Assembly: GCA_004293445.1 (NCBI GenBank)
Contig: RDYP01000012.1
Span: forward strand, 1 to 64,000
DNA from: Verrucomicrobiota bacterium
GTDB lineage: Bacteria; Verrucomicrobiota; Verrucomicrobiia; Verrucomicrobiales; Akkermansiaceae
DNA length: 64,000 nt
Reading direction: 5' to 3'
Part shown: piece by piece, positions 1-64,000 of the stretch
Layout: each line of letters opens with the position of its first letter
Numbering within the stretch: the first letter of the stretch is position 1
Made by a program: the position numbers and the translations under genes
The notes under the pieces: model-generated
Database searches by the model: none
What the model was told of the DNA's origin: nothing
Seen by the model: only the letters and a program-made list of their open reading frames with translations

Positions 1-47
1 GAAGGAGGTCGTAACCCTTCAGGCCTAGATTTAGGTTAACAAACATC

Positions 48-80
48 GGGGACATGATGGCATTCGTGCCTCATGTCCCC
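48..80. terminator. strong hairpin, candidate terminator
   Basis: A 10-bp perfect stem (GGGGACATGA, 48-57, with TCATGTCCCC, 71-80) encloses a second 4-bp stem GGCA/TGCC closed by a TTCG tetraloop (63-66). Flanking T-tracts are weak on both strands. It sits just past the 3' end of the minus-strand gene at 140, so it may end that transcript or one arriving from the left. Structure is seen directly; the terminator role is inferred. Confidence 0.55.
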
Positions 81-139
81 AATCTTTGATGAAGAGCCCG
101 ATAAATTCCATTACTGGTGGATCTGGGATCCGATAGCCA

Positions 140-745
140 TTATTGGGAGGCGTTGCGGGCCCAGCGGGCGGCAGACTGGAGGATGGGAGCTTGTTCTCTA
201 AGAGCGCTGCGAATGGGGCCTAGGAGCTGGAGATAGCGTGTGAGGACACGGAGAACATCTTCGCCCATATCGCGGCTGGCGAAGAGTTCGGCACTGGGAG
301 CGGCGAAATTCAGGTCGGGCTGAAGGCTGGTCATGTCGAGATCAGCTCCGAGGTCGAAGCGGCTGAGCAGGAGTCGGCGCTCGTCGCCGCCTTGGTGCAG
401 GTGGCCATCGAGCATCCAGGTCGGGGAGCCGAGGGTGTCGGCGTGGAGGAGGGTCATCAATTTTCGCTCGATGCCCCAGAGTTCGAGCAGCCGTTCCTCG
501 CTGACCTGGGCGAGTCGAAGAAAGACAAGGTTGCGGAGGAAGGGCAGGTAGCTCGGGGGGAAGTGATTGCCGGTAAAAGAGGGAAGGTCGAAGCGCTTGA
601 TCAGGTTGAGCGCATGGATGCGGTCGCGGCCGATTTGGTGGGCGATGTCGGCGAGCGAGAGGCCGGCGCTTTTTCGGGCATCGTGGGAAGCACTCATCCG
701 GAAGTTAGAAGAGATAGAGGATGAGGCAGGGCTGTCGAGGTCCAT
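140..745 (-). CDS. hypothetical protein with HTH-like N-terminal part
   Basis: A 201-residue frame that I cannot assign to a named family. Residues about 28-52 (SLADIAHQIGRDRIHALNLI and following) read like a short helix-turn-helix of the MerR or phage-regulator kind, followed by a mostly helical Leu/Arg-rich body. No membrane segment or signal peptide is visible. The first 16 residues are Ser-rich and low in complexity, so the true start may be the ATG at 697, giving about 185 residues. It follows the small membrane-protein gene at 781-1143 on the same strand and is probably co-transcribed with it. DNA binding is only a guess from the helical pattern. Confidence 0.6.
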   Translation of the reverse strand: MDLDSPASSSISSNFRMSASHDARKSAGLSLADIAHQIGRDRIHALNLIKRFDLPSFTGNHFPPSYLPFLRNLVFLRLAQVSEERLLELWGIERKLMTLLHADTLGSPTWMLDGHLHQGGDERRLLLSRFDLGADLDMTSLQPDLNFAAPSAELFASRDMGEDVLRVLTRYLQLLGPIRSALREQAPILQSAARWARNASQ

Positions 746-780
746 CGATGCGAAAGTCCGGACTCGTGGGCGAGCGGGAT

Positions 781-1143
781 TCAGTCGTTGTGGCCGGCCT
801 TCAGGCGTTCGATGGCGATGCGTTGGCGTTCGGCAAGGAGGCAGCGGACGACCGCGATGAGAAGGATGGTGCAGAGCAGGGCGGCGGCGGCGCTGAAGGC
901 GGCGGTGGGGTCTTGGGCGAGCTTGGGTAGGGCGGGGAGGCTACGGATGCCGCCGAGAAAGGCGAGGAGTCCGGCACCGATGAAGCCGTGCCATTTCGAG
1001 CGCAGGGAGAAGAGGCCGCAGATGATCCATCCGCCGCCGAGGGTGAGTCCGCCTTGCAGCAGGGTGGGGTTGCCGCTGGTTTTGAAAGCGAGCATGCCGA
1101 GAACGGCGAGTAGGATTCCGGCGGTGAAGATCAAAGCGCGCAT
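781..1143 (-). CDS. small four-helix membrane protein (TMEM14/UPF0136-like)
   Basis: A 120-residue protein starting MRALIFTAGILLAVLGMLAF. Four hydrophobic stretches (about 3-20, 30-46, 52-68 and 84-104) have glycine-rich turns, resembling the small TMEM14/UPF0136 membrane proteins in length and layout; the family call is tentative. It ends with a charged cytoplasmic tail rich in Arg, Glu and Lys. The ATG at 1143 was chosen because hydrophobicity begins there and the upstream in-frame codons are Arg/Pro-rich and not protein-like. It is divergent from the aminotransferase gene and probably the first gene of a two-gene unit with the hypothetical protein at 140-745. Function unknown. Confidence 0.6.
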   Translation of the reverse strand: MRALIFTAGILLAVLGMLAFKTSGNPTLLQGGLTLGGGWIICGLFSLRSKWHGFIGAGLLAFLGGIRSLPALPKLAQDPTAAFSAAAALLCTILLIAVVRCLLAERQRIAIERLKAGHND

Positions 1144-1260
1144 GAGCGGAGTGTAGGCGGGGTATGCGGGAGAGGCGAAGGTAGAAATCCGGTGAAGCTG
1201 TGGGCATGGGTGGCTCGCGCGCCACTTGCAAAGTCGCGCGGCTTGTTCAGGCTTACGGGC

Positions 1261-2079
1261 GTGAGTTGGACTTGGTGCAATGGTGAATTTTTGGAGGGCC
1301 CGCTGGCGGTTTCGCCTGCGGATCGCGGCCTGACGCACGGGTATGGGTTATTTGAGACGCTGTTGGCGCTGGACGGGATGCCGGTGGCGCTGGATCTCCA
1401 TTTGGCGCGGATGCGGGCGGGGGCGGTGCGGCTTGGGTTGGATGTGGGCCAGTTGGGCGAGCGGGAGATTTGCGCGTCGATGTGCGGCTTGTTGGAGAGG
1501 TCGGGGTTCCACCGCGGACGGGCGCGGGTTCGGCTGGCGGTGAGCGCGGGGGTGGGGGATTTGCGGGACTTGGCCGGTGGGAGTGGCTCGCTGATGTGGA
1601 TGACGGTAGGTGCCTGTCCTCCTCCGCCGGAGTCGTTGGTTTTGATCACGGCGTCTTTTCCTCGCAATGAGCGCTCGCCCTTGGCGGGACTGAAATCCGC
1701 GTCGTATGTCGAGAATTTGATCGCGCTGGACGAGGCAAGACGTGCGGGTGCGGACGAGGTCGTGTTTTTCAATACCCGCGGTGAGCTTTGTGAGGCGGCG
1801 ACGGCGAATCTTTTCTTAGTTCGCGATGGTCGGATCTTCACCCCCCCGCTGTCGTCTGGGTGCCTGCCGGGGACCATGCGGGCACGAGTGATGGCTCGGA
1901 TGCCGGTGATCGAGCAACTTCTGACCGCGGCGGATCTAGCTGCTGCCGATGAAGTGTTCGTGACTTCAGCGACACGCGGAGTGGTGCCGGTGGTGAAGCT
2001 GGATGGGAGAGAGTTGCCGATGCGGGAAGTAGCACAACTTTGCAAGTTGTGCTGGGGTGGGGCGGACCTCGCTCTGTGA
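1261..2079 (+). CDS. class IV PLP aminotransferase (aminodeoxychorismate lyase-like)
   Basis: Fold-type IV PLP enzyme of about 272 residues. Visible signatures are DRGLTHGYGLFETLL near residues 21-35, the PLP lysine K145 in LKSASYVENLIALDEAR, and GELCEAATANLF for the cofactor phosphate and pyridine side. Members make 4-aminobenzoate from aminodeoxychorismate (PabC) or transaminate branched-chain or D-amino acids; the short length and single-gene setting favour the PabC-like group but do not decide it. The GTG at 1261 (VSWTWCNGEF) fits the family start; a GTG at 1192 would add 23 unlikely residues. The last 16 or so residues are encoded by a palindromic repeat (2031-2053 and beyond), so the native C-terminus seems to have been replaced. 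Confidence 0.85.
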   Translation: MSWTWCNGEFLEGPLAVSPADRGLTHGYGLFETLLALDGMPVALDLHLARMRAGAVRLGLDVGQLGEREICASMCGLLERSGFHRGRARVRLAVSAGVGDLRDLAGGSGSLMWMTVGACPPPPESLVLITASFPRNERSPLAGLKSASYVENLIALDEARRAGADEVVFFNTRGELCEAATANLFLVRDGRIFTPPLSSGCLPGTMRARVMARMPVIEQLLTAADLAAADEVFVTSATRGVVPVVKLDGRELPMREVAQLCKLCWGGADLAL

Positions 2080-2225
2080 CTTCTTGGTATTTTGGTGAGG
2101 GGGGCCGTTCAGGGACACAACGTGCAACGTTGTGCTACTTGCGTTTGGGGCGGACCTCGCTTCGTGACTTTTTGGTATTCTGGTGAGGCGGGCCGTTTTG
2201 GGACACAACGTGCAGCGTTGTGCTA
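2031..2225. repeat. tandem palindrome repeat array, 88-bp period
   Basis: Three related palindromes occur in a row: AGCACAACTT-TGC-AAGTTGTGCT (2031-2053), CACAACGT-GCA-ACGTTGTG (2116-2134) and CACAACG-TGCAG-CGTTGTG (2204-2222). Between them a near-identical segment beginning GGGGCGGACCTCGCT is repeated at 2059 and 2147, an 88-bp period with a few differences. The array encodes the C-terminus of the aminotransferase and supplies the stop codon (complement of CTA, 2223-2225) of the convergent Ldh2 gene. It resembles REP-type intergenic elements; whether copies lie elsewhere in the genome cannot be seen here. Confidence 0.85.
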
Positions 2226-3299
2226 CATTGGCAGCAGCGGTGCCGCACCGATTTCCTCGGCGAGTTCTTTGAACTCTTCCAGCTCCGCCGCGGTGAAATG
2301 GAGGCCACCGGCGTCGTCGGAGCGCTTGCGGGCCTCGGCTTCGAATTGTCCGGGCAGGACGCAGCCTTCATTGCCGTGGCCGAAGATGTCGCCGAGAACG
2401 GATTTGAGATTTTCCATCTGATCGCGGCCCCGGGCGAAGGCGCCGCCTGAGATCGCATCGGGGTGGATCACTTGGAAGTAAAAGGCGGTGCCCGTTTTTT
2501 CGTCCGCGGGAGCCAGCGCCGGCCGACCGCGGAGGGTGGGCATGGAACCCCCGATCAGCGCGGCATAGAGCTCGTTGATCAGGCACATCGCGTAACCTTT
2601 GTGGGCACCGAAGGGCAGTAGCGCGGCGACTTGGTTTGGGTCGTTGGTCGGCTGGCCGTCCTTGTCAACTGCGGCTCCGGGCGGGAGTTGCTTGCCCTCG
2701 CGCTTGAGCGCTTGGACCCGGCCCATGGCCACGGTCGAGGTCGCCCAATCGCTCACCACCGGGAAGCCGAGGGCGGCGGTGGTGGGGAAGCCCCAAGAGT
2801 GGGGATTGGTGCCGAGGGTGGGGAACTTGCCGCCGAAGGGCACGACTTCGGCGAGGGCGGAAGTGCAATTGGTGTAGGCGATGTAGCCTCGCTCGGCGGC
2901 TTCCATGACGTAGCCGCCGCCCCACAGGTAGTGGAAGGCGTTGTCCACGCTGACTTGGCCGATGCCATACTGGTCGGCGAGTTCGATGCAGCGTTCGATC
3001 GCCCGATAGGCGACGCTTTGGCCGAGCTTGCGGTTGGAATTCCAGATCTCCGAGCCGGGGAAGCGCGATGGTATGACCTCGATTTCCGCGCCGGGGACGC
3101 ACCCTCCGACCGCGCTGCCGAAGAGATGATCGAGATGCAGGGCCTTGAGCGCGTGGTGGGTGCGGATCCCGTGGCGCGCTGCCTCGGCCGCCAGCTTGGC
3201 TCCTTCCGCGGCTTCGTCGGCGGTGAATCCGCGCGAGCGGTAGGCAGCTTCAACGAGTTGGTCGTGGGCGGCGCGGGAAACGGTGAGGAATTCGGACAT
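2223..3299 (-). CDS. Ldh2-family NAD(P)-dependent malate/lactate-type dehydrogenase
   Basis: A 358-residue protein of the type 2 malate/L-lactate dehydrogenase fold (Ldh2/YbiC/YiaK/AllD group), which oxidises 2-hydroxyacids or reduces 2-oxoacids. Family marks are the N-terminal AARHGIRTHHALKALHLDHL helix with its conserved His, GGKFPTLGTNPHSWGFPT in the nucleotide-binding part, DWATSTVAMGRV, and LLPFGAHKGYAMCLINE. Length is normal. The substrate cannot be told from sequence: malate, lactate, sulfolactate, ureidoglycolate and diketogulonate all have family members. The ATG follows a CCGCAGCC context typical of this window. Its stop codon lies in the repeat array at 2031-2225. It is divergent from smc with a 258-bp gap. 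Confidence 0.88.
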   Translation of the reverse strand: MSEFLTVSRAAHDQLVEAAYRSRGFTADEAAEGAKLAAEAARHGIRTHHALKALHLDHLFGSAVGGCVPGAEIEVIPSRFPGSEIWNSNRKLGQSVAYRAIERCIELADQYGIGQVSVDNAFHYLWGGGYVMEAAERGYIAYTNCTSALAEVVPFGGKFPTLGTNPHSWGFPTTAALGFPVVSDWATSTVAMGRVQALKREGKQLPPGAAVDKDGQPTNDPNQVAALLPFGAHKGYAMCLINELYAALIGGSMPTLRGRPALAPADEKTGTAFYFQVIHPDAISGGAFARGRDQMENLKSVLGDIFGHGNEGCVLPGQFEAEARKRSDDAGGLHFTAAELEEFKELAEEIGAAPLLPM

Positions 3300-3557
3300 G
3301 GCTGCGGGAAAAGGCTTTGCTGGCAGGGAGACAAGGCCGACTTGTCTGACAACTCAAGTGCCGAATCCGTCCGCCTTCTTGCAGAATCCTTTGGAATCCT
3401 TAAAGTTCACAAACCTCAATATGCGGTGTCCTATTTTTGATTCGGATACCATATGTAGTGCGAATGTCGCCTGAAGCTTCCCGCTCCCCAATTTCGGGGT
3501 AGGATCGGAGACGTTCGGAATCCCTCCCGGACGCAATTTCTCACCCGCTTCTGTCGC

Positions 3558-6500
3558 ATGTATCTCAAGTCCCTCGAAATGTATGGCTTCAAGTCCTTCG
3601 CGGATAAGACGAAGATCGAATTCCACCAAGGGGTGACGGGGATTGTCGGTCCGAATGGCTGTGGGAAATCGAATGTGGTCGATGCGATCCGCTGGGTGTT
3701 GGGCGAGACATCGGCCAAGGCTCTGCGCGGCGGTGAGATGGCGGACGTCATTTTCAACGGCACCGAGAAGCGCAAGCCGCTGGGGATGGCTGAGGTTACG
3801 ATGACGATGGCGGACTGCGAGCAGGCCTTGAAGGTCGACTACAATGAGGTCTCGCTGACCCGACGAGTGTTCCGCGACGGGAAGTCGGAGTATCGGATCA
3901 ATGGGACCTTGTGTCGTTTGAAGGATATCCATGACCTGTTGATGGACACGGGTATCGGTCGCACCGCTTATTCGATCATGGCGCAGGGGCAGATCGACCA
4001 GATCCTCTCGTCGAAGCCCGAGGAAAGGCGGATGGTTTTCGAGGAAGCGGCTGGGATCACCAAATACAAGCGCGAGAAAAAGGAGGCGCTGCGGAAGCTG
4101 GAGTTCACCGAGGCGAATTTGTTGCGGGTGTCGGACGTGCTCGCCGAGCAGGAACGGCGGATGAACTCGCTCAAACGCCAGGTTGCCAAGGCCCGGCGTT
4201 ATCAGGCGCTGGCCGGCGACGTCCGGATTCTGGACACCCATCTCGGGCACAAGCGTTTCGTCGAATTCAGTGCCGAGCGCGACGAGTTGCGGACCTCGAT
4301 CCGTTCGTTGGAGGCGACCGAGGCCGAGCTTGAGCGGTTGATGGCTCCGAAGGAAGAAGCGGTGGCGGATGCGCGGCTGGATGCTCGGAATTTCGAGCAG
4401 GAGTTGGCGGACCTTCGTCAGCAGCTCAATGCGCATCGCAACCAACTTGCTGCCGCGCAGGGGCGTGTCGCTTTCAACGAAGAGCGCAAGGCCGAGCTGG
4501 AAGGCCGGATTTTCCAGAATCGCGAGGAGATCGAGACGACTCGCGAGAAGCTCGCGCAGCAGGAGTTCGATGTGGTCGCGGCGAATGAGGCTCTGGAGCA
4601 GCTCGCCCGAAGGATCGCGGAGCAGGAGATTCAGCTCGCGGATCAGGAGGAGCGGACCCGGATGGCACGCGGCGGTCGTGAGGAGATCGAGGCCCAGCTG
4701 AGGGAGGCTCGCGCGGAGGCGAATCGCGCGCAGACGATCATCGCTTCCACGCAGGCAAGGATCGAGAGTTCGCTGGCTCAGCTTGAGACGAGCCGCGAGC
4801 GCGCCCGGATGTTGGCCGACGAAGAGCAGCGCTTGAGCCTGGAGAGTGAGGAAGCTTTGGAGCAGCGAAACCGGATCGTCGCCGAGCTTGAGGAGCACTC
4901 GGCCCGCAGTGCCGAGCTGGAGGAGGCATTCAACAGAGCGGAGCGGACTTACCAGCACACGCGGGGTGATCTTGACGCCTCGCGCGCGGCGGCGATCGAG
5001 GCCAACAAGGTGCTGGCGCAGCGTGCGTCGCGATTTCAAGTCGTCCGTCAACTCGTCGCGAGCGGCGAGGGTTTCCAAAAAGGCACGCGCAAGGTGCTGG
5101 ATGGCTTGGACGACGCGGATCGTTTCAAGCCCGGGATTCACGGGGTTCTGGCCGGTTTCATCGAAGCGGACCGGACTTGCGCGCGGGCGATCGAGACAGC
5201 GCTCGGTGGTCACTTGCAAGCGGTGCTGGTATCGGATGAAAAGCTGGCGGATGCCATCGTCTCGCGACTCACCGAGAAGCGGCTCGGCCAGGCGGCCATC
5301 TTGCCTGAGACTTTCGTCGGGCACTCGGTCGGCACCCAGATGGAAGCATTGCCAGAAGGTGCGATCGGCTGGGCGCTGGACAAGGTGAAGTCGGACCCGC
5401 GCGTATCGCGAGTGATCGAGCGGCTGCTGGAGAAAGTCCTGATCGTTCCGAACTTCGCCACGGCTCTGCGTCTGCGTGCGGTGATGCCTGATGTGACGAT
5501 GGTCACCCAGGCGGGTGAACTGTTGGGTGCCGAGGGCGTCATTCACGGCGGCGACGCGGGCGAAGGGAATGTTTCAGTGCTGGAGCTTCAGAACGAGGTC
5601 CGGGACTTGGAGATTGAGGTGGGCGGCCTGACCGAGGCGGAGGCCGTGGCTCGTCAGCGGGTAACGGATTTGGAAGCTCAGCTCGGGCGTTTGCAGGAAG
5701 AGGTGGAGGCCAGTCGTGAACGGGTACAGCGTCACAAGGTGGAGCTTTCCACCCTGCAAGGCCAACTGACCTTGGCGAGCCGCGAGGTGGAGAGTGTGCA
5801 GACCAAGCTCGAGAACGTCCGCTGGGAACGTGGCGAACTTGAGAGCCGTGAGCAGCTGGTCCACGATAGCCGTAGTAGTTTGGAAGCCGAGCTCGCGATG
5901 GTACGCGAGCGGCTGGAAGGTCATGAGGAAGACCAGCGACGCTTGCAGTCGCAAGTGGAAGCGTCGCAGCGGGATGAGGCGGAGTTGCAGCAGGCATTGA
6001 ACGAGCTACGCACTTCGTTGGCGGTCGAGCGCCAAGCAAAGCAGGCTGCGGAAGCCCAGCAGCAGCCGATGGAGGCTCGTTTGAGCGAGTTGCGTGAGCT
6101 TTCGATCCGCCGCGAGACGGAGATCGAGTCTTTCGTCCAACGGATCGAGTCCGCTGCGGCCGAAAACGCAAGGCTGGCCGAGGAGGTGGAGACGCATCAG
6201 GCGGAGGCGGAAGATTTGACCGTGGAGATCGAATCCCGGTCCGGTCGCCGCAATGAATTGATCGAAGCGATCGATCGAGCGGAGGCGGAACTGTCGGAGT
6301 CCCGTCGTCGTTATGCAAAGGCATCCGAACAGCGTGGCCGCGAGGAGGTGGCGGTGACCAAGATCGAGCTCCGCTTGGAGAGTCTGGTCACGACGATTTT
6401 GGAGCGTCATCAGGTCGAACTCGCCGCCTTCGAGCCGGACGCCCACGCTCTGCTGGCCTGCATTGCCTCGCAGAAGTCTCAGCAGGCGAGTGGCGGCAGG

Positions 6501-7340
6501 CAGAGTTTCGTCGAGAGCGAGGATGGCGATGACGAGGAACCGGCGATCATCGTGGTCGATGCCTCAAAGTCGGTGGAGGAAGTTCCCGCGATACCCGGTG
6601 AAATGGCCGGCGAGCCGGATTGGAATTTCGTGGAGTCGGTGGTGAGTGATCTGAAGCGTCGGCTGGATTCGATGGGTCCGGTGAATCTTGACGCGATCGA
6701 GGAGTATGAGGAACTGGAGGAACGCTACAACGAGGTGCGTTCCAACTACGACGACCTCGTAAGTTCGAAGGCGAACCTGATCGAGGTGATCGAGAAGATC
6801 AATGAAGAGACGAGGCGTCGTTTCAGTGAGACCTTCGCGCAGGTGAAGCTGAATTTCCGCGACATGTTCAAGGAACTCTTCGGCGAGAAGGGGCAGGCGG
6901 ACCTGATGCTGGTGGATGAGAACGATCCATTGGAGTCGGGTATCGAGGTGATTGCCAAGCCGCCGGGCAAGAAGTTGCAGAGCATTTCGCTGCTTTCGGG
7001 CGGCGAGAGATCGATGACCGCCGTCGCGCTGCTGTTTTCGATCTACATGATCAAGCCGAGTCCCTTCTGCGTGCTCGACGAGCTCGATGCGCCCCTGGAC
7101 GAGTCGAACATCAATCGTTTTGTCAAAGTGCTGGATCGCTTCATCGACAACAGTCAGTTCATCATCGTGACCCACTCCAAGCGCACCATGGCGCGGGCGG
7201 ATGTGATGTATGGAGTGACGATGGAAGAGTTCGGCGTGTCCAAGCCGGTCGGCATGCGTCTGACCAGCAGCGAAGACGTGGCATCGAAAGGCGAAGCTCG
7301 AACGGCGGCGCAGAAGGCGGCCTTGAGGCTGGATGCCTGA
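3558..7340 (+). CDS. smc: chromosome segregation ATPase SMC
   Basis: A 1260-residue structural-maintenance-of-chromosomes protein that forms the arms and ATPase heads of bacterial condensin. The head begins MYLKSLEMYGFKSFADKT with Walker A GPNGCGKSN at 31-39. Two long coiled-coil arms flank a hinge at about 523-663 (starting FKPGIHGVLAGFIEADR). The C-terminal head carries LLSGGERS (about 1145) and Walker B CVLDELDAPLDE (about 1171). An acidic, low-complexity insert sits at about 985-1025 before the second head, rich in Glu and Asp; it looks like a lineage-specific linker. No scpA or scpB is adjacent. The gene stands alone between a divergent dehydrogenase and a terminator, and its ATG has no Shine-Dalgarno sequence. 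Confidence 0.97.
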   Translation: MYLKSLEMYGFKSFADKTKIEFHQGVTGIVGPNGCGKSNVVDAIRWVLGETSAKALRGGEMADVIFNGTEKRKPLGMAEVTMTMADCEQALKVDYNEVSLTRRVFRDGKSEYRINGTLCRLKDIHDLLMDTGIGRTAYSIMAQGQIDQILSSKPEERRMVFEEAAGITKYKREKKEALRKLEFTEANLLRVSDVLAEQERRMNSLKRQVAKARRYQALAGDVRILDTHLGHKRFVEFSAERDELRTSIRSLEATEAELERLMAPKEEAVADARLDARNFEQELADLRQQLNAHRNQLAAAQGRVAFNEERKAELEGRIFQNREEIETTREKLAQQEFDVVAANEALEQLARRIAEQEIQLADQEERTRMARGGREEIEAQLREARAEANRAQTIIASTQARIESSLAQLETSRERARMLADEEQRLSLESEEALEQRNRIVAELEEHSARSAELEEAFNRAERTYQHTRGDLDASRAAAIEANKVLAQRASRFQVVRQLVASGEGFQKGTRKVLDGLDDADRFKPGIHGVLAGFIEADRTCARAIETALGGHLQAVLVSDEKLADAIVSRLTEKRLGQAAILPETFVGHSVGTQMEALPEGAIGWALDKVKSDPRVSRVIERLLEKVLIVPNFATALRLRAVMPDVTMVTQAGELLGAEGVIHGGDAGEGNVSVLELQNEVRDLEIEVGGLTEAEAVARQRVTDLEAQLGRLQEEVEASRERVQRHKVELSTLQGQLTLASREVESVQTKLENVRWERGELESREQLVHDSRSSLEAELAMVRERLEGHEEDQRRLQSQVEASQRDEAELQQALNELRTSLAVERQAKQAAEAQQQPMEARLSELRELSIRRETEIESFVQRIESAAAENARLAEEVETHQAEAEDLTVEIESRSGRRNELIEAIDRAEAELSESRRRYAKASEQRGREEVAVTKIELRLESLVTTILERHQVELAAFEPDAHALLACIASQKSQQASGGRQSFVESEDGDDEEPAIIVVDASKSVEEVPAIPGEMAGEPDWNFVESVVSDLKRRLDSMGPVNLDAIEEYEELEERYNEVRSNYDDLVSSKANLIEVIEKINEETRRRFSETFAQVKLNFRDMFKELFGEKGQADLMLVDENDPLESGIEVIAKPPGKKLQSISLLSGGERSMTAVALLFSIYMIKPSPFCVLDELDAPLDESNINRFVKVLDRFIDNSQFIIVTHSKRTMARADVMYGVTMEEFGVSKPVGMRLTSSEDVASKGEARTAAQKAALRLDA

Positions 7341-7372
7341 TTTTTCAGAGATTCTTCCGACAGAAGAGGGAT

Positions 7373-7424
7373 GGGGGACGGTGTGCGACCTGAGTGGGTT
7401 TGCTTGCCGTCCCCCGAATTTTTT
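7373..7424 (+). terminator. Rho-independent terminator of smc
   Basis: A 9-bp perfect stem GGGGGACGG (7373-7381) and CCGTCCCCC (7407-7415) with a 25-nt loop is followed by GAATTTTTT. It lies 33 bp past the smc stop codon and before the convergent L,D-transpeptidase-like gene. The loop is longer than usual, which lowers certainty a little. Confidence 0.7.
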
Positions 7425-7455
7425 GTGCGCGGTGGAGGTCGGAAAGCGGGAGCCG

Positions 7456-8178
7456 CTACGGCAATTTCCACGCCGCTTTTTTGGCTCGGTAGTCGGCTTC
7501 TGGCAGGAGCACGTAGAGAGGTTGTTGGGTGGGGTCGATCCACGCGATGAGGTCGCGGAGTTTCGGTTCGTCCATCGTGGTGCAGCCGGCGGTTGGCTTG
7601 GTCCCGCCGCCGCGCCAGATGTGGAAGAAGATGGCGCTGCCCTTTCCGGGCACGATTTTCGGCGGGGCGTTGTGGGCGATGAAGAGCTTGAGCGAGTGGG
7701 GGTAGTCGTTTTGCTTCATCTGCTGCTTCTTTTCCCACGGCGTCGTGGGATCGCGGTTGATGACGAGGTGTTTGTTGTAACTGGGCGAGGCGGGGTCCTC
7801 GACCCAGAGATCGCGCGGGGTGACTTGGCGGTAAAAGAGTCTGGGGTGCCGTTGGATTTTCGGATGGCTGCCCCAGGCTCCGCCGATGCGGAAGACGCCG
7901 GCGGGGGAGCGCAGGTCGCCTTCGTTCTTCACGGTGGTTCCGGAGGCCAGCGGGTGGAGACCGAGGCCCCAGACGAGGCCGTTTTTGCCGAGTCGGCCTT
8001 GCCAGGGACCGCGTGCCTTGATCCATCGGTCACCTCGTTTTTCGTAGGCGGAGAGGGTGACGCTGGAGCTGTTCCAATCCCTCGCCGTGCCGACGATGCA
8101 CTGTGTCGAGGCAGCGGGTAGTTCGAACGAGGATAGCGGCAAGGCCAGAACGAGCAGCGTCAGGAGCGTACGAAACAT
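7456..8178 (-). CDS. exported L,D-transpeptidase (YkuD)-like protein
   Basis: A 240-residue protein with signal peptide MFRTLLTLLVLALPLSSFEL and a YkuD-type domain. The catalytic block reads HIWRGGGTKPTAGCTTMDEP, with H186 and the nucleophile C199 in the family pattern HxxxG...(S/T)xGC. Such enzymes build 3-3 peptidoglycan cross-links or attach proteins to peptide stems in the periplasm. The internal GDLRSPAGVFRIGGAWG is also typical of this branch, which belongs to the YkuD subgroup annotated as L,D-transpeptidase catalytic-domain proteins. The ATG at 8178 puts the signal peptide at the N-terminus; an ATG at 8190 adds four residues. It is convergent with smc and no partner gene is adjacent. 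Confidence 0.85.
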   Translation of the reverse strand: MFRTLLTLLVLALPLSSFELPAASTQCIVGTARDWNSSSVTLSAYEKRGDRWIKARGPWQGRLGKNGLVWGLGLHPLASGTTVKNEGDLRSPAGVFRIGGAWGSHPKIQRHPRLFYRQVTPRDLWVEDPASPSYNKHLVINRDPTTPWEKKQQMKQNDYPHSLKLFIAHNAPPKIVPGKGSAIFFHIWRGGGTKPTAGCTTMDEPKLRDLIAWIDPTQQPLYVLLPEADYRAKKAAWKLP

Positions 8179-8369
8179 CGCCGTGAGCATGACGGGCGCG
8201 GAGAATCGCGCAACTTCCCATGTGGCTGGCGCTTGAGATCCGGTCTTTATGGATTCGTGAGACGGTCGCCGAATCCGGGTCGTCATGCCGCGGGATCAGC
8301 GGCCTGCGGGATTGTGCGTCGTTATTCGTCGCACACAGGTCCCAAGCGGGCCTCGTTTGAGTAAGAAAG

Positions 8370-8441
8370 TAGTCCCGACAGGAATCGAACCTGTACCTAC
8401 GGCTTCGGAGGCCATCGTCCTATCCATTGGACTACGGGACC
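8370..8441 (-). tRNA. tRNA-Arg (anticodon CCG)
   Basis: The minus strand folds as a full cloverleaf: acceptor GGTCCCG/CGGGACT, D-arm GTCC/GGAC with loop AATGGATA, anticodon stem ATGGC/GCCGT with loop CTCCGAA (anticodon CCG, reading CGG Arg) and T-arm ACAGG/CCTGT with loop TTCGATT. The discriminator is A and the 3' CCA is not encoded. The first acceptor pair is G1-U72 rather than a Watson-Crick pair. Confidence 0.95.
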
Positions 8442-8521
8442 AAAAAACGACGATGAGGTCGTCTGCGGCGGGGCTGAAGGTAGTGGGTGGCTGCGAAGCT
8501 TGGCAAGGAGAACCTATCGGA

Positions 8522-8827
8522 TCAGTGCTGCCCGCGAGCTTGCATTTCAGCTTCCTCCTCGTGGGAGTGGATCTGCAGGCTGGCGTTGATGGCCTCGCGT
8601 TCGGTGATGGATTTCAGCACGCCGCGGATGGCGGAGGCGCTGAAGCCATTGCGGCCGATAAGCAGGGCGACATCGGATTGTCGAAGAACGAGTTTGAAGC
8701 GGAGACGCTTTGGGCCGAGTTCGGTGACCTTCAGTTGGGCCTCAGCCGGGAACTCGATGAACTGCACGGCGACGTACTGGAGGAAATTCCGGATTTGATC
8801 GGTGACCCGCTGCATGGGGTGGATCAT
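8522..8827 (-). CDS. KH-domain RNA-binding protein (KhpA-like)
   Basis: A 101-residue protein with one KH domain: the GxxG loop is in ALLIGRNGFSASAIRGVLKS (about 55-74), the usual KhpA/YlqC layout. KhpA proteins bind RNA and, with KhpB, affect cell elongation and division in Gram-positives; the role here is unknown. It is longer than typical KhpA (about 76-80 residues), with a Glu-rich C-terminal extension (HSHEEEAEMQARGQH). The ATG at 8827 is preferred; an ATG at 8815 would remove four residues. It lies just after the bioF gene on the same strand with a gap of about 46 bp, so it may be last in the dacA-like/bioF unit. Confidence 0.78.
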   Translation of the reverse strand: MIHPMQRVTDQIRNFLQYVAVQFIEFPAEAQLKVTELGPKRLRFKLVLRQSDVALLIGRNGFSASAIRGVLKSITEREAINASLQIHSHEEEAEMQARGQH

Positions 8828-8873
8828 GCCTCGATCGGGTCGGAGAGCAAGGGCGGAAGCATTGGAGAGCCCG

Positions 8874-10007
8874 TCACTCGAGCGGGGCCAGCGCGTCGCG
8901 AAGGGCATCGACGGCGAGCGGCGGGTGGCTGGCTGAGAGCGAAATCCGCAGGCGGGCGGTGCCGCGGGGGACGGTGGGATAGCGGATGGCGGGAACGAGG
9001 AAGCCGAGGTTTTCGAGGCGCTCCGCGGCAGCAAGTGCGGCGGTGTTTTCACCAAGAATCCTCGGAATGACGGGCGATGGGTGGCCCGGGGAGAGGGACT
9101 TGATGCGTGCGCGCAGCTCCTGCCGCAGGGCATCGCCCGTGGCCGAGCGAATCAGCTCCAGCGAGGTCCTTGCAGCGTGCGCAAGAGCGGGCGGCGGAGC
9201 GGTCGAATAGATGAAAGAGCGGGCGCGGTTGATGAGCAGATCGCGCCAGTCTTTCGAGCAGGCGAGGTAGCCGCCCGAGAGTCCCGCAGCTTTGCTGAAG
9301 GTGCCCATTTGGAAGTCGATCCGGGACTGGAGTCCAAGTTCGGCGGCCAGGCCCATGCCTGCGGGGCCGATGACGCCGAAGGCGTGGGCTTCGTCGAGGA
9401 AGAGCAGGGCGCCGTGACGGTCCTTGGCCTCGACGATCCTGGCAAGCGGGCAGAGGTCGCCATCCATTGAGAAGACCGACTCGGTTACCACGATCACCCG
9501 CGCTTCCGATTGGCGGGCGCGGATACTGGTGAGCAGGCGATCGAGCTTGGCGATGTCGTTGTGCGGGAAGACGCGGATCGTGGCTCCGGAGAGGCGTGCG
9601 CCGTCGATGAGGCAGGCGTGGCAGAGCTTGTCGAGAACGAGGACATCGTTCTTTCCCACGAGAGCGGGCAGGCTGCCGGTGGCGGCGGCGAAGCCGGAGG
9701 AGAAGCAAAGGGCGGCCTCGCTGCCTTTCGCCAAGGCGATGTCCTCTTCCAGTGCGTGGTGAGGGGGAAGGCTGCCGCTGACGAGTCGTGAGGCGGTGGC
9801 GCCGGAGCCGTAGCGGCGGATGCCATCGATGAATGCGCTGGCGAGGTCGGGGTGGGCGGCGAGGCCGAGGTAGTCGTTTGATGCGAAGTTCCACAAATCG
9901 CGTCCTTCGCGTCGAACCCTCGGTCCGGCGCTGGAATCGAGAGTGCGCAAACTGCGAAGCAGGCCGGATTCGGCCAGCCTGGCGAGTTCCTCCCCGGGTT
10001 CGGGCAT
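8874..10007 (-). CDS. bioF: 8-amino-7-oxononanoate synthase (biotin synthesis)
   Basis: A 377-residue alpha-oxoamine synthase. It condenses pimeloyl-ACP/CoA with L-alanine to 8-amino-7-oxononanoate, the first committed biotin step. Visible marks are FASNDYLGLAAHPDL, GSGATASRLVSGSLPPHHAL, the active-site His in LDKLCHACLIDGARLSGA, LLFLDEAHAFGVIG with D205 contacting PLP, and the Schiff-base lysine K239 in GTFSKAAGLSGGYLAC. Related enzymes (Kbl, HemA, SPT) share the fold, but the length and the LDKLCHACLIDGARLSGA form fit BioF. No other bio genes are near. The gene starts 5 bp after the D,D-carboxypeptidase stop, so the two are probably co-transcribed. Confidence 0.9.
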   Translation of the reverse strand: MPEPGEELARLAESGLLRSLRTLDSSAGPRVRREGRDLWNFASNDYLGLAAHPDLASAFIDGIRRYGSGATASRLVSGSLPPHHALEEDIALAKGSEAALCFSSGFAAATGSLPALVGKNDVLVLDKLCHACLIDGARLSGATIRVFPHNDIAKLDRLLTSIRARQSEARVIVVTESVFSMDGDLCPLARIVEAKDRHGALLFLDEAHAFGVIGPAGMGLAAELGLQSRIDFQMGTFSKAAGLSGGYLACSKDWRDLLINRARSFIYSTAPPPALAHAARTSLELIRSATGDALRQELRARIKSLSPGHPSPVIPRILGENTAALAAAERLENLGFLVPAIRYPTVPRGTARLRISLSASHPPLAVDALRDALAPLE

Positions 10008-10012
10008 GGTCG

Positions 10013-10906
10013 TTAGGGGTCGGTGGGACGTTCCAGCGCCCAGCGGAGAAGCTTTTCGGAGTCCTTCCAGATATTGGCCGAGTTGCTTTTCAGCGCGACG
10101 ACGATGGCTGAGCGGCCATTGAGCGTGCCGGAACTCGCGAGGCAGCGGCCGGCGGCATTGGTCGTGCCAGTTTTCAAACCGTCGCAGTAAGGGATGGTTT
10201 TGAGCAGGCGGTTGGTATTTTCGAGGGTTTTCACTCGACCGTCGCTGTGGCGGAAGGTGGTGCGTTTGAGGGAGGTGAAGGAATGGATGGTTTGGCTGCG
10301 CCAAGCGGCACGGGCGGCGATGGCGATGTCGCGCGCGGTGGAGAACTGTCCTTCCTGAGGCAAGCCGTGCGGATTGAGGAAGTGGGAATTGCGCATGCCG
10401 AGGGCGGCTGCTTTGCGGTTCATCATCGCGGCGAAACCTTGTTGGCTTCCGGCCACGTCGCGAGCCAGGGCGCGGCCGACGTCGTTGGCGCTTTTGACCA
10501 TGAGGACCTTGAGGAGTTCTCTCCGCGGATGAATTTCGCCAGGTTTGAGGTAGAGCTTGGTGGGTTCGCAGCGGGTATCGTCGGCGGAAATGGTGACAGG
10601 GCGGTCGATGCTGCCTTGGTCCATGACCACCAGTGCGGTGACCAGCTTTTGGGTCGAAGCCACCGGGCGGCGTTGATCGGCGTTTTTCGCGTAGAGAACG
10701 CGGCCGGAAACGGGATCGATGACGATGGCGCTTTCTGCCACGACCGGCGGTGGTGGGGCGAGAGGGATGGAGCTGGTTTGGATGGGTTCGGCGCGTAGAG
10801 GCGGCGGGGCGCTTGGGCGGCGCGACGTGGAATCGACGCCGCAGGCCTGGAGTAGGATCGAGGCGGTGAGGAGGCCGAGGGTGCGCAAGGAGGTGTTGCG
10901 AAACAT
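10013..10906 (-). CDS. lipoprotein D-alanyl-D-alanine carboxypeptidase (S11 family)
   Basis: A 297-residue low-molecular-weight penicillin-binding protein. The three S11 motifs are present: STQK (S84-K87), SAN (139-141) and KTG (245-247). It trims the terminal D-Ala from peptidoglycan stem peptides outside the membrane. The N-terminus MFRNTSLRTLGLLTASILLQACG carries a lipobox (LQAC, acylated C22) followed by a Pro-rich linker to about residue 56, so it should be a membrane-anchored lipoprotein rather than having the amphipathic C-terminal anchor of DacA; indeed the protein ends soon after the catalytic domain. It is divergent from lexA across 112 bp containing the LexA box. Confidence 0.9.
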   Translation of the reverse strand: MFRNTSLRTLGLLTASILLQACGVDSTSRRPSAPPPLRAEPIQTSSIPLAPPPPVVAESAIVIDPVSGRVLYAKNADQRRPVASTQKLVTALVVMDQGSIDRPVTISADDTRCEPTKLYLKPGEIHPRRELLKVLMVKSANDVGRALARDVAGSQQGFAAMMNRKAAALGMRNSHFLNPHGLPQEGQFSTARDIAIAARAAWRSQTIHSFTSLKRTTFRHSDGRVKTLENTNRLLKTIPYCDGLKTGTTNAAGRCLASSGTLNGRSAIVVALKSNSANIWKDSEKLLRWALERPTDP

Positions 10907-10991
10907 CGGGCCGACTATCCTTTGCCACGCCTCGCCCCTCAAGGCGGGATTCGGCGAATTTCCGCTTGCAAGCCCCGATCGAGCTTGTTCT

Positions 10992-11005
10992 TGTTCCCAA
11001 GAACA
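10992..11005. promoter_or_regulatory. LexA box TGTTC-CCAA-GAACA
   Basis: A perfect 14-bp palindromic match to TGTTC-N4-GAACA, the LexA-binding motif established for Verrucomicrobia. It ends 13 bp before the lexA ATG and lies in the shared region between lexA and the divergent carboxypeptidase gene. Extra half-sites flank it (TTGTTC at 10986, GTGTTC at 11006). Autoregulation of lexA is the expected role. Confidence 0.88.
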
Positions 11006-11018
11006 GTGTTCAGAAGAA

Positions 11019-11633
11019 ATGAATCCGTCGCTTACCACACAACAGCAAAGGGTGCTCGATTACCTGAAGGCCGAGCATCGGAAAAATGGCCTGATTCCAA
11101 CGACCCGCGACATCCAGAAGCATTTCAAATTCGCGAGTCAGACAGCGGCGATGAGCCATTTGCGCGCGCTCGAACGGAAAAAGGTGATCGAGCGGATTCC
11201 TGAGAAGGCGCGGGCGATCATTTTTCTGGATGAGCACTACCGGGAGGAGATCGTCGATATCCCCGTTTACGGACAGATCGCGGCGGGGATGGCGAGTGAG
11301 GTGGAGCAGGAGAAGGAAGGTTGCATTTCGATCGACGTCGCATCGATCGGGATTCCGCGCAGCGCCCGCACCTTTGCGTTGAAAGTCCGCGGGCATTCGA
11401 TGATCGACGCGCACATTTGTCATGGCGATACCGTGATCCTTGAGTTTCGCGAACCGCGGAATGGGGATATTGTCGCAGCCCTGATCGACGGTGAGACAAC
11501 CTTGAAGCGCTATCTGGTAAAGAATGGGAAGCCGTTCCTCCGTGCGGAGAACGAGGAATTTCCTGACCTGGTACCGGCTCGTGAATTGATCATTCAGGGC
11601 GTATTGGTTGCCTTGTTACGCAAGGCGGCTTGA
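11019..11633 (+). CDS. lexA: LexA repressor, SOS regulator
   Basis: A 204-residue LexA. The N-terminal winged helix (about 1-68, TTQQQRVLDYLKAEHRKNGL onward) binds the SOS operator; the C-terminal S24 peptidase domain performs RecA-stimulated self-cleavage at A89-G90 (QIAAGMASE), with catalytic S127 in VRGHSMIDAHI and K163 in ETTLKRYL. All catalytic parts are intact. The ATG at 11019 lies directly downstream of the LexA box and is the only start that gives a normal LexA length. The recognition helix (FASQTAAMSHLRALERK) differs from the E. coli type, consistent with the different verrucomicrobial operator. Confidence 0.95.
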   Translation: MNPSLTTQQQRVLDYLKAEHRKNGLIPTTRDIQKHFKFASQTAAMSHLRALERKKVIERIPEKARAIIFLDEHYREEIVDIPVYGQIAAGMASEVEQEKEGCISIDVASIGIPRSARTFALKVRGHSMIDAHICHGDTVILEFREPRNGDIVAALIDGETTLKRYLVKNGKPFLRAENEEFPDLVPARELIIQGVLVALLRKAA

Positions 11634-11678
11634 GCGGCTTGCTTGAAGGCCTGAGGCAGCTTCCACGGTACTCGCCTC

Positions 11679-11698
11679 GGGCTCGAAGCCCTCTTTTT
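11679..11698 (+). terminator. possible lexA terminator
   Basis: A short stem GGGCT-CGA-AGCCC (11679-11691) is followed by TCTTTTTG, 45 bp past the lexA stop. The 5-bp stem is short for a strong intrinsic terminator. The rest of the 253-bp gap to 11887 shows another small hairpin (ATGCC/GGCAT, near 11828-11842) and no credible gene. Confidence 0.45.
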
Positions 11699-11886
11699 GC
11701 GGGCACTTGATACCCGTGTGACGGCAGAGGGGTGGGGTTTCAGAAGCGAGGGCGATTCTCCTGAGGACAGCGGTACAGGATTCCATCACTTGTGTATGGA
11801 TCGCTGTTCCCACATGCCCCCGATGCATGCCTTTCGGGCATCTGTGGAGGCCCCTTATCCCAGCCGCTTTTACCGTCGTCGCAGAC

Positions 11887-13122
11887 TCAGCGGAGGCGGT
11901 AATAGCCGTCGGGATTGTAGAGGAAGTAGACGTCTTTAGGGGTGAGGCGGGGCAGGTAGGCGAAGGGCTTGCCGTTGGCGTCGATTTCTTCCTGAAGGGT
12001 CGGGGTGGCCGGTGCGGCGGGAGGGGTGCTGTCGGGGTTGCGGGTCAGCGAGGTTTCCTCGACGCCTTGAATCACGTGGTTGACCCACTTGAGCTTCTGG
12101 GCTTCTTCGCCGAACTCGCTCCAGTCGCCGCTGGTTGAGTGCTCGTACATCCGCTTGATGAACTCGTCCGTGCTGATGCCCATTTTATTGGCGACGGGGG
12201 TGGCGAGGCGGGTCCACCAGCGCTGGCTTTCCTTCACGATCTCCGCCTGTTCGGTCAGGTTCAGCTGCCCGAACAGGGTCGCGCTGATTTGGTGGTGAAG
12301 AACAATGGCGTTCGGGTAGGCGTAGGATTCCTTGGCGAGGGTGGCGATGCCCGCGGCCATCGATGCGGCAAAGGATTTCACCACCACATGAACCGGCGCG
12401 TCGCTGGACTCCATCGCCTTGAGGATCTGGTAGCCGGCCATGACCGAGCCGCCGGGGGACTGGTCGATGACGATGAAGATCGGCAGCTTGCGGTCGGCGT
12501 TGTTGAAGAAATCGATGCGCTCGGTGATGTGCTCCGCAGTGCCCATGCCGATCGGGCCGTTGAGGGCGATGCGGCGGTCGGAAATGACCAGAGTGCCGTC
12601 GGGCTTGAGCGGGTTTTCGAGGTAGACTGGCTTGGCGTCCGCGTAGCTGCGGCGCTTCGTTTCCATCTCGATCGCGGCGATCTGGTTCTGGAGCTTGCCG
12701 ACAGCGATGCCGGACTCGCTTTGGACAGCCTTGAGTTCGTTCGCGAGAAATTCGGCACGAGCCTTGGCGATCTCGGCATCGCGCAGCAGGCGGCTTCGTT
12801 CGGCCTCCATTTTTGCGTTCTCCTCTTCTTGACTCGCTTGGCGTTTCACGGCGGCGAGGGCGAGGCGTTCGGTGAGAAGTTCCTTCTCGGACTTCAGACG
12901 GTTGACCTCGGCGCGCAGTTCGTTGGTCTCCGCCTTGAGTTTTTCGGCGGCGAGGTTGTTGAGGACGGTGAGTCGATCGAGCTCCTGCTTCGCTGGGTCG
13001 GCCTCGGCGGGCTTTTCCGCAGCCGGAGCAGTGCTTGGTGTCGCCTGTGCTTTGGGCTCTTCGGCGGCTAGTGCCGTCGCGGTGGCGAGGAAAAGTAGGG
13101 CGGCGCGTGTGGTGGTTTTCAT
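11887..13122 (-). CDS. exported coiled-coil protein with ClpP-like serine protease domain
   Basis: A 411-residue protein with three parts: signal peptide MKTTTRAALLFLATATALAA, a long Glu/Lys/Ala-rich coiled coil (about 46-160), and a ClpP/crotonase-fold domain (about 165-350). The ClpP marks are SPGGSVMAGYQILKAM (222-237), the nucleophile S254 in KSFAASMAAGIATLA and the histidine in YPNAIVLHHQ (H276/H277). Cytosolic ClpP has no signal peptide or coiled coil, so this one should act in the periplasm or at the envelope, more like SppA-type proteases, but it is not SppA by length. No ClpX partner is near. It ends in DVYFLYNPDGYYRLR. It is probably co-transcribed with the membrane protein at 13150-14013 (27-bp gap). 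Confidence 0.82.
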   Translation of the reverse strand: MKTTTRAALLFLATATALAAEEPKAQATPSTAPAAEKPAEADPAKQELDRLTVLNNLAAEKLKAETNELRAEVNRLKSEKELLTERLALAAVKRQASQEEENAKMEAERSRLLRDAEIAKARAEFLANELKAVQSESGIAVGKLQNQIAAIEMETKRRSYADAKPVYLENPLKPDGTLVISDRRIALNGPIGMGTAEHITERIDFFNNADRKLPIFIVIDQSPGGSVMAGYQILKAMESSDAPVHVVVKSFAASMAAGIATLAKESYAYPNAIVLHHQISATLFGQLNLTEQAEIVKESQRWWTRLATPVANKMGISTDEFIKRMYEHSTSGDWSEFGEEAQKLKWVNHVIQGVEETSLTRNPDSTPPAAPATPTLQEEIDANGKPFAYLPRLTPKDVYFLYNPDGYYRLR

Positions 13123-13149
13123 GGCGGTGGGGTCGTCAAACGGGTATAA

Positions 13150-14013
13150 TCAAGCGTCGTCCCGGGTGTCGTTTGTCTTGGCGTCGCGGCGTTGTTTGCG
13201 AATGCCGAGGACGACCATCAGGGCGGCGAAGGCGAGGAAGATGCAGGCACCGATGCCGAGCCAAGTGATCAGGCGGCTGCCGCCTTTGCGCATGTCGTCA
13301 TCGCTGACGAGGTCGGGCGGGCTTTCCCCGGGAAGACGGGAGAGGATGAGTTTTCCGTTAGAGATTTCGGCGCGAGTCATGGCGGCCATGGCGGGACCGA
13401 GGGTCGGGTGCTTGAGTGAGTCTTCGAAGATCCGGAGGGTTTCGAAGTGGTTCATGAAGCCTTCCGCCACGATGGCCGATGGGACTTCGAGTGAGTCGAC
13501 CTTGAGAACCAGTTCCCGGCGGGTCAGCTGCGGACGGCCCTTGAGGGTGCCGATCAGGTAGCGAGGGTCGGAGGTGATGGTGTCTTCCTCGTCGTCGCGG
13601 GCGAGCCGCGGGCGGCCGTTGAGTTTGTAGCAGATATCGATGACGAGGTGGTCGACGGTGATTTCGCGGATGCGGAAGCTGCCGCGGAGGTCCCGGACAG
13701 GATCGAAGGCGGCGATGGCGAGGTTCAGGTCGGAGGCATCGAGCTCCAGCCGGGCGGGGACGGAGGTGTCGCCGTGGAGTTGTTGGCGGAAGGCTTCGAG
13801 GCGTTCGACGAGTTGGTTGACGCGGGGCTCGTTGCCTTCGATCGCTTCGATGGGGAGCGGGGCGGGGCTGGGTGCGGTGAATTTTTCGATTTCGTCGGCC
13901 TGGCGGAAGGGGATCCAAGCCGAAAAGCCGATCAGGAAGAGCAGTATGAGCAGCGCCAGGATTAGGATCAGGCAGCCGGCGAAGGGCGAACGGGCGGTGG
14001 CTTGCGGAGGCAT
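13150..14013 (-). CDS. hypothetical protein with N- and C-terminal membrane helices
   Basis: A 287-residue protein with a strongly hydrophobic helix at about 13-34 (CLILILALLILLFLIGFSAW) and a second at about 245-268 (ITWLGIGACIFLAFAALMVV). The soluble middle, about 200 residues, has a beta-rich pattern (FRIREITVDHLVIDICYKLN, LVLKVDSLEVPSAIVAEGF) and would lie outside the cytoplasmic membrane if the N-terminus is inside. The tail is short and charged. I do not recognise the family. It lies upstream of the exported ClpP-like gene on the same strand and could be its membrane partner, which is inferred from position only. Confidence 0.7.
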   Translation of the reverse strand: MPPQATARSPFAGCLILILALLILLFLIGFSAWIPFRQADEIEKFTAPSPAPLPIEAIEGNEPRVNQLVERLEAFRQQLHGDTSVPARLELDASDLNLAIAAFDPVRDLRGSFRIREITVDHLVIDICYKLNGRPRLARDDEEDTITSDPRYLIGTLKGRPQLTRRELVLKVDSLEVPSAIVAEGFMNHFETLRIFEDSLKHPTLGPAMAAMTRAEISNGKLILSRLPGESPPDLVSDDDMRKGGSRLITWLGIGACIFLAFAALMVVLGIRKQRRDAKTNDTRDDA

Positions 14014-14092
14014 GGGTGGCGCTTCTTAAACGCGCGGTCGAGGAAAGTCGAAGGGAATGGCGAGGGTGGAGGAGGGGTCGGGGGGCGGGGGT

Positions 14093-14400
14093 GTAGGGAC
14101 CGACTGCCAGACGGTCCCACTTTACCGGCGGCGGAGGAGGCGGTTCCTTGGCGAGCTTTTGCGATCCGCCCTCTGGGGTGAGAGTCGGCCGGCCCGGCGG
14201 TCCAGCCCTACCTTTTTAGGGATGGTAGGGACCGACTGCCAGACGGTCCCACTTTACCGGCGGTGGAGGAGGCGGTTCCTTGGCGAGCTTGTGCGATCCG
14301 CCCTCTGGGGTGAGAGTCGGCCGGCCCGGCGGTCCAGCCCTACCTTTTTAGGGATGGTAGGGACTGACTGCCAGGCGCTCCCACATTACCGGCGGAGGAG
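14093..14400. repeat. 132-bp tandem repeat, 2.3 copies, each with a hairpin
   Basis: Two almost identical 132-bp units (14093-14224 and 14225-14356) begin GTAGGGACCGACTGCCAG; a third, decayed partial copy starts at 14357 and fades near 14400. Each full unit contains the inverted repeat GGGACCG-ACTGCCAGA-CGGTCCC; the third copy has mutations in this stem. The units differ from each other at only a few bases. The array lies in the 485-bp gap between the membrane-protein gene and the small gene at 14499, and shows no coding pattern. Confidence 0.9.
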
Positions 14401-14428
14401 GAGGCTGTGCGGTCGGGGCTTTGGCCGG

Positions 14429-14471
14429 GCCAGCAGGCTGGCTCCGGGAAAGCTGCAGCAAGGCTGCAGCA
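14429..14471. repeat. palindrome GCCAGC-AG-GCTGGC and GCTGCAGCA direct repeat
   Basis: Right of the 132-bp array lies a 6-bp perfect inverted repeat GCCAGC (14429-14434) and GCTGGC (14437-14442), then two copies of GCTGCAGCA at 14452 and 14463. Together with the array this makes most of the gap repetitive DNA. No gene is visible here. Confidence 0.65.
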
Positions 14472-14498
14472 GTCCAAGGAAGATGATGGTTTGTCGCT

Positions 14499-14756
14499 TC
14501 AGGGTTCGAAGCGCTCGTCGGGATCGATGGCTTCGAGTTTCTCGCGGTAGCTTTTTTCGTCGAAGCCGGATTTGCGGCGATACATGGCGTCGGTCTCTTC
14601 GCCGAGGCAGGCGGCGATGCGTTCCTTCGCGTCCTCCGGGTTCATGCCTTTCGAGGTCAGGCGTTCGAAGGTCTTGGCGACGTAGCGGGTTTGAGGGGCC
14701 TGGAGTTGCTGCTCAACGGCGTCGAGCAGGTCTTGGAAAAAGGCGTCTTCGTTCAT
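14499..14756 (-). CDS. small conserved-looking hypothetical protein
   Basis: An 85-residue, acidic, mainly helical protein starting MNEDAFFQDLLDAVEQQLQA. It contains the phrase TFERLTSKGMNPEDAKERIA, and both this and the near-absence of low complexity suggest a real, folded protein; I cannot name the family. It has no signal peptide, membrane helix or metal motif. Its ATG is 12 bp after the RluD-type gene stop on the same strand, so the two very likely share a transcript. A role in RNA modification or translation would be inference from position only. Confidence 0.65.
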   Translation of the reverse strand: MNEDAFFQDLLDAVEQQLQAPQTRYVAKTFERLTSKGMNPEDAKERIAACLGEETDAMYRRKSGFDEKSYREKLEAIDPDERFEP

Positions 14757-14768
14757 CGCGGGGAGAAA

Positions 14769-15692
14769 TCAGGGAAGGGGGCGTTCGAGCATGTGCAGCC
14801 ACGGCGTGTATTCCGGTGGGACGGGAGCTTCGAATTTCATTCTCTCGCCAGTGGCGGGGTGGTCGAAGGCAAGTCGCCAGGCGTGGAGCATCAGGCGGCC
14901 GGTCCGGGCTGCTTGGCGTTCGGGCTTGGCGTAGATGGGATCGCCGACCAAGGGGCAGCCGAGATGGAGCAAATGGACGCGGATTTGGTGGGTCCGGCCG
15001 GTGTGGAGGTGGCAGAGGACCAGCGCGCTGCCGCTGGCGCGATCGATGGCCAGAACCTCGTAATCGGTAATCGCGGTCTTGCCGCCGGGCGGGTTGACCA
15101 CGGCCATTTTTTGGCGGTTGACCGGGTGGCGGCCGATGTGGGTGAAGACGGTGCCGCGGTCGGGCTTGGGGACGCCTTGGGCGACGGCGAGGTAGAGCTT
15201 TTCCATGGTCCGGCCGGCGAATTGCTCGCTCAGCGACTGGTGGGCGGCATCGGTCTTGGCGACGACCAGGCAGCCCGAGGTGTCCTTGTCGAGGCGGTGG
15301 ACGATGCCGGGCCGCTCGACGCCGCCGATGCCCGAGAGTTGGCCCTTGCAGTGGTGGAGCAGGGCATTGACGAGGGTGCCGTCTGGATTACCCGCGGCGG
15401 GGTGGACGACGATGCCGGACTCCTTGTCGAGGACGACGAGGTGTTCGTCTTCGAAAAGGATGCTGAGCGGGATTTCCTGGGGCAGAGCTTGGTCGGGAAC
15501 GGCTTCCGGGATGGCGATGCTGAGCAGGTCGCCGAGGGCAACGGCGTCGCGTGGCTTGGCGGGCTCGCCGTTGCGTAGGATGAAATGTTCGCGGATCAGC
15601 TCCTGAACGCGGGAGCGCGAGAGTTCCGCGATCCGCGAGGCCAGGAAGGCATCGAGGCGCGTGCCGGCATCGCTGTCCACGCGTATTTCCAT
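14769..15692 (-). CDS. RluA/RluD-family 23S rRNA pseudouridine synthase
   Basis: A 307-residue RNA pseudouridine synthase. An N-terminal S4 RNA-binding domain (about 10-60, TRLDAFLASRIAELSRSRVQ) is followed by the catalytic domain with HRLDKDTSG, where D135 is the nucleophile, and the later RTHQIRVHL and LHAWRLAFDHP motifs. The S4-plus-catalytic layout and the length match RluD, which modifies helix 69 of 23S rRNA and aids ribosome assembly; RluC has the same layout, so the target remains a family-level guess. The ATG follows CGCTCCCCGCCC, without Shine-Dalgarno. It is divergent from the kinase gene with about 100 bp between. Confidence 0.88.
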   Translation of the reverse strand: MEIRVDSDAGTRLDAFLASRIAELSRSRVQELIREHFILRNGEPAKPRDAVALGDLLSIAIPEAVPDQALPQEIPLSILFEDEHLVVLDKESGIVVHPAAGNPDGTLVNALLHHCKGQLSGIGGVERPGIVHRLDKDTSGCLVVAKTDAAHQSLSEQFAGRTMEKLYLAVAQGVPKPDRGTVFTHIGRHPVNRQKMAVVNPPGGKTAITDYEVLAIDRASGSALVLCHLHTGRTHQIRVHLLHLGCPLVGDPIYAKPERQAARTGRLMLHAWRLAFDHPATGERMKFEAPVPPEYTPWLHMLERPLP

Positions 15693-15792
15693 GGGCGGGG
15701 AGCGTCGTGGTCGGTGGGCGCTGCTGTCAATGGCGGGAAATGATTCACGAAAATGAAGTTTTCAGCAGGAAAGCGCGTTAGTAGTCTTCGCC

Positions 15793-18168
15793 ATGCCGGA
15801 AGGGGACCTTGAGATCGCGTATTGCCATGCCTGTGGGAGTCCCATGGACGTGTCGTTGGTGGCTCCTTTTTCGAATGTCGAGTGTCCGCTTTGCGCGAAG
15901 CACACTCGGGTGAAGCGCGAGTTCGGTCCCTATACCCTGCTGCGGCGACTTGCTGTTGGAGGAATGAGCGTGGTGTTCATCGCGGAGGACAACACGCTGG
16001 GGCGGGAGGTGGTCGTAAAGATCCTCAACGAGGAATATGGTGGCGATGAAAAGCGGATCGGGGCCTTCGAGGAAGAAGCTCGGATCACGGCTTCCTTCAG
16101 TCATCCGCATGTGGTGCGGGTGTTCACCACCGGTCGGGCTTTCGGGCGATTTTACATCGCGATGGAATTGGTGCCGGGAGGGCATTTCGAGCATCACATC
16201 CGCGAGCGTGGTTCGATCCCCGAGGCGGAGGCTTTGCCATTGGCGATCCAGGTCGCGGCGGGTCTGAAAGCCGCGCATGCGGCGGGTCTGATTCACCGCG
16301 ATGTGAAGCCGGGGAATATCCTGTTGGATGCGTCGGGGAACGCAAAGTTGGTGGATTTTGGTTTGGCCTTGGTGACGAAGGGGGGCAGTGCGACGGCTGA
16401 GGAGATTTGGGCGACGCCTTATTACGTCCCGCCGGAAACGATCGAGGGCCAGGCTGAGGATTTCCGTTCGGATATCTATGCCTTCGGTGCGACGTTCTAC
16501 CATGCTCTGGCAGGTAGGCCGTCCTGTGATGAAGAGACGATGGATACGAATCGCCTGCGGGAGGCGAAGCGGAAGATCGCGCCTCTGGCAAAGGTCGCGC
16601 CGGGAACGAGCGCTGAAACCTGTGCGATCATCGAGCGGGCGATGGCTCATGATCCTGAGCAGCGCTTTCGTTCCTACGATGATTTGATTGCAGCTCTTGA
16701 GGGTGCGCGGCAGCGGGTTGCCAACGGTGTGCCGGAAGCGGTGCCGTCGAATTCTTCGCGGCGGGCCGGTGGGGAGCGTTTGGCGGACAAGCTTGCGCTT
16801 GCCGGCGCTTCATTGGCGGTGCTTGGTGCGCTGGTCTTTGGTGCGTGGTGGGTGATGCGGCCGAATGAAGTGCCTGAAGCGGTGACGGGCGGGAAGGAGT
16901 CCGTCGCGGAGGCACCTTCGGAATCCGTCGATTCGTCCGGCGGGCGGCGTGCCGGGGCGGCATACCGGGAGGCGGGGGAGGCGCTGCGCGCGGGAGATTA
17001 CGATAAGGCTCGTACTTTATTCATTCGGGTTCGGGACGAGCCCGGCGTGATGGAACCGACCGGTTCGTGGGCGGCTTGTGAGGCTGCGATTTGCTCTTAT
17101 CTAGAGGGTAGGGCGGGAGTCGCGCGGCGGGATGCGCGTGCGGCAAGAGAGCATCTCGAACGGAGCACGCAGGTGGATGCGGCAGTGAAGCTGCCCTTGC
17201 TGGAGACCTTGAAAGTTCTCGGAGGATTTCCGGCGGTCCGCCGCTCCGATGCGGCCGTGGTTCCATCGGGGCCGCAGCTGCTGGTGGCCTTGATGGCGGG
17301 CCTGAGAAATTGGGAGCACGGGATGTTGGTGGAAGCTCTGCCTCATTTCGAAGCGGTGATGGCCGTCGAGGCGAATGGCCCGGACGAGTGGATTGCTCCC
17401 TATCAGGACATTCTCCGAGGCTATCTGGCGGATCACGCGAAGCTTGCCGCGGCCGATTCGGTTCGCCTGCCGGATGGTATCGAGGCCTGTCGGAAACGGG
17501 CGGAGGAATTGGAACTGCTTCGTGCGGGGTTGAAGACGAAGGGGCGTGCCGCGTTCAATGTGCGGAGTTGGCAGTTGGCGATTCAGTCGAAGATTCACGC
17601 GCTTGAAGGATCCGCTCTGTCGCCGACGCCTCCCTCCGTGGTTGCGGAGAAGGTGGATTGGATGGCGCAGGTGAAGGGTCACACCGAGGCGTGTCGATTT
17701 GATGAGGCGGCGGAACTCCTGCGCAGGCCCGAGTTGATTCGGGAGTCCGGCAAGGAGCGGAGCGAGGCGCTCTTAATGATGATCGAGGCGGCGGCGGCCT
17801 TTCTGGGTGAACTCGAGGAGGAATTGGCGGGTGGTGCAGCGGATGCCGTCTTGGAGCTGCGCGATAAGACTCGGCCCGGTCCGATCACCGGCACCCGTCG
17901 TGGCGGTTTGCGAGTCCGCGATGCGGCGGGGGAGTCTCGTGAGCTCGCTTGGGCGGATATTTCTCCGGACAGTTTGATCGATCTTCACCGCATGCTGATC
18001 AAGGACGAGACCAGCGAGATCGAGCGCTTGCGGAGGCACGAGCAGGCGATCGCCTTTGATATGCTGGCGGGCAATCCGGAGCGGGCGCAGGAAGCCGCGA
18101 AGGTGCTTGCTGAACGTCATCCCGCCTTCAAGCGCCGATGGACACAACTGCAGCCCGGCATCGACTGA
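15793..18168 (+). CDS. membrane Ser/Thr protein kinase with N-terminal zinc ribbon
   Basis: A 791-residue Hanks-type kinase. Residues 11-34 form a zinc ribbon (C11, C14, C31, C34). The kinase domain (about 45-305) has a Gly-rich loop variant [10 protein letters not shown], the lysine in [14 protein letters not shown] (H168-D170) and DFG at 188, so it should be catalytically competent. One membrane helix follows at about 335-356 ([20 protein letters not shown]), then a roughly 430-residue helical outer part with TPR-like segments. The layout suggests signalling across the cytoplasmic membrane with an outer sensing or scaffold part. It is upstream of parE with a 56-bp gap on the same strand. 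Confidence 0.9.
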
Positions 18169-18224
18169 GGCCCGGGAACTTGCCAGTCGCACTCTCATTT
18201 TTCACCATTACCAAACATTTCCCC

Positions 18225-20072
18225 ATGGCCGCAGAATACACCGAAGCCGACATCAAATCCCTCGACTGGCGCGAGCACATCCGGATGCGCCCGGGCATGT
18301 ACATTGGCAAGCTGGGCGACGGTTCTTCGCCGGATGATGGCATCTACATCCTGCTCAAGGAGGTCATCGACAACTCGATCGACGAGCACATCATGGGTCA
18401 CGGCAAAGAGATCCGTGTTGATATCGACGAAGAAGGCCGGGTCGAAGTGCGCGACTTCGGGCGCGGCATTCCGCTCGGCAAGCTCTTCGATTGTGCTGCT
18501 CAGATCAATACGGGCGCCAAGTATGACAGCGAGGCCTTCAAGAAGTCGGTCGGCCTGAACGGCGTCGGCATCAAGGCGGTCAATGCGCTTGCCAGTTTTT
18601 TCGAAATCCAGGCATGGAGGGACGGACAGACTAAGGCGATCGAGTTTTCCAAGGGGGTCGTGACCGAGAATATGGAAGCGACTCGTCGGGAGGACGCCCC
18701 CTCGGGCACCCGGCTGGCGTTCGAGGTCGACCGCACGATTTTCCCCGCCAAGGCGAAGTTCAAGGAAGCTACGGTCGAGCGGATGTGCCGCTACTATTCT
18801 TATCTGAATCCCGGTCTGGCGATTTTCTTCAATGGCAAGAAATTCAAGTCGAAGGACGGTCTGCTCGATCTGTTGCGCGAGGAGATGGAGAGCGAGGCGC
18901 TCTATGATCCGATTCATTTGAAGGGCGCGGATATTGAAATCGCTTTTACCCACACCGCCGAGAGTGGGGAGGAATACTACACCTTCGTCAACGGCCAGAA
19001 CACCACTCAAGGCGGCACCCACTTGCAGGCTTTCCGCGAGGGTTTGGTGAATGCGGTGCGAGGCTTCTACAAGAAGCAGTACGACCCTGCCGACATCCGA
19101 GCGGGCATCGAGGCCGCGGTCTGCGTGCGGATCGTGGAGCCAGTCTTCGAGTCGCAGACCAAGACCAAGCTCGGGTCGGCGACCATTACGCCGAATGGTG
19201 AATCGCTGCGCACTTTCGTTGGCAATTTCCTCAAGCAGCATCTCGACAACTACCTGCACAAACATCCGAAGGTGGCGGAGGCGATCCAGAAGCGGATCCA
19301 AGCCGCCGAGCGCGAGCGCAAGGATCTCAAGGGCATCCAGAAGATCGCCCGCGAGCGTGCGAAGCAGGCGAAGGTGCACAACAAAAAGCTTCGCGACTGC
19401 CGCGCGCATTTGGGATCAAAGCACAAGCAGCGGCTCGACAGCACGCTCTTCATCACCGAGGGCGACTCGGCTTCCGGTTCGATTACCAAAAGCCGTGATG
19501 TCGAGACACAGGCTGTGTTCTCCCTTCGTGGCAAGCCGCTCAATACTTTTGGTCTGGCGAAGAAGATCGTTTACGAGAACGAGGAGTTCGCCCTCCTGCA
19601 AGCGGCCCTGGGGATCGAGGATGGGATTGAGGAGTTGCGCTACAATCGGGTGGTGATCGCCACCGATGCTGATGTCGACGGGATGCACATCCGTTTGTTG
19701 CTGCTGACATTCTTCCTCCAGTTCTTCCCTGAAGTGATCCGCGAGGGACATCTGTTCATCCTTCAGACCCCACTGTTTCGGGTGCGAAACAAGAAGGAGA
19801 CGGTCTATTGTTACGACGAGGATTCCCGGGTGAAGGCGATTGCCAAACTGGGCAAGAATGCCGAAATCACACGCTTCAAAGGTCTCGGTGAAATCTCGCC
19901 GGACGAGTTCAAGTTCATGATCGGCCCCGACATGCGCTTGGATCCTGTGACTTTCGAGGAGGGCAAGGGCACCAAGGAATTGCTTGCCTTCTACATGGGC
20001 AAGAACACGCCCGACCGACAGGACTTCATCATCGGGAATCTGCGGATCGAGGTGGACCGTCAGGTGGCTTGA
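18225..20072 (+). CDS. parE: DNA topoisomerase IV subunit B / GyrB-type ATPase
   Basis: A 615-residue type II topoisomerase B subunit. The GHKL ATPase part shows [32 protein letters not shown] and [18 protein letters not shown]; the Toprim part shows [11 protein letters not shown] and [20 protein letters not shown]. With the A subunit it passes one duplex through another and separates daughter chromosomes. The short length without an insert and the [18 protein letters not shown] form fit the ParE-like group, but GyrB versus ParE cannot be fully settled here. The ATG at 18225 follows CATTTCCCC. No parC or gyrA is next to it; the next gene, 14 bp on, is a rhamnosidase. Confidence 0.9.
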
Positions 20073-20086
20073 AGTGTCGAGCTACG

Positions 20087-22342
20087 ATGAGTGCCGTTTC
20101 TCACACCCGCCGCTTTGCTGCCGTGTGGTTGGCGTTCTCGCTTGCCGCCGAGGGGATGGAGGCTCCGTCCGGACTGTTGTGCAACCTGCTGGTCCAGCCG
20201 GAGAAGTCGCTCATAACCGAGCCGCGGCCCGATTTCGGTTGGATCGTCCCTGCCTCGAGGCAAGGGGATCGGCAGCGCGCTTGGCAAATTCTCGTCGCGT
20301 CGAGCGAGTCCTTGATCGTGGCGGGAAAAGGCGATCTTTGGAATTCCGGCAAGGTGGAGTCCAACAGATCGATCAATGTGGCGTATGATGGCGCTCCGCT
20401 GGCTCCGCAACGCGCTTACTGGTGGCGGGTGCGGACATGGGGTGTGGATGGCAAGCCTTCGCCTTTCAGTGAGCCGCAGAAATTCGTCACGGGGGAGTTC
20501 GGTCGGTCTAACAAGAAATGGCCGGGCGAGAGCCGATGGGTTCCGCTTCCCGACGAGCAGGGCTGGACTTTCGAGAATCGTCCGCCTGTCGTTTTTCAAG
20601 CCAACCCAGCGGCAGCGGTGGTGGCACGGCCGGATGGGAGCTGGTTCCTTGATTTCGGCAAAGCGGCTTTTGCGACGCTGTCGATGAGCATCGATTGGAA
20701 GCCCTCTGTTGCCGGGACCGCGAGCTATGTGGTGCAGGTTGCCTTGGGAGAAAAGAGGAAGGGGGATGCGGTCGATTCCAAGCCGGGTGGAGGAATCATT
20801 CATACCCGGGTCCCACTGACGATCCGGCCGGGCAAACATGATTACACCCTGCAATTGCCGCGTTTCGTGCCGCGCTATCCGCATAGCCAAGCGATGCCGG
20901 CGATCATGCCTGATGTGATTCCGTTTCGCTATGCGGAGGTGATTAGTGGAGCGGAAAAGATTGTGGTGAACGAGCCGAAGCAACTCGCCTTGTGGATCGG
21001 GTTCGATGACTCCGCCTCGTTCTTCACTTCATCGGAGCCGGCCCTTAACGACGTTTATCAGTTGTGTCGTTACTCGGTGAAGGTGAACACTTTCAATGGC
21101 GACTATGCGGCGAGCCAGCGGGAGCGGATGATGTACGAGGCGGACAGTTACATCCATCAATTGAGTCATTACGCGGTGGACAGGTCTTTTGCGACGGCGC
21201 GCTACAGCATGGAGAACATGATTTTCCATGCATCGTGGCCCACCGAGTGGATTTCCCATAGCATCATGATGGCTTGGGCCGACTACTGGCATACGGGCAA
21301 CCCGCGTTCGTTGGGTCGTTACTATGAGCAGCTCAAACCGAAGGCCATGCTCGCGCTGGCGGGCGAAGATGGATTGATCAGCACTCGGGGTGGCAAGCAG
21401 ACGAAGGAGTTCCGGCAATCGATTCATTTCAACGGAGCCGCGCTGAAGGATATCGTCGATTGGCCGCAGAGTGAGGCGGATGGGTTCGAGTTCCGCGAAG
21501 TCAACACGGTGGTCAACGCCTTCCATTATCGTTCCTTGGTGGATTTGGCTTCGATCGCTGCGGTGCTCGGAAAAGATAAAGAGGCCTCTTTTTATCGTGA
21601 ACGGGCCGCACGGGTGAAATCTGCGATCCACGAGCGAATGTTCGATCCTGCCCGCGGGATTTATGTGGATGGTGTCGGTGCCAAGCATGCCTCGCTTCAT
21701 GCGAATCTTTTTCCGTTGGCCTTCGGAGTTGTCCCCAAGCAGCACCGCAAGACGGTTGTCGATTTCATCAAGTCCCGTGGAATGGCCTGTAGCGTTTATC
21801 CGACGGTGTATCTCTTGGAGGCTTTATTCGATGCGGGGGAGGAACGTGCGGCGATCGATCTGATGACTGCGACGCACGACCGGAGTTGGCTGCACATGAT
21901 CCGGGTGGGATCTACGGTCACCACCGAGGCTTGGGATGTGAAGTACAAGGCCAATAGCGGTTGGACCCACGCATGGAGCTCGGCACCGGCTCAGATTCTA
22001 CCGCGGAAATTGGTGGGGATTGAATCAATGGAAGCGGGTTTCGGCAGGGTGCGAATTCACCCACGTCCCGGTGATGTGGCCCACGCACGAGCGCGTTTGC
22101 CCACTATCAGGGGAATGATCGACGCGGGTTTCCAGCGCGGCGCCGATGGTTCCTTCGAACTATCGGTGAGCTTGCCGGCGAATGTTGTCGGCGAGGCAGT
22201 GCTGCCTTGCTTGGATAACGCCTCCGACGAATTGCTGCTGAACGGCAGGGCGGTGCGCGGGCGTCGGGTGGAGAATCGAGGCTTGGTCGTCGAGCTCGGT
22301 TCCGGGAGGCATCGGATACTCCGCAAGCCCGGGTCGAAGTGA
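20087..22342 (+). CDS. secreted alpha-L-rhamnosidase (GH78-like)
   Basis: A 751-residue protein starting MSAVSHTRRFAAVWLAFSLA, a signal peptide. The N-terminal beta part (LLVQPEKSLITEPRPDFGWI, then YWWRVRTWGVDGKPSPFSEP) is the Bac_rhamnosid_N style. The (alpha/alpha)6 barrel contains NTFNGDYAASQRERMMYEAD, the acidic active-site stretch, and SWLHMIRVGSTVTTEAWD near residue 610, followed by a C-terminal beta domain (MEAGFGRVRIHPRPGDVAHA). It should release L-rhamnose from polysaccharides or glycosides outside the cytoplasm. A TTG at 20069 would extend it six residues into the parE stop. It is followed by a strong terminator. No other sugar-degradation gene is adjacent. Confidence 0.86.
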   Translation: MSAVSHTRRFAAVWLAFSLAAEGMEAPSGLLCNLLVQPEKSLITEPRPDFGWIVPASRQGDRQRAWQILVASSESLIVAGKGDLWNSGKVESNRSINVAYDGAPLAPQRAYWWRVRTWGVDGKPSPFSEPQKFVTGEFGRSNKKWPGESRWVPLPDEQGWTFENRPPVVFQANPAAAVVARPDGSWFLDFGKAAFATLSMSIDWKPSVAGTASYVVQVALGEKRKGDAVDSKPGGGIIHTRVPLTIRPGKHDYTLQLPRFVPRYPHSQAMPAIMPDVIPFRYAEVISGAEKIVVNEPKQLALWIGFDDSASFFTSSEPALNDVYQLCRYSVKVNTFNGDYAASQRERMMYEADSYIHQLSHYAVDRSFATARYSMENMIFHASWPTEWISHSIMMAWADYWHTGNPRSLGRYYEQLKPKAMLALAGEDGLISTRGGKQTKEFRQSIHFNGAALKDIVDWPQSEADGFEFREVNTVVNAFHYRSLVDLASIAAVLGKDKEASFYRERAARVKSAIHERMFDPARGIYVDGVGAKHASLHANLFPLAFGVVPKQHRKTVVDFIKSRGMACSVYPTVYLLEALFDAGEERAAIDLMTATHDRSWLHMIRVGSTVTTEAWDVKYKANSGWTHAWSSAPAQILPRKLVGIESMEAGFGRVRIHPRPGDVAHARARLPTIRGMIDAGFQRGADGSFELSVSLPANVVGEAVLPCLDNASDELLLNGRAVRGRRVENRGLVVELGSGRHRILRKPGSK

Positions 22343-22362
22343 GCCCGGTGCTGCTTGAAGAA

Positions 22363-22404
22363 AAACCCGCTGCCCACGTTGGGGGGAACGAAGGCAGCGG
22401 GTTT
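22363..22404 (+). terminator. Rho-independent terminator after the rhamnosidase gene
   Basis: A 12-bp perfect stem AAACCCGCTGCC (22363-22374) and GGCAGCGGGTTT (22393-22404) with an 18-nt loop. It is A-rich before and T-rich after, so it can act in both directions, 20 bp past the rhamnosidase stop and upstream of the convergent HIT gene end. Confidence 0.8.
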
Positions 22405-22421
22405 ATCCATGGGGGGATGGT

Positions 22422-22549
22422 CCGCTCGGGGGAGCGGTTACTCCAAGCTCGGCGATTCGGGGGAAAGGCGTCGCTTACGTGGATGATCCTGCGTTAAGCG
22501 CCGCGCGCCCGCCATTACGCCATCGCGTGGGATTTTTCCGTGGCGGGCG
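22422..22549. repeat. two further inverted repeats in a convergent gap
   Basis: In the 328-bp gap 22343-22670 two more stems follow the terminator: CCGCTC-GGGG-GAGCGG (22422-22437) and a 9-bp stem CGCCCGCCA (22506-22514) with TGGCGGGCG (22541-22549), whose loop holds CCA-TCGCG-TGG. No protein-like reading frame is present here. The function is unknown. Confidence 0.6.
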
Positions 22550-22670
22550 ATTCGAATAAGGGCTGCTACCTGGCGGGATCGGATGATGCGTCAGTTCCAG
22601 CGAGGTGAGTCAAAATCGAATCGCGGGACTGCTAGGCGATGTCGCATGAAGCGCCATCGCCGACTTGAAC

Positions 22671-23090
22671 TCAGTCTTCCTCCGCGCCGAGAGCCTCGTC
22701 GAAGGCGTCTTGAATTTTCTCAACTTGAGCATCGGTGTAGGCCTGCTTGCCTTCGAAGCCCCACACCACTCCGGGCCAAGCGGGGTCGCTCGATGAGCGC
22801 CCGACGATGTGAATGTGCATCTGACGCACTTGGTTGCCGATGCAGGCGACGTTGAGCTTCTCTGGCTTGAAATGGTCGGCGACGAATTCCGAGACCAGTC
22901 GCACTAGGATCATCACGTCGCCATAAGCGTCGGGCTCGAGCTGGTGGAGGTCTTCGATTCCCTCTTCGACTTCCGGGACGAGGATGAACCAAGGAAAGAT
23001 CGCGTTGTCCTTGAGCAGGATGCGGCAGCCGAGTTCGGAGCCGAAGTCGTGGCTGCCAGAGGCGAGCCTAGGATGAAGCGTGAAAGACAT
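22671..23090 (-). CDS. HIT-family protein
   Basis: A 139-residue histidine-triad superfamily protein, a nucleotide hydrolase or transferase. The core is QMHIHIVGR with H92 and H94; the first triad position is Gln (QxHxH), as in some bacterial HIT branches. The following AWPGVVWG is typical of the proteobacterial-type short HIT subfamily. The N-terminal CRILLKDNAIFPWFILVPE forms the usual strand-turn-strand. The ATG at 23090 gives normal HIT length, and the N-terminus MSFTLHPRLA fits. It is divergent from the TPR gene at 23204 and convergent with the rhamnosidase. The substrate is unknown. Confidence 0.85.
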   Translation of the reverse strand: MSFTLHPRLASGSHDFGSELGCRILLKDNAIFPWFILVPEVEEGIEDLHQLEPDAYGDVMILVRLVSEFVADHFKPEKLNVACIGNQVRQMHIHIVGRSSSDPAWPGVVWGFEGKQAYTDAQVEKIQDAFDEALGAEED

Positions 23091-23203
23091 GGCCGATCCA
23101 AGCCCGCTGAAGTGGTTGGTGCAACTTCGCAAGTGATTTGGGCTCGTCGACTTTCTTGAAGCCGGACCTTTGCCAAATCCCGACATCCTGCGATGCTGCG
23201 GGG

Positions 23204-23698
23204 GTGAATCACGATGCCGATGCGATCTGTTTGCGCGCCATGGGTTTTTTGGAACTCGGGATGCCAGAGGATGCTTTGGCGGAATTGGATGAGTTGACCG
23301 TGGGTTCCTCGATGGCGCTGCATTTGCGGGTCGATGCCTTCTTTCGTCTCTGCGATTGGCAGTCCGCTCTGGAGATTTGTCTGCCGATGACCGAGCAGGA
23401 GCCGTCCGACGCCGGGTGGTGGATTCAATCTGCGTATGCCACACGACGGGTCCGTTCCTTGGTCGAAGCGGAGTCGCTTTTGCGGACGGGACTGCGGAAG
23501 CATCCGGAGCACCCGCTCATGTTGTACAATCTCGCCTGTTATGCCTGCGTTCAGGAGCGACTCGACGAGGCGCGCGAGTGGCTGGAACGGGCGATCGTCG
23601 TGGATGAGGCGCAGGTTTTCAAAATGGCGGTGGTAGATTCCGATCTCGTGGCCCTGAGGACCTGGCTGATTGAGCGGCGACTCAAGGGGCGGGCTTGA
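23204..23698 (+). CDS. TPR-like repeat protein
   Basis: A 164-residue helical protein with tetratricopeptide-like pairs: AICLRAMGFLELGMPEDALA, a middle segment ending in DAGWWIQSAYATRRV, and PLMLYNLACYACVQERLDEA. The last is a clear TPR (about residues 110-140). TPR proteins are usually protein-binding adaptors; no target is suggested by the neighbours. The GTG at 23204 (VNHDADAICLRAMG) is taken as the start since the upstream frame is not protein-like; a TTG at 23138 would add 22 residues. Its 3' end overlaps the convergent SDR gene by 17 bp. Confidence 0.7.
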   Translation: MNHDADAICLRAMGFLELGMPEDALAELDELTVGSSMALHLRVDAFFRLCDWQSALEICLPMTEQEPSDAGWWIQSAYATRRVRSLVEAESLLRTGLRKHPEHPLMLYNLACYACVQERLDEAREWLERAIVVDEAQVFKMAVVDSDLVALRTWLIERRLKGRA

Positions 23699-25157
23699 GA
23701 GGGTTGCTCGGGTTGCCGGCGGCGAGGCGCTTCGCCATTCTCGGGAAAAGCAGCCAGTGCAGCGGAAGAATGGCATACCAGTAGGCGCGACCGGAAAGGC
23801 CCTGTGGGCGAAAAGTGGCGGTCTGGCGCAGAGCATCGCCCTCGATTTCAAATTCCAGCCACGCTTCTCCCGGTAGCCTCATTTCAGCGTAGAGCATCAG
23901 GCGACCGCGATCGCGGTCCGCGACCAGCACCCGCCAGAAATCCAGCGCGTCGCCGGGGCGCAGTTCTTTGGGATGGCGCCGCCCGCGGCGCAGGCCGGTG
24001 CCGCCGACCAGTCGATCCAGCCAACCTCGCAGCCGCCACGCCCACTTCATCGCGGGCCAGCCCCGCTGGCCGCCGAGTGACCAAAGAGCATCGATTACCG
24101 TCGACCGAGGCGCCTTCAGTGGAACCCGCTGCTCGTCGCGCAGCACGCCATGGGCCGGCACTTGGATCGCATCGACAAAGCGCGGGGCGAGCGAACCGGC
24201 GTTGAGCGCGTCGAACCAGCTCGAGGGCACGCGATTCTGAGCAATTCGTGCGAGTGCCTTTTCGACCGCCTCGCGATAATTGAGCAAGGGTGGTGCGAGT
24301 ATATCGCGGATCGCCTGATCGCGGCAGACGGTCTCGTTTTTCATCGAATCAACCAGCGTTCGAGCCAGCGGGAAGGAAGTCGCGGTCATCAGGTAGAGCC
24401 ACCACGAAGAGAGCTTGGGGCTGAGGAAAGGGACCGGCAGGAACCAGCGTCGCAGCCCTCGAACCGCGGCGTAGCCTTCTAACAGATCGCGGTAGCGAAG
24501 CACCTCGGGTCCGCCGATGTCGTAGGTTTTGCCCGCGGTTTCCGGTCGTTGGAGGAGTCCGGTCAGGTAATCGATCACATTGCGGATGGCGATGGGTTGG
24601 CAGCGGGTGTTCACCCAGCGCGGGCAGATCATCAAGGGCAGCTTCTCTGCGAGGTCGCGGACGATTTCGAAGGAAGCGGAGCCCGAACCGACGATGATCG
24701 ATGCGCGCAGTACGGTCAGAGGGATGCCGCTTTCGCGCAGGACTTCTTCGACGTGAAGGCGGGAACCGAGGTGGGGTGACAAGGGCTGGGATTCGTCGAT
24801 CAGCCCCCCGAGATAAAGAATCCGTGAGCAGCGTGTCTTGCGCAGGGCGACGATGAAAGAGCGGGCTGTCGCTTCCTCGTTCGCTGCGAAATTCCCGCCG
24901 CTGCCCATGGAGTGGAGCAGGTAGTAGGCGGCGTCCAGATCGGCGGGAAAGTCCGGAAGTGAATCGGGTTTGAGAAAGTCGCCCTCGATGACTTGAAGCT
25001 TGTCGCCAGCGTCGGCAAAGTCCCCTTCTGGGAAGCGTCTGCGGTCGCGAACCACCGCGGTGATACGATGCCCGGCGTCGAGCAAAGCAGGCAGGAGCCG
25101 CAGTCCGATGTAGCCGTTGGCGCCGGTGAGGAGAAGGTGCACGGCAAAGAATGGCAC
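23682..25157 (-). CDS. SDR-type NAD(P)-binding protein with C-terminal DUF2867 domain
   Basis: A 491-residue two-domain protein. The N-terminus is an atypical extended SDR/NmrA Rossmann fold with LLTGANGYIGLRLLPAL (nucleotide loop) and strand-helix units to about residue 300. The C-terminal part (about 320-480, from SLAPRFVDAIQVPAHGVLRD) matches DUF2867, which ends in a hydrophobic SGRAYWYAILPLHWLLFPRM segment. Such fusions are common in bacteria, but no reaction is established. The start is a GTG at 25157 or the GTG at 25142 (VHLLLTGANGYIG), the latter closer to the Rossmann core. The frame runs through the shared 17 bp with the TPR gene. Confidence 0.85.
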   Translation of the reverse strand: MPFFAVHLLLTGANGYIGLRLLPALLDAGHRITAVVRDRRRFPEGDFADAGDKLQVIEGDFLKPDSLPDFPADLDAAYYLLHSMGSGGNFAANEEATARSFIVALRKTRCSRILYLGGLIDESQPLSPHLGSRLHVEEVLRESGIPLTVLRASIIVGSGSASFEIVRDLAEKLPLMICPRWVNTRCQPIAIRNVIDYLTGLLQRPETAGKTYDIGGPEVLRYRDLLEGYAAVRGLRRWFLPVPFLSPKLSSWWLYLMTATSFPLARTLVDSMKNETVCRDQAIRDILAPPLLNYREAVEKALARIAQNRVPSSWFDALNAGSLAPRFVDAIQVPAHGVLRDEQRVPLKAPRSTVIDALWSLGGQRGWPAMKWAWRLRGWLDRLVGGTGLRRGRRHPKELRPGDALDFWRVLVADRDRGRLMLYAEMRLPGEAWLEFEIEGDALRQTATFRPQGLSGRAYWYAILPLHWLLFPRMAKRLAAGNPSNPLKPAP

Positions 25158-25194
25158 GAATGCCGCGTCGCGCCTCCGCGAATCGCGCGCGGAG

Positions 25195-25398
25195 TTAGCG
25201 GAACAGCCCTTTGAAAGATCCGAACAGGCCGCCCAGCGGGGGAAGGTCCTGAACCTTTCCGGCGAGCAGGCCGTCGACCAGCCCCTCGTAGCCGTCGGGG
25301 AGCTTCGACTTCACGAAATCCGCCACGGTCTGGAGGGTCGCGTCCACTTGCTCCGGACTCAGCCCCAGTGCGGCCAATTTTTCCTGAAGTTCGTTCAT
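25195..25398 (-). CDS. small helical protein (DUF2267/DUF2780-like)
   Basis: A 67-residue protein, MNELQEKLAALGLSPEQVDA at its N-terminus, predicted as two to three amphipathic helices with a Gly/Leu/Phe C-terminus (PPLGGLFGSFKGLFR). The phrase FVKSKLPDGYEGLVDGLL resembles small DUF2267/DUF2780-type proteins, tentatively. No signal peptide. It starts 22 bp downstream of tRNA-Leu on the same strand and stops 38 bp before the SDR start, so it may lie on a transcript linking them. Function unknown. Confidence 0.6.
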   Translation of the reverse strand: MNELQEKLAALGLSPEQVDATLQTVADFVKSKLPDGYEGLVDGLLAGKVQDLPPLGGLFGSFKGLFR

Positions 25399-25419
25399 GA
25401 GTTCGGAAGCGTGGGGAGA

Positions 25420-25501
25420 TACCGGGAACAGGACTCGAACCTGCACAAGAAAACTCGCCTGATCCTAAGTCAGGTGCGTCTACCAATTCCGCCATCCCGG
25501 C
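25420..25501 (-). tRNA. tRNA-Leu (anticodon TAG)
   Basis: The minus strand gives a class II tRNA: acceptor GCCGGGA/TCCCGGT, anticodon stem CCTGA/TCAGG with loop CTTAGGA (anticodon TAG, Leu), a long variable arm as expected for Leu, and T-arm GCAGG/CCTGT with loop TTCGAGT. The discriminator is A and CCA is not encoded. As in the tRNA-Arg, the first acceptor pair is G1-U72. Confidence 0.95.
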
Positions 25502-25666
25502 GTCGGTCGAGAAGCTAGCGTCCGGAGTTCCGTGTGCAAGTCGGCTTTTCTTATTCCGTCTGACATGCAAGCGAGGCTCGTGGTGTCGGCATCTTTCAGT
25601 TTCGCCCCTTTCCCCTTGCCAGAGCAGTCGAGGGAGACGGGAATCGGGCACAAGAAACCCCTTCGA

Positions 25667-26713
25667 ATGAGCAAAAGAATCCGCCTTAAGGACGTGGCCG
25701 ACCTCGCCGGAGTGGCGGTCAACACCGCGTCGACCATCCTCAATCGGCGGCCGAATTCCTGGGCATCCAAGGAAACCGAGGCCCGCGTGTTCGAGGCAGC
25801 TCGCGAGTTGGGCTATCGTCCTTCGAAAACCGCGCGTGCGCTGCGCTCCGGTCGCTACCACAGCATCGGTCTTTTGATTCAGGATCTCACCAATCCTTTC
25901 TTCTCGACCTTGGCGGACGAACTGGAGGCTGCGGTCGAGGAGCGTGGCTACGGCTTGCTGGTGGAAAACTGCCGATCCTCGCTGCTGCGGGAAAAGCAGC
26001 TTTTCGCGGAGCTCGACGACTTGGAGGTGGATGGCACCGTGCTTTGGCTCTCTGACAACGCGATCTTCCGTCCGGAGCTTGCGGCCATGGCTGCAGCCCG
26101 ACATCCGGTGGTCGCGCTGGGGAATGGGATTCCCGCGCAGTCGATTCCGGTCGATGCGGTGCTGTCCGATTTCACTCAGGGACTGGAGGATGCGGTGGAT
26201 TCGCTTTGTCGGCTGGGGCATCGTCGCTTCGCCTTTCTAAGCGCACTGGCAGAGGGTCAGTCGGATGGCGATCGTCCGCGCTTGTTTCTCGAAATGCTCG
26301 CCGCTCGTGGCATTCCGGCCGTCGATATCGATATCCTCCGCACCGGCCACAGCGTTGCGAGTGCCTGTGAGACCTTTTCCGCATTCCTATCCGCACGGAC
26401 GGAAGGCAGACCCACTGCTCTGTTCGCGATGAACGATCTCGCAGCGATCGGTGCGATGCGCGCGGCGATCGATCACGGGATGTCGATCCCTCATGAACTG
26501 TCGGTGGTCGGAGTGGATGACGTTCCGCTTTGTTCTTTTCTGCCCATCAGTCTGAGTTCCATCCGGCAGCGGTTCAAAATGATCAGTCGCGCCGCGGCGG
26601 AGCTCTTGATTTCAAGAATCGAGCTTCCCGTGGGGGGCGAGCTAGCACCTCGCCAGCAGGTGTTTCCGACACTCTACACTCCGCGAGAAAGTGTGGGCCC
26701 TGCTCCGCGATGA
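25667..26713 (+). CDS. LacI-family transcriptional regulator
   Basis: A 348-residue LacI/GalR-type repressor. The N-terminal HTH reads IRLKDVADLAGVAVNTASTI with hinge ARALRSGRYHSIGLLIQD, followed by a periplasmic-binding-protein-like ligand domain (HSIGLLIQDLTNPFFSTLAD, then FAMNDLAAIGAMRAA and GVDDVPLCSFLPISLSSIRQ). Such regulators sense sugars or nucleosides. The ATG at 25667 puts the HTH at residue 4, the normal place. The tRNA-Leu lies divergently upstream; the secreted LamG/calcium-repeat protein at 27329 lies downstream and is a possible target (a perfect palindrome lies at 27247-27260), but this is inferred only from proximity. Confidence 0.93.
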   Translation: MSKRIRLKDVADLAGVAVNTASTILNRRPNSWASKETEARVFEAARELGYRPSKTARALRSGRYHSIGLLIQDLTNPFFSTLADELEAAVEERGYGLLVENCRSSLLREKQLFAELDDLEVDGTVLWLSDNAIFRPELAAMAAARHPVVALGNGIPAQSIPVDAVLSDFTQGLEDAVDSLCRLGHRRFAFLSALAEGQSDGDRPRLFLEMLAARGIPAVDIDILRTGHSVASACETFSAFLSARTEGRPTALFAMNDLAAIGAMRAAIDHGMSIPHELSVVGVDDVPLCSFLPISLSSIRQRFKMISRAAAELLISRIELPVGGELAPRQQVFPTLYTPRESVGPAPR

Positions 26714-27246
26714 TTTTTCGATGCGCTCGTGGGCATCCCGATCGCCGATGGCAGAACCGATGCCAGTTCGGCCGTTTACTCTGAGGCTGATGTCGAGGGG
26801 GTAAGCCTTTTTCCATGATGCAAATCCCGGAGGGACTCATTTTGCGCGTCTTCAGTTTTCCCTTCGGGTCGCAAGCGGTTCGCTACCGCGATGGCGGCGG
26901 CAAATGTTGAAAATGCTCGCGATGAGGCTTTGGATCAGGGTGGAGAAGGATGTTCGTGGTGTTGGCGAGTAGATCGTCCGCTCTGCATTAGTCCTTTGGC
27001 TGAGAATGGTCTCGTATGCATATCATCGGTCAAACGCGATGGTTCGTTGTGTCGCAATCATACATTGAATGGGCGCATTTCTCCAAGCGGATCGAGCGAG
27101 ATTGTGTTTGGTTACAAGCAGATACCCCCGCCAAAACTTACTAAGCCCAAAGTATTCCTACGCAAAGCTACAAGATTTCGCCTTTGGCCCATTGACTCCA
27201 TTGATTCCGATCGGAGTGGATTGAGTTCATTCACCGGCCCGTCTCG
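26714..27246. other. noncoding gap between LacI gene and secreted protein gene
   Basis: I see no convincing gene in this stretch. A 122-codon frame at 26891-27259 has no domain, an odd Cys/Trp/Pro composition and no neighbours to support it. The base composition is locally more AT-rich (about 27010-27240) than the flanking genes, as expected for a promoter region of the downstream gene. Confidence 0.5.
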
Positions 27247-27260
27247 GTCACCGCGGTGAC
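27247..27260. promoter_or_regulatory. perfect 14-bp palindrome, possible operator
   Basis: GTCACCGCGGTGAC is a perfect palindrome 68 bp before the ATG of the secreted LamG/calcium-repeat gene and about 530 bp after the LacI-family gene. Its size and position suit a dimeric repressor site; its centre is GC rather than the CG centre usual for LacI operators, so the link to that regulator is weak. Confidence 0.35.
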
Positions 27261-27328
27261 AAGGAAACAAAAGCATCTACCCCCTTCCAAATTTCCTCTG
27301 AAAACCAACCCGTAAAACCCCGCCCATT

Positions 27329-29935
27329 ATGAAACGTATTGCCACCGGACGAAAGTCCATCCGAGTCACTCGCCTGTCGAAGCAGGCGCTGCTTGCCACT
27401 GCCTTGGCGTCTGCCATGGCTTCACTCTCCGCCCAAGCCCAGCTGGCGGTGGCGGAGAACATCCTCGTTGACCTCCGTGCTACCCAAGGCTCGGCTGGTA
27501 CCGCGACTTGGTTCAATCGTGGCGTTGCCGGGAACTTCTCGGTGGTCAGTGGGACCCCTGTGAAGCAGAACATCGGCGGCGTCGACTATGTCACGATGGA
27601 TCCCACTACCCAGTACGTCGGGCCGGTCGCGCCTCCGACGGTGACCGGTGCCGACACCCGCACGGTGGAGGTTTGGGTGAAGAACGATGTCGTCAACAAT
27701 GAGGACATCATGATCGCCTGGGGCAAGCGGGGTACCAACGGCCGCAACTACGCTTTCACCTACGGGACCCAGCCGGCCTGGGGTGCGCTCGGAGCTTGGG
27801 GTGGCGAGGACCTTGGCTGGGGCGCGGTGCCTGCGGCGGCAACGCTCCACCACTTGGTCATCACCTACGACGGCGCGACCACGAAGCTCTATTCTGATGG
27901 TGTATTCATCAATTCCGAGTCCCTGCCGCTGAACACCTTCAACGATCCCTGCAATTTCATCCTCAACGGAGGTCGGGAGGGCGACAACAGCTCAATTCAG
28001 CGTCCGAACGTCGGCAATCTGGACTACGCGGTCATTCGCGTTCACGCCGGGGCTTTGAGCGATACTCAGATCGCGGCTAATTACGCCGCCGGAGTTGGCG
28101 GGGATTTCGCGGATGCGGATGCGGACGGTCTGCCGGACTTCTGGGAGGACTACTATCTTTTGGACAAGAATGACAACGGCGGCACCAACGCGAATTTCGG
28201 TGCCTCCGGGGACCCGGACAGCGATGGTCTAACCAATCTTCAGGAATACGAAGGTGGCACCGCGCCGGTCAACGATGGGGACTTCGACGGCCTCGACGAC
28301 AACTGGGAGATCTCCAACTTTGGAAATATCGGTGCCCAGAATGGGGCGGGCGACCCGGACGGCGATCGCGATGATAACGCTGCGGAATTTGCAGCGGACA
28401 CGGATCCCAACGATCGGACCAGCCATATCGACACCGATTCACCTGTGGACGGAATTTCTGATGCTTGGGAGGAATTCTACTTCCCTGGCGTCGGCACGCT
28501 GGCGACCGACGACGACGATCTTGATGGCCTTAGCAGCTTGGAGGAGTTCCTCCGCGGCACCAATCCCAACGATCTTCTTTCCAATGGAGAAGCCGATGGC
28601 GATGCCGATAACGACGGCTTGGACGATGCTTGGGAGCGCCTGTATTTCACCAATGTGGTCGCGCAAGGTGCGGCTGGCGATCTCGACCTCGATGGCGCGA
28701 GCAACCTTGCCGAATACAACGCGGCCTCAAATCCAAACGTCAGTGCCTCTACCCCGACCGACGTCAACGGCGACGGGCAGCCCGACACGGTGCTGAACCT
28801 GCCCTTCACCGCGCTGGGCAGCGGCGGCATTCTCGACGCGACGGGCGAGGCCACTGGTTTCACCACCCGCCTCCCGGGCACCGGAGCCGCGCTGGCGACG
28901 CCGAACGACGCGAACCTCGACATCGACACCGCGAGCGGCCTGCTCAACATCACAAGCACGACGTCGGACTTCAACGGTCAGGTTGGTATGAATGTCGCCG
29001 AGGCCTTCGGTATCCAGCTTTCCTCGCTCGGCTTCACTGGGACCGAGGATCTGCTGGTCCGCGCCAAGTTCGTCGATTTGCCCGCCTTGGCGGGCTTCGA
29101 CCAGATCGGTGTCTATGCGGGCACGGCTTCTACTGCCGTGGTGCGCGGCGGGCTCATCAATCTCGGATCTCGCCAAGCCTACGCGGCTAACACCAATGGC
29201 GGCGGCGACTCCGGACAGACCTTCGTCCCCACCGGCGTGCTGGGTGTTGGTGTCTCGATGACCGTCGAATTAAAGCGCATCGGCGGCGTTTGGTCGCTGG
29301 TGGTGAATGGCGTCAATGCGACTCCGGGTGTCGCTCCTGCATTCCTCGATACTGCCACCGACCTCAATGTCGGAGTCTTCCACGCTGACGTCCAAAGCGG
29401 CACGCAGGTCGCCAAGCTCGAGAGCTTCACGGTCGTTCGCTTCGGATCGGCCGTGGTCAACCTCGACTCCGATGAAGACGGTTTGGCCGATGCGTGGGAA
29501 GAAGCGAACTTCGGTGCGGGTATCCTGACCCAGTCCGCCAGTGGAGATCCCGATGGCGACGGTCTCGACAACCTCTATGAGTTCGCTTTCAACGGCGATC
29601 CTAACAGTTCGTCTGACAATGCTGTGATTGCCTCGGCCTATGCCGACTCGAACGCCAACACCAACAAGGATCTCACCATTACCATTCCCGTGCGAACCGG
29701 GGCGACCTTTGCGGCCGCTGCTGGCAAGCAGACGGCGGAGGTGGAGGGCATCACCTACACGGTGGAAGGTTCCGTCGACTTGACGGCCTTCGACAGCGCC
29801 GTTGCTTTCGTTGGGAAGGCCGACTCGAACGATCCAGATTACGAACTGCATACCTTCCGCCTGACCGCATCCGATGCGCCGGGAGCAGCGAAAGGTTTCT
29901 TGCGCGCCGTTGTTGCCAAGACTCCCGCACCTTGA
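27329..29935 (+). CDS. secreted LamG and calcium-repeat protein
   Basis: An 868-residue exported protein. A signal peptide with a basic start ends near ALASAMASLSAQAQ (about 37). A LamG/concanavalin-like domain covers about 40-250 (VEVWVKNDVVNNEDIM, LHHLVITYDGATTKLYSDG). Then come several thrombospondin type-3-like calcium repeats with DADADGLPDFWEDYY, DGDFDGLDDNWE and DSDEDGLADAWEEANF, separated by a second beta-sandwich of about 200 residues (PTDVNGDGQPD to FTVVRFGSAVVNLDS). The C-terminus is a beta domain common in verrucomicrobial exoproteins. No PEP-CTERM motif or barrel is seen. Likely a cell-surface or released carbohydrate-binding or structural protein. The ATG at 27329 follows an AT-rich leader. 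Confidence 0.85.
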   Translation: MKRIATGRKSIRVTRLSKQALLATALASAMASLSAQAQLAVAENILVDLRATQGSAGTATWFNRGVAGNFSVVSGTPVKQNIGGVDYVTMDPTTQYVGPVAPPTVTGADTRTVEVWVKNDVVNNEDIMIAWGKRGTNGRNYAFTYGTQPAWGALGAWGGEDLGWGAVPAAATLHHLVITYDGATTKLYSDGVFINSESLPLNTFNDPCNFILNGGREGDNSSIQRPNVGNLDYAVIRVHAGALSDTQIAANYAAGVGGDFADADADGLPDFWEDYYLLDKNDNGGTNANFGASGDPDSDGLTNLQEYEGGTAPVNDGDFDGLDDNWEISNFGNIGAQNGAGDPDGDRDDNAAEFAADTDPNDRTSHIDTDSPVDGISDAWEEFYFPGVGTLATDDDDLDGLSSLEEFLRGTNPNDLLSNGEADGDADNDGLDDAWERLYFTNVVAQGAAGDLDLDGASNLAEYNAASNPNVSASTPTDVNGDGQPDTVLNLPFTALGSGGILDATGEATGFTTRLPGTGAALATPNDANLDIDTASGLLNITSTTSDFNGQVGMNVAEAFGIQLSSLGFTGTEDLLVRAKFVDLPALAGFDQIGVYAGTASTAVVRGGLINLGSRQAYAANTNGGGDSGQTFVPTGVLGVGVSMTVELKRIGGVWSLVVNGVNATPGVAPAFLDTATDLNVGVFHADVQSGTQVAKLESFTVVRFGSAVVNLDSDEDGLADAWEEANFGAGILTQSASGDPDGDGLDNLYEFAFNGDPNSSSDNAVIASAYADSNANTNKDLTITIPVRTGATFAAAAGKQTAEVEGITYTVEGSVDLTAFDSAVAFVGKADSNDPDYELHTFRLTASDAPGAAKGFLRAVVAKTPAP

Positions 29936-29947
29936 CCCTGTCACAGT

Positions 29948-29981
29948 GACCCCCGGGGATTTTTTCCTCGGGGGTCTTTTT
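29948..29981 (+). terminator. Rho-independent terminator after the secreted protein gene
   Basis: The stem GACCCCCGGGGA pairs with TCCTCGGGGGTC (one G-U) around a TTTT loop, followed by TTTTT. It begins 12 bp after the stop codon and separates this gene from the halogenase, so the two are probably not one operon. Confidence 0.85.
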
Positions 29982-30051
29982 GCGTCGCTGCCGCGGGCCT
30001 GCCCGACGTGAAAAGATTTGCCCCGCTCGCCCGTCTTTCCAAGCTAGTCCC

Positions 30052-31539
30052 ATGATTCGATCCATCGTCGTTCTCGGTGCCGGTAGCGCTGGTCTGATCG
30101 CCGCGCTGACGCTCAAGCGCAAGCTCCCTCGGCTTGAGGTGAGGGTGATTCGCAGCCCGGAGATCGGGATCATCGGAGTGGGCGAGGGGACCACCGCCGC
30201 CTTTCCCCGCCACTTTTTCGAGTATCTCAAGCTGGACCCCTCCGAATTCTATCAGCGCGCCGAGCCGACCTGGAAACTTGGCATCAAGTTCCTCTGGGGG
30301 CCGCGCGAGGCCTTCTATTATTCCTTCGGTCGCGAATACGCCGCCCGCCTGCCACAGCTCGGCCGCAACAATGGCTTCTACATCGATCCGGATGCCACTT
30401 GGGTTGGAAAAATCAGTGCCTTCATGGCCCACGACAAGGCCTTCCCTCGCAAGCCGGACGGGATGCCTCTTTTCCACAACCAGCACGCTTTTCACATCGA
30501 GAACAAGAAGCTGGTGTCCGCTCTCGAGTTCTGGTGCGAAAAAGCCGGGGTCGTCGTCACCGATGGCCGGATGACCCATGCAGAAGTTTCGCAAGGCGGG
30601 GTCGATCCTCGAGTCGAGGCCCTGTGCTTGGAGGATGGCGAGCGGGTGGTGGCGGATTTATTCATTGATGCATCGGGCTTCCGTTCCGAACTCATCGGCA
30701 GGGCCCTCGGTGAGCCCTATCGCCCTTTCGTGGATTCTCTTTTTTGCGATCGCGCTGTCATCGCCGGCTGGCCCCGGACCGACGAACCGATCAAGCCCTA
30801 CACGGTTGCCGAGACCTACGATGCCGGCTGGACGTGGCAGATCGAGCACGAGCATTGGATCAATCGTGGCTATGTGTACTCCTCTTCGTTCATCGATGAC
30901 GATACTGCGCTGACCGAATTCCGAGCGAAAAATCCGAAGATCGCCAACGAGCCCCGCGTCGTGAAATTCCGCAGTGGCTGTTACGCCCGCAGTTGGGTTG
31001 GAAACGTGGTTGGAATTGGCAATTCCGTCGGCTTCGTAGAACCGCTGGAGGCCACCGCTCTTCAGGTGATCACCGTCGAGTCGTCGACCCTTGCGGACAC
31101 CCTTCTCGATTCCCAATGTGAGCCCGGACCATCGATGATCCGGCTCTACAACCAATACAACGGCATGCAGTGGGACGAGATTCGTGATTTCCTCGCGGTC
31201 CACTACGCCTTCAACACCCGCCTCGATACGCCCTTCTGGCAAGCCTGTCGTGCCGACACCGATCTCGGTGGCGCGGCACCGATCGTCGATTTCTACCGCG
31301 AGAACGGGCCGAGCGCAGTCGCCTCGGAAATTCTTTTGCGACCCTCGAATTCCTTCGGGCTCGATGGCTACCAAGCGATGCTCGTCGGTCAGGCGCTGCC
31401 CCACGCCAAGCCCTACACTCCGCCTCCCGCCGAAGCCCGCTTCTGGCGTGAGGAGTGCGCCCGGATGGAGCAGCAGGCGAGGAACGGCTTCACCGTCGCC
31501 CAATGCCTCGCTGCGATCCGCCGCGGGAAGGTGGCCTGA
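30052..31539 (+). CDS. flavin-dependent tryptophan-halogenase-like protein
   Basis: A 495-residue FAD enzyme of the PrnA/RebH-like halogenase family. The FAD loop is GAGSAG (9-14), the lysine that forms the halogenating species in PrnA lines up with K75 (EPTWKLGIKF), and the glutamate of PrnA's EPLES region is E333 (FVEPLEATAL). Two features differ from classic halogenases: the WxWxIP motif reads WTWQIE (260-265), and Ser after E333 is Ala. Family members chlorinate tryptophan or other aromatics with a reductase. No biosynthetic cluster surrounds it; secreted proteins flank it. The substrate may be unusual or the protein may have a non-halogenating role. ATG at 30052. Confidence 0.85.
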   Translation: MIRSIVVLGAGSAGLIAALTLKRKLPRLEVRVIRSPEIGIIGVGEGTTAAFPRHFFEYLKLDPSEFYQRAEPTWKLGIKFLWGPREAFYYSFGREYAARLPQLGRNNGFYIDPDATWVGKISAFMAHDKAFPRKPDGMPLFHNQHAFHIENKKLVSALEFWCEKAGVVVTDGRMTHAEVSQGGVDPRVEALCLEDGERVVADLFIDASGFRSELIGRALGEPYRPFVDSLFCDRAVIAGWPRTDEPIKPYTVAETYDAGWTWQIEHEHWINRGYVYSSSFIDDDTALTEFRAKNPKIANEPRVVKFRSGCYARSWVGNVVGIGNSVGFVEPLEATALQVITVESSTLADTLLDSQCEPGPSMIRLYNQYNGMQWDEIRDFLAVHYAFNTRLDTPFWQACRADTDLGGAAPIVDFYRENGPSAVASEILLRPSNSFGLDGYQAMLVGQALPHAKPYTPPPAEARFWREECARMEQQARNGFTVAQCLAAIRRGKVA

Positions 31540-31752
31540 TTTCGCCTCATAGCGCGCTCGTGATGGCGATAGATTTCAAGAAATAACCCACAAGACTGCA
31601 GGATTCGGCGAGTGCGTCGGATTCCCAATTCCATCCATTCTGAACCGCTTGTCTTGTCCGCACTCGGTGACATTCATCTTCACGCGTTTTCTTCCGTTGG
31701 TCCGAGCTCAGGTTGATTCTTCGAGCGCACTATCCCTTTCCGTTTTGATCCG

Positions 31753-34700
31753 ATGTCTTTGAAAATCCCCCTCATTGTCTTCTCGTTCTTGTCGTTGATT
31801 TCGCCCGCGCTGTGCCAGCAGGTGACACTGGATCCATCAACGCCCTTGGTCGCTGGCTACTGGTCCGGTGGTGAATGGGAAAGCGCTGGCAATGCCGATG
31901 GCTGGACGACTTCTTCCGTAGCTAACACGGTCGTGGCGGGCGGCGTGATCTCGGGCAATTCTAGTAGCGCTGATCCGGTTTTATCGCGGATAGCCATCGC
32001 TACCGATTCCCAGCCCGATCTGGATCTAGGGTTCAATGATTTCGTCGAATTTCGTCTCCAGCTTCCGGCGAGCTACAATGGAAACATCGAGCTCTTTTTT
32101 GGTGTGACTGATGCCGGTGTCGCCTCTCAGACCGGTTTCAGTGCGAATCGTTCGGTGACCGTGCCGAATAGCGTGATTCCCCGGGATGGGGCCTTTCACA
32201 CCTACCGCATCGACATGGGCACCGTCCCGATGTGGCGAGGCTACTTGCGCGATATCCGGCTCGATCCGGCGACGGTGAGCGGCACTCTGTTCTCTCTGGA
32301 TTATCTTAGGGTGGGCGACACCGAAGGTGATGTTTACCAGCGCAATACCATGGACCAGCCCGATGCCGGGGCATACGAACTGAGCTCCAAGCACGCTCGC
32401 TTCATCTGGAATGCTTCCCGCGCTAGTGAGTTCGCGATGAACGCGTCGTGGGCGCGCAAGAATCTTCGTAATTTTGAGGAAGCCTGGCAGATTTACGTGA
32501 AGCAGTATGGCTATCAAGAGCCTGCCGAAAGCGTCGATCCTGCCAAACGCATCGCCTATCCCGGCAAGTGGAAGGTCAACTTTCTCTGCATCTACGACGG
32601 ATTCTGGATGGGCGGTAGCGTGAATTCCTTCGGCTACATGAACATGCACCCCGGTGGTTTGCGCGCAGATCCTCCCGGTTGGGTGGTGCCCCACGAACTG
32701 ATGCACGTGTTTCAGATGCACCAAGGTGGTGGCTTCGCCAACAATGCGCCGATGGGGAAATGGTGGGAGGGTCACGCCAACTACGGTCGCGAAGCGTGGC
32801 TGAACAGGATGTACAAGCATTTCGATGCCGATCCGGCGGCGTGGACCGATACCGCGTTACCCCTCATCCGTTCGACCAATCTTTTCCACAGTCATGGCAT
32901 CCACTATTATCATGCTTGGCCCATTTTCCAGTACCTCGATGAGAACCCCGACAACCTGCCTGACCTTGGCATGGCATCGGGTCCTTCGTCGCGCGCCTTC
33001 TCCGCACGCCTTTGGCGCGAGTCCGGTTCCGGAGAGTATCTCTACAACACACTCGAACGCCTCACCCCTGAAACGTCGCTCAAGGATGCAATCGGCTATT
33101 TCGCACGTCGCCAAGCCACCCACGACTATTCGAATCAAGCCGACACCAAGGTGGCGCTTGCGAACAGGGACCCCGAGTTGACCGGCCGCCAACAAATCAC
33201 CGATCTGTTCCGCCGCGCGGACGATCCGGGGTGGTGGCAGCCCTATCCCGCGTCGCTGCCAATGGCTTTTGCCTTCGCGACCCACGAACTTGTGCCTGCG
33301 GGCAGCGGTGCCGGTCGGGTGGTGAGCGTGAATCTCCGCGGCCACGTCAATCCGGAACGCCAGTCCGACTGGCGGGCTTCGCTGGTGGTCGTCAACGACA
33401 GCGGTATCGAGCGCTACTCGTCGCTCTGGAGCAGTGGGACGAACTCGGTCACGCTCGCGGCCAACGAGAACAAGGTCTATCTCAGCGTCGCCGCCACGCC
33501 CGGTGAGGTGGTTCCCACCCTGCACCTCGACCAAGACCAACCGTACGTCAGCCACCCGGGACGCGAGCGTTTTCCTTATGAAATTCAAGTCACCGGAGCG
33601 ACACCCAAGGGGGCGGGCAGCGGCAGCGCAACGATGCTGGTCCACTCGAATGGTGGTGGCCTGAAAGCAAGTACTGCAACGGTCGAAGCCGGCGCTTATC
33701 TCGGCCCGAATGCCCGTGTGCTCGACTACGCAGTGGTCCGTGCCGGTGCGCGAGTTGAGGACCAGGCGATCGTGAGCGGTCATGCCATGTTGCGCAACGG
33801 AGCAGTGGTCCGTGGCCATGCCCGCATTCGGGAATATGCCAACCTCGAGGCCTGCGATGTTTCAGGCAACGCCCGCGTTGGAGGTCACGTCTTGCTTTTT
33901 GGAAATGCGACCGTGCGCGACAATGCCACGGTCAAAGGCGTGGGCAATCTCTCCCGGGCCGATGCCAATGATTACGTCGGTGGCGATGCCGTGCTGGATG
34001 GCGATTGCATCAATGCCCAGACCATCATCAATGGTTTTCACTTCGGCTGGGAATGGGGCGGCTTGCAGGATGGGACCATTGCTTCCAAGACATCGCCCGC
34101 TGCACTCTTCGCTCGTTACGAGTTTCCTAGTAATCATGCCTACGCGGCAAAGGACAAATATGGCGCCACCGATGCCTTGCTCGTCGGTGCTCCGACCTGG
34201 GTGGCGAGCGATGCCACGCGCAACGGCTTCCTCACCTTCAACGGATCTGGACAGCATGTTTTACTCAGTCGCTGGCTTGGTGATATGCGCGCCACATCCA
34301 TCACCGCTCAGGTCAAATGGGCTGGAGGTGCCGCAAATCAGGCTCTTTTCCAGTTGGGCGACGGCAGCACCACACGTCGCCTTCACGTGACCCCCAGCAA
34401 TGGCTCTGGCGTTTGCGAGCTTAGGATTGTCCATGGGGCCGATACTTACAGTATCCCCGCCAATGCAGCCTTACCCGTTGGGACTTGGACCCGGGTTGGG
34501 GTGACCCTTGATGGAATCAACGCCAAGCTCTACCTGAATGGCGCTCTCGCTGGCACCGCATCCTGTACGGTGCGGCCGGAGGATCTGATGCCAGCGGATA
34601 CGAATGAAACTCCAGCATACAATTTCATCGCCCGGGGCATCGGCTTGCTCGATTTTCAGGGTTCGGTCGATGATTTCACCGTTCACTCCTCCGCCTTCGA

Positions 34701-37700
34701 TGGCCTCACTGGCCTCAGCATTCAGGCACTTTCTCCGAGCATCACGGAAAAAGGCGATCCTGTGAGCTTTCGCATCACCCGTCAGAGTCTCGACAATGCC
34801 CCTTTTCCGAATCCCCAAGTGGTCAGCTACAGTGTCGGTGGCAGTGCGACTCCCGGAGCGGACTATATTACCCTAAGCGGTAGCGCGACCATTCCGGCGA
34901 ATGCCAACAGCGTCGATATCGTCGTGACGCCCGTCATCGATGCCCTCGTCGAATCCACCGAGACCATCACCGTCACTTTGAATTCCAGCACGGACTACGG
35001 CCTTACCGGCACGGGTAGTGCGACTCTCGATCTGATCAATAGCAGTGATCTCTCCGCCAGCTTGCTTGCTTGGTATCGCTTTAACGAGAGCGGTGGCAGC
35101 ATTGCCGCGGATTCCAGCGGCAATGCGAGGGACGCTACCCTTGTCGGCAATCCGAACTGGCTGCCAGCATCACAAGGTTTATCCTTTGATGGTTTGAACG
35201 ATGACGTTCAGACTTCAGTGTCGAGCGGCACTGCTCGCACTTTGTCCGCGTGGATTTTTCCCCGCAGTTCCGACCCGACGCCTTTCATTGAAAGTGTCTT
35301 CGATACCGATGTGCCCGGACAATATGGAACAGGCTGGGGCCTCGCGGGAGGAAAGATCCGGGTGATCCTCGACGATCAATTCTGGGATACCGATGTGGCC
35401 GTCACCTTGAACCAGTGGCAGCACGTCTCGCTGAGCTTTGATGCGGTTTCCGCTCGCGTGTATCTCAACGGCGTCGAGGCCGCGAATCTGAGCTACACTC
35501 AGGGTTGGGTCGATTCCGCCAACTACCGGATCGGTCGTAGCAATGCCAATGCGGAGTTTTTTCATGGCGACATCCGTGAGGCGAAAATCTTCGACCGTGC
35601 GGTATTCTCTGCCGAGGCTGCAGAGATTTATGCGGGCGATCCGCCGGCCCCGACGCTGTCACCGCGCAATCTTACCGCCATCGCCGACAACAGCGGTGTG
35701 GCGTTGCATTGGCAAAGGGCCGATGCCGGTGAGACCGGATACTCGGTCCGTCGTTCGCTTGTTAGCGGCGGTCCCTATACGGCTCTGGCGAGTGGAATCA
35801 CCGCGACCTCGTACCGAGATAACAATCTGAGCAACGGTACGACCTACTACTATGTGGTTGCTGCGACTTCCGACTTCGGCAGTGGACCTGTTTCGAATGA
35901 GGCGAGTGCGACACCCGGCGGCAATGCGCCTCCTCCCCAGTGGGTTCAAGCCAATGTCGGCGGTGCCGCTGGTTCTCCCACTACGACCTTCAGCGACAGT
36001 CGGTTCTCGGTGAATGGCGCGGGTACCCGTATTTCCAACGGCAGCAATACGGCGACCGATTCCTTTCGTTTTGTCTACATCCCACTGGTCGGCGACAGCA
36101 CGGTGACGGCTCGCGTTCTTGCCCTTGGCAGTACCAACGCCGCTGCCAAGGCCGGGGTGATGATTCGGGAGTCTCTGGCCGCGGGTTCGCGCCATGCGTC
36201 CACTTTACTAAGCCCCGCGACGATGGCTTTGATACGTCGTGCGAACACCGACAGTAACGCCGCGAGCGGCACCACGGCCAACGCGATCAGCCAGCCTTGG
36301 CTGCGTATCGTCCGCTCTGGCCAGACCTTTGCGTCTTTCTACTCTGCGGATGGTAGCAACTGGGTCCAAATCGACGTGGACCGGGTGGTCGCGATGTCGA
36401 ACTCGGCAGTGTATTACGCCGGTCTTGCGGTCTGTTCGGGAAATGCCACGGCTCTCAGCAACGCGGTTTTCTCCGAGGTCAGTATCACCGGTGGCCATCC
36501 GACGGGCGTCACCGCTACCGCTGGAAATGCGAGCGCGACGATCGAGTGGTCTCCTGTAGCCGGCGCTGCATCCTATCGCGTCAAACGCTCACAGTTCAGC
36601 GGTGGACCATACGAGATCGTGGGCGATGAAGTGACCGCCACGACTTTCAACGACGCTGCGCTCGTGAACGGAAGCACTTATCATTACGTCGTCTCCGCCC
36701 TCAACGCCAGCCTGGGTCAGTCGTTGGATTCGCTGCAAGTGAGTGCCACGCCCGCGCCACCACGGCCTCCCGTTCCACTCAATCCCGCGGCGAGTCCCGA
36801 TCATCGTCGCGTTTTTCTCACCTGGGATCACGTTTCGACCGCCAGTGGTTATCTTGTCCGGCGGGCGACTGCCAGCGGCGGCCCCTACACCACTGTTGGC
36901 AGCCCCGGCGGAAGTTCCTTCACCGATACCGGTCTCTCCAATGGGACGAGCTACTACTATGTGATTGTTGCTTACAATTCCGGGGGGGAGAGTCCTGCCT
37001 CCACGGAAGTCAGTGCGACGCCCTCTCTCTTCTCCAATGACGGAACGTGGAGCAGCGCTTCCGGTGGTGATTGGGATGAGCCTGCAAACTGGCTCGCGAG
37101 CACGATCGCGGTCGGCACGGATCGGATTGCAAGTTTTCCGCAGGGTGGTGGTTCCGTTATGCAAAACATCGCCGGTCTCACCCTCGGGAACTTGAGTTTC
37201 GGGGGCGGCAGCTCGACCCTCGCTGGTAGCGCGATTACGCTGGATCGTAGCAGCGGAACGCCGGAAATCGCGGTTGCTGCGGGCGCTTCCGCCAGCATCG
37301 ATCTCGCTTTGAATGGCAGCGACGGCCTGGTGAAGACCGGCGATGGCACTCTTGTTCTCCAGGGCGCTTCCACACCCGGTGGAGCGGCGACGATTTCCGC
37401 CGGCAATCTCACGCTGCGTGGTGGCTATGCAGCTGGTTCCATGAATGTTGCCGCCGGTGCCTTGCTCCAGCTCGACAACGTGGCGGATCGCGATTTCGCA
37501 TCGATCACTTTCACTGGTGCCGGCACTCTGCGTAAGAGCGGTACTGGCCGCAGTTACTGGGGAGGGAATGCCGCGACCTTTGCCCTTTCCGGCGGCTCGC
37601 TGATCGATGTCCAGGAGGGCGTTTTTACGGCGGGATCGAATGCCAATGAAAACTGGACGGATAACCGATCTGATCTGCACGTCGCTTTCGGCGCGGTGTT

Positions 37701-39924
37701 CAATACGGTGGAAGCCAATGTCCGAATCGACCGCATCACCGGTGATGGTGCCATCGGCACCGGATACTCTGGTGCGGGTTATCAAAATCTCAGCATCGGT
37801 ATCGGAGATGGCTCCAGCCGATTCGACGGGGTGATCTCAAACACCGACAATAATCCATCCTTCGTCGGCAGTTTGGTCAAACTGGGATCGGGTACGATCA
37901 CCCTGACCAATAACTGCACCTACAGCGGTGGCACCAGCATTGTAGCCGGAACGCTTGAGCTTGGAGATGGCACGTCGGGGAAGGATGGGCGTTTGGCGAA
38001 CACCAACGGAGTGACGAACAACGGAGTCCTCGCTTTCAATATCCACGGCAACCAAAGCGTCCTTCATCCGATCAGTGGGAGCGGCAGCGTTCGGAAGGAT
38101 GGCCAGGGTGAGCTCAGTTTCACGAGTAATCATTCCTACGGCGGAGGCACTAGTATCGAGCAGGGTCGCCTCATCCTCGACGGTGCCAGTGGCGGGAATG
38201 GGAGAATCCGTGGTAGTGTGGTCGTTCGGGCTGATGCCGAGCTTCGGGTCAGCGCTGGTGATGGAAGCGGACTTGGCTACAATGGCGGCGCGAAAGTCGA
38301 TCTCCTTCACCTCGATGGCGGGCTGTTGAATTCTCCTGGCGTCTGCCATTTCTGGCAAGCCGGGCTTCAGATGACCGGCGGTGAGTTCCGTGGCAACAAC
38401 GCCATCAACGATCCCGGCGGCCCCTACTTCGAATGGGGAAATAGCAGCGTCACCACTTTCGCCAGTCCAAACGCTTCTCTCATTTCCGGGCGTATTCGCA
38501 TCCGTCCGGATGCCAGCCCTTGGTTGGTCATGAATGTCGCTGACGGCCCCGTGACCAACGACCTGCAAGTGGGCGCCGCACTCACTGAGGCGTCTGCCGG
38601 AGCGGGGATTCAGAAGCATGGCGCCGGGACGCTCGCGCTGAGGGGATCGAACAGCTACAGCGGTGTAACCCTAATCGCAGGCGGTGTGTTGAATGCGGCC
38701 GATCTTGGCAATTACGGGCAAGTCGGCAGCCTCGGTAACCGAGCTTCGGATTCGTCCGGCAATGTCGGCCTGCTTTTTCGTGGTGGCACCCTGCAGTATA
38801 CCGGTGCCAGCGCACAATCCACCAACCGCGCGATCCGAGTGAGTACCAGCGGCGGTGCGATTCTCGATGCTTCGGGTAGCAACCCCTCCGCCACGGTCGA
38901 TTTCACCGCAACGGCGTCGCCCGATTTCTTCGAAAATCCGGGAGATCGATCCCTGACCTTTACCGGTAGCAATTCCGGTCTAAACCGATTTGCCATGGCG
39001 ATCGGTGAGGCGGGCGGGATGACTCGGGTGACCAAAACCGGGAGTGGCACTTGGGTTCTCGCCGGATCTAACAGCTACAGCGGTCCAACCGAGGTGAATG
39101 CGGGCAAGTTGTTCGTTCAAGGCCAACAAAACTCGGCTACTGGGAGTATTACGGTTGCCGCGGCTGCCACTCTTGGCGGTAGCGGTAGCGTCGGTGGCGG
39201 TATTCTAGTGCAAGCTGGCGGCACCCTTGCTCCAGGAATGACGATCGGGACCTTTACCGCACCTGCCGCCAGTATCGGGGGCACGCTGGCGATCGAGCTC
39301 GATGGAAGCAGTGCCGATTTGCTCGATGTTTCCGGCGCGCTCGATATCGCTTCTGCGAGCCTCGATCTCACGGGCAGCATCACCGCGAGTGAACTTGTCA
39401 TTGCCCGTTTTGGTAGTCTGAGCGGATCATCTTTCGCCGCCGTGAGCGGGCTGCCCGCCGGCTACGAACTGGACTATGATCTCGTTGGGAAGCGCATCGT
39501 CCTCCGTGCTGTGGCAGAGGACTTCGCGGCGTGGATCGATGCCTTCGCCGTGAGCGACCGCGGGCCTGAAGCGGATCCTGACCATGACGGTATTTCGAAC
39601 GCGCTGGAATATGTCTTGGGCGGCGATCCTGCGGTGAGTTCTCGAGACGGACTGCCTTCGATATCGATTGTCGGTGATCATTTGGTTTTTTCCTTCAATC
39701 GGTCGGATCGATCGGAAAGCGCCGATCTGAGCCTCTTCGTCGAAGCAGGCAGCGACCTCGCCACGTGGCCTGAGGTCTTCACGGTTGCCGCTACTGGCTC
39801 GCAGTCGTCGTCCGGGGTCGGCATTCAGGAAAATGGTGACGCCGCCGACCTAGTGGTCGTTAGCATCCCTCGGGGTGAGACGGCGCTCAAGTTTGCTCGG
39901 TTGCGGGTCGTCATTGCCCCGTGA
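31753..39924 (+). CDS. giant modular secreted protein with HELMH metallopeptidase motif and beta-strand repeats
   Basis: A 2723-residue exported protein. Signal peptide 1-21; a DUF6055-like peptidase region (about 60-500) with HELMH at 314-318 and a downstream WWEGH (337-341) that could give the third zinc ligand; hexapeptide-like beta-helix (about 647-765, GNARVGG and GNATVRDNATVKG); LamG (about 786-982); Calx-beta (about 988-1096); second LamG (about 1103-1296); FN3 (about 1302-1390); a DUF1349-like sandwich (about 1393-1577); two more FN3 (to 1758); then at least five autotransporter-associated beta-strand repeats (1763-2467; e.g. TRVTKTGSGTWVLAGSNSYS). The end carries a verrucomicrobial DPDHDGISNALEYVLGG domain. 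No C-terminal barrel or PEP-CTERM is visible, so it is not a classic type V autotransporter. Confidence 0.92.
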   Translation: MSLKIPLIVFSFLSLISPALCQQVTLDPSTPLVAGYWSGGEWESAGNADGWTTSSVANTVVAGGVISGNSSSADPVLSRIAIATDSQPDLDLGFNDFVEFRLQLPASYNGNIELFFGVTDAGVASQTGFSANRSVTVPNSVIPRDGAFHTYRIDMGTVPMWRGYLRDIRLDPATVSGTLFSLDYLRVGDTEGDVYQRNTMDQPDAGAYELSSKHARFIWNASRASEFAMNASWARKNLRNFEEAWQIYVKQYGYQEPAESVDPAKRIAYPGKWKVNFLCIYDGFWMGGSVNSFGYMNMHPGGLRADPPGWVVPHELMHVFQMHQGGGFANNAPMGKWWEGHANYGREAWLNRMYKHFDADPAAWTDTALPLIRSTNLFHSHGIHYYHAWPIFQYLDENPDNLPDLGMASGPSSRAFSARLWRESGSGEYLYNTLERLTPETSLKDAIGYFARRQATHDYSNQADTKVALANRDPELTGRQQITDLFRRADDPGWWQPYPASLPMAFAFATHELVPAGSGAGRVVSVNLRGHVNPERQSDWRASLVVVNDSGIERYSSLWSSGTNSVTLAANENKVYLSVAATPGEVVPTLHLDQDQPYVSHPGRERFPYEIQVTGATPKGAGSGSATMLVHSNGGGLKASTATVEAGAYLGPNARVLDYAVVRAGARVEDQAIVSGHAMLRNGAVVRGHARIREYANLEACDVSGNARVGGHVLLFGNATVRDNATVKGVGNLSRADANDYVGGDAVLDGDCINAQTIINGFHFGWEWGGLQDGTIASKTSPAALFARYEFPSNHAYAAKDKYGATDALLVGAPTWVASDATRNGFLTFNGSGQHVLLSRWLGDMRATSITAQVKWAGGAANQALFQLGDGSTTRRLHVTPSNGSGVCELRIVHGADTYSIPANAALPVGTWTRVGVTLDGINAKLYLNGALAGTASCTVRPEDLMPADTNETPAYNFIARGIGLLDFQGSVDDFTVHSSAFDGLTGLSIQALSPSITEKGDPVSFRITRQSLDNAPFPNPQVVSYSVGGSATPGADYITLSGSATIPANANSVDIVVTPVIDALVESTETITVTLNSSTDYGLTGTGSATLDLINSSDLSASLLAWYRFNESGGSIAADSSGNARDATLVGNPNWLPASQGLSFDGLNDDVQTSVSSGTARTLSAWIFPRSSDPTPFIESVFDTDVPGQYGTGWGLAGGKIRVILDDQFWDTDVAVTLNQWQHVSLSFDAVSARVYLNGVEAANLSYTQGWVDSANYRIGRSNANAEFFHGDIREAKIFDRAVFSAEAAEIYAGDPPAPTLSPRNLTAIADNSGVALHWQRADAGETGYSVRRSLVSGGPYTALASGITATSYRDNNLSNGTTYYYVVAATSDFGSGPVSNEASATPGGNAPPPQWVQANVGGAAGSPTTTFSDSRFSVNGAGTRISNGSNTATDSFRFVYIPLVGDSTVTARVLALGSTNAAAKAGVMIRESLAAGSRHASTLLSPATMALIRRANTDSNAASGTTANAISQPWLRIVRSGQTFASFYSADGSNWVQIDVDRVVAMSNSAVYYAGLAVCSGNATALSNAVFSEVSITGGHPTGVTATAGNASATIEWSPVAGAASYRVKRSQFSGGPYEIVGDEVTATTFNDAALVNGSTYHYVVSALNASLGQSLDSLQVSATPAPPRPPVPLNPAASPDHRRVFLTWDHVSTASGYLVRRATASGGPYTTVGSPGGSSFTDTGLSNGTSYYYVIVAYNSGGESPASTEVSATPSLFSNDGTWSSASGGDWDEPANWLASTIAVGTDRIASFPQGGGSVMQNIAGLTLGNLSFGGGSSTLAGSAITLDRSSGTPEIAVAAGASASIDLALNGSDGLVKTGDGTLVLQGASTPGGAATISAGNLTLRGGYAAGSMNVAAGALLQLDNVADRDFASITFTGAGTLRKSGTGRSYWGGNAATFALSGGSLIDVQEGVFTAGSNANENWTDNRSDLHVAFGAVFNTVEANVRIDRITGDGAIGTGYSGAGYQNLSIGIGDGSSRFDGVISNTDNNPSFVGSLVKLGSGTITLTNNCTYSGGTSIVAGTLELGDGTSGKDGRLANTNGVTNNGVLAFNIHGNQSVLHPISGSGSVRKDGQGELSFTSNHSYGGGTSIEQGRLILDGASGGNGRIRGSVVVRADAELRVSAGDGSGLGYNGGAKVDLLHLDGGLLNSPGVCHFWQAGLQMTGGEFRGNNAINDPGGPYFEWGNSSVTTFASPNASLISGRIRIRPDASPWLVMNVADGPVTNDLQVGAALTEASAGAGIQKHGAGTLALRGSNSYSGVTLIAGGVLNAADLGNYGQVGSLGNRASDSSGNVGLLFRGGTLQYTGASAQSTNRAIRVSTSGGAILDASGSNPSATVDFTATASPDFFENPGDRSLTFTGSNSGLNRFAMAIGEAGGMTRVTKTGSGTWVLAGSNSYSGPTEVNAGKLFVQGQQNSATGSITVAAAATLGGSGSVGGGILVQAGGTLAPGMTIGTFTAPAASIGGTLAIELDGSSADLLDVSGALDIASASLDLTGSITASELVIARFGSLSGSSFAAVSGLPAGYELDYDLVGKRIVLRAVAEDFAAWIDAFAVSDRGPEADPDHDGISNALEYVLGGDPAVSSRDGLPSISIVGDHLVFSFNRSDRSESADLSLFVEAGSDLATWPEVFTVAATGSQSSSGVGIQENGDAADLVVVSIPRGETALKFARLRVVIAP

Positions 39925-39974
39925 ATCGCCGTAGTCTGGGCGGACCTTGTTCCTTTTATCTCTTGCTTGAAGTC

Positions 39975-40559
39975 ATGAAGAAAAACCTCGGAATTGCCCT
40001 CGGCGGTCTTGCCCTTGCAGGCTTCGGCTTCGTGCTGCTGAGAGATTGGTATACTTCACGGGGCGACGCCCCGGCGGCTTTGCCGTCTGTCCCTTCTGCT
40101 GGGAGATCGGTTATTCCAGAAATGAAAACCGCGCCCATTTCGTCGGGGCAAGCCGTGCCTCAAAGCATCCCGATGCCAGGTAAGGAAGTCCGGTCGATGC
40201 TCGATGAGTTGCAACGCGACATGGATCTCTTGCTCCGCGATGGCGATGATGCAGGTGCTCATCGTCGAGTGGACGAGGCGATTTCCTCATCCTCTTTTTC
40301 AGGCATCGATCAACAGCGGCTCATGGTCATCAAGCTGGGTCTTTTCGCCCGCCAAGGAGACCATCGTGCCATGCTTCCGCTCATGGATCGGATCATCGCC
40401 GAGGCACCTGATTCACCGCTTGCGGCTGCCATTGCGAGGCAGCGACCAGCGATCGAGCTTGCCAGCACCCGCTCCCCGAATGACCCGGGCCCCTGTGCGA
40501 CTTGTGGCGAGGTCCACCCGGCAGGCATCCACCCCGGTGAGCCTTCCAGTGAGCGATGA
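39975..40559 (+). CDS. small N-terminally anchored protein, TPR-like
   Basis: A 194-residue protein starting MKKNLGIALGGLALAGFGFV, a single membrane helix or uncleaved signal, then a Pro/Ser-rich linker to about residue 75 and a helical region (MLDELQRDMDLLLRDGDDAG, MVIKLGLFARQGDHRAMLPL) resembling short TPR-type pairs. A CATCGEVHPAGIHPG segment near the end has a CxxC and may bind metal. The frame starts at a GTG overlapping the giant protein's stop (39921), but the ATG at 39975 gives a sensible export signal. It lies 3' of the giant gene and may be co-transcribed with it. Family unknown. Confidence 0.65.
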   Translation: MKKNLGIALGGLALAGFGFVLLRDWYTSRGDAPAALPSVPSAGRSVIPEMKTAPISSGQAVPQSIPMPGKEVRSMLDELQRDMDLLLRDGDDAGAHRRVDEAISSSSFSGIDQQRLMVIKLGLFARQGDHRAMLPLMDRIIAEAPDSPLAAAIARQRPAIELASTRSPNDPGPCATCGEVHPAGIHPGEPSSER

Positions 40560-40690
40560 AGTCGCTGACCACTTGTCCCTGTCTCGGGACGGATAGCTGA
40601 CTGGCTGGGCGGTGAATGTTGAATCCGCCGCCATCAGAATCGAGTCGCGGGAGAGAGCGAAGCGCCGGGAGAGGCGCGGCGATTGGGGGG

Positions 40691-41653
40691 CTACTTCGCT
40701 TGTTCGAGGACGAGGAAGGCGGCACCGGCACCCTGTTCGTCGAGCAGGGCCTGGTCGGTGGGGCCTGCGAAGGGTCGTAGGAAGTGGTGTTGGGGGATCA
40801 GGCGGAGGTTTTTCGCATGAGGGCTGGACCAGCGTTGGAGGTCGGTGAAATTCACGTCTGCGGTGAGATCCTGACGTCCGGGGTTTTCGTAGATTCCCGG
40901 GCCCTCGATGCGCTGCTGCATGAAGTAGGCTCGCAGGCTACCGCGCGGGCGGCGGTGGTAGAGATCCGCTGCAGGCGCACCGTAGTCGATGGTGAGCATT
41001 TTGCCTGCCTGCCAGAGTGGTAGCCATCCGCGCAGCCAGTCGTGGTAGGCGTCCGCGACTTCGATGATCTGGCCCGGAGGATGGGGAAGATCGAATAGCG
41101 TGGAGTCAGGCAACTGTGTCACGGGCCGCCATTCTTCGGCGGGATTGAGGTAAAGTTCGCTCCAGCCCATGTCCTCGCGTCGGAAACGGCGGACGGGGAA
41201 GGCGTCGGCGAATTCGTTTGAGTAGATGCAGGCCTTGCCGTTGCAGGCCTCCAAGGCCTGTTCGATGGTGTCATGCCAGCGAACTTTGAGGCCAAGCCTC
41301 GCCGCTTGCTTGGCGCGGAGTGGCGCGGAGCTCTCGACGAGATGGAGCTGGACACGAAGGCGTCGCCACCATGGCAAATGCGCCAGCAAGCCAGCCGCGA
41401 GGAGTCCTTCTCCGGGGCCGAGTTCGATGAGGTTGCGGCATCCGCTCTCCGGTAGGGCATCGGCCGCCCAAGCCGCGAGGGCGCGGCTGAGGACGGGCGA
41501 AAGCATCGGGGTGGTGGTGAAATCGCCACCGCGTCCGACGCCGCGGATACGGCGTGCGTAGTAGCCGCGCTCGGGATCGTGCAAGGCGAGGGCCATGAAG
41601 CGGTCGAAACGCAGGCCTTCCCGCGTGTGCCATGGCCAAGCTGCTGGGTTCAT
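40691..41653 (-). CDS. MidA/NDUFAF7-family SAM-dependent methyltransferase
   Basis: A 320-residue class I methyltransferase with the MidA family pattern: FDRFMALALHDPERGYYARR, GRGGDFTTTPMLSPVLSRAL, IELGPGEGLLAAGLL (SAM loop) and LTIDYGAPAADLYHRRPRGS. NDUFAF7/MidA dimethylates an arginine of a complex I subunit in eukaryotes; the bacterial substrate is uncertain. The start is the ATG at 41653 (MNPAAWPWHTREGLRFD). It lies 1 bp past the stop of the haem c protein gene, so the two are likely one transcript. Confidence 0.85.
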   Translation of the reverse strand: MNPAAWPWHTREGLRFDRFMALALHDPERGYYARRIRGVGRGGDFTTTPMLSPVLSRALAAWAADALPESGCRNLIELGPGEGLLAAGLLAHLPWWRRLRVQLHLVESSAPLRAKQAARLGLKVRWHDTIEQALEACNGKACIYSNEFADAFPVRRFRREDMGWSELYLNPAEEWRPVTQLPDSTLFDLPHPPGQIIEVADAYHDWLRGWLPLWQAGKMLTIDYGAPAADLYHRRPRGSLRAYFMQQRIEGPGIYENPGRQDLTADVNFTDLQRWSSPHAKNLRLIPQHHFLRPFAGPTDQALLDEQGAGAAFLVLEQAK

Positions 41654-41654
41654 G

Positions 41655-43949
41655 TCACTTCAGCTCCGGGGCGGTCCAAGGGCGTCCGCTGCGCGCCTTG
41701 GTCGCTTCTCGCTGTCTTGCGACCTCGGTCGCTTGCACGGCGCTGGCCTTGTTGGACCATTCGTTGCGGATGTAGGTGGAAATGTCGGCGAGCTTTTGAT
41801 CGGTGAACATGGGGTTCATTCCGAGCGCGGGCATGTCGGCACTGGGGCGGTAGGTTTGGCCATCGACGGTGACAGGGCCGGTCATGCCGTGGAGGAGGAT
41901 TTTGACAAGGGTTTCGGGTTTTCCGGTGACCCATTCCGAGTGGTCGAGCGGTGGGCCGAGGGCTTGCACGCCGGAGCCATCGGGCCCGTGGCAGCTGAAG
42001 CAAACGGCCTCGCCCGCGTAGAGTGCTTTGCCGCGTTTCCAGGATTCGAGCTCGGCGCCCTTGAGTGTGGGGCCCTTGGGTGCCTTGGTGGCGGCATTGC
42101 TTGTGCCTTGGTCAAGCCATGCGATGAGGGCCTTGTCTTGGGTTTTGGCGATGGATTTGAAGGCGGCTTCGTGACCGTGCAGACCGGAGATGGCGGCTTC
42201 GCGGACGAAGCGGGCGGCGGGCTTTTGATTCAGCAGGCGGGCGAGGGCTTCGAGGGCGTCGTTGCTGCCGACGCTGCCGAGGGCTCGGGCGAGGTAGGGA
42301 TCGGCCTCGGGTGCGGTGGGCGAGAGTGAAGCGAGGCTTGTGGCGAGCTTCGCGCGTTCCATGGAGTCGAGGCCCGCCACGGCCCAGAGGGCCGAAGACT
42401 GCACCTTGGGGTGCTTGTTTTTCAGTGCGTCCGAGAGGTGGCTTGCTTGGAGTTTTCCCATGCCTTCGAGTGTCCAGATCGCGTGCACGCGGGCGACGGG
42501 GTTGCCCCGGGCTGCGAGGGTCGCGAGGTGGGGGATACAGGAGGCATCGGCGCGCTGGACGAGAACCCGCTGTGCGGTTTCGCGGTGCCAAGCATTCGGG
42601 TGGGCGAGCATTTTGACGAGCTCGAGGCCTTGGAGCGCGCCGATATCGATCTTCGGTTCGAGTTTTCCCGAGCTACTACGGATCCGGTAGATGCGTCCGT
42701 GTCCGAAGCCCGGTTTGTCGAGTCCGCGGGCGAGGTGTTGCTGGCGGAGGTAGCTGGTCTGGTAGGTCTTGTGCTGGATGATGCCGTGATACATGTCGAC
42801 CACGTAGAGCGATCCGTCGGGTGCGGTGTAGGCATTGACCGGGCGGAAGCGTTCGTCGGTGGAGGCGAGGAATTCCTTTTCGCCGAGCGGGTGACTGCCG
42901 GATTGTTTGCCGTCCTTCTCGCTGATGCGGATGGCCTTGACGAGGTTCGCGGCGGATTCAGTGGCGAAGCCGTGGCCATACCAGTCTGACGGGAAATTGG
43001 TGCCGCGATAGAGGGTGAGGCCGGCGGCGGCGGTGCAGTTGATGAGTTTGTGGGTTTTGGGGTCGAGGGTTTGTTCGCGGTAGCCGTTCGACTTGGCCAT
43101 GTAGGCGCGGTTGATTGCCGGTGTCACGCGGATGGGCCAGGTGCGGTTGCTGCCGAGGGCGTTGCCGTCTTGGTATTTCGGCTTCACCGCGGGATTGCCG
43201 GTGAGGAGGTTGGGCGCGAGGCTCTCGCCGAAGAGGAAGGCGGAGTTGTGGTTGTGATAGAGGCGGCCCCAGTCGTCGCGTGCGATGCCCCACTGGCCGC
43301 GGAAGAAGGTGGGTTCGATCTTCCACGAGCCGTTCACCCGGCGGATTCGCTTGTTGGATTTGGCGAGGTAAAGCCAGTTGTCGAGATTGGGCATCAGGCC
43401 GTTCGGCTTGTGTTCGACGTTCCCCCCGCCATTGAAATTACCGTCGATCACCTCGGGGACACCGATCGCTTTGAGTCCGTCGCGCTTCGCCCACAGGAGT
43501 CTGTGTTCGTCGAGGAAGAGGATGCCGTCGTCGAATACGGCGAGCGCGCGGGGTAGTAGGACTTTGTCGAGAAATACAGTACGGTGCTCGGCCTTGCCGT
43601 CGCCGTCGCGGTCTTCGAGCACACTGATCCGGCCTTCGGGAATGTTTTCGCCTTTGCCGTCGATGTCGGGCATGTAGCCACGCATTTCGCAGACCCATAT
43701 CCGTCCGGCGGGATCGAAGTCGAGGCAGACGGGTTTTTCGACGAGGGGTTCGGTGGCGACGGCTTCGATGATGAAGCCAGGCGCGAGTTGGAAGCTTTCG
43801 AGTGCTTCGGCGGGGCTGAGGACGGGGGAGGGCGGGATGAGATTTTCGGGGACGACGGCGGCCATGTTGCCGTGCTCCTTGCGGTCGCCTTGTTGGGCGG
43901 CGAGCGGGAGGAGGCAGAGCGACGAGCTGAGGAGAAGTCGGAGGCGCAT
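41655..43949 (-). CDS. secreted PVC-type beta-propeller/HEAT/haem c protein
   Basis: A 764-residue exported protein (signal MRLRLLLSSSLCLLPLAAQ). The order is: a dehydrogenase-like beta-propeller part with DFDPAGRIWVCEMRGYMPDI, LEDRDGDGKAEH (calcium-like loop) and TAPDGSLYVVDMYHG (about 60-420); HEAT-like helical repeats (about 450-620, e.g. MLAHPNAWHRETAQRVLVQR); and a cytochrome c domain with CFSCH at 650-654 and MPALGMNPMF for the Met ligand. This architecture is common in Planctomycetes and Verrucomicrobia as putative membrane-bound dehydrogenases; the substrate, often assumed to be a sugar or alcohol, is not known. The redox role is inferred from the haem site. Confidence 0.85.
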   Translation of the reverse strand: MRLRLLLSSSLCLLPLAAQQGDRKEHGNMAAVVPENLIPPSPVLSPAEALESFQLAPGFIIEAVATEPLVEKPVCLDFDPAGRIWVCEMRGYMPDIDGKGENIPEGRISVLEDRDGDGKAEHRTVFLDKVLLPRALAVFDDGILFLDEHRLLWAKRDGLKAIGVPEVIDGNFNGGGNVEHKPNGLMPNLDNWLYLAKSNKRIRRVNGSWKIEPTFFRGQWGIARDDWGRLYHNHNSAFLFGESLAPNLLTGNPAVKPKYQDGNALGSNRTWPIRVTPAINRAYMAKSNGYREQTLDPKTHKLINCTAAAGLTLYRGTNFPSDWYGHGFATESAANLVKAIRISEKDGKQSGSHPLGEKEFLASTDERFRPVNAYTAPDGSLYVVDMYHGIIQHKTYQTSYLRQQHLARGLDKPGFGHGRIYRIRSSSGKLEPKIDIGALQGLELVKMLAHPNAWHRETAQRVLVQRADASCIPHLATLAARGNPVARVHAIWTLEGMGKLQASHLSDALKNKHPKVQSSALWAVAGLDSMERAKLATSLASLSPTAPEADPYLARALGSVGSNDALEALARLLNQKPAARFVREAAISGLHGHEAAFKSIAKTQDKALIAWLDQGTSNAATKAPKGPTLKGAELESWKRGKALYAGEAVCFSCHGPDGSGVQALGPPLDHSEWVTGKPETLVKILLHGMTGPVTVDGQTYRPSADMPALGMNPMFTDQKLADISTYIRNEWSNKASAVQATEVARQREATKARSGRPWTAPELK

Positions 43950-44039
43950 GGGTTTTTTCGCTACGGGTGTCGGGCGCGGATTCTTCCCGGGGTGGTCTAC
44001 GAAGTCAAAATTTGTATGACAGGTCGCGGTGCTGGAGGT

Positions 44040-44990
44040 TCAGCGTTCGGGAGCCTCGATCATGACGTCGACCTGTTGGCCCACGTAAACGGGACTTTCA
44101 GCGGGGCGTTCCAGCGAGAAAATGACTTGGAGGACGCGGGTGTCGACGCGTTCGGTGCTGGCACCGGTCAGTGAGATCTTGGGAATGATGTAGGGTTCGA
44201 CGCGGACGAAGGTGAGGGGCATGGAAACTCGTGGGTCGCCTTTGAGGGTGGCGATCGCTTTCTGGCCGGGGCGGATGCGAGTGGCGTTTTGTTCGTCGAC
44301 ATCCGCGCGGATTTGGAGGCGATCGGTCTCGCCGATCAGGATCGCCGGGGAGCGCGGCGAGGTAGTGGCGTATTCGCCGGCGCGGATATTGACCTGAAGG
44401 ACTCGGCCGGCTTTGGGCGCGTGCATGGTGAGGCGGGCAAGGAGGAGGTTGAGGCGTTCGATCGCTGCTTCGGCCGAGCGGATCGTGGCCTTGGCGGCGC
44501 TGAGCTGAGCTTCAGCGATGGCGAGGTCGTCGCGGGTGGCATCGAGTTGTTCGCGGCTGATGGCCTTGGAGTCGGCGAGGCTGTCGAGGCGTTCGAGTTG
44601 GCGGCGTGTTTTGGTGACTTGTGCCTGCCGGACTTCGTGGTCGGCGCGAACCGATTCCAGTTGGGCGAGTTGAGTGATTTTTTCGGCTTGGAGTTCGCGG
44701 TCGTCGATGCGGAACAGCGCTTGTCCGGCGGTGATGGGATCGTTCGGATGAACGAGGACGGCGCTGACGAGGCCGGGTGTGGGGACGCCAATGGCGACGT
44801 TTTCGCTGAGGGACTCGAGGATGCCGGTCGCCGCGACGGCGTGCTTGAAGGGTTTCGCGGCGGGTGCGACGGGTGGGTTTGCGGCTTGGGGCAGTTCGTT
44901 GTCGTCTTGCTGGCGCATGACGCGGACCATCATGAGAATGCCGGCGATGGCTCCGAGGATCGTGACGTAGCGGATGACGGTGGAAATCAT
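44040..44990 (-). CDS. HlyD/DevB-like membrane fusion protein of ABC exporter
   Basis: A 316-residue periplasmic adaptor. The N-terminus has a membrane helix (about 6-24, VIRYVTILGAIAGILMMVRV), then the lipoyl half (FKHAVAATGILESLSENVAI), a long coiled coil (about 95-190, QLAQLESVRADHEVRQAQ and the second arm AEAQLSAAKATIRSAEAAIE), the second lipoyl half (LTMHAPKAGRVLQVNIRAGE), and a beta-barrel with membrane-proximal part. This is the adaptor joining the inner-membrane ABC unit to an outer-membrane duct. It starts 11 bp after the ATPase gene stop. No TolC-like gene is in the window. Confidence 0.87.
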   Translation of the reverse strand: MISTVIRYVTILGAIAGILMMVRVMRQQDDNELPQAANPPVAPAAKPFKHAVAATGILESLSENVAIGVPTPGLVSAVLVHPNDPITAGQALFRIDDRELQAEKITQLAQLESVRADHEVRQAQVTKTRRQLERLDSLADSKAISREQLDATRDDLAIAEAQLSAAKATIRSAEAAIERLNLLLARLTMHAPKAGRVLQVNIRAGEYATTSPRSPAILIGETDRLQIRADVDEQNATRIRPGQKAIATLKGDPRVSMPLTFVRVEPYIIPKISLTGASTERVDTRVLQVIFSLERPAESPVYVGQQVDVMIEAPER

Positions 44991-45001
44991 GGAAGCGGAG
45001 G

Positions 45002-45748
45002 TCAGTGCGGGAGTTCGTGTTCGAAGTGGGGTGCTTCGCCGGGAATGACGTGGTGGACTTCGACGATGCGGCCGTCGTCCATCCGGGCGATGCGGTCGGC
45101 GTAGGAAAAAATGCGGCTGTCGTGGGTGACGATGATCACGGCGCGGTTCGCGCTGCGGGCGACTTGGCGGAAAAGATCGAGCACGATTTCTCCGTTGGCT
45201 GCGTCGAGGGCGGCGGTGGGTTCGTCGCAAATGACCAGGGGTGGTTCGTGGACGAGGGCGCGGGCGATGGCGATGCGCTGTTGTTGCCCGCCGGAGAGTT
45301 TGCCGGGGCGCTCGTTCCACCGGTCGCCCATGCCGACGGAGTCGAGGGCTTCGCGGGCTCGTTTTTTCGCGGTGGATGCCGGGATGCCGCGGATGAGGAG
45401 GGGAACGCTTACGTTTTCAGCGCAACTGAGGGTGGGGATCAGGTTGAACTGTTGGAAGATGAATCCGATGTTCGCCGCGCGGAAGCGGGTGAGAGCGCTG
45501 TTCCGCATTTGCTGGAGCTCGTTGCCGAAGACGTCGATCTCGCCGGAGTCGATACGGAGCGTGCCGGCGATGGCACTCAGCAGGGTGGTTTTGCCACAGC
45601 CGGAGGGGCCGACGAGCATCATGATTTCCCCGGTGTAGGCTTCGAGGTGGACGTCCTTGAGGACGTGCAGTCGTGCAGCACCATCGCCGAAGCTTTTGTT
45701 GACGGAGCGAACGTGAACGGCGGTGCCTTTCGCGGGATCGATGGCCAT
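45002..45748 (-). CDS. ABC exporter ATPase (DevA/LolD/MacB type)
   Basis: A 248-residue ATP-binding protein. Walker A GPSGCGKTT at 47-55, Q-loop IFQQFNLIPTL, signature LSGGQQQR at 151-158, Walker B LVICDEPTAALD (171-182) and the switch His in IIVTHDSRIFSYAD. The sequence fits the LolD/MacB/DevA group that powers extrusion by FtsX-like permeases. The ATG at 45748 (MAIDPAKGTAVHVRSV) was chosen since the upstream frame is low complexity. It lies 7 bp after the permease stop and 11 bp before the adaptor start; three genes in a row make one exporter. Confidence 0.92.
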   Translation of the reverse strand: MAIDPAKGTAVHVRSVNKSFGDGAARLHVLKDVHLEAYTGEIMMLVGPSGCGKTTLLSAIAGTLRIDSGEIDVFGNELQQMRNSALTRFRAANIGFIFQQFNLIPTLSCAENVSVPLLIRGIPASTAKKRAREALDSVGMGDRWNERPGKLSGGQQQRIAIARALVHEPPLVICDEPTAALDAANGEIVLDLFRQVARSANRAVIIVTHDSRIFSYADRIARMDDGRIVEVHHVIPGEAPHFEHELPH

Positions 45749-45755
45749 GGGATGA

Positions 45756-46916
45756 TCAGGTGCGGAAGACCATGGCGGGCTCGAAGCGGCTGAGGCGTAA
45801 AATGCCGAGCAGGGCGGCGAGCGAGCAGATGAAAAGAATGACACCGAGGACTCCCACGGGGATGATCCATGGGATGTAGAGCGGGGGTTGCCCGCTTTCC
45901 ATCGCCCCGGTGGCGAAGCTCGCCCCAGCGGCGAGGCCGAGGCCGAAACCGATGATGCCTACGGTGAAAGCTTGGACAATGAGCATGGCGCTGAGTCGGA
46001 GGTTTGAGGCACCCATGGCCTTGAGGGCACCGAGGTGTTTGAGGTTATCGAGCACGAAGGCGTAAAAAGTTTGGCAGGCGACGGCGACGCCGACGATGAA
46101 TCCGATGACGACGGTCGTGCCAAAGGAAATGGGGATACCGGTGTTGCGGACGTACCACCAGATCGTCGATGTGTTGAAATCGTCCGGGTTGTCGCCGAAG
46201 TCCCGGTTGACGAAAGCGCGCAGGCCGGTGGCTTTTGCAATCGCGGCGGCTGCCTCGTCGGTTCCCACGCATTCGACAGGACCTGCGATGACGGCGGATA
46301 GCATTTTGCGGGAGGCGGGGGTGTATTGGAGGGCCCGCTCGTAGGTGGTCCAGACGTAGGGGCCGCCGGTGAAGGATCGCTTCGCTTCGCAGATGCCGAC
46401 GACGCGGGCTTCGATGTCATTGATTTCGAAAACGTCGCCGAGTTCGAGCGGATCGGGTTGGCCTTCGGACAAACGTTCGACGGCGAGTTCGTCGACGATG
46501 ACGGCACCGGGTAGGCGGAGATCGGCCAGGTCGCCGTGGATCATGCGGGTTGGCGCGCCTGCGAGCGAGGCGGAGTCGATGCCGATGAGCTGGATGGTTT
46601 TGAGTGAGCCGTCGTCGAGGCGGACGCGTTGGATGCCGGAGTAGATGGGCATGGCCCAGGCGACCTCGGAGACCGAGCGGACGCGTGCCAGATCGGTGTC
46701 GCGGAGTGGATTCGTCTCGTTGATTTGCTCCACCCTTTCCTCGACGATCCAGATGGGCGCGCCGACGTTTTTCAGGGTGGACGTGGTCCAGCGCATCAGG
46801 CCGCAGAAGACACTGGCTTGTTGGACGATGAGGAAGGTGGCGAGGAAGAGTCCCGCGACGAGCATCAGGTATTTGGCCGTGTCGCCGAAGAGCATTTTTA
46901 AGGCGAGGCCGATCAT
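45756..46916 (-). CDS. DevC-like ABC exporter permease (FtsX fold)
   Basis: A 386-residue inner-membrane permease. One N-terminal helix (about 13-35, AKYLMLVAGLFLATFLIVQQ), a periplasmic domain of about 220 residues, and three C-terminal helices (GTTVVIGFIVGVAVACQTFY, LIVQAFTVGIIGFGLGLAAG and VGVLGVILFICSLAALLGIL) give the MacB/FtsX topology. The IWIVEERVEQINETNPL stretch and the length resemble cyanobacterial DevC, which with DevA and DevB exports glycolipids; the substrate here is unknown. The start at ATG 46916 follows an earlier in-frame non-coding extension. It is the first gene of the exporter set, 55 bp after thrC. Confidence 0.88.
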   Translation of the reverse strand: MIGLALKMLFGDTAKYLMLVAGLFLATFLIVQQASVFCGLMRWTTSTLKNVGAPIWIVEERVEQINETNPLRDTDLARVRSVSEVAWAMPIYSGIQRVRLDDGSLKTIQLIGIDSASLAGAPTRMIHGDLADLRLPGAVIVDELAVERLSEGQPDPLELGDVFEINDIEARVVGICEAKRSFTGGPYVWTTYERALQYTPASRKMLSAVIAGPVECVGTDEAAAAIAKATGLRAFVNRDFGDNPDDFNTSTIWWYVRNTGIPISFGTTVVIGFIVGVAVACQTFYAFVLDNLKHLGALKAMGASNLRLSAMLIVQAFTVGIIGFGLGLAAGASFATGAMESGQPPLYIPWIIPVGVLGVILFICSLAALLGILRLSRFEPAMVFRT

Positions 46917-46971
46917 CCGGTGGCGGGTGCTGGTGTGTGGAGTTTCCCGCGGGCTTGGGAGGTTCGATGCT

Positions 46972-48264
46972 CTAGCCGAGCCAGGCCTTGAAGGTGGCCT
47001 CGTCGGCCGGGAGTTGGGTCGCGACCTTTTCGCGGTTGGCGAGGATGGCAAGGCGTTCGGGGATTTCCACGGAGCCCATGCCAATTTCCTGCTCCATGAC
47101 GTCGAGGAATTTCGCCGGGTGGGCGGTTTCCAGCGTGATGGTCGCGTTGCCGGGGTTTGCGGCGCGCCACTTGCGTGCGGCCAGCCAGCCGACTGCGCCG
47201 TGGGGGTCGATCTCGTAGTCGTGGAGGGACTTCACCTCGCGCACGGCGGCGCGGGTTTGTTCGTCGGTGAAGGCCATGCCTTCGATCTTCGCGCGCATCG
47301 CCTCCCAGGAGTTGCCGAAGAGTGCCTGCATGCGGGCAAAGTTCGAGGGCGCGCCGACGTCCATGGCATTGGAGATGGTCGTGGAGCTCGGGCGCGGCTG
47401 GTAGTCGCCGGTCCGAAGGTAAGCGGGCACCACGTCGTTGGCGTTGGTGGCGGCGATGAATTTTTTCACCGGCAGCCCGAGCTGCATGGCGAGCAGTCCG
47501 GCGGTGAGGTTGCCGAAGTTTCCTGAGGGAATGACGAAGACCGGATCAACCCCAGCCGGAAGTTGGCGTGCACTATGAATGTAGTAGAAACTTTGTGGAA
47601 CCAGCCGGGAAAGGTTGATCGAGTTCGCGGAGGTCAGGTTGAGTCGCTCCGAGAGAGCCCGGTCGAGGAAGGCGGACTTCACAAGACGTTGGCAGTCGTC
47701 GAAGGTGCCATCGATCTCCAGCGCTGTGATGTTGTCGCCGAGGGTGGTGAGTTGTTTTTCCTGGAGGCCGGAGACCTTGCCCTTCGGGTAGAGGATGATG
47801 ACCCGGGTGCCTGGCACCTTGTGGAAGGCGGACGCGACCGCCCCGCCGGTATCGCCGGAGGTGGCGACCAAGACGGTGAGTTCGCGGTCATCGTCGCGGG
47901 TCAGCCAAGCCATCAGCCGTGCCATGAATCGGGCACCGAAGTCTTTGAAGGCGAGAGTCGGTCCGTGGAAGAGTTCGAGGATGTGGTCGCCCGGCGCCAG
48001 TGTCACCAGAGGTGCGTCGAAGGCGAGGGTGCCTTCCACGATCTCTTTCAGGGCGGGTGCGGGGACGTCTTCGTGGAAGAAGGCGTGGGCCACGGCGTAG
48101 CCGATTTCTTGGAAAGTCAGTTCGCGCCAGATCGCCCAGAAGTCCGTGCCGAGTACCGGGAGGGTGTCGGGCATGTAGAGGCCATTGTCCGGCGGCAGTG
48201 AGCGCAGGATCGCCTCTTTCAGATCGACGCGGTGGGCGGGATTGTTGGTCGAGTGGTAGAGCAT
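46972..48264 (-). CDS. thrC: threonine synthase
   Basis: A 430-residue fold-type II PLP enzyme that turns O-phosphohomoserine into L-threonine and phosphate. Marks are the long N-terminal domain DNGLYMPDTLPVLG, the PLP lysine K107 in HGPTLAFKDFGARFMARL, TSGDTGGAVASAFHKV, and SANSINLSRLVPQSFYYI for phosphate and PLP binding. Length fits the long (E. coli/yeast-type) threonine synthases. It starts 43 bp after thrB on the same strand, giving a thrB-thrC unit; the remaining pathway genes are not here. Confidence 0.95.
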   Translation of the reverse strand: MLYHSTNNPAHRVDLKEAILRSLPPDNGLYMPDTLPVLGTDFWAIWRELTFQEIGYAVAHAFFHEDVPAPALKEIVEGTLAFDAPLVTLAPGDHILELFHGPTLAFKDFGARFMARLMAWLTRDDDRELTVLVATSGDTGGAVASAFHKVPGTRVIILYPKGKVSGLQEKQLTTLGDNITALEIDGTFDDCQRLVKSAFLDRALSERLNLTSANSINLSRLVPQSFYYIHSARQLPAGVDPVFVIPSGNFGNLTAGLLAMQLGLPVKKFIAATNANDVVPAYLRTGDYQPRPSSTTISNAMDVGAPSNFARMQALFGNSWEAMRAKIEGMAFTDEQTRAAVREVKSLHDYEIDPHGAVGWLAARKWRAANPGNATITLETAHPAKFLDVMEQEIGMGSVEIPERLAILANREKVATQLPADEATFKAWLG

Positions 48265-48307
48265 TGGAGCACCAGGTTAGGATCGCCAAGTTCCAACGGG
48301 GTTCCGG

Positions 48308-49270
48308 TCACTTGGACTTCTTCTCCTCCACCACGTGGACGCCGTGGGGATTGATTCTTGAAACGTAAACTTGGTTGCCGAGGGGAATGGCGGAAAAGAC
48401 CTTCGCGATCGCATCTCCGACCTTTCTGGCCGTTTCCTCGCCTTCGCAGAGGGCGAAGACGCTGGGACCGGCTCCGGAGATTGAAAAGCCGAGAGCTCCG
48501 GCGGCCAGGGCGGCGCGTTTGGCCTTGTAGAACTCGGGAATGAGCTTCTGGCGGCGCGGCTCGGCGATCACATCGTGGATCGAGCGCGAGATCAGGCCGT
48601 AGTCTTCCTGAATGATGCCGCAGAGGAGTCCGCCGAGGTTGCCGATCTGTTGGGTAGCGTTCTGGAGTGGGATGTCTGTTGGCAGGATTTCCCGGGCGAC
48701 TTTGGTGAGCACTTCGATGTCCGGGTGCACCACGCTTGCCCAAAGATTTTTCGGAGGAGGCAGTTGTGCGACATCGAGCTCTTCGTTGGAGCGGATGAAA
48801 ACGATGCCACCGAGGAGGCAGGGACCGACATTGTCGGCGTGCCAAGCTCCGTCCGCCGATGCCTCGCCAGCCATGGCAAAGGGGAGAAGTTGTTTTTTCG
48901 AGAGGGGTTCGCCGATCAAATAATTGACCGCATAGGCACCGGCGACTGCCGAGGCAGCGGAGGAGCCGAGGCCGGAGCCGAAGGGCATTTTTTTGTGAAT
49001 CTCCATTTCGATCCCGCGATCGGTCATGCCGAGGTGGCGCAGCAGATCGAGGGCGGCGACGCCAGCGGTATTTTTTTCGGGATTTTTCGGCAGTTTGCCT
49101 TCGTCGCCGGTGATCGCGGTGATGTGGAGGCCGGGCTTGTCGCAATGGCGGACGACAATTTCGTCGCCCGGCGCGTCGATGGCGAAACCGAGCACGTCGT
49201 AGCCGCAGGCGACGTTGGCGACGGTGGCAGGGGCGAAAACGCGGACTTCCTGGATGGCTTCCTTGAGCAT
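48308..49270 (-). CDS. thrB: homoserine kinase
   Basis: A 320-residue GHMP kinase that phosphorylates homoserine for threonine synthesis. Marks are [20 protein letters not shown] (N-terminal strand and substrate region), the ATP loop [20 protein letters not shown] and [15 protein letters not shown] near the C-terminus. Family length and order are normal. It leads the thrB-thrC unit and is divergent from purE; the shared 126-bp gap carries heptamer repeats of AAGAC type near 49302-49320. Confidence 0.95.
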
Positions 49271-49396
49271 GGGCGGGCAGCAGCAAAAGACCCAGCGCTT
49301 GAAGACTCAAGACCCAAGAGAGGAGAACTGCGGCATCCGTCGCCGTGGGAAATCAATTCTTGCCTCTGGGGTCCTCCCTTCTTGACTCTCCCGTGC

Positions 49397-49900
49397 ATGG
49401 CAACCCCGCTGGTTGGAATCATCATGGGCAGCACGTCGGATTGGCCGACGATGGAGCACGCGGCGCGCACGCTTGAGGAATTCGGCGTGGCGTGGGAGGC
49501 GGAAGTCGTGAGCGCCCATCGGACCCCGGACAAGCTGGTCAGCTATGCAAGCACGGCGCGTGGCAGGGGATTGAAGTGCATCATCGGTGGGGCGGGTGGG
49601 GCCGCTCACTTGCCTGGGATGACCGCTGCGATCACCGACTTGCCAGTGCTGGGTGTGCCGGTGGAGTCCCACGCGCTGAAGGGGATGGACTCGCTGTTGT
49701 CCATCGTTCAGATGCCCGGTGGAATCCCCACTGCGACTTTCGCGATCGGCAAGGCCGGTGCGATCAATGCCGCCTTGTTTGCGGTGGCGATGCTCGCGGG
49801 TGAGAATGCGGGTTTGTTGGAGAAATTGCAGGCCTTTCGTCAGCGTCAGAGCGACACGGTGAAGGCTGCCGAACTGCCGAAGCTCTCTCTGAAGTCGTGA
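49397..49900 (+). CDS. purE: N5-carboxyaminoimidazole ribonucleotide mutase
   Basis: A 167-residue class I PurE: it moves the carboxylate of N5-CAIR to give CAIR in purine synthesis. Marks are [33 protein letters not shown] and the [20 protein letters not shown] loop, with [20 protein letters not shown] and [20 protein letters not shown]. The His in SAHRTP and the Ser/Asp of STSDW line the active site. A longer frame exists upstream but starts at this ATG fit family length exactly. It overlaps purK by 4 bp (GTGA). Confidence 0.96.
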
Positions 49901-51057
49901 GCACTATGCATAGCATCGCCCCGGGTTCTCTGCTCGGCATTCTCGGTGGTGGCCAGCTTGGCCGCATGTTCTGCATCGAAGCCCGCCGCATGGGCTATCG
50001 GACTCTGGTGTGGACCGGTGGTCTCGAAGCTCCTGCCGTGGTGGTGGCCGACGAGTCGATCGAAGAGCCGTTTGATTCCTCATCGGCGCTGGAAGCCTTT
50101 GTTTCGAAGGCGGTGGTGGCGACGGTTGAGTTCGAAAACATCCCGCGGGAGACGCTGGAGGCGGTGGCGGCGCGGATTCCGCTGCATCCGTCGCCGAATG
50201 CGGTGGCGATTTGTCAGCATCGCGAGCGGGAAAAAGCATTTTTGAAGAGTCGTGGGATCCCTTGCGCTCCTTTCGCAGTCGTGGCATCGGCCGCCGAGTT
50301 GGAGGTTGCGATGGAGGCAATCGATGTTCCTGCGGTGCTCAAAACGGCTGCTTTTGGCTATGACGGCAAGGGCCAGTTGAAATTGACGGGCGGCGAGGAT
50401 CCCGTGGAAGTGTGGAGGGAATTTGCTACCGATCGTGCGGTGTTGGAGGCTTTCATTCCCTTCGAGCTTGAGCTTTCGGTGATGGTGGCACGCTCGGCAA
50501 ACGGTTCGGTGCTTGCTTATGACCCCGCTGAGAATCGGCATCGGCATCACATCCTGGACGTTTCCATCGTGCCCGCACGCGTGCCCTTGTCGGTGGCCGA
50601 GGAGGCCAAGCGGATTGCCTGTCGAGTGGCGGAAGAGCTCGATTACCAAGGCATCATGGGAGTGGAATTTTTCCTTCTAGCGGATGGTTCCCTGCTGGTG
50701 AACGAGATGGCACCGAGGCCGCACAACTCGGGCCATCATACTTTGGACGCTTGTGCGACCTCGCAGTTCGAGCAGCAGGTGAGGGCGACTTGTGGGCTAC
50801 CGCCGGGCTCGGCGCGTCTCTTGTCGCCGGTGGTGATGCTCAACTTGCTGGGTGACATGTGGCCTTCGGAAGAGACCCAGCCGGATTGGTCGGACTTGTT
50901 CGCGGATGGCGCTGCCTTGCTACATCTTTACGGCAAAGCCCGCGCGGTAGGTCGTCGAAAAATGGGGCACGCGAATTTCCTCGCCGCTGATGTGGAGAAT
51001 GCCTTGGTGCGGGCGGAAAAGATCAAAGCGGATCTCTTGGGAGTTTCGCATCCCTGA
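49897..51057 (+). CDS. purK: N5-carboxyaminoimidazole ribonucleotide synthase
   Basis: A 386-residue ATP-grasp enzyme that makes N5-CAIR from AIR, ATP and bicarbonate, the substrate of PurE. Marks are [40 protein letters not shown] (the ATP-grasp lysine), [20 protein letters not shown] and [19 protein letters not shown]. The GTG start at 49897 overlaps the purE stop; an ATG at 49906 is an alternative. The overlap suggests translational coupling with purE. A terminator follows. Confidence 0.96.
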
Positions 51058-51078
51058 GGCGAGGGCGGCAGGGAATAA

Positions 51079-51108
51079 AAAAGGCCGGGCGTTGCGGCCC
51101 GGCCTTTT
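51079..51108. terminator. bidirectional terminator between purK and ssb
   Basis: A 12-bp perfect stem AAAAGGCCGGGC (51079-51090) and GCCCGGCCTTTT (51097-51108) with loop GTTGCG. It is A-rich on one side and T-rich on the other, between the convergent purK and ssb stops, so it can serve both. Confidence 0.9.
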
Positions 51109-51122
51109 GCAGAGTTCTGAAC

Positions 51123-51620
51123 TCAGAAGGGAATGTCGTCGTCCTCGTCGCGGAAGTCACCGGCATCGGCTGCCGAACCGCCTTGTGGCGGAGAGGACGG
51201 GCGCGAGTTGCTGTAGCCGCTGTCGCTACCGCCTGAGCGGGATGAAGGATACTCTCCATCGCCGCCGGAGCGCTGGCTCCCGCCCTTGCCGTCGGGAAGG
51301 AACTGGAGGACTTCGGCGACCACCTTGAGCTTGCTCCGTTTCTGGCCCGACTGTTTGTCGTCCCAAGTGTCGAGCTGCAGGCGGCCTTCGACGAAGACGC
51401 CGCGTCCTTTGGTGAGGTATTTCTGCGCATTTTCCGCATTCGTACCCCAGACGGTGACATCCACGAAGGTGACCTCGTCGCTCCAGTTGCCGTTGCCGTC
51501 GGAGACCCGTCGGTTGACTGCCATGCCAAGATCGCCGACCGCGGTGCCTTTGGGCGTGTAGCGCACCTCGGGATCGCGGGTCAGGTTGCCGATCAGCATT
51601 ACTTTGTTAAGATTGGCCAT
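51123..51620 (-). CDS. ssb: single-stranded DNA-binding protein
   Basis: A 165-residue SSB: OB fold (about 1-105, starting MANLNKVMLIGNLTRDPEVR, with NRRVSDGNGNWSDEVTFVDV), then a Gly/Ser-rich linker and the acidic tip DEDDDIPF that binds partner proteins. It coats single-stranded DNA in replication and repair. It is the last gene of the rplY-pth-rpsF-ssb row; the usual partners rpsR and rplI do not follow. Confidence 0.96.
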   Translation of the reverse strand: MANLNKVMLIGNLTRDPEVRYTPKGTAVGDLGMAVNRRVSDGNGNWSDEVTFVDVTVWGTNAENAQKYLTKGRGVFVEGRLQLDTWDDKQSGQKRSKLKVVAEVLQFLPDGKGGSQRSGGDGEYPSSRSGGSDSGYSNSRPSSPPQGGSAADAGDFRDEDDDIPF

Positions 51621-51663
51621 GGCGTGAGAGTGTTCGGGCGTTCCGTTCGGCGTCGGTCGCGGA

Positions 51664-51951
51664 TCAAGCGACGCGCTGGAAGTGCTGCAAGTGAACGTTT
51701 CCGTTGAGCTTCAGGCGGGATTGGATGCGGTCGATGGCGTCCGGTTCGGCCTTGAAAAAATAGTTCACGTAGTGGCCGCTTTCGAGGTGGCGGGAATTGT
51801 AGGCGAACTTTTTGCGGCCGAGTTGCTGAATCTCCTCGAGCTTGGCGCCTTCGGCTTCGATCTCCTTGGTGACGGCGGTGACGAGATCTTCGATGCTGCC
51901 TTCGATCGTCTTGGTGTTGAGAACGATCATGCCTTCGTATTTCCTGCTCAT
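51664..51951 (-). CDS. rpsF: 30S ribosomal protein bS6
   Basis: A 95-residue bS6 of the central domain of the 30S platform. Starts MSRKYEGMIVLNTKTIEGSI and contains IQQLGRKKFAYNSRHLESGHYVNYFF, the usual beta-alpha-beta core. The ATG at 51951 gives normal length; the frame upstream is not protein-like. The gene lies 13 bp after pth and 43 bp before ssb. Confidence 0.96.
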   Translation of the reverse strand: MSRKYEGMIVLNTKTIEGSIEDLVTAVTKEIEAEGAKLEEIQQLGRKKFAYNSRHLESGHYVNYFFKAEPDAIDRIQSRLKLNGNVHLQHFQRVA

Positions 51952-51964
51952 GGTGGGGATGGTG

Positions 51965-52552
51965 TTAGGAGGTTTCCTTGTTGCTGTTGTAAAAATTCGA
52001 TGCGGCCGAGAAGCCTTGGGAGAGCGAAAGCTGCACGGCTGCCACAGCCCTTGCAAGCGTGTTTTCAAGGAGCTCCCGTTCGTCTGACCGGAAGGTCCCG
52101 AGCACGTGTCCGGTGAGGTTTCCAGGCTCTGCGGCACCGATTCCAAACTTCAGTCGGGGAAACTGTTCGCTGCCCAAGTGCTCGATCAGCGACTTGATCC
52201 CGTTGTGGCCGCCGGCGCTGCCTTTTTCCCTGAAGCGCAGCTTGCCGAGGGGCAGGGAGACATCGTCGTAAACCACGAGGATGCTCTGTGCGGTCCATTT
52301 GTGGAAAGCGGCGATCTGTCGGATCGGACGGCCGCTGAGGTTCATGAAGCATTGGGGCTTCACGAGGAGAATGCCGGAGCCCGGGAGTTTTGCCACGTGG
52401 GATTGCCATTTTGGCTTCGATTCGAAGACCGCCCCGCTGGCGGACGCGAGTCGGTCGAGGATCATGAAACCGACGTTGTGGCGTGTTTCCTCGTAATGGC
52501 GGCCTGGATTGCCGAGGCCGACGATCATGGAAATGGAGGGTTCGGCATCCAT
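51965..52552 (-). CDS. pth: peptidyl-tRNA hydrolase
   Basis: A 195-residue Pth that frees tRNA from prematurely released peptidyl-tRNA. Marks are MIVGLGNPGRHYEETRHNVGF (with the active-site His and Asn), LVKPQCFMNLSG, LVVYDDVSLPLGKLRFREKG and GSAGGHNGIKSLIEHLGS. The ATG at 52552 (MDAEPSISMIVGLGNPG) is favoured over one seven codons upstream. It belongs to the rplY-pth-rpsF-ssb set, but a terminator-like hairpin lies between rplY and pth. Confidence 0.96.
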   Translation of the reverse strand: MDAEPSISMIVGLGNPGRHYEETRHNVGFMILDRLASASGAVFESKPKWQSHVAKLPGSGILLVKPQCFMNLSGRPIRQIAAFHKWTAQSILVVYDDVSLPLGKLRFREKGSAGGHNGIKSLIEHLGSEQFPRLKFGIGAAEPGNLTGHVLGTFRSDERELLENTLARAVAAVQLSLSQGFSAASNFYNSNKETS

Positions 52553-52575
52553 GGTGCGAGTCGGCGTGTGCAAAG

Positions 52576-52605
52576 AAAAACCCGGGCCGCGGGAAGCGGA
52601 CCGGG
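52576..52605 (-). terminator. Rho-independent terminator after rplY
   Basis: On the minus strand a stem (CCCGG with CCGGG, plus CCGC/GCGG around a GGGAA loop) is followed by TTTTT and T-rich bases. It lies 24 bp past the rplY stop and just before pth. The terminator is probably partial since pth and the downstream genes have no other obvious promoter. Confidence 0.65.
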
Positions 52606-52628
52606 CCTTGTGAAAACAAAAGAATGAC

Positions 52629-53213
52629 TCAGGCTGCCGAACCTTCGGATACGGCGGCTGCCGACTTCACAACGTGAGCGATGACGACATCGCTTGCGTG
52701 GGTGGCGACGACGCCTTCGGGAAGCTTCACATCGCCGATGTGGAGAAGATCGCCCTCCTGAAGATGAGTGACGTCGAACTCGAGAGTGTCGGGTAGCTTC
52801 GATGCGGCGCAACGGATCTCCAAGGTGTGGCTCATCTGCTCAAGCAAGCCACCAGCCTTGACGCCTACGGGTTCGCCGCTGAGGTGAACCGGGATGAGAG
52901 CGGTGATTTCGGTCGACTCGTCGATCGCCATGAAATCGGCGTGGAGGGTGTTTCCGGAGAGCGCGTCGTGTTGGATGGCCTTGAGGAAGGCGAGTTGATT
53001 CACGCCGCCGAGATCAAGATTGATGAGGATATTGTCCGAAGTGCTGTGGGCGAGGAGCTCGCTGAAGGCCTTGGCATCGACTTTCAGATTCTGGTTCGCG
53101 GTGCCGCGTCCGTAGATGACAGAGGGAACCCAGCCTTCGCGGCGCATTTGCTTAAGGACTCCGGAACCAGTGCGTTGGCGTGGTTCGGCTTTCAGGACGT
53201 GCTTCGTGGCCAT
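52629..53213 (-). CDS. rplY: 50S ribosomal protein bL25 (CTC/TL5 type)
   Basis: A 194-residue long-form bL25: the N-terminal 5S rRNA-binding domain (MATKHVLKAEPRQRTGSGVL onward, about 1-95) and a C-terminal beta domain (about 96-185) as in CTC/TL5. The acidic end is VSEGSAA. It binds 5S rRNA in the central protuberance. It heads the pth-rpsF-ssb set, the order common in bacteria. The ATG is preceded by CCTTTTCGCC. Confidence 0.95.
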   Translation of the reverse strand: MATKHVLKAEPRQRTGSGVLKQMRREGWVPSVIYGRGTANQNLKVDAKAFSELLAHSTSDNILINLDLGGVNQLAFLKAIQHDALSGNTLHADFMAIDESTEITALIPVHLSGEPVGVKAGGLLEQMSHTLEIRCAASKLPDTLEFDVTHLQEGDLLHIGDVKLPEGVVATHASDVVIAHVVKSAAAVSEGSAA

Positions 53214-53373
53214 GGCGAAAAGGGCGTGAGGATTGGAGTGTGGGCCGACGACTTTCGGCGGCCGGGGGCGCGGTGTTTACCGATCGCTTTCGGGTTTGTC
53301 AAAATTTTGTTCGGCTTGTGGAGCAATGGATTTGGAAAGCGAGGGCGGGGGGACGATCGCAATGTTTTCCGGG

Positions 53374-53754
53374 CTACATCCGAAGTCGCCAAATGGCTTC
53401 CGTTTCAAGGTCGAGTCGGCCCGGGCGGCGGGATGTCGGGTCTTGCAAGGTTCGGATCGTCTTACGACCTGCGGCACTGAGGAAACTCTCGCAGGCGATT
53501 TCCATCACCTCGAGGCCCATGTAGTAAGTGTCGTGCAAAGTCGTGACCGCATCGCTGCCAAAGACGGCTGCCAGATGCCGACGAAGCAGGGCTGTCTCCT
53601 TGCGACCGAGGAAAAGAAAGGTGGGAGTCTCGCCAAAGCGGCACTTGGAGCGGATCAGGTCGGACACGGCTTTGGCATCCCAAGCGCTGCCCATGCGCAG
53701 TTCTGTGGGCACACTGGCGTGGTCGGGGATTGAGGTGTGCGATGTCGTTTTCAT
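53374..53754 (-). CDS. unidentified hypothetical protein
   Basis: A frame starting MKTTSHTSIPDHASVPTELR (126 residues; an upstream ATG at 53778 adds eight). Contains FGETPTFLFLGRKETALLRR, HLAAVFGSDAVTTLHDTYYM and EIACESFLSAAGRKTIR, a folded, mixed alpha-beta pattern. I do not recognise it. It sits alone between rplY and the fumarase gene, so the context gives no hint. Length and residue use look like a real protein, but it could be a phage or plasmid leftover. Confidence 0.5.
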   Translation of the reverse strand: MKTTSHTSIPDHASVPTELRMGSAWDAKAVSDLIRSKCRFGETPTFLFLGRKETALLRRHLAAVFGSDAVTTLHDTYYMGLEVMEIACESFLSAAGRKTIRTLQDPTSRRPGRLDLETEAIWRLRM

Positions 53755-53914
53755 AGCGGAACTTGATCCGATGAGCAAACGACGTGCCTGAGTTCGATCG
53801 AGTTTGGACGGCCTCGCCGATCCACTCGCTGGTGGGAATCAATTCAGTTTGGAGCGGGGTATTCGAAGGGCATTCCGGGCGATTTGGGCAGGGCTGCTGC
53901 TGGCATCGTTTCGT

Positions 53915-55543
53915 TCACGCGCAGACGGGGCACTCGTTGATTTTTTTGAAGAAGTCGTTGCCTTTGTTGTCGACGAGGATGAAGGCGGGGAAGTTTTCGA
54001 CGCGAATTTTCCAAACGGCTTCCATCCCGAGTTCCGGATATTCGACAATTTCCTGGCTTTTGATGTGCTCCTTGGCGAGGAGGGCGGCGGGACCGCCGGC
54101 GGATCCGAGGTAGAAGCCGCCGTGCTTTTTGCAGGCATCGGTCACGGCTTGCGAGCGATTGCCCTTGGCGAGCATCACGAGCGAGGCACCGTGGCTCTGG
54201 AAGAGATCGACATAGCCATCCATCCGGCCTGCGGTGGTGGGGCCGAAGGAGCCGGAGGGGTAGCCGGCGGGTGTTTTGGCCGGCCCGGCGTAGTAAACGG
54301 GGTAGCGCTTGAAGTAATCGGGGAGATCGCCGCTTTCATCGAGTCGCTCTTTGAGTTTCGCGTGGGCGATATCGCGGGCGACAATGATGGTACCGCTGAG
54401 CGAGACCGCGGTGGTGACAGGGTATTTGCCAAGCGTAGCGAGCGTTTGCTCCATGCCTTGGTCGAGGTCGATTTCGACGCCTTTGAATTTCCAGTCGCGG
54501 TATTTTTCCGGGATGAAGCGGCCGGGATTTTTTTCGAGTCTCTCGAGGAAGATGCCGTCCTTGGTGATTTTCGCTTTGGCTTGGCGGTCGGCGGAGCAAG
54601 AGACGCCAATGCCGACGGGGCAGGATGCGCCGTGCCGGGGAAGGCGGACGACGCGGACGTCGAGTGCGAAATATTTTCCGCCAAATTGAGCGCCGATACC
54701 GATTTGGCGGGCGGCCTCGAGCAATTCCTTTTCGAGTTCGAGGTCGCGGAAGGCACGGCCGAGTTCGTTGCCGGAGGTAGGTAGTTCGTCGTAGTAGCGG
54801 GTGGAAGCCAGTTTGACGGTCTTGAGGCAGGTCTCGGCCGAGGTGCCACCGATCACCAGTGCGAGGTGGTAGGGTGGGCAAGCGGCGGTACCGAGGGAGC
54901 GCATTTTTTCGATGGCGAACTCCTTGAGGCGCTTGGGATTGAGCAGTGCCTTGGTCTCCTGGTAGAGGAAGGTTTTGTTGGCGGAGCCGCCGCCTTTGCT
55001 GACGAAGAGGAATTTGTAGGCATCGCCCTCGCTTGCATAGAGATCGATCTGGGCAGGGAGGTTGGTCTTGGTGTTGACCTCCTCGAACATCGTCAGCGGT
55101 GCGGTTTGCGAATAGCGGAGGTTTTCTTCTTGGTAGGTCTGGTGGATGCCTTTTGAAAGCCATTCGGCGTCGTCGCAGCCGGTCCAGACTTGTTGGCCTT
55201 TTTTGCCCACGACGGTGGCGGTGCCGGTGTCCTGGCAGGCGGGGAGGATGCCTTTCGCCGCGATTTCGGCATTTTTCAGCAGCATGAGGGCGACCATGCG
55301 GTCGTTCTCGGTCGCTTCGGGGTCGTCGAGGATGGCGGCGACTTGAGCGAGGTGGGAGGGCCGCAGCGTGAAATTGATCGCTTTCATCGCCTCGTTGGCG
55401 AGCAGGGCCAGGCCTTCCGGGGCGACTTTGAGGATGGGTTTCCCATCGAATTCCCCGAGGCTGACGTGCTCGGTGGTGAGGCGCTCGTATTCGGTCGTGT
55501 CGGGGCCGAGGGGGAAGGGGTCTTGGTAAACGAAAGTGGACAT
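53915..55543 (-). CDS. class I fumarate hydratase (iron-sulfur)
   Basis: A 542-residue class I fumarase, interconverting fumarate and L-malate in the TCA cycle. The [4Fe-4S] ligand candidates are C103 ([11 protein letters not shown]), the Cys in [15 protein letters not shown] and the Cys in [14 protein letters not shown]. The C-terminal beta domain has [20 protein letters not shown] and [20 protein letters not shown], typical of FumA/B. Being oxygen-sensitive Fe-S rather than class II FumC, it hints at micro-oxic or anaerobic fitness, but aerobes have it too. Single gene; ATG at 55543. Confidence 0.94.
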
Positions 55544-55622
55544 GCTGGTGAGCTTAGGTGGGCGGTATCGGTCGTCCAGTCCGGCGGAGTTGGTTTCGGG
55601 CGGATGGCTTCGGGACGGTGTC

Positions 55623-56048
55623 TTAAAGTCGGGATTCGTCAGCGTCGATGTAGTCCATGAAGGTCAAGAGGTCGTGGCGATCCTGCAGGCCGGACTCGGC
55701 TTTTCTTTGCTGAAGACGTTCGGTCAGGTCGTCGCGAAAGCCGCGCGTCCGCATGAAAGCCGACCACCAAGCGAGTTCTTGGGGGCTGCGTGGCGTGCCG
55801 TTTTGTCGGCACCAAGCGAGGGCCTCCGCGTCGGATTTGCCGCTGATGATGAAATCGGAAAGAGCATGGTATTCCACGCCGAGGAACTGGCAGGTCCAGA
55901 GGTCCATGCCGGAGCCGAGGTTCGCGTGGTAGTCCGGGTGCAGTCGTCCGGCGGCATGGAGGCGGACCTTATCGCAGAGGCGGGGGAGGTAGAGGATGCC
56001 GTCGATCTCGTCGCGCGGACTGCGGGGTGGTTGGAAGGTTTTGTGCAT
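55623..56048 (-). CDS. DUF5069 family protein
   Basis: A 141-residue protein starting [20 protein letters not shown] and containing [20 protein letters not shown], ending in a charged helix. The [20 protein letters not shown] string is the DUF5069 signature, a family widespread in Verrucomicrobia and Planctomycetes with no established function. The ATG at 56048 is used because the frame upstream is unrelated. It is divergent from the DUF2256-DUF3253 gene. Confidence 0.85.
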
Positions 56049-56129
56049 GGCGGAAGAATGAAGGAGGTGGTCATTCGCGTTCAAGTCCGGGTCTTGCGTG
56101 GCAGCCGGAAGCTCCGATGCTCTGCGGCG

Positions 56130-56495
56130 ATGTTCTTGGAAAAATCCTGTGTCACCTGTGGTCGACGGATCACTTGGCGGAAAAAGTGGGAGCGCTGTTG
56201 GGACGAAGTGAGGTTTTGTTCTGATGCGTGTCGGAAAAGCAAACCGGGTGATGATGGCATGAGGCTGGAAGAGGCGATTGTCGGGCTTCTGTCGAAGCGG
56301 TCCGAGGGGGCGACGATTTGCCCGAGCGAAGCGGCGCGCTTGGTTTTTCCTGATGGGTGGTCGGAGCGGATGGAAGACGCTCGGCGGGCGGCGCGGCGTT
56401 TGGTGGCGGCCGGGAAGATCGAAATCACGCAGGGCGGTCGGGTGGTCAATCCTTCCACGGCGAGAGGGCCTATCCGGCTTCGGTCGATCCGGTGA
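56130..56495 (+). CDS. DUF2256-DUF3253 fusion protein
   Basis: A 121-residue protein with two small domains. Residues 1-38 form a DUF2256-type zinc finger (C7, C10, C30, C34; phrase [20 protein letters not shown]). Residues about 45-118 match DUF3253, a winged-helix-like module ([46 protein letters not shown]). Single-domain versions of both occur widely, and fusions are known. A DNA or RNA role is suggested by the winged helix. ATG at 56130; no close operon partner. Confidence 0.82.
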
Positions 56496-56540
56496 TTCGG
56501 CGGAAAGCGGGCTTTGCTTTCATCGTCATTGCCGTAGTCT

Positions 56541-57494
56541 GTGCCAGTGAAGTGGGCATCGCTAGTGATCTTGTGGTTTGTGGCCATCGGCCCTTTGTCC
56601 GCGCAGCACACGGTCACCCCGCCGAGCGCTCCGCGGTTGCCGCTGGCCACCGTATTCAAGGGCGAGGCGAAGTTCCGCGCGTTGGTTCGGCAGGCGGAGC
56701 GTGAGAACTGGCGGCAGCTTCCTTTGGGTGCGCGGACGATTCGCGTGGCGCGGGCGATGGTTGGAACGCCGTATGTGAACTACACTTTGGAAGTGAACGA
56801 CCGGGTCGAGTCGCCGGTGGTGAATTTCGGCGCGATGGATTGCTGGACCTACTACGAGAACGCCTTGGCCTTCGCCCGGATGCTCCGCTACAAGCCCGGG
56901 CCGTATTCGCCGCAAGACATGCTGCACATGGTCGAGCTAGAGCGCTATCGTGGCGGTCGCTGCACGGGGAGCTATCTCAGTCGGATGCATCATTTGGAGG
57001 AGGTCTTCTGGGACAATGAACGGCGTGGTTTTGCGAGAAACATCACCCCGCGGATTCCGGGTGCCCAGCGTTTGCGCCGTGAGATCCACGAGATGACGGT
57101 GCAGTGGAAAAGCTATCGCTACCTGAAGAACAGTCCGTCCTTGCTGCCGGAAATGGGCCGAATCGAGGCGCGGGTTTCAAAGTTGCCCGTTTGGCACGTT
57201 CCGAAGCACAAGGTTCGAGGCATCGAGGGTTATCTGCAGGACGGTGACGTCTGCGCGATCACCGCGAATTGGAAAAACGGCTACACCTCGCACGTTGGAT
57301 TGATCGTGAAGCTCAAGGGGCGTGCGTATTTCACCCATGCCACTTCGGATCGTGACAAGGGCAGGATGACGATCATCGACCGGCCGATTGCCGATTATCT
57401 CAATGGCTCCTCGAAGCACGCCGGGATCGTGGTGTTACGGCCGAACGATCTGCCGCCTTCGAAATTCTGGGCGCGCCCTGTGGGGGGAGGCTGA
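56541..57494 (+). CDS. exported DUF1460 (NlpC/P60-like) protein
   Basis: A 317-residue protein with signal peptide MPVKWASLVILWFVAIGPLSAQ and a DUF1460 domain, a clan of cysteine peptidases/amidases acting on peptidoglycan. The nucleophile is likely C101 in NFGAMDCWTYYENALAF, with a His in SHVGLIVKLKGRAYFTHA. Other conserved parts are RYRGGRCTGSYLSRMHHLEE and LQDGDVCAITANWKNGY. Start is GTG at 56541 or GTG at 56547. It may cleave cell-wall fragments or peptides in the periplasm. Confidence 0.85.
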   Translation: MPVKWASLVILWFVAIGPLSAQHTVTPPSAPRLPLATVFKGEAKFRALVRQAERENWRQLPLGARTIRVARAMVGTPYVNYTLEVNDRVESPVVNFGAMDCWTYYENALAFARMLRYKPGPYSPQDMLHMVELERYRGGRCTGSYLSRMHHLEEVFWDNERRGFARNITPRIPGAQRLRREIHEMTVQWKSYRYLKNSPSLLPEMGRIEARVSKLPVWHVPKHKVRGIEGYLQDGDVCAITANWKNGYTSHVGLIVKLKGRAYFTHATSDRDKGRMTIIDRPIADYLNGSSKHAGIVVLRPNDLPPSKFWARPVGGG

Positions 57495-57597
57495 AAGCTC
57501 TTGTACAGGCGTGGCTTTTCCAGGCGACGGGTGGAAAGGAAAGCCGGGGGGGATTTTTTTCGTGTTGGTTCCGGCGTGGTTTTTGTAGAGCCGGAAT

Positions 57598-57954
57598 ATG
57601 AAATCGAGCGGGCCGGGCTGGACCTACCTGAGCAACCATGCGCACACGATTCTTCTGCTGTGGCGTGAGCCCGACTTGAGGGTGCGGGAAATTGCCGCGC
57701 GGATCGGGATCACGGAGCGTCCCGTCCTGCGGATCATCGGAGAGCTCGAGCACGCCGGAGTGATTCGTCGCAGGCGGGAGGGGAGGCGGAACCAATATGA
57801 GATCGATGGCGATACGCCGCTGCGGCATTCGCTCGAGCAGCATGTGCGGTTGGCCGACCTGCTGGAGCTGCTGAAAGGTCCGGCGGAGCGCGATCAGGAC
57901 GGGCTTCCGGGGACAAATTTCTCGCCGCGTAGCACTTCGACATCGGAGGCGTAG
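57598..57954 (+). CDS. winged-helix DNA-binding regulator
   Basis: A 118-residue protein with a MarR/ArsR-like winged helix: LRVREIAARIGITERPVLRI (helices 2-3) then the wing GVIRRRREGRRNQYEIDGD. A helical tail follows. It reads like a small transcriptional regulator. Its 3' end overlaps by 61 bp with the end of the convergent sbtB-like gene, and it is the only regulator beside that locus, so it might control it; no effector domain is seen. ATG at 57598. Confidence 0.8.
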   Translation: MKSSGPGWTYLSNHAHTILLLWREPDLRVREIAARIGITERPVLRIIGELEHAGVIRRRREGRRNQYEIDGDTPLRHSLEQHVRLADLLELLKGPAERDQDGLPGTNFSPRSTSTSEA

Positions 57955-58208
57955 GCGATCACCGCGAAATGGTCGAAGAAGCGGGCCGCGATTTCCCGCA
58001 TCAGGGCATCGGCCGTGGCCTGGTCGACGATGGTATCGATCTGGATATTGCGTCCTTCCCACTCGGATGCCCGGACGCCGCGCGATCCACTGCCTTCGGC
58101 CAGAGTGATGGTATGGCCGGTCGCGCCTTGGGCTGAAAGCAGTTTGAGTAGCTGGGGGCGGAGCAGGCTTTCCGCGACGATCGTGACTTTTTTCAGACGG
58201 ATTTTCAT
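57894..58208 (-). CDS. sbtB: P-II-like protein, SbtB type
   Basis: A 104-residue P-II superfamily protein with the ferredoxin-like fold: RLKKVTIVAESLLRPQLLKL (strand 1, helix 1), HTITLAEGSGSRGVRASEWE (T-loop) and a second beta-alpha-beta. SbtB partners of SbtA bind adenosine nucleotides and, in cyanobacteria, close the transporter. The carbon-sensor identification rests on the overlap with sbtA: the start ATG (58206-58208) overlaps the sbtA stop in a 4-bp ATGA. The C-terminal redox cysteine pair of cyanobacterial SbtB is absent. Confidence 0.78.
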   Translation of the reverse strand: MKIRLKKVTIVAESLLRPQLLKLLSAQGATGHTITLAEGSGSRGVRASEWEGRNIQIDTIVDQATADALMREIAARFFDHFAVIAYASDVEVLRGEKFVPGSPS

Positions 58209-59170
58209 GGAACAAGCGGGGCGAGATATCGGGCGAGGAAGAGGCACCAAGGAATTCCCAAGGCGAGATTGAAGGGGAAGGTCACGCCGAGCGACAAGCT
58301 CAGATAAAGGCCTGGACTGGCCTCCGGTAGGGCGATTCGGACCGCGGCGGGCGCGGCAATGTAAGAAGCGCTGGCGGCCATGACGCCGAGAACTGCGGCG
58401 CTGCCTGGATCGAGCCCGGCGAGTAAGCCGCTGCCTACGCCGAGAGATCCGTGAATTATTGGCAGGATCATGGCGAGGAGCACCGGCCGCATTCCAGCGT
58501 GGCGGATATCCTTCAGCCTGCGCCCGGCCATGGCGCCGAGTTCGAGAAGAAAGAGGCAGAGCACGCCTTTGAATGGTGTGACAAAGAAAGGTTGGACGCT
58601 TGCCCACTGGGCGGGGCTGGACAGGTAGCCGATCAGGGTGCCGCCGGCGAGCAGCACGATGCTTTTGCCGGTGAGGACTTCGGCAATGGCGTCTTTTGAG
58701 AAAGCTGGCCCGTCGCCGCGACGGGCGAGGAGCAGTGCGATCACGATGCCGGGGATTTCGAGGATAGCCACCAGAGCGGTCAGAAAGTCTTCGGCACCCA
58801 ACCCCGAGCGCTGTGCTGCCTCGTTGGCGACGAGGAAGGTGACGGCTGAGACCGATCCAAAGTGCGCCGCCACAGCGGCGGCATTGATCCGATCGAGTCG
58901 ACCCCAGGAATGCATGAGTCCGAAGGCGATCAAGGGGGTCGCCACGCCGAGGGCGAGGGTTGCGATTCCCGGCAAAACCAGTCGCTCCAGACCGGCACTG
59001 GCGACCGCAGCACCGCCCTTCATGCCAATGGCGAGCAAGAGGTAAATCGACAATCCTTGGAAGATCGGTTCCGGCAGACGGAGGTCGCTACGGGCCAAGC
59101 AGGCAAGCAGGCCGAGGACGAAGGCTAGCACGACGGGGGAAAGCAGGTTGTCGAGCAGGAGATGCATCAT
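58205..59170 (-). CDS. sbtA: SbtA-family sodium-dependent bicarbonate transporter
   Basis: A 321-residue membrane protein of the SbtA (DUF897) family with 10 or so hydrophobic helices in two inverted halves. The signature is GSVSAVTFLVANEAAQRSG (about 105-125) in half one and GVMAASASYIAAPAAVRIAL (about 265-285) in half two. SbtA imports HCO3- with Na+ in cyanobacteria and related bacteria. Coupling by overlap to the P-II-like gene is typical. ATG at 59170 (the first of two adjacent ATGs). Confidence 0.9.
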   Translation of the reverse strand: MMHLLLDNLLSPVVLAFVLGLLACLARSDLRLPEPIFQGLSIYLLLAIGMKGGAAVASAGLERLVLPGIATLALGVATPLIAFGLMHSWGRLDRINAAAVAAHFGSVSAVTFLVANEAAQRSGLGAEDFLTALVAILEIPGIVIALLLARRGDGPAFSKDAIAEVLTGKSIVLLAGGTLIGYLSSPAQWASVQPFFVTPFKGVLCLFLLELGAMAGRRLKDIRHAGMRPVLLAMILPIIHGSLGVGSGLLAGLDPGSAAVLGVMAASASYIAAPAAVRIALPEASPGLYLSLSLGVTFPFNLALGIPWCLFLARYLAPLVP

Positions 59171-59326
59171 GGCGGGGAAAGGGAAAACGCATGAAGTTTT
59201 AAGCAGGCAATAAAAATCATGCTTTTTAATTCATGTTTTAAGTGGGGCTACAGCGCCTTGCTCTGAAAAATCCCAAGTTTGGGCTTGCGTGGGTCGCTCC
59301 AGCGGATATTCACCGCGCCCCGAATT

Positions 59327-59596
59327 ATGGCTAAAAAGAGCTGGATTGCCCGCAACGAGCGGAAGGCGCGCACTGTCGCCAAATACTCCGACCTTCGTCA
59401 CAAACTGAAGGCCGAGAAAGATTATATCGGTCTGACGATGCTTCCCCGCGACGCCAGCCCTACCCGGTTGGTGAACCGCTGCGAGTATTCCGGTCGTCGC
59501 CGTGCCTTCCTCCGCCGTTTCCGTCTTTCCCGTATCAGCTTCCGCGAGCTTGCTTCGCACGGCATGATCCCGGGCGTGACGAAGTCGAGCTGGTAA
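59327..59596 (+). CDS. rpsN: 30S ribosomal protein uS14
   Basis: An 89-residue uS14 starting [20 protein letters not shown] and ending [17 protein letters not shown], with [20 protein letters not shown] at the core. It lacks the four-cysteine zinc site, so it is the C- (zinc-independent) long form. It stands apart from the usual spc ribosomal operon here, followed by an FmdB-like gene. ATG at 59327. Confidence 0.95.
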
Positions 59597-59658
59597 AACG
59601 GCACGCCGTCCGCTACGGCTGACGGGAGGCGGTAAAAGCTCGTCCTCCCGTCCTTTCG

Positions 59659-59919
59659 ATGCCTATCTACGAATACCTTTCCGAAAGCCCCGAAGATCCG
59701 GAGCGATCTTGCCGCGTTTGCCGGCGGGGCTTCGAACTGCGACGTCCGATTGACCGGCCCGCGCTTGAGGTGTGTCCACTTTGCCGCCACGCGGTGCGCA
59801 AGGTGATTTCCAAGGTCAATACCCCGCGGATCGCGAAGCCATTGTCGGTGAGCGATGCCAAGTCGGCGGGTTTCACCGTGCTCGAGCGTCGGGACCAAGG
59901 CGTTTACGAGAAACTTTGA
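59659..59919 (+). CDS. FmdB-type zinc ribbon protein
   Basis: An 86-residue protein starting MPIYEYLSESPEDPERSCRVC with a zinc ribbon (C18, C21, C39, C42). This is the FmdB/CxxC_CxxC_SSSS family found near amidase and transcription genes; its role is unknown, possibly protein or nucleic-acid binding. The tail KSAGFTVLERRDQGVYEKL is conserved-looking. It lies 62 bp after rpsN and ends directly at the CNNM gene start. Confidence 0.88.
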   Translation: MPIYEYLSESPEDPERSCRVCRRGFELRRPIDRPALEVCPLCRHAVRKVISKVNTPRIAKPLSVSDAKSAGFTVLERRDQGVYEKL

Positions 59920-61347
59920 GTGAGGATGAATTTGTTTTCCGACTTCATCTTCCTCGCTTCGGCCTCGGTCGAGCCGACGCGTGAGCTTCCAGGTTTGGGG
60001 AAGTGCCTGCTCTACTTGTTGGGCATCGGCTTCTTCCTGCTGCTGAACGCGTTCTTCGTCGCGTCGGAATTTGCCATCGTGAAAGTCCGGCCAAGCCAAC
60101 TTGAGGCAGCGGCGAAGGAAAAACCGACCCGCACCGGAACCGCCCTGCATGTGGTGGGAAATCTCGATGGCTATCTCTCCGCCAACCAGCTGGGGATCAC
60201 GATTGCCTCGCTGGCGCTTGGTTTTCTTGGCGAGCCCTTTGTCGAGGCGTTGGTCTCGCCCTTGCTGCTGATGGCTGGGGTGCCGGTGCAGACCGAACTG
60301 CTCGGCATGAGCGTTCGGCCCGTGTCGTGGATTTCCTTCGTCCTCGCCATCGCTTCCTTCACTTTCCTCCATGTGGTCATTGGAGAGTTGCTTCCAAAAT
60401 CGATCGCCATCCGCAAGGCAGTCGCGACCACCTTGATTCTCGCGGGGCCCCTGCATCTGTTCTATCGAACCTTTCATTGGGCGATTCGGATTTTGAACGG
60501 CACCGCCAACTGGATCCTCAAGACCGTGTTCCGCATCGACCCGGTCGGTGAGGGCGAGCACGTGCACTCCGCCGATGAACTGGCGCTGCTGGTCGCCGAA
60601 AGCGAGCGTGCCGAGGAGGTCACCGAGATCGAGCGCGAGATTCTGATCAATGCGCTGGAGCTGAACGAACTTTGGGTTCGCGATGTGATGACGCCGCGCC
60701 AAGAGGTCGTGGTGCTGCACGCTGACGAGCCTTTTGAAAAGTCGCTGGAGGTCGCCCGACGGACCAAGCACACCCGCTTTCCGCTGGCCAAGGGTGGTCA
60801 CCTCGACAATGCGATTGGTCTGATTCACATCAAGGACGTGCTCAAGCTGGTCGGCACGCCCGACCCGGACCTGATGCGGATCAAGCGTGAGCTGAAGATG
60901 GTGCCGGACACCATGCCGCTCGACGTGTTGCTGAAGTTTTTCCTCAAAGAGCGGGCGCATCTGGCGATGGTGGTCGATGAGTTCGGCACGCCCGTCGGGA
61001 TCGTCTTCCTCGACAACGTGATCGAGGAGCTAGTGGGCGACATTCAGGACGAATTCGACAACGAGAAGCCCGAGTCGAACTGGATCAATGACAACGAGTT
61101 CGTGATCGAGGGGGCGATGACTCTTAACGATCTCACGAGCATGGCTGACGAGCTGGAGCTCGACAGCGGCGAAGTCACGACGGTGGGCGGCTACATCACC
61201 CAGCAGCTCGGCCGTTTCCCCGAAGTCGGCGAGAGCATCGAGATTCATGGCTGGGAGGCGAAGGTGACCAGCACCGACGGGCGTCGTGTCGGCCAAGTGC
61301 ATTTCCGGCGTCTCGAGCCCGCGGCTGTTGCGGAGGAAGAGGAGTAA
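59920..61347 (+). CDS. CNNM/CorC-family transporter (DUF21-CBS)
   Basis: A 475-residue membrane protein: DUF21 transmembrane domain (about 30-200, with FFLLLNAFFVASEFAIVKVR and SANQLGITIASLALGFLGEP), two CBS domains (about 225-360; VRDVMTPRQEVVVLHADEPF) and a CorC_HlyC C-terminal domain (about 375-460, GYITQQLGRFPEVGESIEIH). Family members are linked to Mg2+/Co2+ efflux. The GTG at 59920 follows the FmdB stop directly; the ATG at 59926 is an alternative. The tail is acidic (AAVAEEEE). Confidence 0.92.
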   Translation: MRMNLFSDFIFLASASVEPTRELPGLGKCLLYLLGIGFFLLLNAFFVASEFAIVKVRPSQLEAAAKEKPTRTGTALHVVGNLDGYLSANQLGITIASLALGFLGEPFVEALVSPLLLMAGVPVQTELLGMSVRPVSWISFVLAIASFTFLHVVIGELLPKSIAIRKAVATTLILAGPLHLFYRTFHWAIRILNGTANWILKTVFRIDPVGEGEHVHSADELALLVAESERAEEVTEIEREILINALELNELWVRDVMTPRQEVVVLHADEPFEKSLEVARRTKHTRFPLAKGGHLDNAIGLIHIKDVLKLVGTPDPDLMRIKRELKMVPDTMPLDVLLKFFLKERAHLAMVVDEFGTPVGIVFLDNVIEELVGDIQDEFDNEKPESNWINDNEFVIEGAMTLNDLTSMADELELDSGEVTTVGGYITQQLGRFPEVGESIEIHGWEAKVTSTDGRRVGQVHFRRLEPAAVAEEEE

Positions 61348-61466
61348 GGCGGGTGTTGCACGCGGTCCTTGTAAGGGCGGTGGAAGAAAATTTGGGAAAA
61401 GTTCCAAGGATTCCGCAGGGTCGGTGTCTTTTATGAGAAGACCGATGCACGATCGACTTTCCGCCC

Positions 61467-62030
61467 ATGGAACCTGTCCTCACAATCCGGCATGATGCCC
61501 GGGTTTCTCTTTCCTTTGCCGAGATGACCGGAGAAAAGCCATCGCTGCGTCAGGTTTTTGAGGCCGAGGAAAGTCCTCTGCTGCGCTTCGCTCATGGCAT
61601 GGTGGGGCGGCGCGAGGTGGCGGAGGATTTGGTCCAAGATGCTTTCCTGCGTCTTCATGCCCATTGGGAAGAGGTCGCCAACCCGAAAGCGTGGCTCTAT
61701 CGCTCGGTTCGGAATTTGGCTCTCAATCATCTGCGGGACCACAAGCGTGAGACGCTTGTCGATGAGGCTCCCGAGTGGGATCCCGCCGCGGGTCATGGAG
61801 ATCCGCTCGGGCGCCTTGAGGCGGCCGGTGCCGTCCGACTCTTGCTGGCCGAACTGCGCGACGAGGATCGAGCACTGCTGCAACTGAAGTATCAGGAAGA
61901 CCTCAGATACGACCAAATCAGTCTGCGAACTGGTCTGAGCGTCGGAAACGTCGGCTACAAGCTCCACCACCTCCTGAAATCGCTGGGTGAGAGCCTGCGG
62001 CGGATGGGGATCGAAAGTGCAGAGGGGTGA
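61467..62030 (+). CDS. ECF-type RNA polymerase sigma factor
   Basis: A 187-residue sigma-70-family protein. Region 2 runs RFAHGMVGRREVAEDLVQDA (core binding and -10 recognition); region 4 is LRYDQISLRTGLSVGNVGYK with a helix-turn-helix. The length and two-region layout are those of ECF sigma factors. It directs expression of a stress- or signal-linked regulon. The gene that follows 42 bp later has an anti-sigma-like N-terminus, so the pair is a probable regulatory unit. ATG at 61467 follows TTTCCGCCC. Confidence 0.93.
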   Translation: MEPVLTIRHDARVSLSFAEMTGEKPSLRQVFEAEESPLLRFAHGMVGRREVAEDLVQDAFLRLHAHWEEVANPKAWLYRSVRNLALNHLRDHKRETLVDEAPEWDPAAGHGDPLGRLEAAGAVRLLLAELRDEDRALLQLKYQEDLRYDQISLRTGLSVGNVGYKLHHLLKSLGESLRRMGIESAEG

Positions 62031-62072
62031 AGACGGAAGACTTTAAGACACAAGATTCAAGACAGGAACCTT

Positions 62073-64000
62073 ATGAATGACGACACGGACAAGCCGCTGA
62101 ACACCGTCGGGGATGACGCGCTCGAAGCGCGGATCACCGCCTGGGTGCTGGGTGAGGCATCGTCCTTTGAGGCGGAGGAGCTGGAAAAGCTCTGCGCGGC
62201 GGATCCTGCGCTGCGGCTCCTCGAGCGGCGCCTGCGGGTGCTGCACGAGTTGGTGTCGGAGGATTTCAAGGTGGGACCGGTGGCGGAGTGGAAGCTGTCG
62301 GATGCCCGGCGTGAGAAGATCACCGACTTGTTAGGCGTGGAGCCGGAGGTGTTGGGAGCTCCGAAGTATTCGGGGCGCTTCGGTCGGCATGTCCTTTTGG
62401 CTTTGGCCGCATGCCTGATGATCGGCTTGTTTTCATACGCGTTGACCGGAAGCCTCGGCACTTCGGCGAAAGTGAAGGAGCTTGGCACGATTGTTTCGTA
62501 TTCGAGCGTGCCCGATGTTCCCGATGTTCGCTCTGCCGAAATGAGGAAGCAAGCTGAGGCGCCATCGATCTCCGATGCCAACAAGCGGTATTCCGACCGC
62601 GAAAACCTGGAACTTCCCCGGGGTGGTCGCTTGAAGCGGGTCGAGGCAATGGGATCCGATCATGCTTTGCCGAGTGTGGATCGCTTGGCCCAATCGGGGG
62701 CTGAAGTCGCCTCATCCGCCAGTCCTGCCGATATCGCCGGAGAAAAAGCGGAGGCTCAGGAGGTGCTGGCGTATAGCGATCCAAGGAGGGGATCCGCGAC
62801 GGGTGTATCGCCCGAAGAGGCTCCGGCACCGGCGGGCTCTACTACCACCATCACCTCCGGTATCCGCAGCGGCGATGCGCCCATCACCCGCCAAAGCATT
62901 GACGCCATTCTCGACGAATCCGCCCAGCAGACGAAGCAAGAGTCGGATCGGGATGACACCGTGGTCTTCAGCGACACCGATGGGATGGGGAGTCTTATCT
63001 CTGGAGTCCGCAGCCCGGTTGTGAATGGAATCGTCGATCGGTCTCATGTCGCAAAGAACGAGGGTGAAGCTCAGTCCTCCTCAGAATCGATCGCTGGAGG
63101 GTGGTCCGGCAAAGTAATCAAGAAGGACATGAGGGATGCCGATTCGCCGGTTGATGCCGTAGTGGACGCGACGGTGGAAGCCGAGGATGAGGTTCATCCC
63201 GCCGCGCGGGATGCGGTGGACAAGCCGTGGGAGCTTTCAGTTCCCTCGCAAAGAAAGGCGGCGGCAATCGATCCTTCGGTCGCTACTGATCCCGTCCGCT
63301 CCAATCCGTCGTTCGCAGTGGATGGTAAGAGTGAGGTCGATGAGGTCCGCGGCAAACTTCACATCGCGGAGGGAAAGGACGATCTTGGTAAATTCGAGGA
63401 TGCGAAAAAGACCTACGAGGAAGTGCTGCGGATCGATCCCTACAACGAGGCGGCGCGCCGAGGGATGGAGAAGGTGGCGACCGCGATGATTGACTATTAT
63501 CGGGCGGCCTATGACCACACCCGGGCCGAGCTCCTAGCCGAGGTCGACGGGGCGAGGGAGACGTTTGTGACTCCAGAGAAAAGAAAAGAGTCGGCCCTCT
63601 CTCTCATGTCCGAGGTCGTTTCTGTCGACGAACCCTTCTCGACCTTCTCCCTCCATGTGAGCGATGCCTCTTTCAAGCTCGCCCATGCTGCGATGGAGCG
63701 GGGCGAGGTTCCGGCGGCGGAGGCAATCCGACCTGAGGAGTTTTACAATGCTTTCGACTACGGCGATCCCGCACCCGCGAGCGGCGAGCCTGTGGTTTGT
63801 GTGACCGAGCAGTCGGCGCACCCGGCTTTCGGCCAGCGCAATCTGTTACGGATCGGCGTGCGGACCGGTTCTCAGGGGCGAGGGGCGTCGACACCGCTCA
63901 ATCTAACACTTTTGCTCGATCACTCCGGCTCGATGGAGCGCGAGGATCGCAGCGCCAGCGTATCGATGGCGGTGCGGCAGCTTTCCGGGCTGCTGAAAGA
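62073..64000 (+). CDS. anti-sigma-like/VWA-domain protein (3' end outside window)
   Basis: An open frame of 642 codons, still open at the window end. The N-terminus (about 1-100, TAWVLGEASSFEAEELEKLC) resembles anti-sigma factor heads without the zinc His-Cys-Cys set. One membrane helix follows (about 110-127, VLLALAACLMIGLFSYAL), then a low-complexity linker of about 250 residues, a TPR pair (about 430-470, FEDAKKTYEEVLRIDPYNEA), a VWA-N-like segment (RPEEFYNAFDYGDPAPASGE) and the start of a VWA domain with the MIDAS motif DHSGS (LLLDHSGSMEREDRS). The last two fit the YfbK-type VWA family. Its C-terminus is not visible. Confidence 0.85.
   Translation, partial: MNDDTDKPLNTVGDDALEARITAWVLGEASSFEAEELEKLCAADPALRLLERRLRVLHELVSEDFKVGPVAEWKLSDARREKITDLLGVEPEVLGAPKYSGRFGRHVLLALAACLMIGLFSYALTGSLGTSAKVKELGTIVSYSSVPDVPDVRSAEMRKQAEAPSISDANKRYSDRENLELPRGGRLKRVEAMGSDHALPSVDRLAQSGAEVASSASPADIAGEKAEAQEVLAYSDPRRGSATGVSPEEAPAPAGSTTTITSGIRSGDAPITRQSIDAILDESAQQTKQESDRDDTVVFSDTDGMGSLISGVRSPVVNGIVDRSHVAKNEGEAQSSSESIAGGWSGKVIKKDMRDADSPVDAVVDATVEAEDEVHPAARDAVDKPWELSVPSQRKAAAIDPSVATDPVRSNPSFAVDGKSEVDEVRGKLHIAEGKDDLGKFEDAKKTYEEVLRIDPYNEAARRGMEKVATAMIDYYRAAYDHTRAELLAEVDGARETFVTPEKRKESALSLMSEVVSVDEPFSTFSLHVSDASFKLAHAAMERGEVPAAEAIRPEEFYNAFDYGDPAPASGEPVVCVTEQSAHPAFGQRNLLRIGVRTGSQGRGASTPLNLTLLLDHSGSMEREDRSASVSMAVRQLSGLLK

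What the first reader, a model, noticed from the sequence alone, without database searches (positions are those of the whole stretch)
31753..39924. 2723-residue protein joining a zinc peptidase motif to adhesion-type and PATR domains
HELMH at 314-318 with a later WWEGH gives a credible metallopeptidase site; behind it come a hexapeptide beta-helix, two LamG, Calx-beta, three FN3 and at least five autotransporter-associated repeats, without a barrel. How it leaves the cell is unclear. Together with the neighbouring LamG protein, halogenase homologue and small anchored protein it may form a surface-degradation or adhesion locus.
Basis: partly seen in the sequence, partly recalled or inferred. 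Interest (0 to 1): 0.6.

Follow-up and report, generated by a model that had tools for sequence, protein, structure and literature searches.

The report
Likely glycopeptidase with a shared tail
A bacterium of the phylum Verrucomicrobiota encodes a giant, probably exported protein whose front end looks like a known sugar-guided protease and whose last 130 residues are a so far uncatalogued end-piece shared by dozens of its other probably exported proteins, perhaps an address label for leaving the cell or sticking to its surface.

Summary
In detail: window 31753-39924 encodes 2723 residues with HELMH and WWEGH (gluzincin site HEXXHX(20)E), a hexapeptide helix, two LamG, three FN3 and five PATR stretches, and no barrel. 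The front is a signal peptide, a carbohydrate-binding-like jelly roll, and a DUF6055 peptidase plus left-handed beta-helix, the two-domain plan of the Svx extensin peptidases. Foldseek's best rows are M60 O-glycopeptidases. HExxH is present in 61 of 61 related loci. 'How it leaves the cell' has a candidate answer: the last 130 residues are a calcium-loop plus immunoglobulin-like module that sits at the very end of 37 of 39 own-genome ORFs carrying it. It matches 134 of 194 sampled genomes of the phylum and 112-115 places in three further genomes, and has no Pfam or NCBIfam model. Its passengers include hydrolases and adhesion-type proteins. In six of eight adjacent gene pairs tested, this tail and a PEP-CTERM sorting tail sit on copies of the same head. 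I read it as a C-terminal sorting or anchoring domain that works like a type IX CTD but is not a member of that family by the tests run. Secretion was not tested. The proposed locus with the neighbours is not supported.

The parts
31753..31815 (+). Sec signal peptide (MSLKIPLIVFSFLSLISPALC)
   Evidence: positive residue, then hydrophobic core and small residues (heuristic); cleavage site read by eye
31852..32325 (+). N-terminal jelly roll like a carbohydrate-binding module (residues about 34-191)
   Evidence: AF2 model m5fe1b78d7da2; VIA-align rows to CBM-bearing chains Z 10.5-12.4, top row on this part a phage baseplate chain, Z 13.8; Foldseek CBM28, CBM11, CBM27 and CBM86 rows
32455..33612 (+). 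Svx-type gluzincin peptidase domain (DUF6055, residues 235-620)
   Evidence: PF19527 E 6.5e-34; NF040510 Svx/AvrXca 116.8 bits; Foldseek top rows ZmpB, ZmpC, BT_4244 and IMPa
32692..32706 (+). zinc-binding HELMH (H314, E315, H318)
   Evidence: invariant in 45 of 45 rows
32761..32781 (+). glutamate helix WWEGHAN with third ligand E339; N343 corresponds by counting to Pba Svx N171
   Evidence: E339 45 of 45, N343 43 of 45; the scan pattern contained this motif, so not independent; E339 is also invariant in the 6 of 6 rows
33661..34053 (+). left-handed beta-helix (hexapeptide, 'acyltransferase-like' Svx domain, residues about 637-767)
   Evidence: Hexapep 648-681 below cut-off; model; VIA-align Z 13-16 to LbH acyltransferases
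34150..34707 (+). LamG-like domain 1 (approximate)
   Evidence: one of two Laminin_G_3 stretches; borders read by eye
34819..35025 (+). Calx-beta-like (sub-threshold)
   Evidence: PF03160 17.4 bits, cut-off 27
35224..35616 (+). LamG-like domain 2 (residues 1158-1288)
   Evidence: PF13385 best stretch
35659..35907 (+). FN3 domain 1 (residues 1303-1385)
   Evidence: PF00041 best stretch
36247..36489 (+). DUF1349-like stretch (sub-threshold)
   Evidence: PF07081 24.5 bits, cut-off 32.4
36520..37023 (+). FN3 domains 2 and 3 (approximate)
   Evidence: fn3 three stretches; titin FN3 match 1595-1748
37030..39486 (+). PATR beta-helix region, at least five repeats
   Evidence: PF12951 and TIGR02601, five stretches each; borders approximate
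39487..39921 (+). C-terminal shared tail (CTD): W ... DPDHDGISNALEY ... FSFNR ... VEAGSDLATW ... KFARLRV ... stop
   Evidence: 37 own-genome members; no Pfam/NCBIfam hit at E 0.1 for this member; AF2 pLDDT 94.3, pTM 0.87
29453..29935 (+). the same CTD at the end of the neighbouring LamG protein

Best explanation
The protein is a Sec-exported, cell-surface or secreted Svx-type glycopeptidase of a Verrucomicrobiota bacterium. A carbohydrate-binding-like jelly roll and the left-handed beta-helix bring glycan-decorated proteins to a zinc site (H314, E315, H318, E339) that cuts them next to O-glycans. The LamG, FN3 and PATR parts are a long adhesive spacer. The last 130 residues (calcium-loop helix pair plus seven-strand immunoglobulin-like sandwich) are a sorting tail. 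The cell uses this tail on dozens of exported proteins, hydrolases and adhesins among them, to take them across, or fix them to, the outer membrane or surface polysaccharide, in place of an autotransporter barrel or a PEP-CTERM anchor. Shown by sequence or model: homology to Svx, the intact metal-binding motif, domain order, the CTD family, its C-terminal position, its spread in the phylum, and pairs of like heads with CTD or PEP-CTERM tails. Inferred: catalysis, glycan dependence, substrate, and that the CTD acts in sorting or anchoring. The outer-membrane route (the genome has a type II-like gene cluster, the route of Svx in Pectobacterium) is a guess.
For: Peptidase: PF19527 and NF040510 matches. 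Motif HEXXHX(20)E inside the published HEXXHX(8,28)E (PMC9266454). Top Foldseek rows are M60 O-glycopeptidases ZmpB, ZmpC, BT_4244 and IMPa, E 2e-8 to 3e-7. By counting from the motif, Svx sugar-site residues W136 and N171 are W310 and N343. Tail: 37 of 39 own ORFs with a stop carry it within 12 residues of the end; in 20 other genomes, one best hit each, 19 of 20 within 12 and 20 of 20 within 16. Signal-peptide-like starts in 17 of 19 own and 17 of 19 other CTD ORFs with complete 5' ends (one more, 16 residues from its stop, was outside that count and had none), against 17 of 51 control ORFs (lenient heuristic). 134 of 194 phylum genomes. Among genomes holding Svx loci, 9 of 10 Verrucomicrobiota by title (2 to 115 matches, cap 115) against 4 of 24 from other phyla or unplaced (1-3 weak matches). 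Passengers with hits: GH78 rhamnosidase, GH16 with CBM, GDSL lipase, PATR, PL8 lyase, reprolysin-like, cadherin, LamG. Tail pairs: in six of eight adjacent pairs tested the heads are 64-80% identical over 190-700 residues, one copy with CTD, one with PEP-CTERM.
Against: No experiment. The protein is far below the NF040510 equivalog cut-off (116.8 against 625 bits), and PF13402 (M60) was not reported. W310 is kept in only 10 of 45 rows and G137 is V311. The M60 Foldseek rows have low TM (0.14-0.20) and rmsd of 20 A or more; among the 50 VIA-align rows shown, those on the peptidase part are M1 aminopeptidases (Z 10.5-11.1), not M60. Two own ORFs carry a CTD-like stretch more than 500 residues from the end. 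The tail is optional for Svx relatives: of 14 Svx ORFs with a stop in loci titled as Verrucomicrobiota groups, 4 end in it. Of 19 CTD proteins scanned, 5 had no Pfam hit and 5 only PATR at E 1e-5. No machinery that reads the tail was identified; the T2SSJ against CTD association (35 of 38 against 99 of 156, hand count, Fisher p 3e-4) is confounded by ancestry, and that search missed the own genome. The tail pairs were seen only in this genome, not in the other loci at hand; in one of the six the PEP-CTERM score is just under the cut-off (20.2 against 20.7 bits).
Confidence: 0.6

Rival explanations
1. The C-terminal module is not a sorting signal but a terminal carbohydrate- or calcium-binding adhesion domain, kept at the end of secreted proteins for function (for example binding the cell's own exopolysaccharide or a substrate).
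For: Immunoglobulin-like sandwich, with CBM21 rows (7qfa) among weak Foldseek hits; calcium-type DxDxDG loop; several passengers are carbohydrate-active.
Against: End position in 37 of 39 own ORFs and 20 of 20 others, 112-115 places in three genomes, varied passengers, and PEP-CTERM on copies of six heads are the marks of a sorting tail rather than of a binding module, which would be expected in any position.
Confidence: 0.25
2. The N-terminal domain is a non-catalytic glycoprotein-binding relative of Svx; the giant protein is an adhesin.
For: Large adhesive part; the closest relatives found (46-50% identity) are uncharacterised.
Against: All three zinc ligands and the catalytic glutamate kept in 45 of 45 rows; Svx relatives with this kind of site are active peptidases (PMC9266454, PMC10815107: first of seven parts of each read, and section 2.4 of the former).
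Confidence: 0.1
3. A classical type V autotransporter whose barrel is encoded apart or lost.
For: PATR repeats are typical of autotransporter passengers (model names).
Against: One PF03797 match in the genome, on another contig, against 37 CTD proteins; PATR repeats here sit in CTD-tailed proteins, and PEP-CTERM-tailed neighbours match their PATR parts.
Confidence: 0.03
4. Assembly chimera or mis-called giant ORF.
For: Draft assembly in 49 contigs.
Against: The own-genome paralogue (1804 aa) and MAG homologue L062 have the order Svx - LamG - PATR - CTD, and L063 is similar in length with the same tail.
Confidence: 0.02

Closest known systems
Svx/AvrXca peptidases of Pectobacterium, Dickeya and Xanthomonas (NF040510; PMC9266454, PMC10815107, PMC13164431)
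   Same: Peptidase domain with HEXXHX(n)E followed by a left-handed beta-helix acyltransferase-like domain; signal peptide; ZmpB among the best Foldseek rows, as published for Svx.
   Different: Extra N-terminal jelly roll, about 1950 residues of LamG/FN3/PATR and a C-terminal tail; X(20) instead of X(22); well below the equivalog cut-off; substrate unknown.
M60 O-glycopeptidases (ZmpB, BT_4244, IMPa)
   Same: Top Foldseek rows; two-helix gluzincin zinc site; glycan-guided cleavage is assumed, not shown.
   Different: PF13402 not reported by sequence (Pfam hits to E 1); an LbH domain follows; VIA-align rows shown on this part are M1 aminopeptidases.
Type IX secretion C-terminal domains (PMC11285876, abstract and section list read)
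   Same: Last domain of secreted proteins; immunoglobulin-like seven-strand sandwich; many copies per genome (the last point recalled).
   Different: Preceded by a helix-calcium loop-helix; no T9SS tail model among Pfam or NCBIfam hits; Verrucomicrobiota, not Bacteroidota; SprA_N not found, but that search had no ringing control.
PEP-CTERM/exosortase tails (PMC1569441, passages read)
   Same: C-terminal tail on many diverse exported proteins, 65 in Verrucomicrobium spinosum according to that paper; here found on copies of the heads of CTD proteins.
   Different: PEP-CTERM is a short motif-TM-basic tail; the CTD is a folded 130-residue domain without a TM helix.

Membership tests
Svx peptidases | peptidase (DUF6055-type) plus left-handed beta-helix domain in that order | tested here: met
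Svx peptidases | zinc motif HEXXHX(8,28)E | tested here: met
   X = 20
Svx peptidases | NF040510 equivalog score of 625 bits | tested here: not met
   116.8 bits whole protein, 123.2 bits for 780 N-terminal residues: a relative, not an equivalog
Svx peptidases | sugar-site residues W136, G137, N171 | tested here: inconclusive
   W310 and N343 kept, G137 is V311; mapped by counting from the motif
Svx peptidases | extensin cleavage, type II secretion | not testable with these tools
   needs protein and strain
M60 (PF13402) | sequence match to PF13402 | tested here: not met
   not among Pfam hits to E 1; HMMER's filters drop most matches above about 0.1
M60 (PF13402) | fold of the catalytic domain | tested here: inconclusive
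   top Foldseek rows are M60 structures, E 2e-8, low TM; not among the 50 VIA-align rows shown
Type V autotransporter | C-terminal beta-barrel | tested here: not met
   no barrel family in the protein; its end is the CTD
T9SS cargo CTD | match to Pfam/NCBIfam T9SS tail models | tested here: not met
   no such family among the hits of 37 CTDs at E 0.1; that both libraries hold such models is recalled
T9SS cargo CTD | immunoglobulin-like seven-strand sandwich at the C-terminus | tested here: inconclusive
   seven strands in the model, Ig-like rows Z up to 8.5; no T9SS CTD chain among the rows shown
T9SS cargo CTD | SprA translocon in the genome | tested here: inconclusive
   no PF14349 match, but no control genome rang
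PEP-CTERM | PEP motif, TM helix, basic end | tested here: not met
   the protein ends ...KFARLRVVIAP

The most novel reading that the evidence does not exclude
The CTD is the recognition signal of an undescribed outer-membrane secretion or surface-attachment pathway used by much of the phylum Verrucomicrobiota: a folded calcium-loop plus immunoglobulin-like tail that is functionally parallel to, and separately evolved from, the type IX CTD. The organism keeps paired copies of the same binding head on this tail and on the exosortase PEP-CTERM tail.
Probability: 0.35. Interest if true: 0.85.

Novelty: new variant of a known kind. Interest (0 to 1): 0.6.

Why it matters
How Verrucomicrobiota move giant enzymes to their surface is poorly described in the papers seen here. 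A single tail that marks dozens of exported proteins would give a handle on the secretome of the phylum, a search key for its machinery by phylogenetic profiling, and an expression tag. It also extends Svx glycopeptidases from plant pathogens into modular surface proteins of other bacteria.

Tried and rejected
Amuc_1099 link: 11 of 37 CTDs matched NF042425 weakly. In seven CTDs scanned singly, four matched, over 25-32 residues at the acidic loop only, so I dropped it. T2SS co-occurrence: PF11612 found 38 of 194 genomes, 35 of them CTD-positive, but missed the own genome whose GspJ-like gene hmmscan does find; too insensitive and confounded. SprA search: no match, no control rang. PEP-CTERM/CTD head sharing in other genomes: none in the loci at hand (where the loose tail pattern also picked up non-PEP-CTERM frames); L063 has a PEP-CTERM gene just after its Svx gene and L136 one just before its CTD gene, without shared heads. 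Neighbour conservation: none for halogenase or small protein. Foldseek on the CTD gave only weak, mostly Ig-like rows, best E 7e-3; T9SS CTD structures were not among the rows shown. Print: ten library searches, several with only part of the hits listed, showed no description of this CTD. One search found the three Svx papers, one paper that mentions DUF6055 (not opened). This is a statement about those searches and their listings only.

Counts with caveats: the scan pattern required the WExHA motif, so conservation of E339/H341 in those loci is built in; HExxH is not. In one search about 20 candidates per genome were scored, about 115. A3 (45 rows) holds the window, the paralogue and 43 of the 56 stretches printed, which had dropped 10 of the 66 ORFs (fragments and truncated ones). 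A1 holds the 37 of 54 domain matches that reached model position 120 or beyond within 10 residues of a stop, so its C-terminal position is by selection; the unselected count is 37 of 39 ORFs with a stop (5 more ran off their stretch). The 20 other genomes are 20 of the 21 with the best hits listed; one (G082) was left out by oversight. Strong hits only were looked at. Of 14 PEP-CTERM frames compared (13 over the cut-off plus one at 20.2 bits; four weaker ones left out), the script placed 6 directly after a CTD gene; two more overlap one by 140 and 184 bases by hand reckoning, and one precedes a CTD gene. Six control genomes gave PEP-CTERM matches at E 1, none over the cut-off. Nine adjacent pairs exist by these counts; eight were tested, since the tail pattern missed the one in L152.

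Full report
Observation. The ORF at 31753-39924 is open over 2723 residues. No barrel was reported. The N-terminus reads as a Sec signal peptide (heuristic).

Front end. The NCBIfam model NF040510, Svx/AvrXca, matches in three stretches (116.8 bits, cut-off 625). The Svx papers (first of seven parts of each read; passages and section 2.4 of PMC9266454) describe a gluzincin peptidase domain, an LbH acyltransferase-like domain and, in the 2026 abstract, cleavage of extensins with the LbH critical for recognising arabinan. The window protein has the same order. Its motif is HEXXHX(20)E. In six aligned proteins H314, E315, H318, E339 and H341 are invariant. A genome scan returned 61 loci, and HExxH lies in the Svx region of 61 of 61; the scan pattern itself required the WExHA stretch, and three of the loci appear to be the ones that helped to build it. 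In a 45-row alignment H314, E315, H318, E339, Y386, W421, D458 and R541 are among the invariant positions. The AF2 model (pLDDT 77.9, pTM 0.81) shows a jelly roll, then HEXXH and glutamate on two consecutive helices, a beta domain and the LbH. Metal geometry was not measured. The best Foldseek rows are M60 O-glycopeptidases, with low TM and high rmsd. Among the 50 VIA-align rows shown, CBM-bearing and some other chains (top a phage baseplate chain) lie on the jelly roll, LbH acyltransferases on the helix and M1 aminopeptidases on the middle. Pba Svx sugar-site residues W136 and N171 fall on W310 and N343 by counting, G137 on V311. W310 is kept in 10 of 45 rows, N343 in 43 of 45.

Paralogue and relatives. 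The same genome has a second copy, C21:38647-41514, 46% identical over residues 17-983, in a 1804-residue ORF with LamG, PATR and the same tail. PF19527 matches were found in 16 of 194 phylum genomes, 5 over the cut-off, so the peptidase is uncommon in that sample. MAG homologues L062, L063, L069 and L113 also end in the tail. Ten other Svx ORFs with a stop in loci titled as Verrucomicrobiota groups (L061, L064, L076, L077, L087, L089, L090, L092, L099, L101) do not match its model. The tail is thus optional for the peptidase.

Tail. The last 141 residues hit 46 other places in the own genome in a search to E 10, 30 of them at E 0.001 or better. Iterated on ORFs of fetched stretches and selected for full length near a stop, the module ends 37 proteins within 2-10 residues of the stop (alignment A1: invariant W16, D34, E41, L91, F136). 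No Pfam or NCBIfam family covers it: the window member has none at E 0.1; 6 of 37 touch TSP3_bac, 11 of 37 touch Amuc_1099 and single members touch other families weakly, the Amuc_1099 match being the acidic loop. The AF2 model is confident (pLDDT 94.3, pTM 0.87): a helix, a DxDxDG-type loop, a helix, and seven strands. Foldseek gives only weak, mostly Ig-like rows (best E 7e-3; VIA-align Z up to 8.5).

Spread. With A1, 134 of 194 sampled genomes of the phylum, the own one included, match at E 0.001. Of 35 genomes that hold Svx loci, nine of ten Verrucomicrobiota by title have 2 to 115 matches (115 is the scoring cap; three have 112-115), the Lentisphaerae one has two weak ones, and of 24 from other phyla or unplaced, four have 1-3 weak ones (best 1.9e-7). 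In 20 genomes near the top of the list, one best hit each, the module is 0-16 residues from the stop in all 20. Signal-peptide-like starts were scored in 17 of 19 own and 17 of 19 other ORFs counted by the script, against 17 of 51 control ORFs of the window; the heuristic is lenient and the control set includes spurious and perhaps exported ORFs. Passengers scanned (9 of 37 own; 10 of 20 other): five carry enzyme domains (GDSL lipase, GH78, GH16 with CBM, PL8, reprolysin-like), five only PATR, four other extracellular-type or repeat domains (cadherin/PA14, LamG, PQQ/REJ, BNR/sortilin), and five had no hit at E 1e-5.

Tail pairs. The genome has 13 PEP-CTERM frames over the cut-off. Several sit directly after a CTD gene. 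In six of eight adjacent pairs tested the two neighbours share their heads: 78% over 200, 80% over 212, 66% over 240, 79% over 700, 64% over 274 and 78% over 190 residues. One ends in PEP-CTERM, the other in the CTD; for the first of these the PEP-CTERM score is 20.2 bits, just under the cut-off. Of the other two pairs, the one in L151 shares nothing, and the second PEP-CTERM neighbour in L153 matches at 42% over 269 residues, a part that also matches other PATR proteins. Of ten matches between different loci one reached 50% identity. Homologues with different functional tails were also used as an argument for GlyGly-CTERM (PMC3237569, passages read). I take the pairs as the strongest hint that the CTD is a sorting tail. 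They were not seen in the other loci at hand.

Route. The genome has four secretin matches. One, at C1:285 kb (GspD model 289 bits, cut-off 351), lies with a T2SSJ gene over its cut-off and with GspL- and GspM-like genes that score below theirs, a type II-like cluster; another is the Amuc_1098/1099-type pilus cluster. Svx of Pectobacterium uses type II secretion (PMC9266454). A paper on a Verrucomicrobiota isolate suggests type II export of alginases and counts 67 pseudopilin homologues (PMC13274419, passages read). Whether the CTD is read by this system is unknown.

Neighbourhood. The LamG neighbour carries the same tail. A 12-pair terminator-like hairpin stands between it and the halogenase, in a scan whose number of sites was below chance. 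The halogenase and small protein were not found beside the 61 Svx loci or the paralogue, whose flanks are often short. I therefore do not support a joint locus.

Verdict. The peptidase is a new, modular relative of a known family. The uncatalogued tail, widespread in the phylum, is the more interesting part. It works like a type IX CTD or a PEP-CTERM by its anatomy, is a member of neither by the tests run, and its role is inferred.

Noticed in passing
own genome G000: loci L021, L149, L150, L153, L154, L155: Adjacent gene pairs share a head domain (64-80% identity) but end in different tails, one PEP-CTERM, one CTD. A possible matched set of anchored and differently sorted binders.
   Followed up: partly
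L021:8570-13855 (G000:C21): The Svx paralogue carries inside it (979-1193) the same head module as the neighbouring PEP-CTERM protein, 44% identical.
   Followed up: no
window 29948-29976: Terminator-like hairpin (12 pairs, T tail) between the LamG gene and the halogenase gene.
   Followed up: no
L061 and L064, last 90 residues of the Svx homologues: By eye, the tails resemble the beta part of the CTD (an aromatic-W stretch, then RFFR near the end) without the acidic loop; perhaps a shorter variant of the same tail.
   Followed up: no
window 41655-43949 (-): DUF7133 - HEAT - cytochrome c protein, unrelated to the finding.
   Followed up: no
L054 and L059 (G000:C2, C17): Two ORFs hold a CTD-like stretch more than 500 residues before the end; frame errors or true internal copies were not told apart.
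   Followed up: no
L063:14727-15638: A PEP-CTERM gene follows the Svx-CTD gene directly in this MAG.
   Followed up: no
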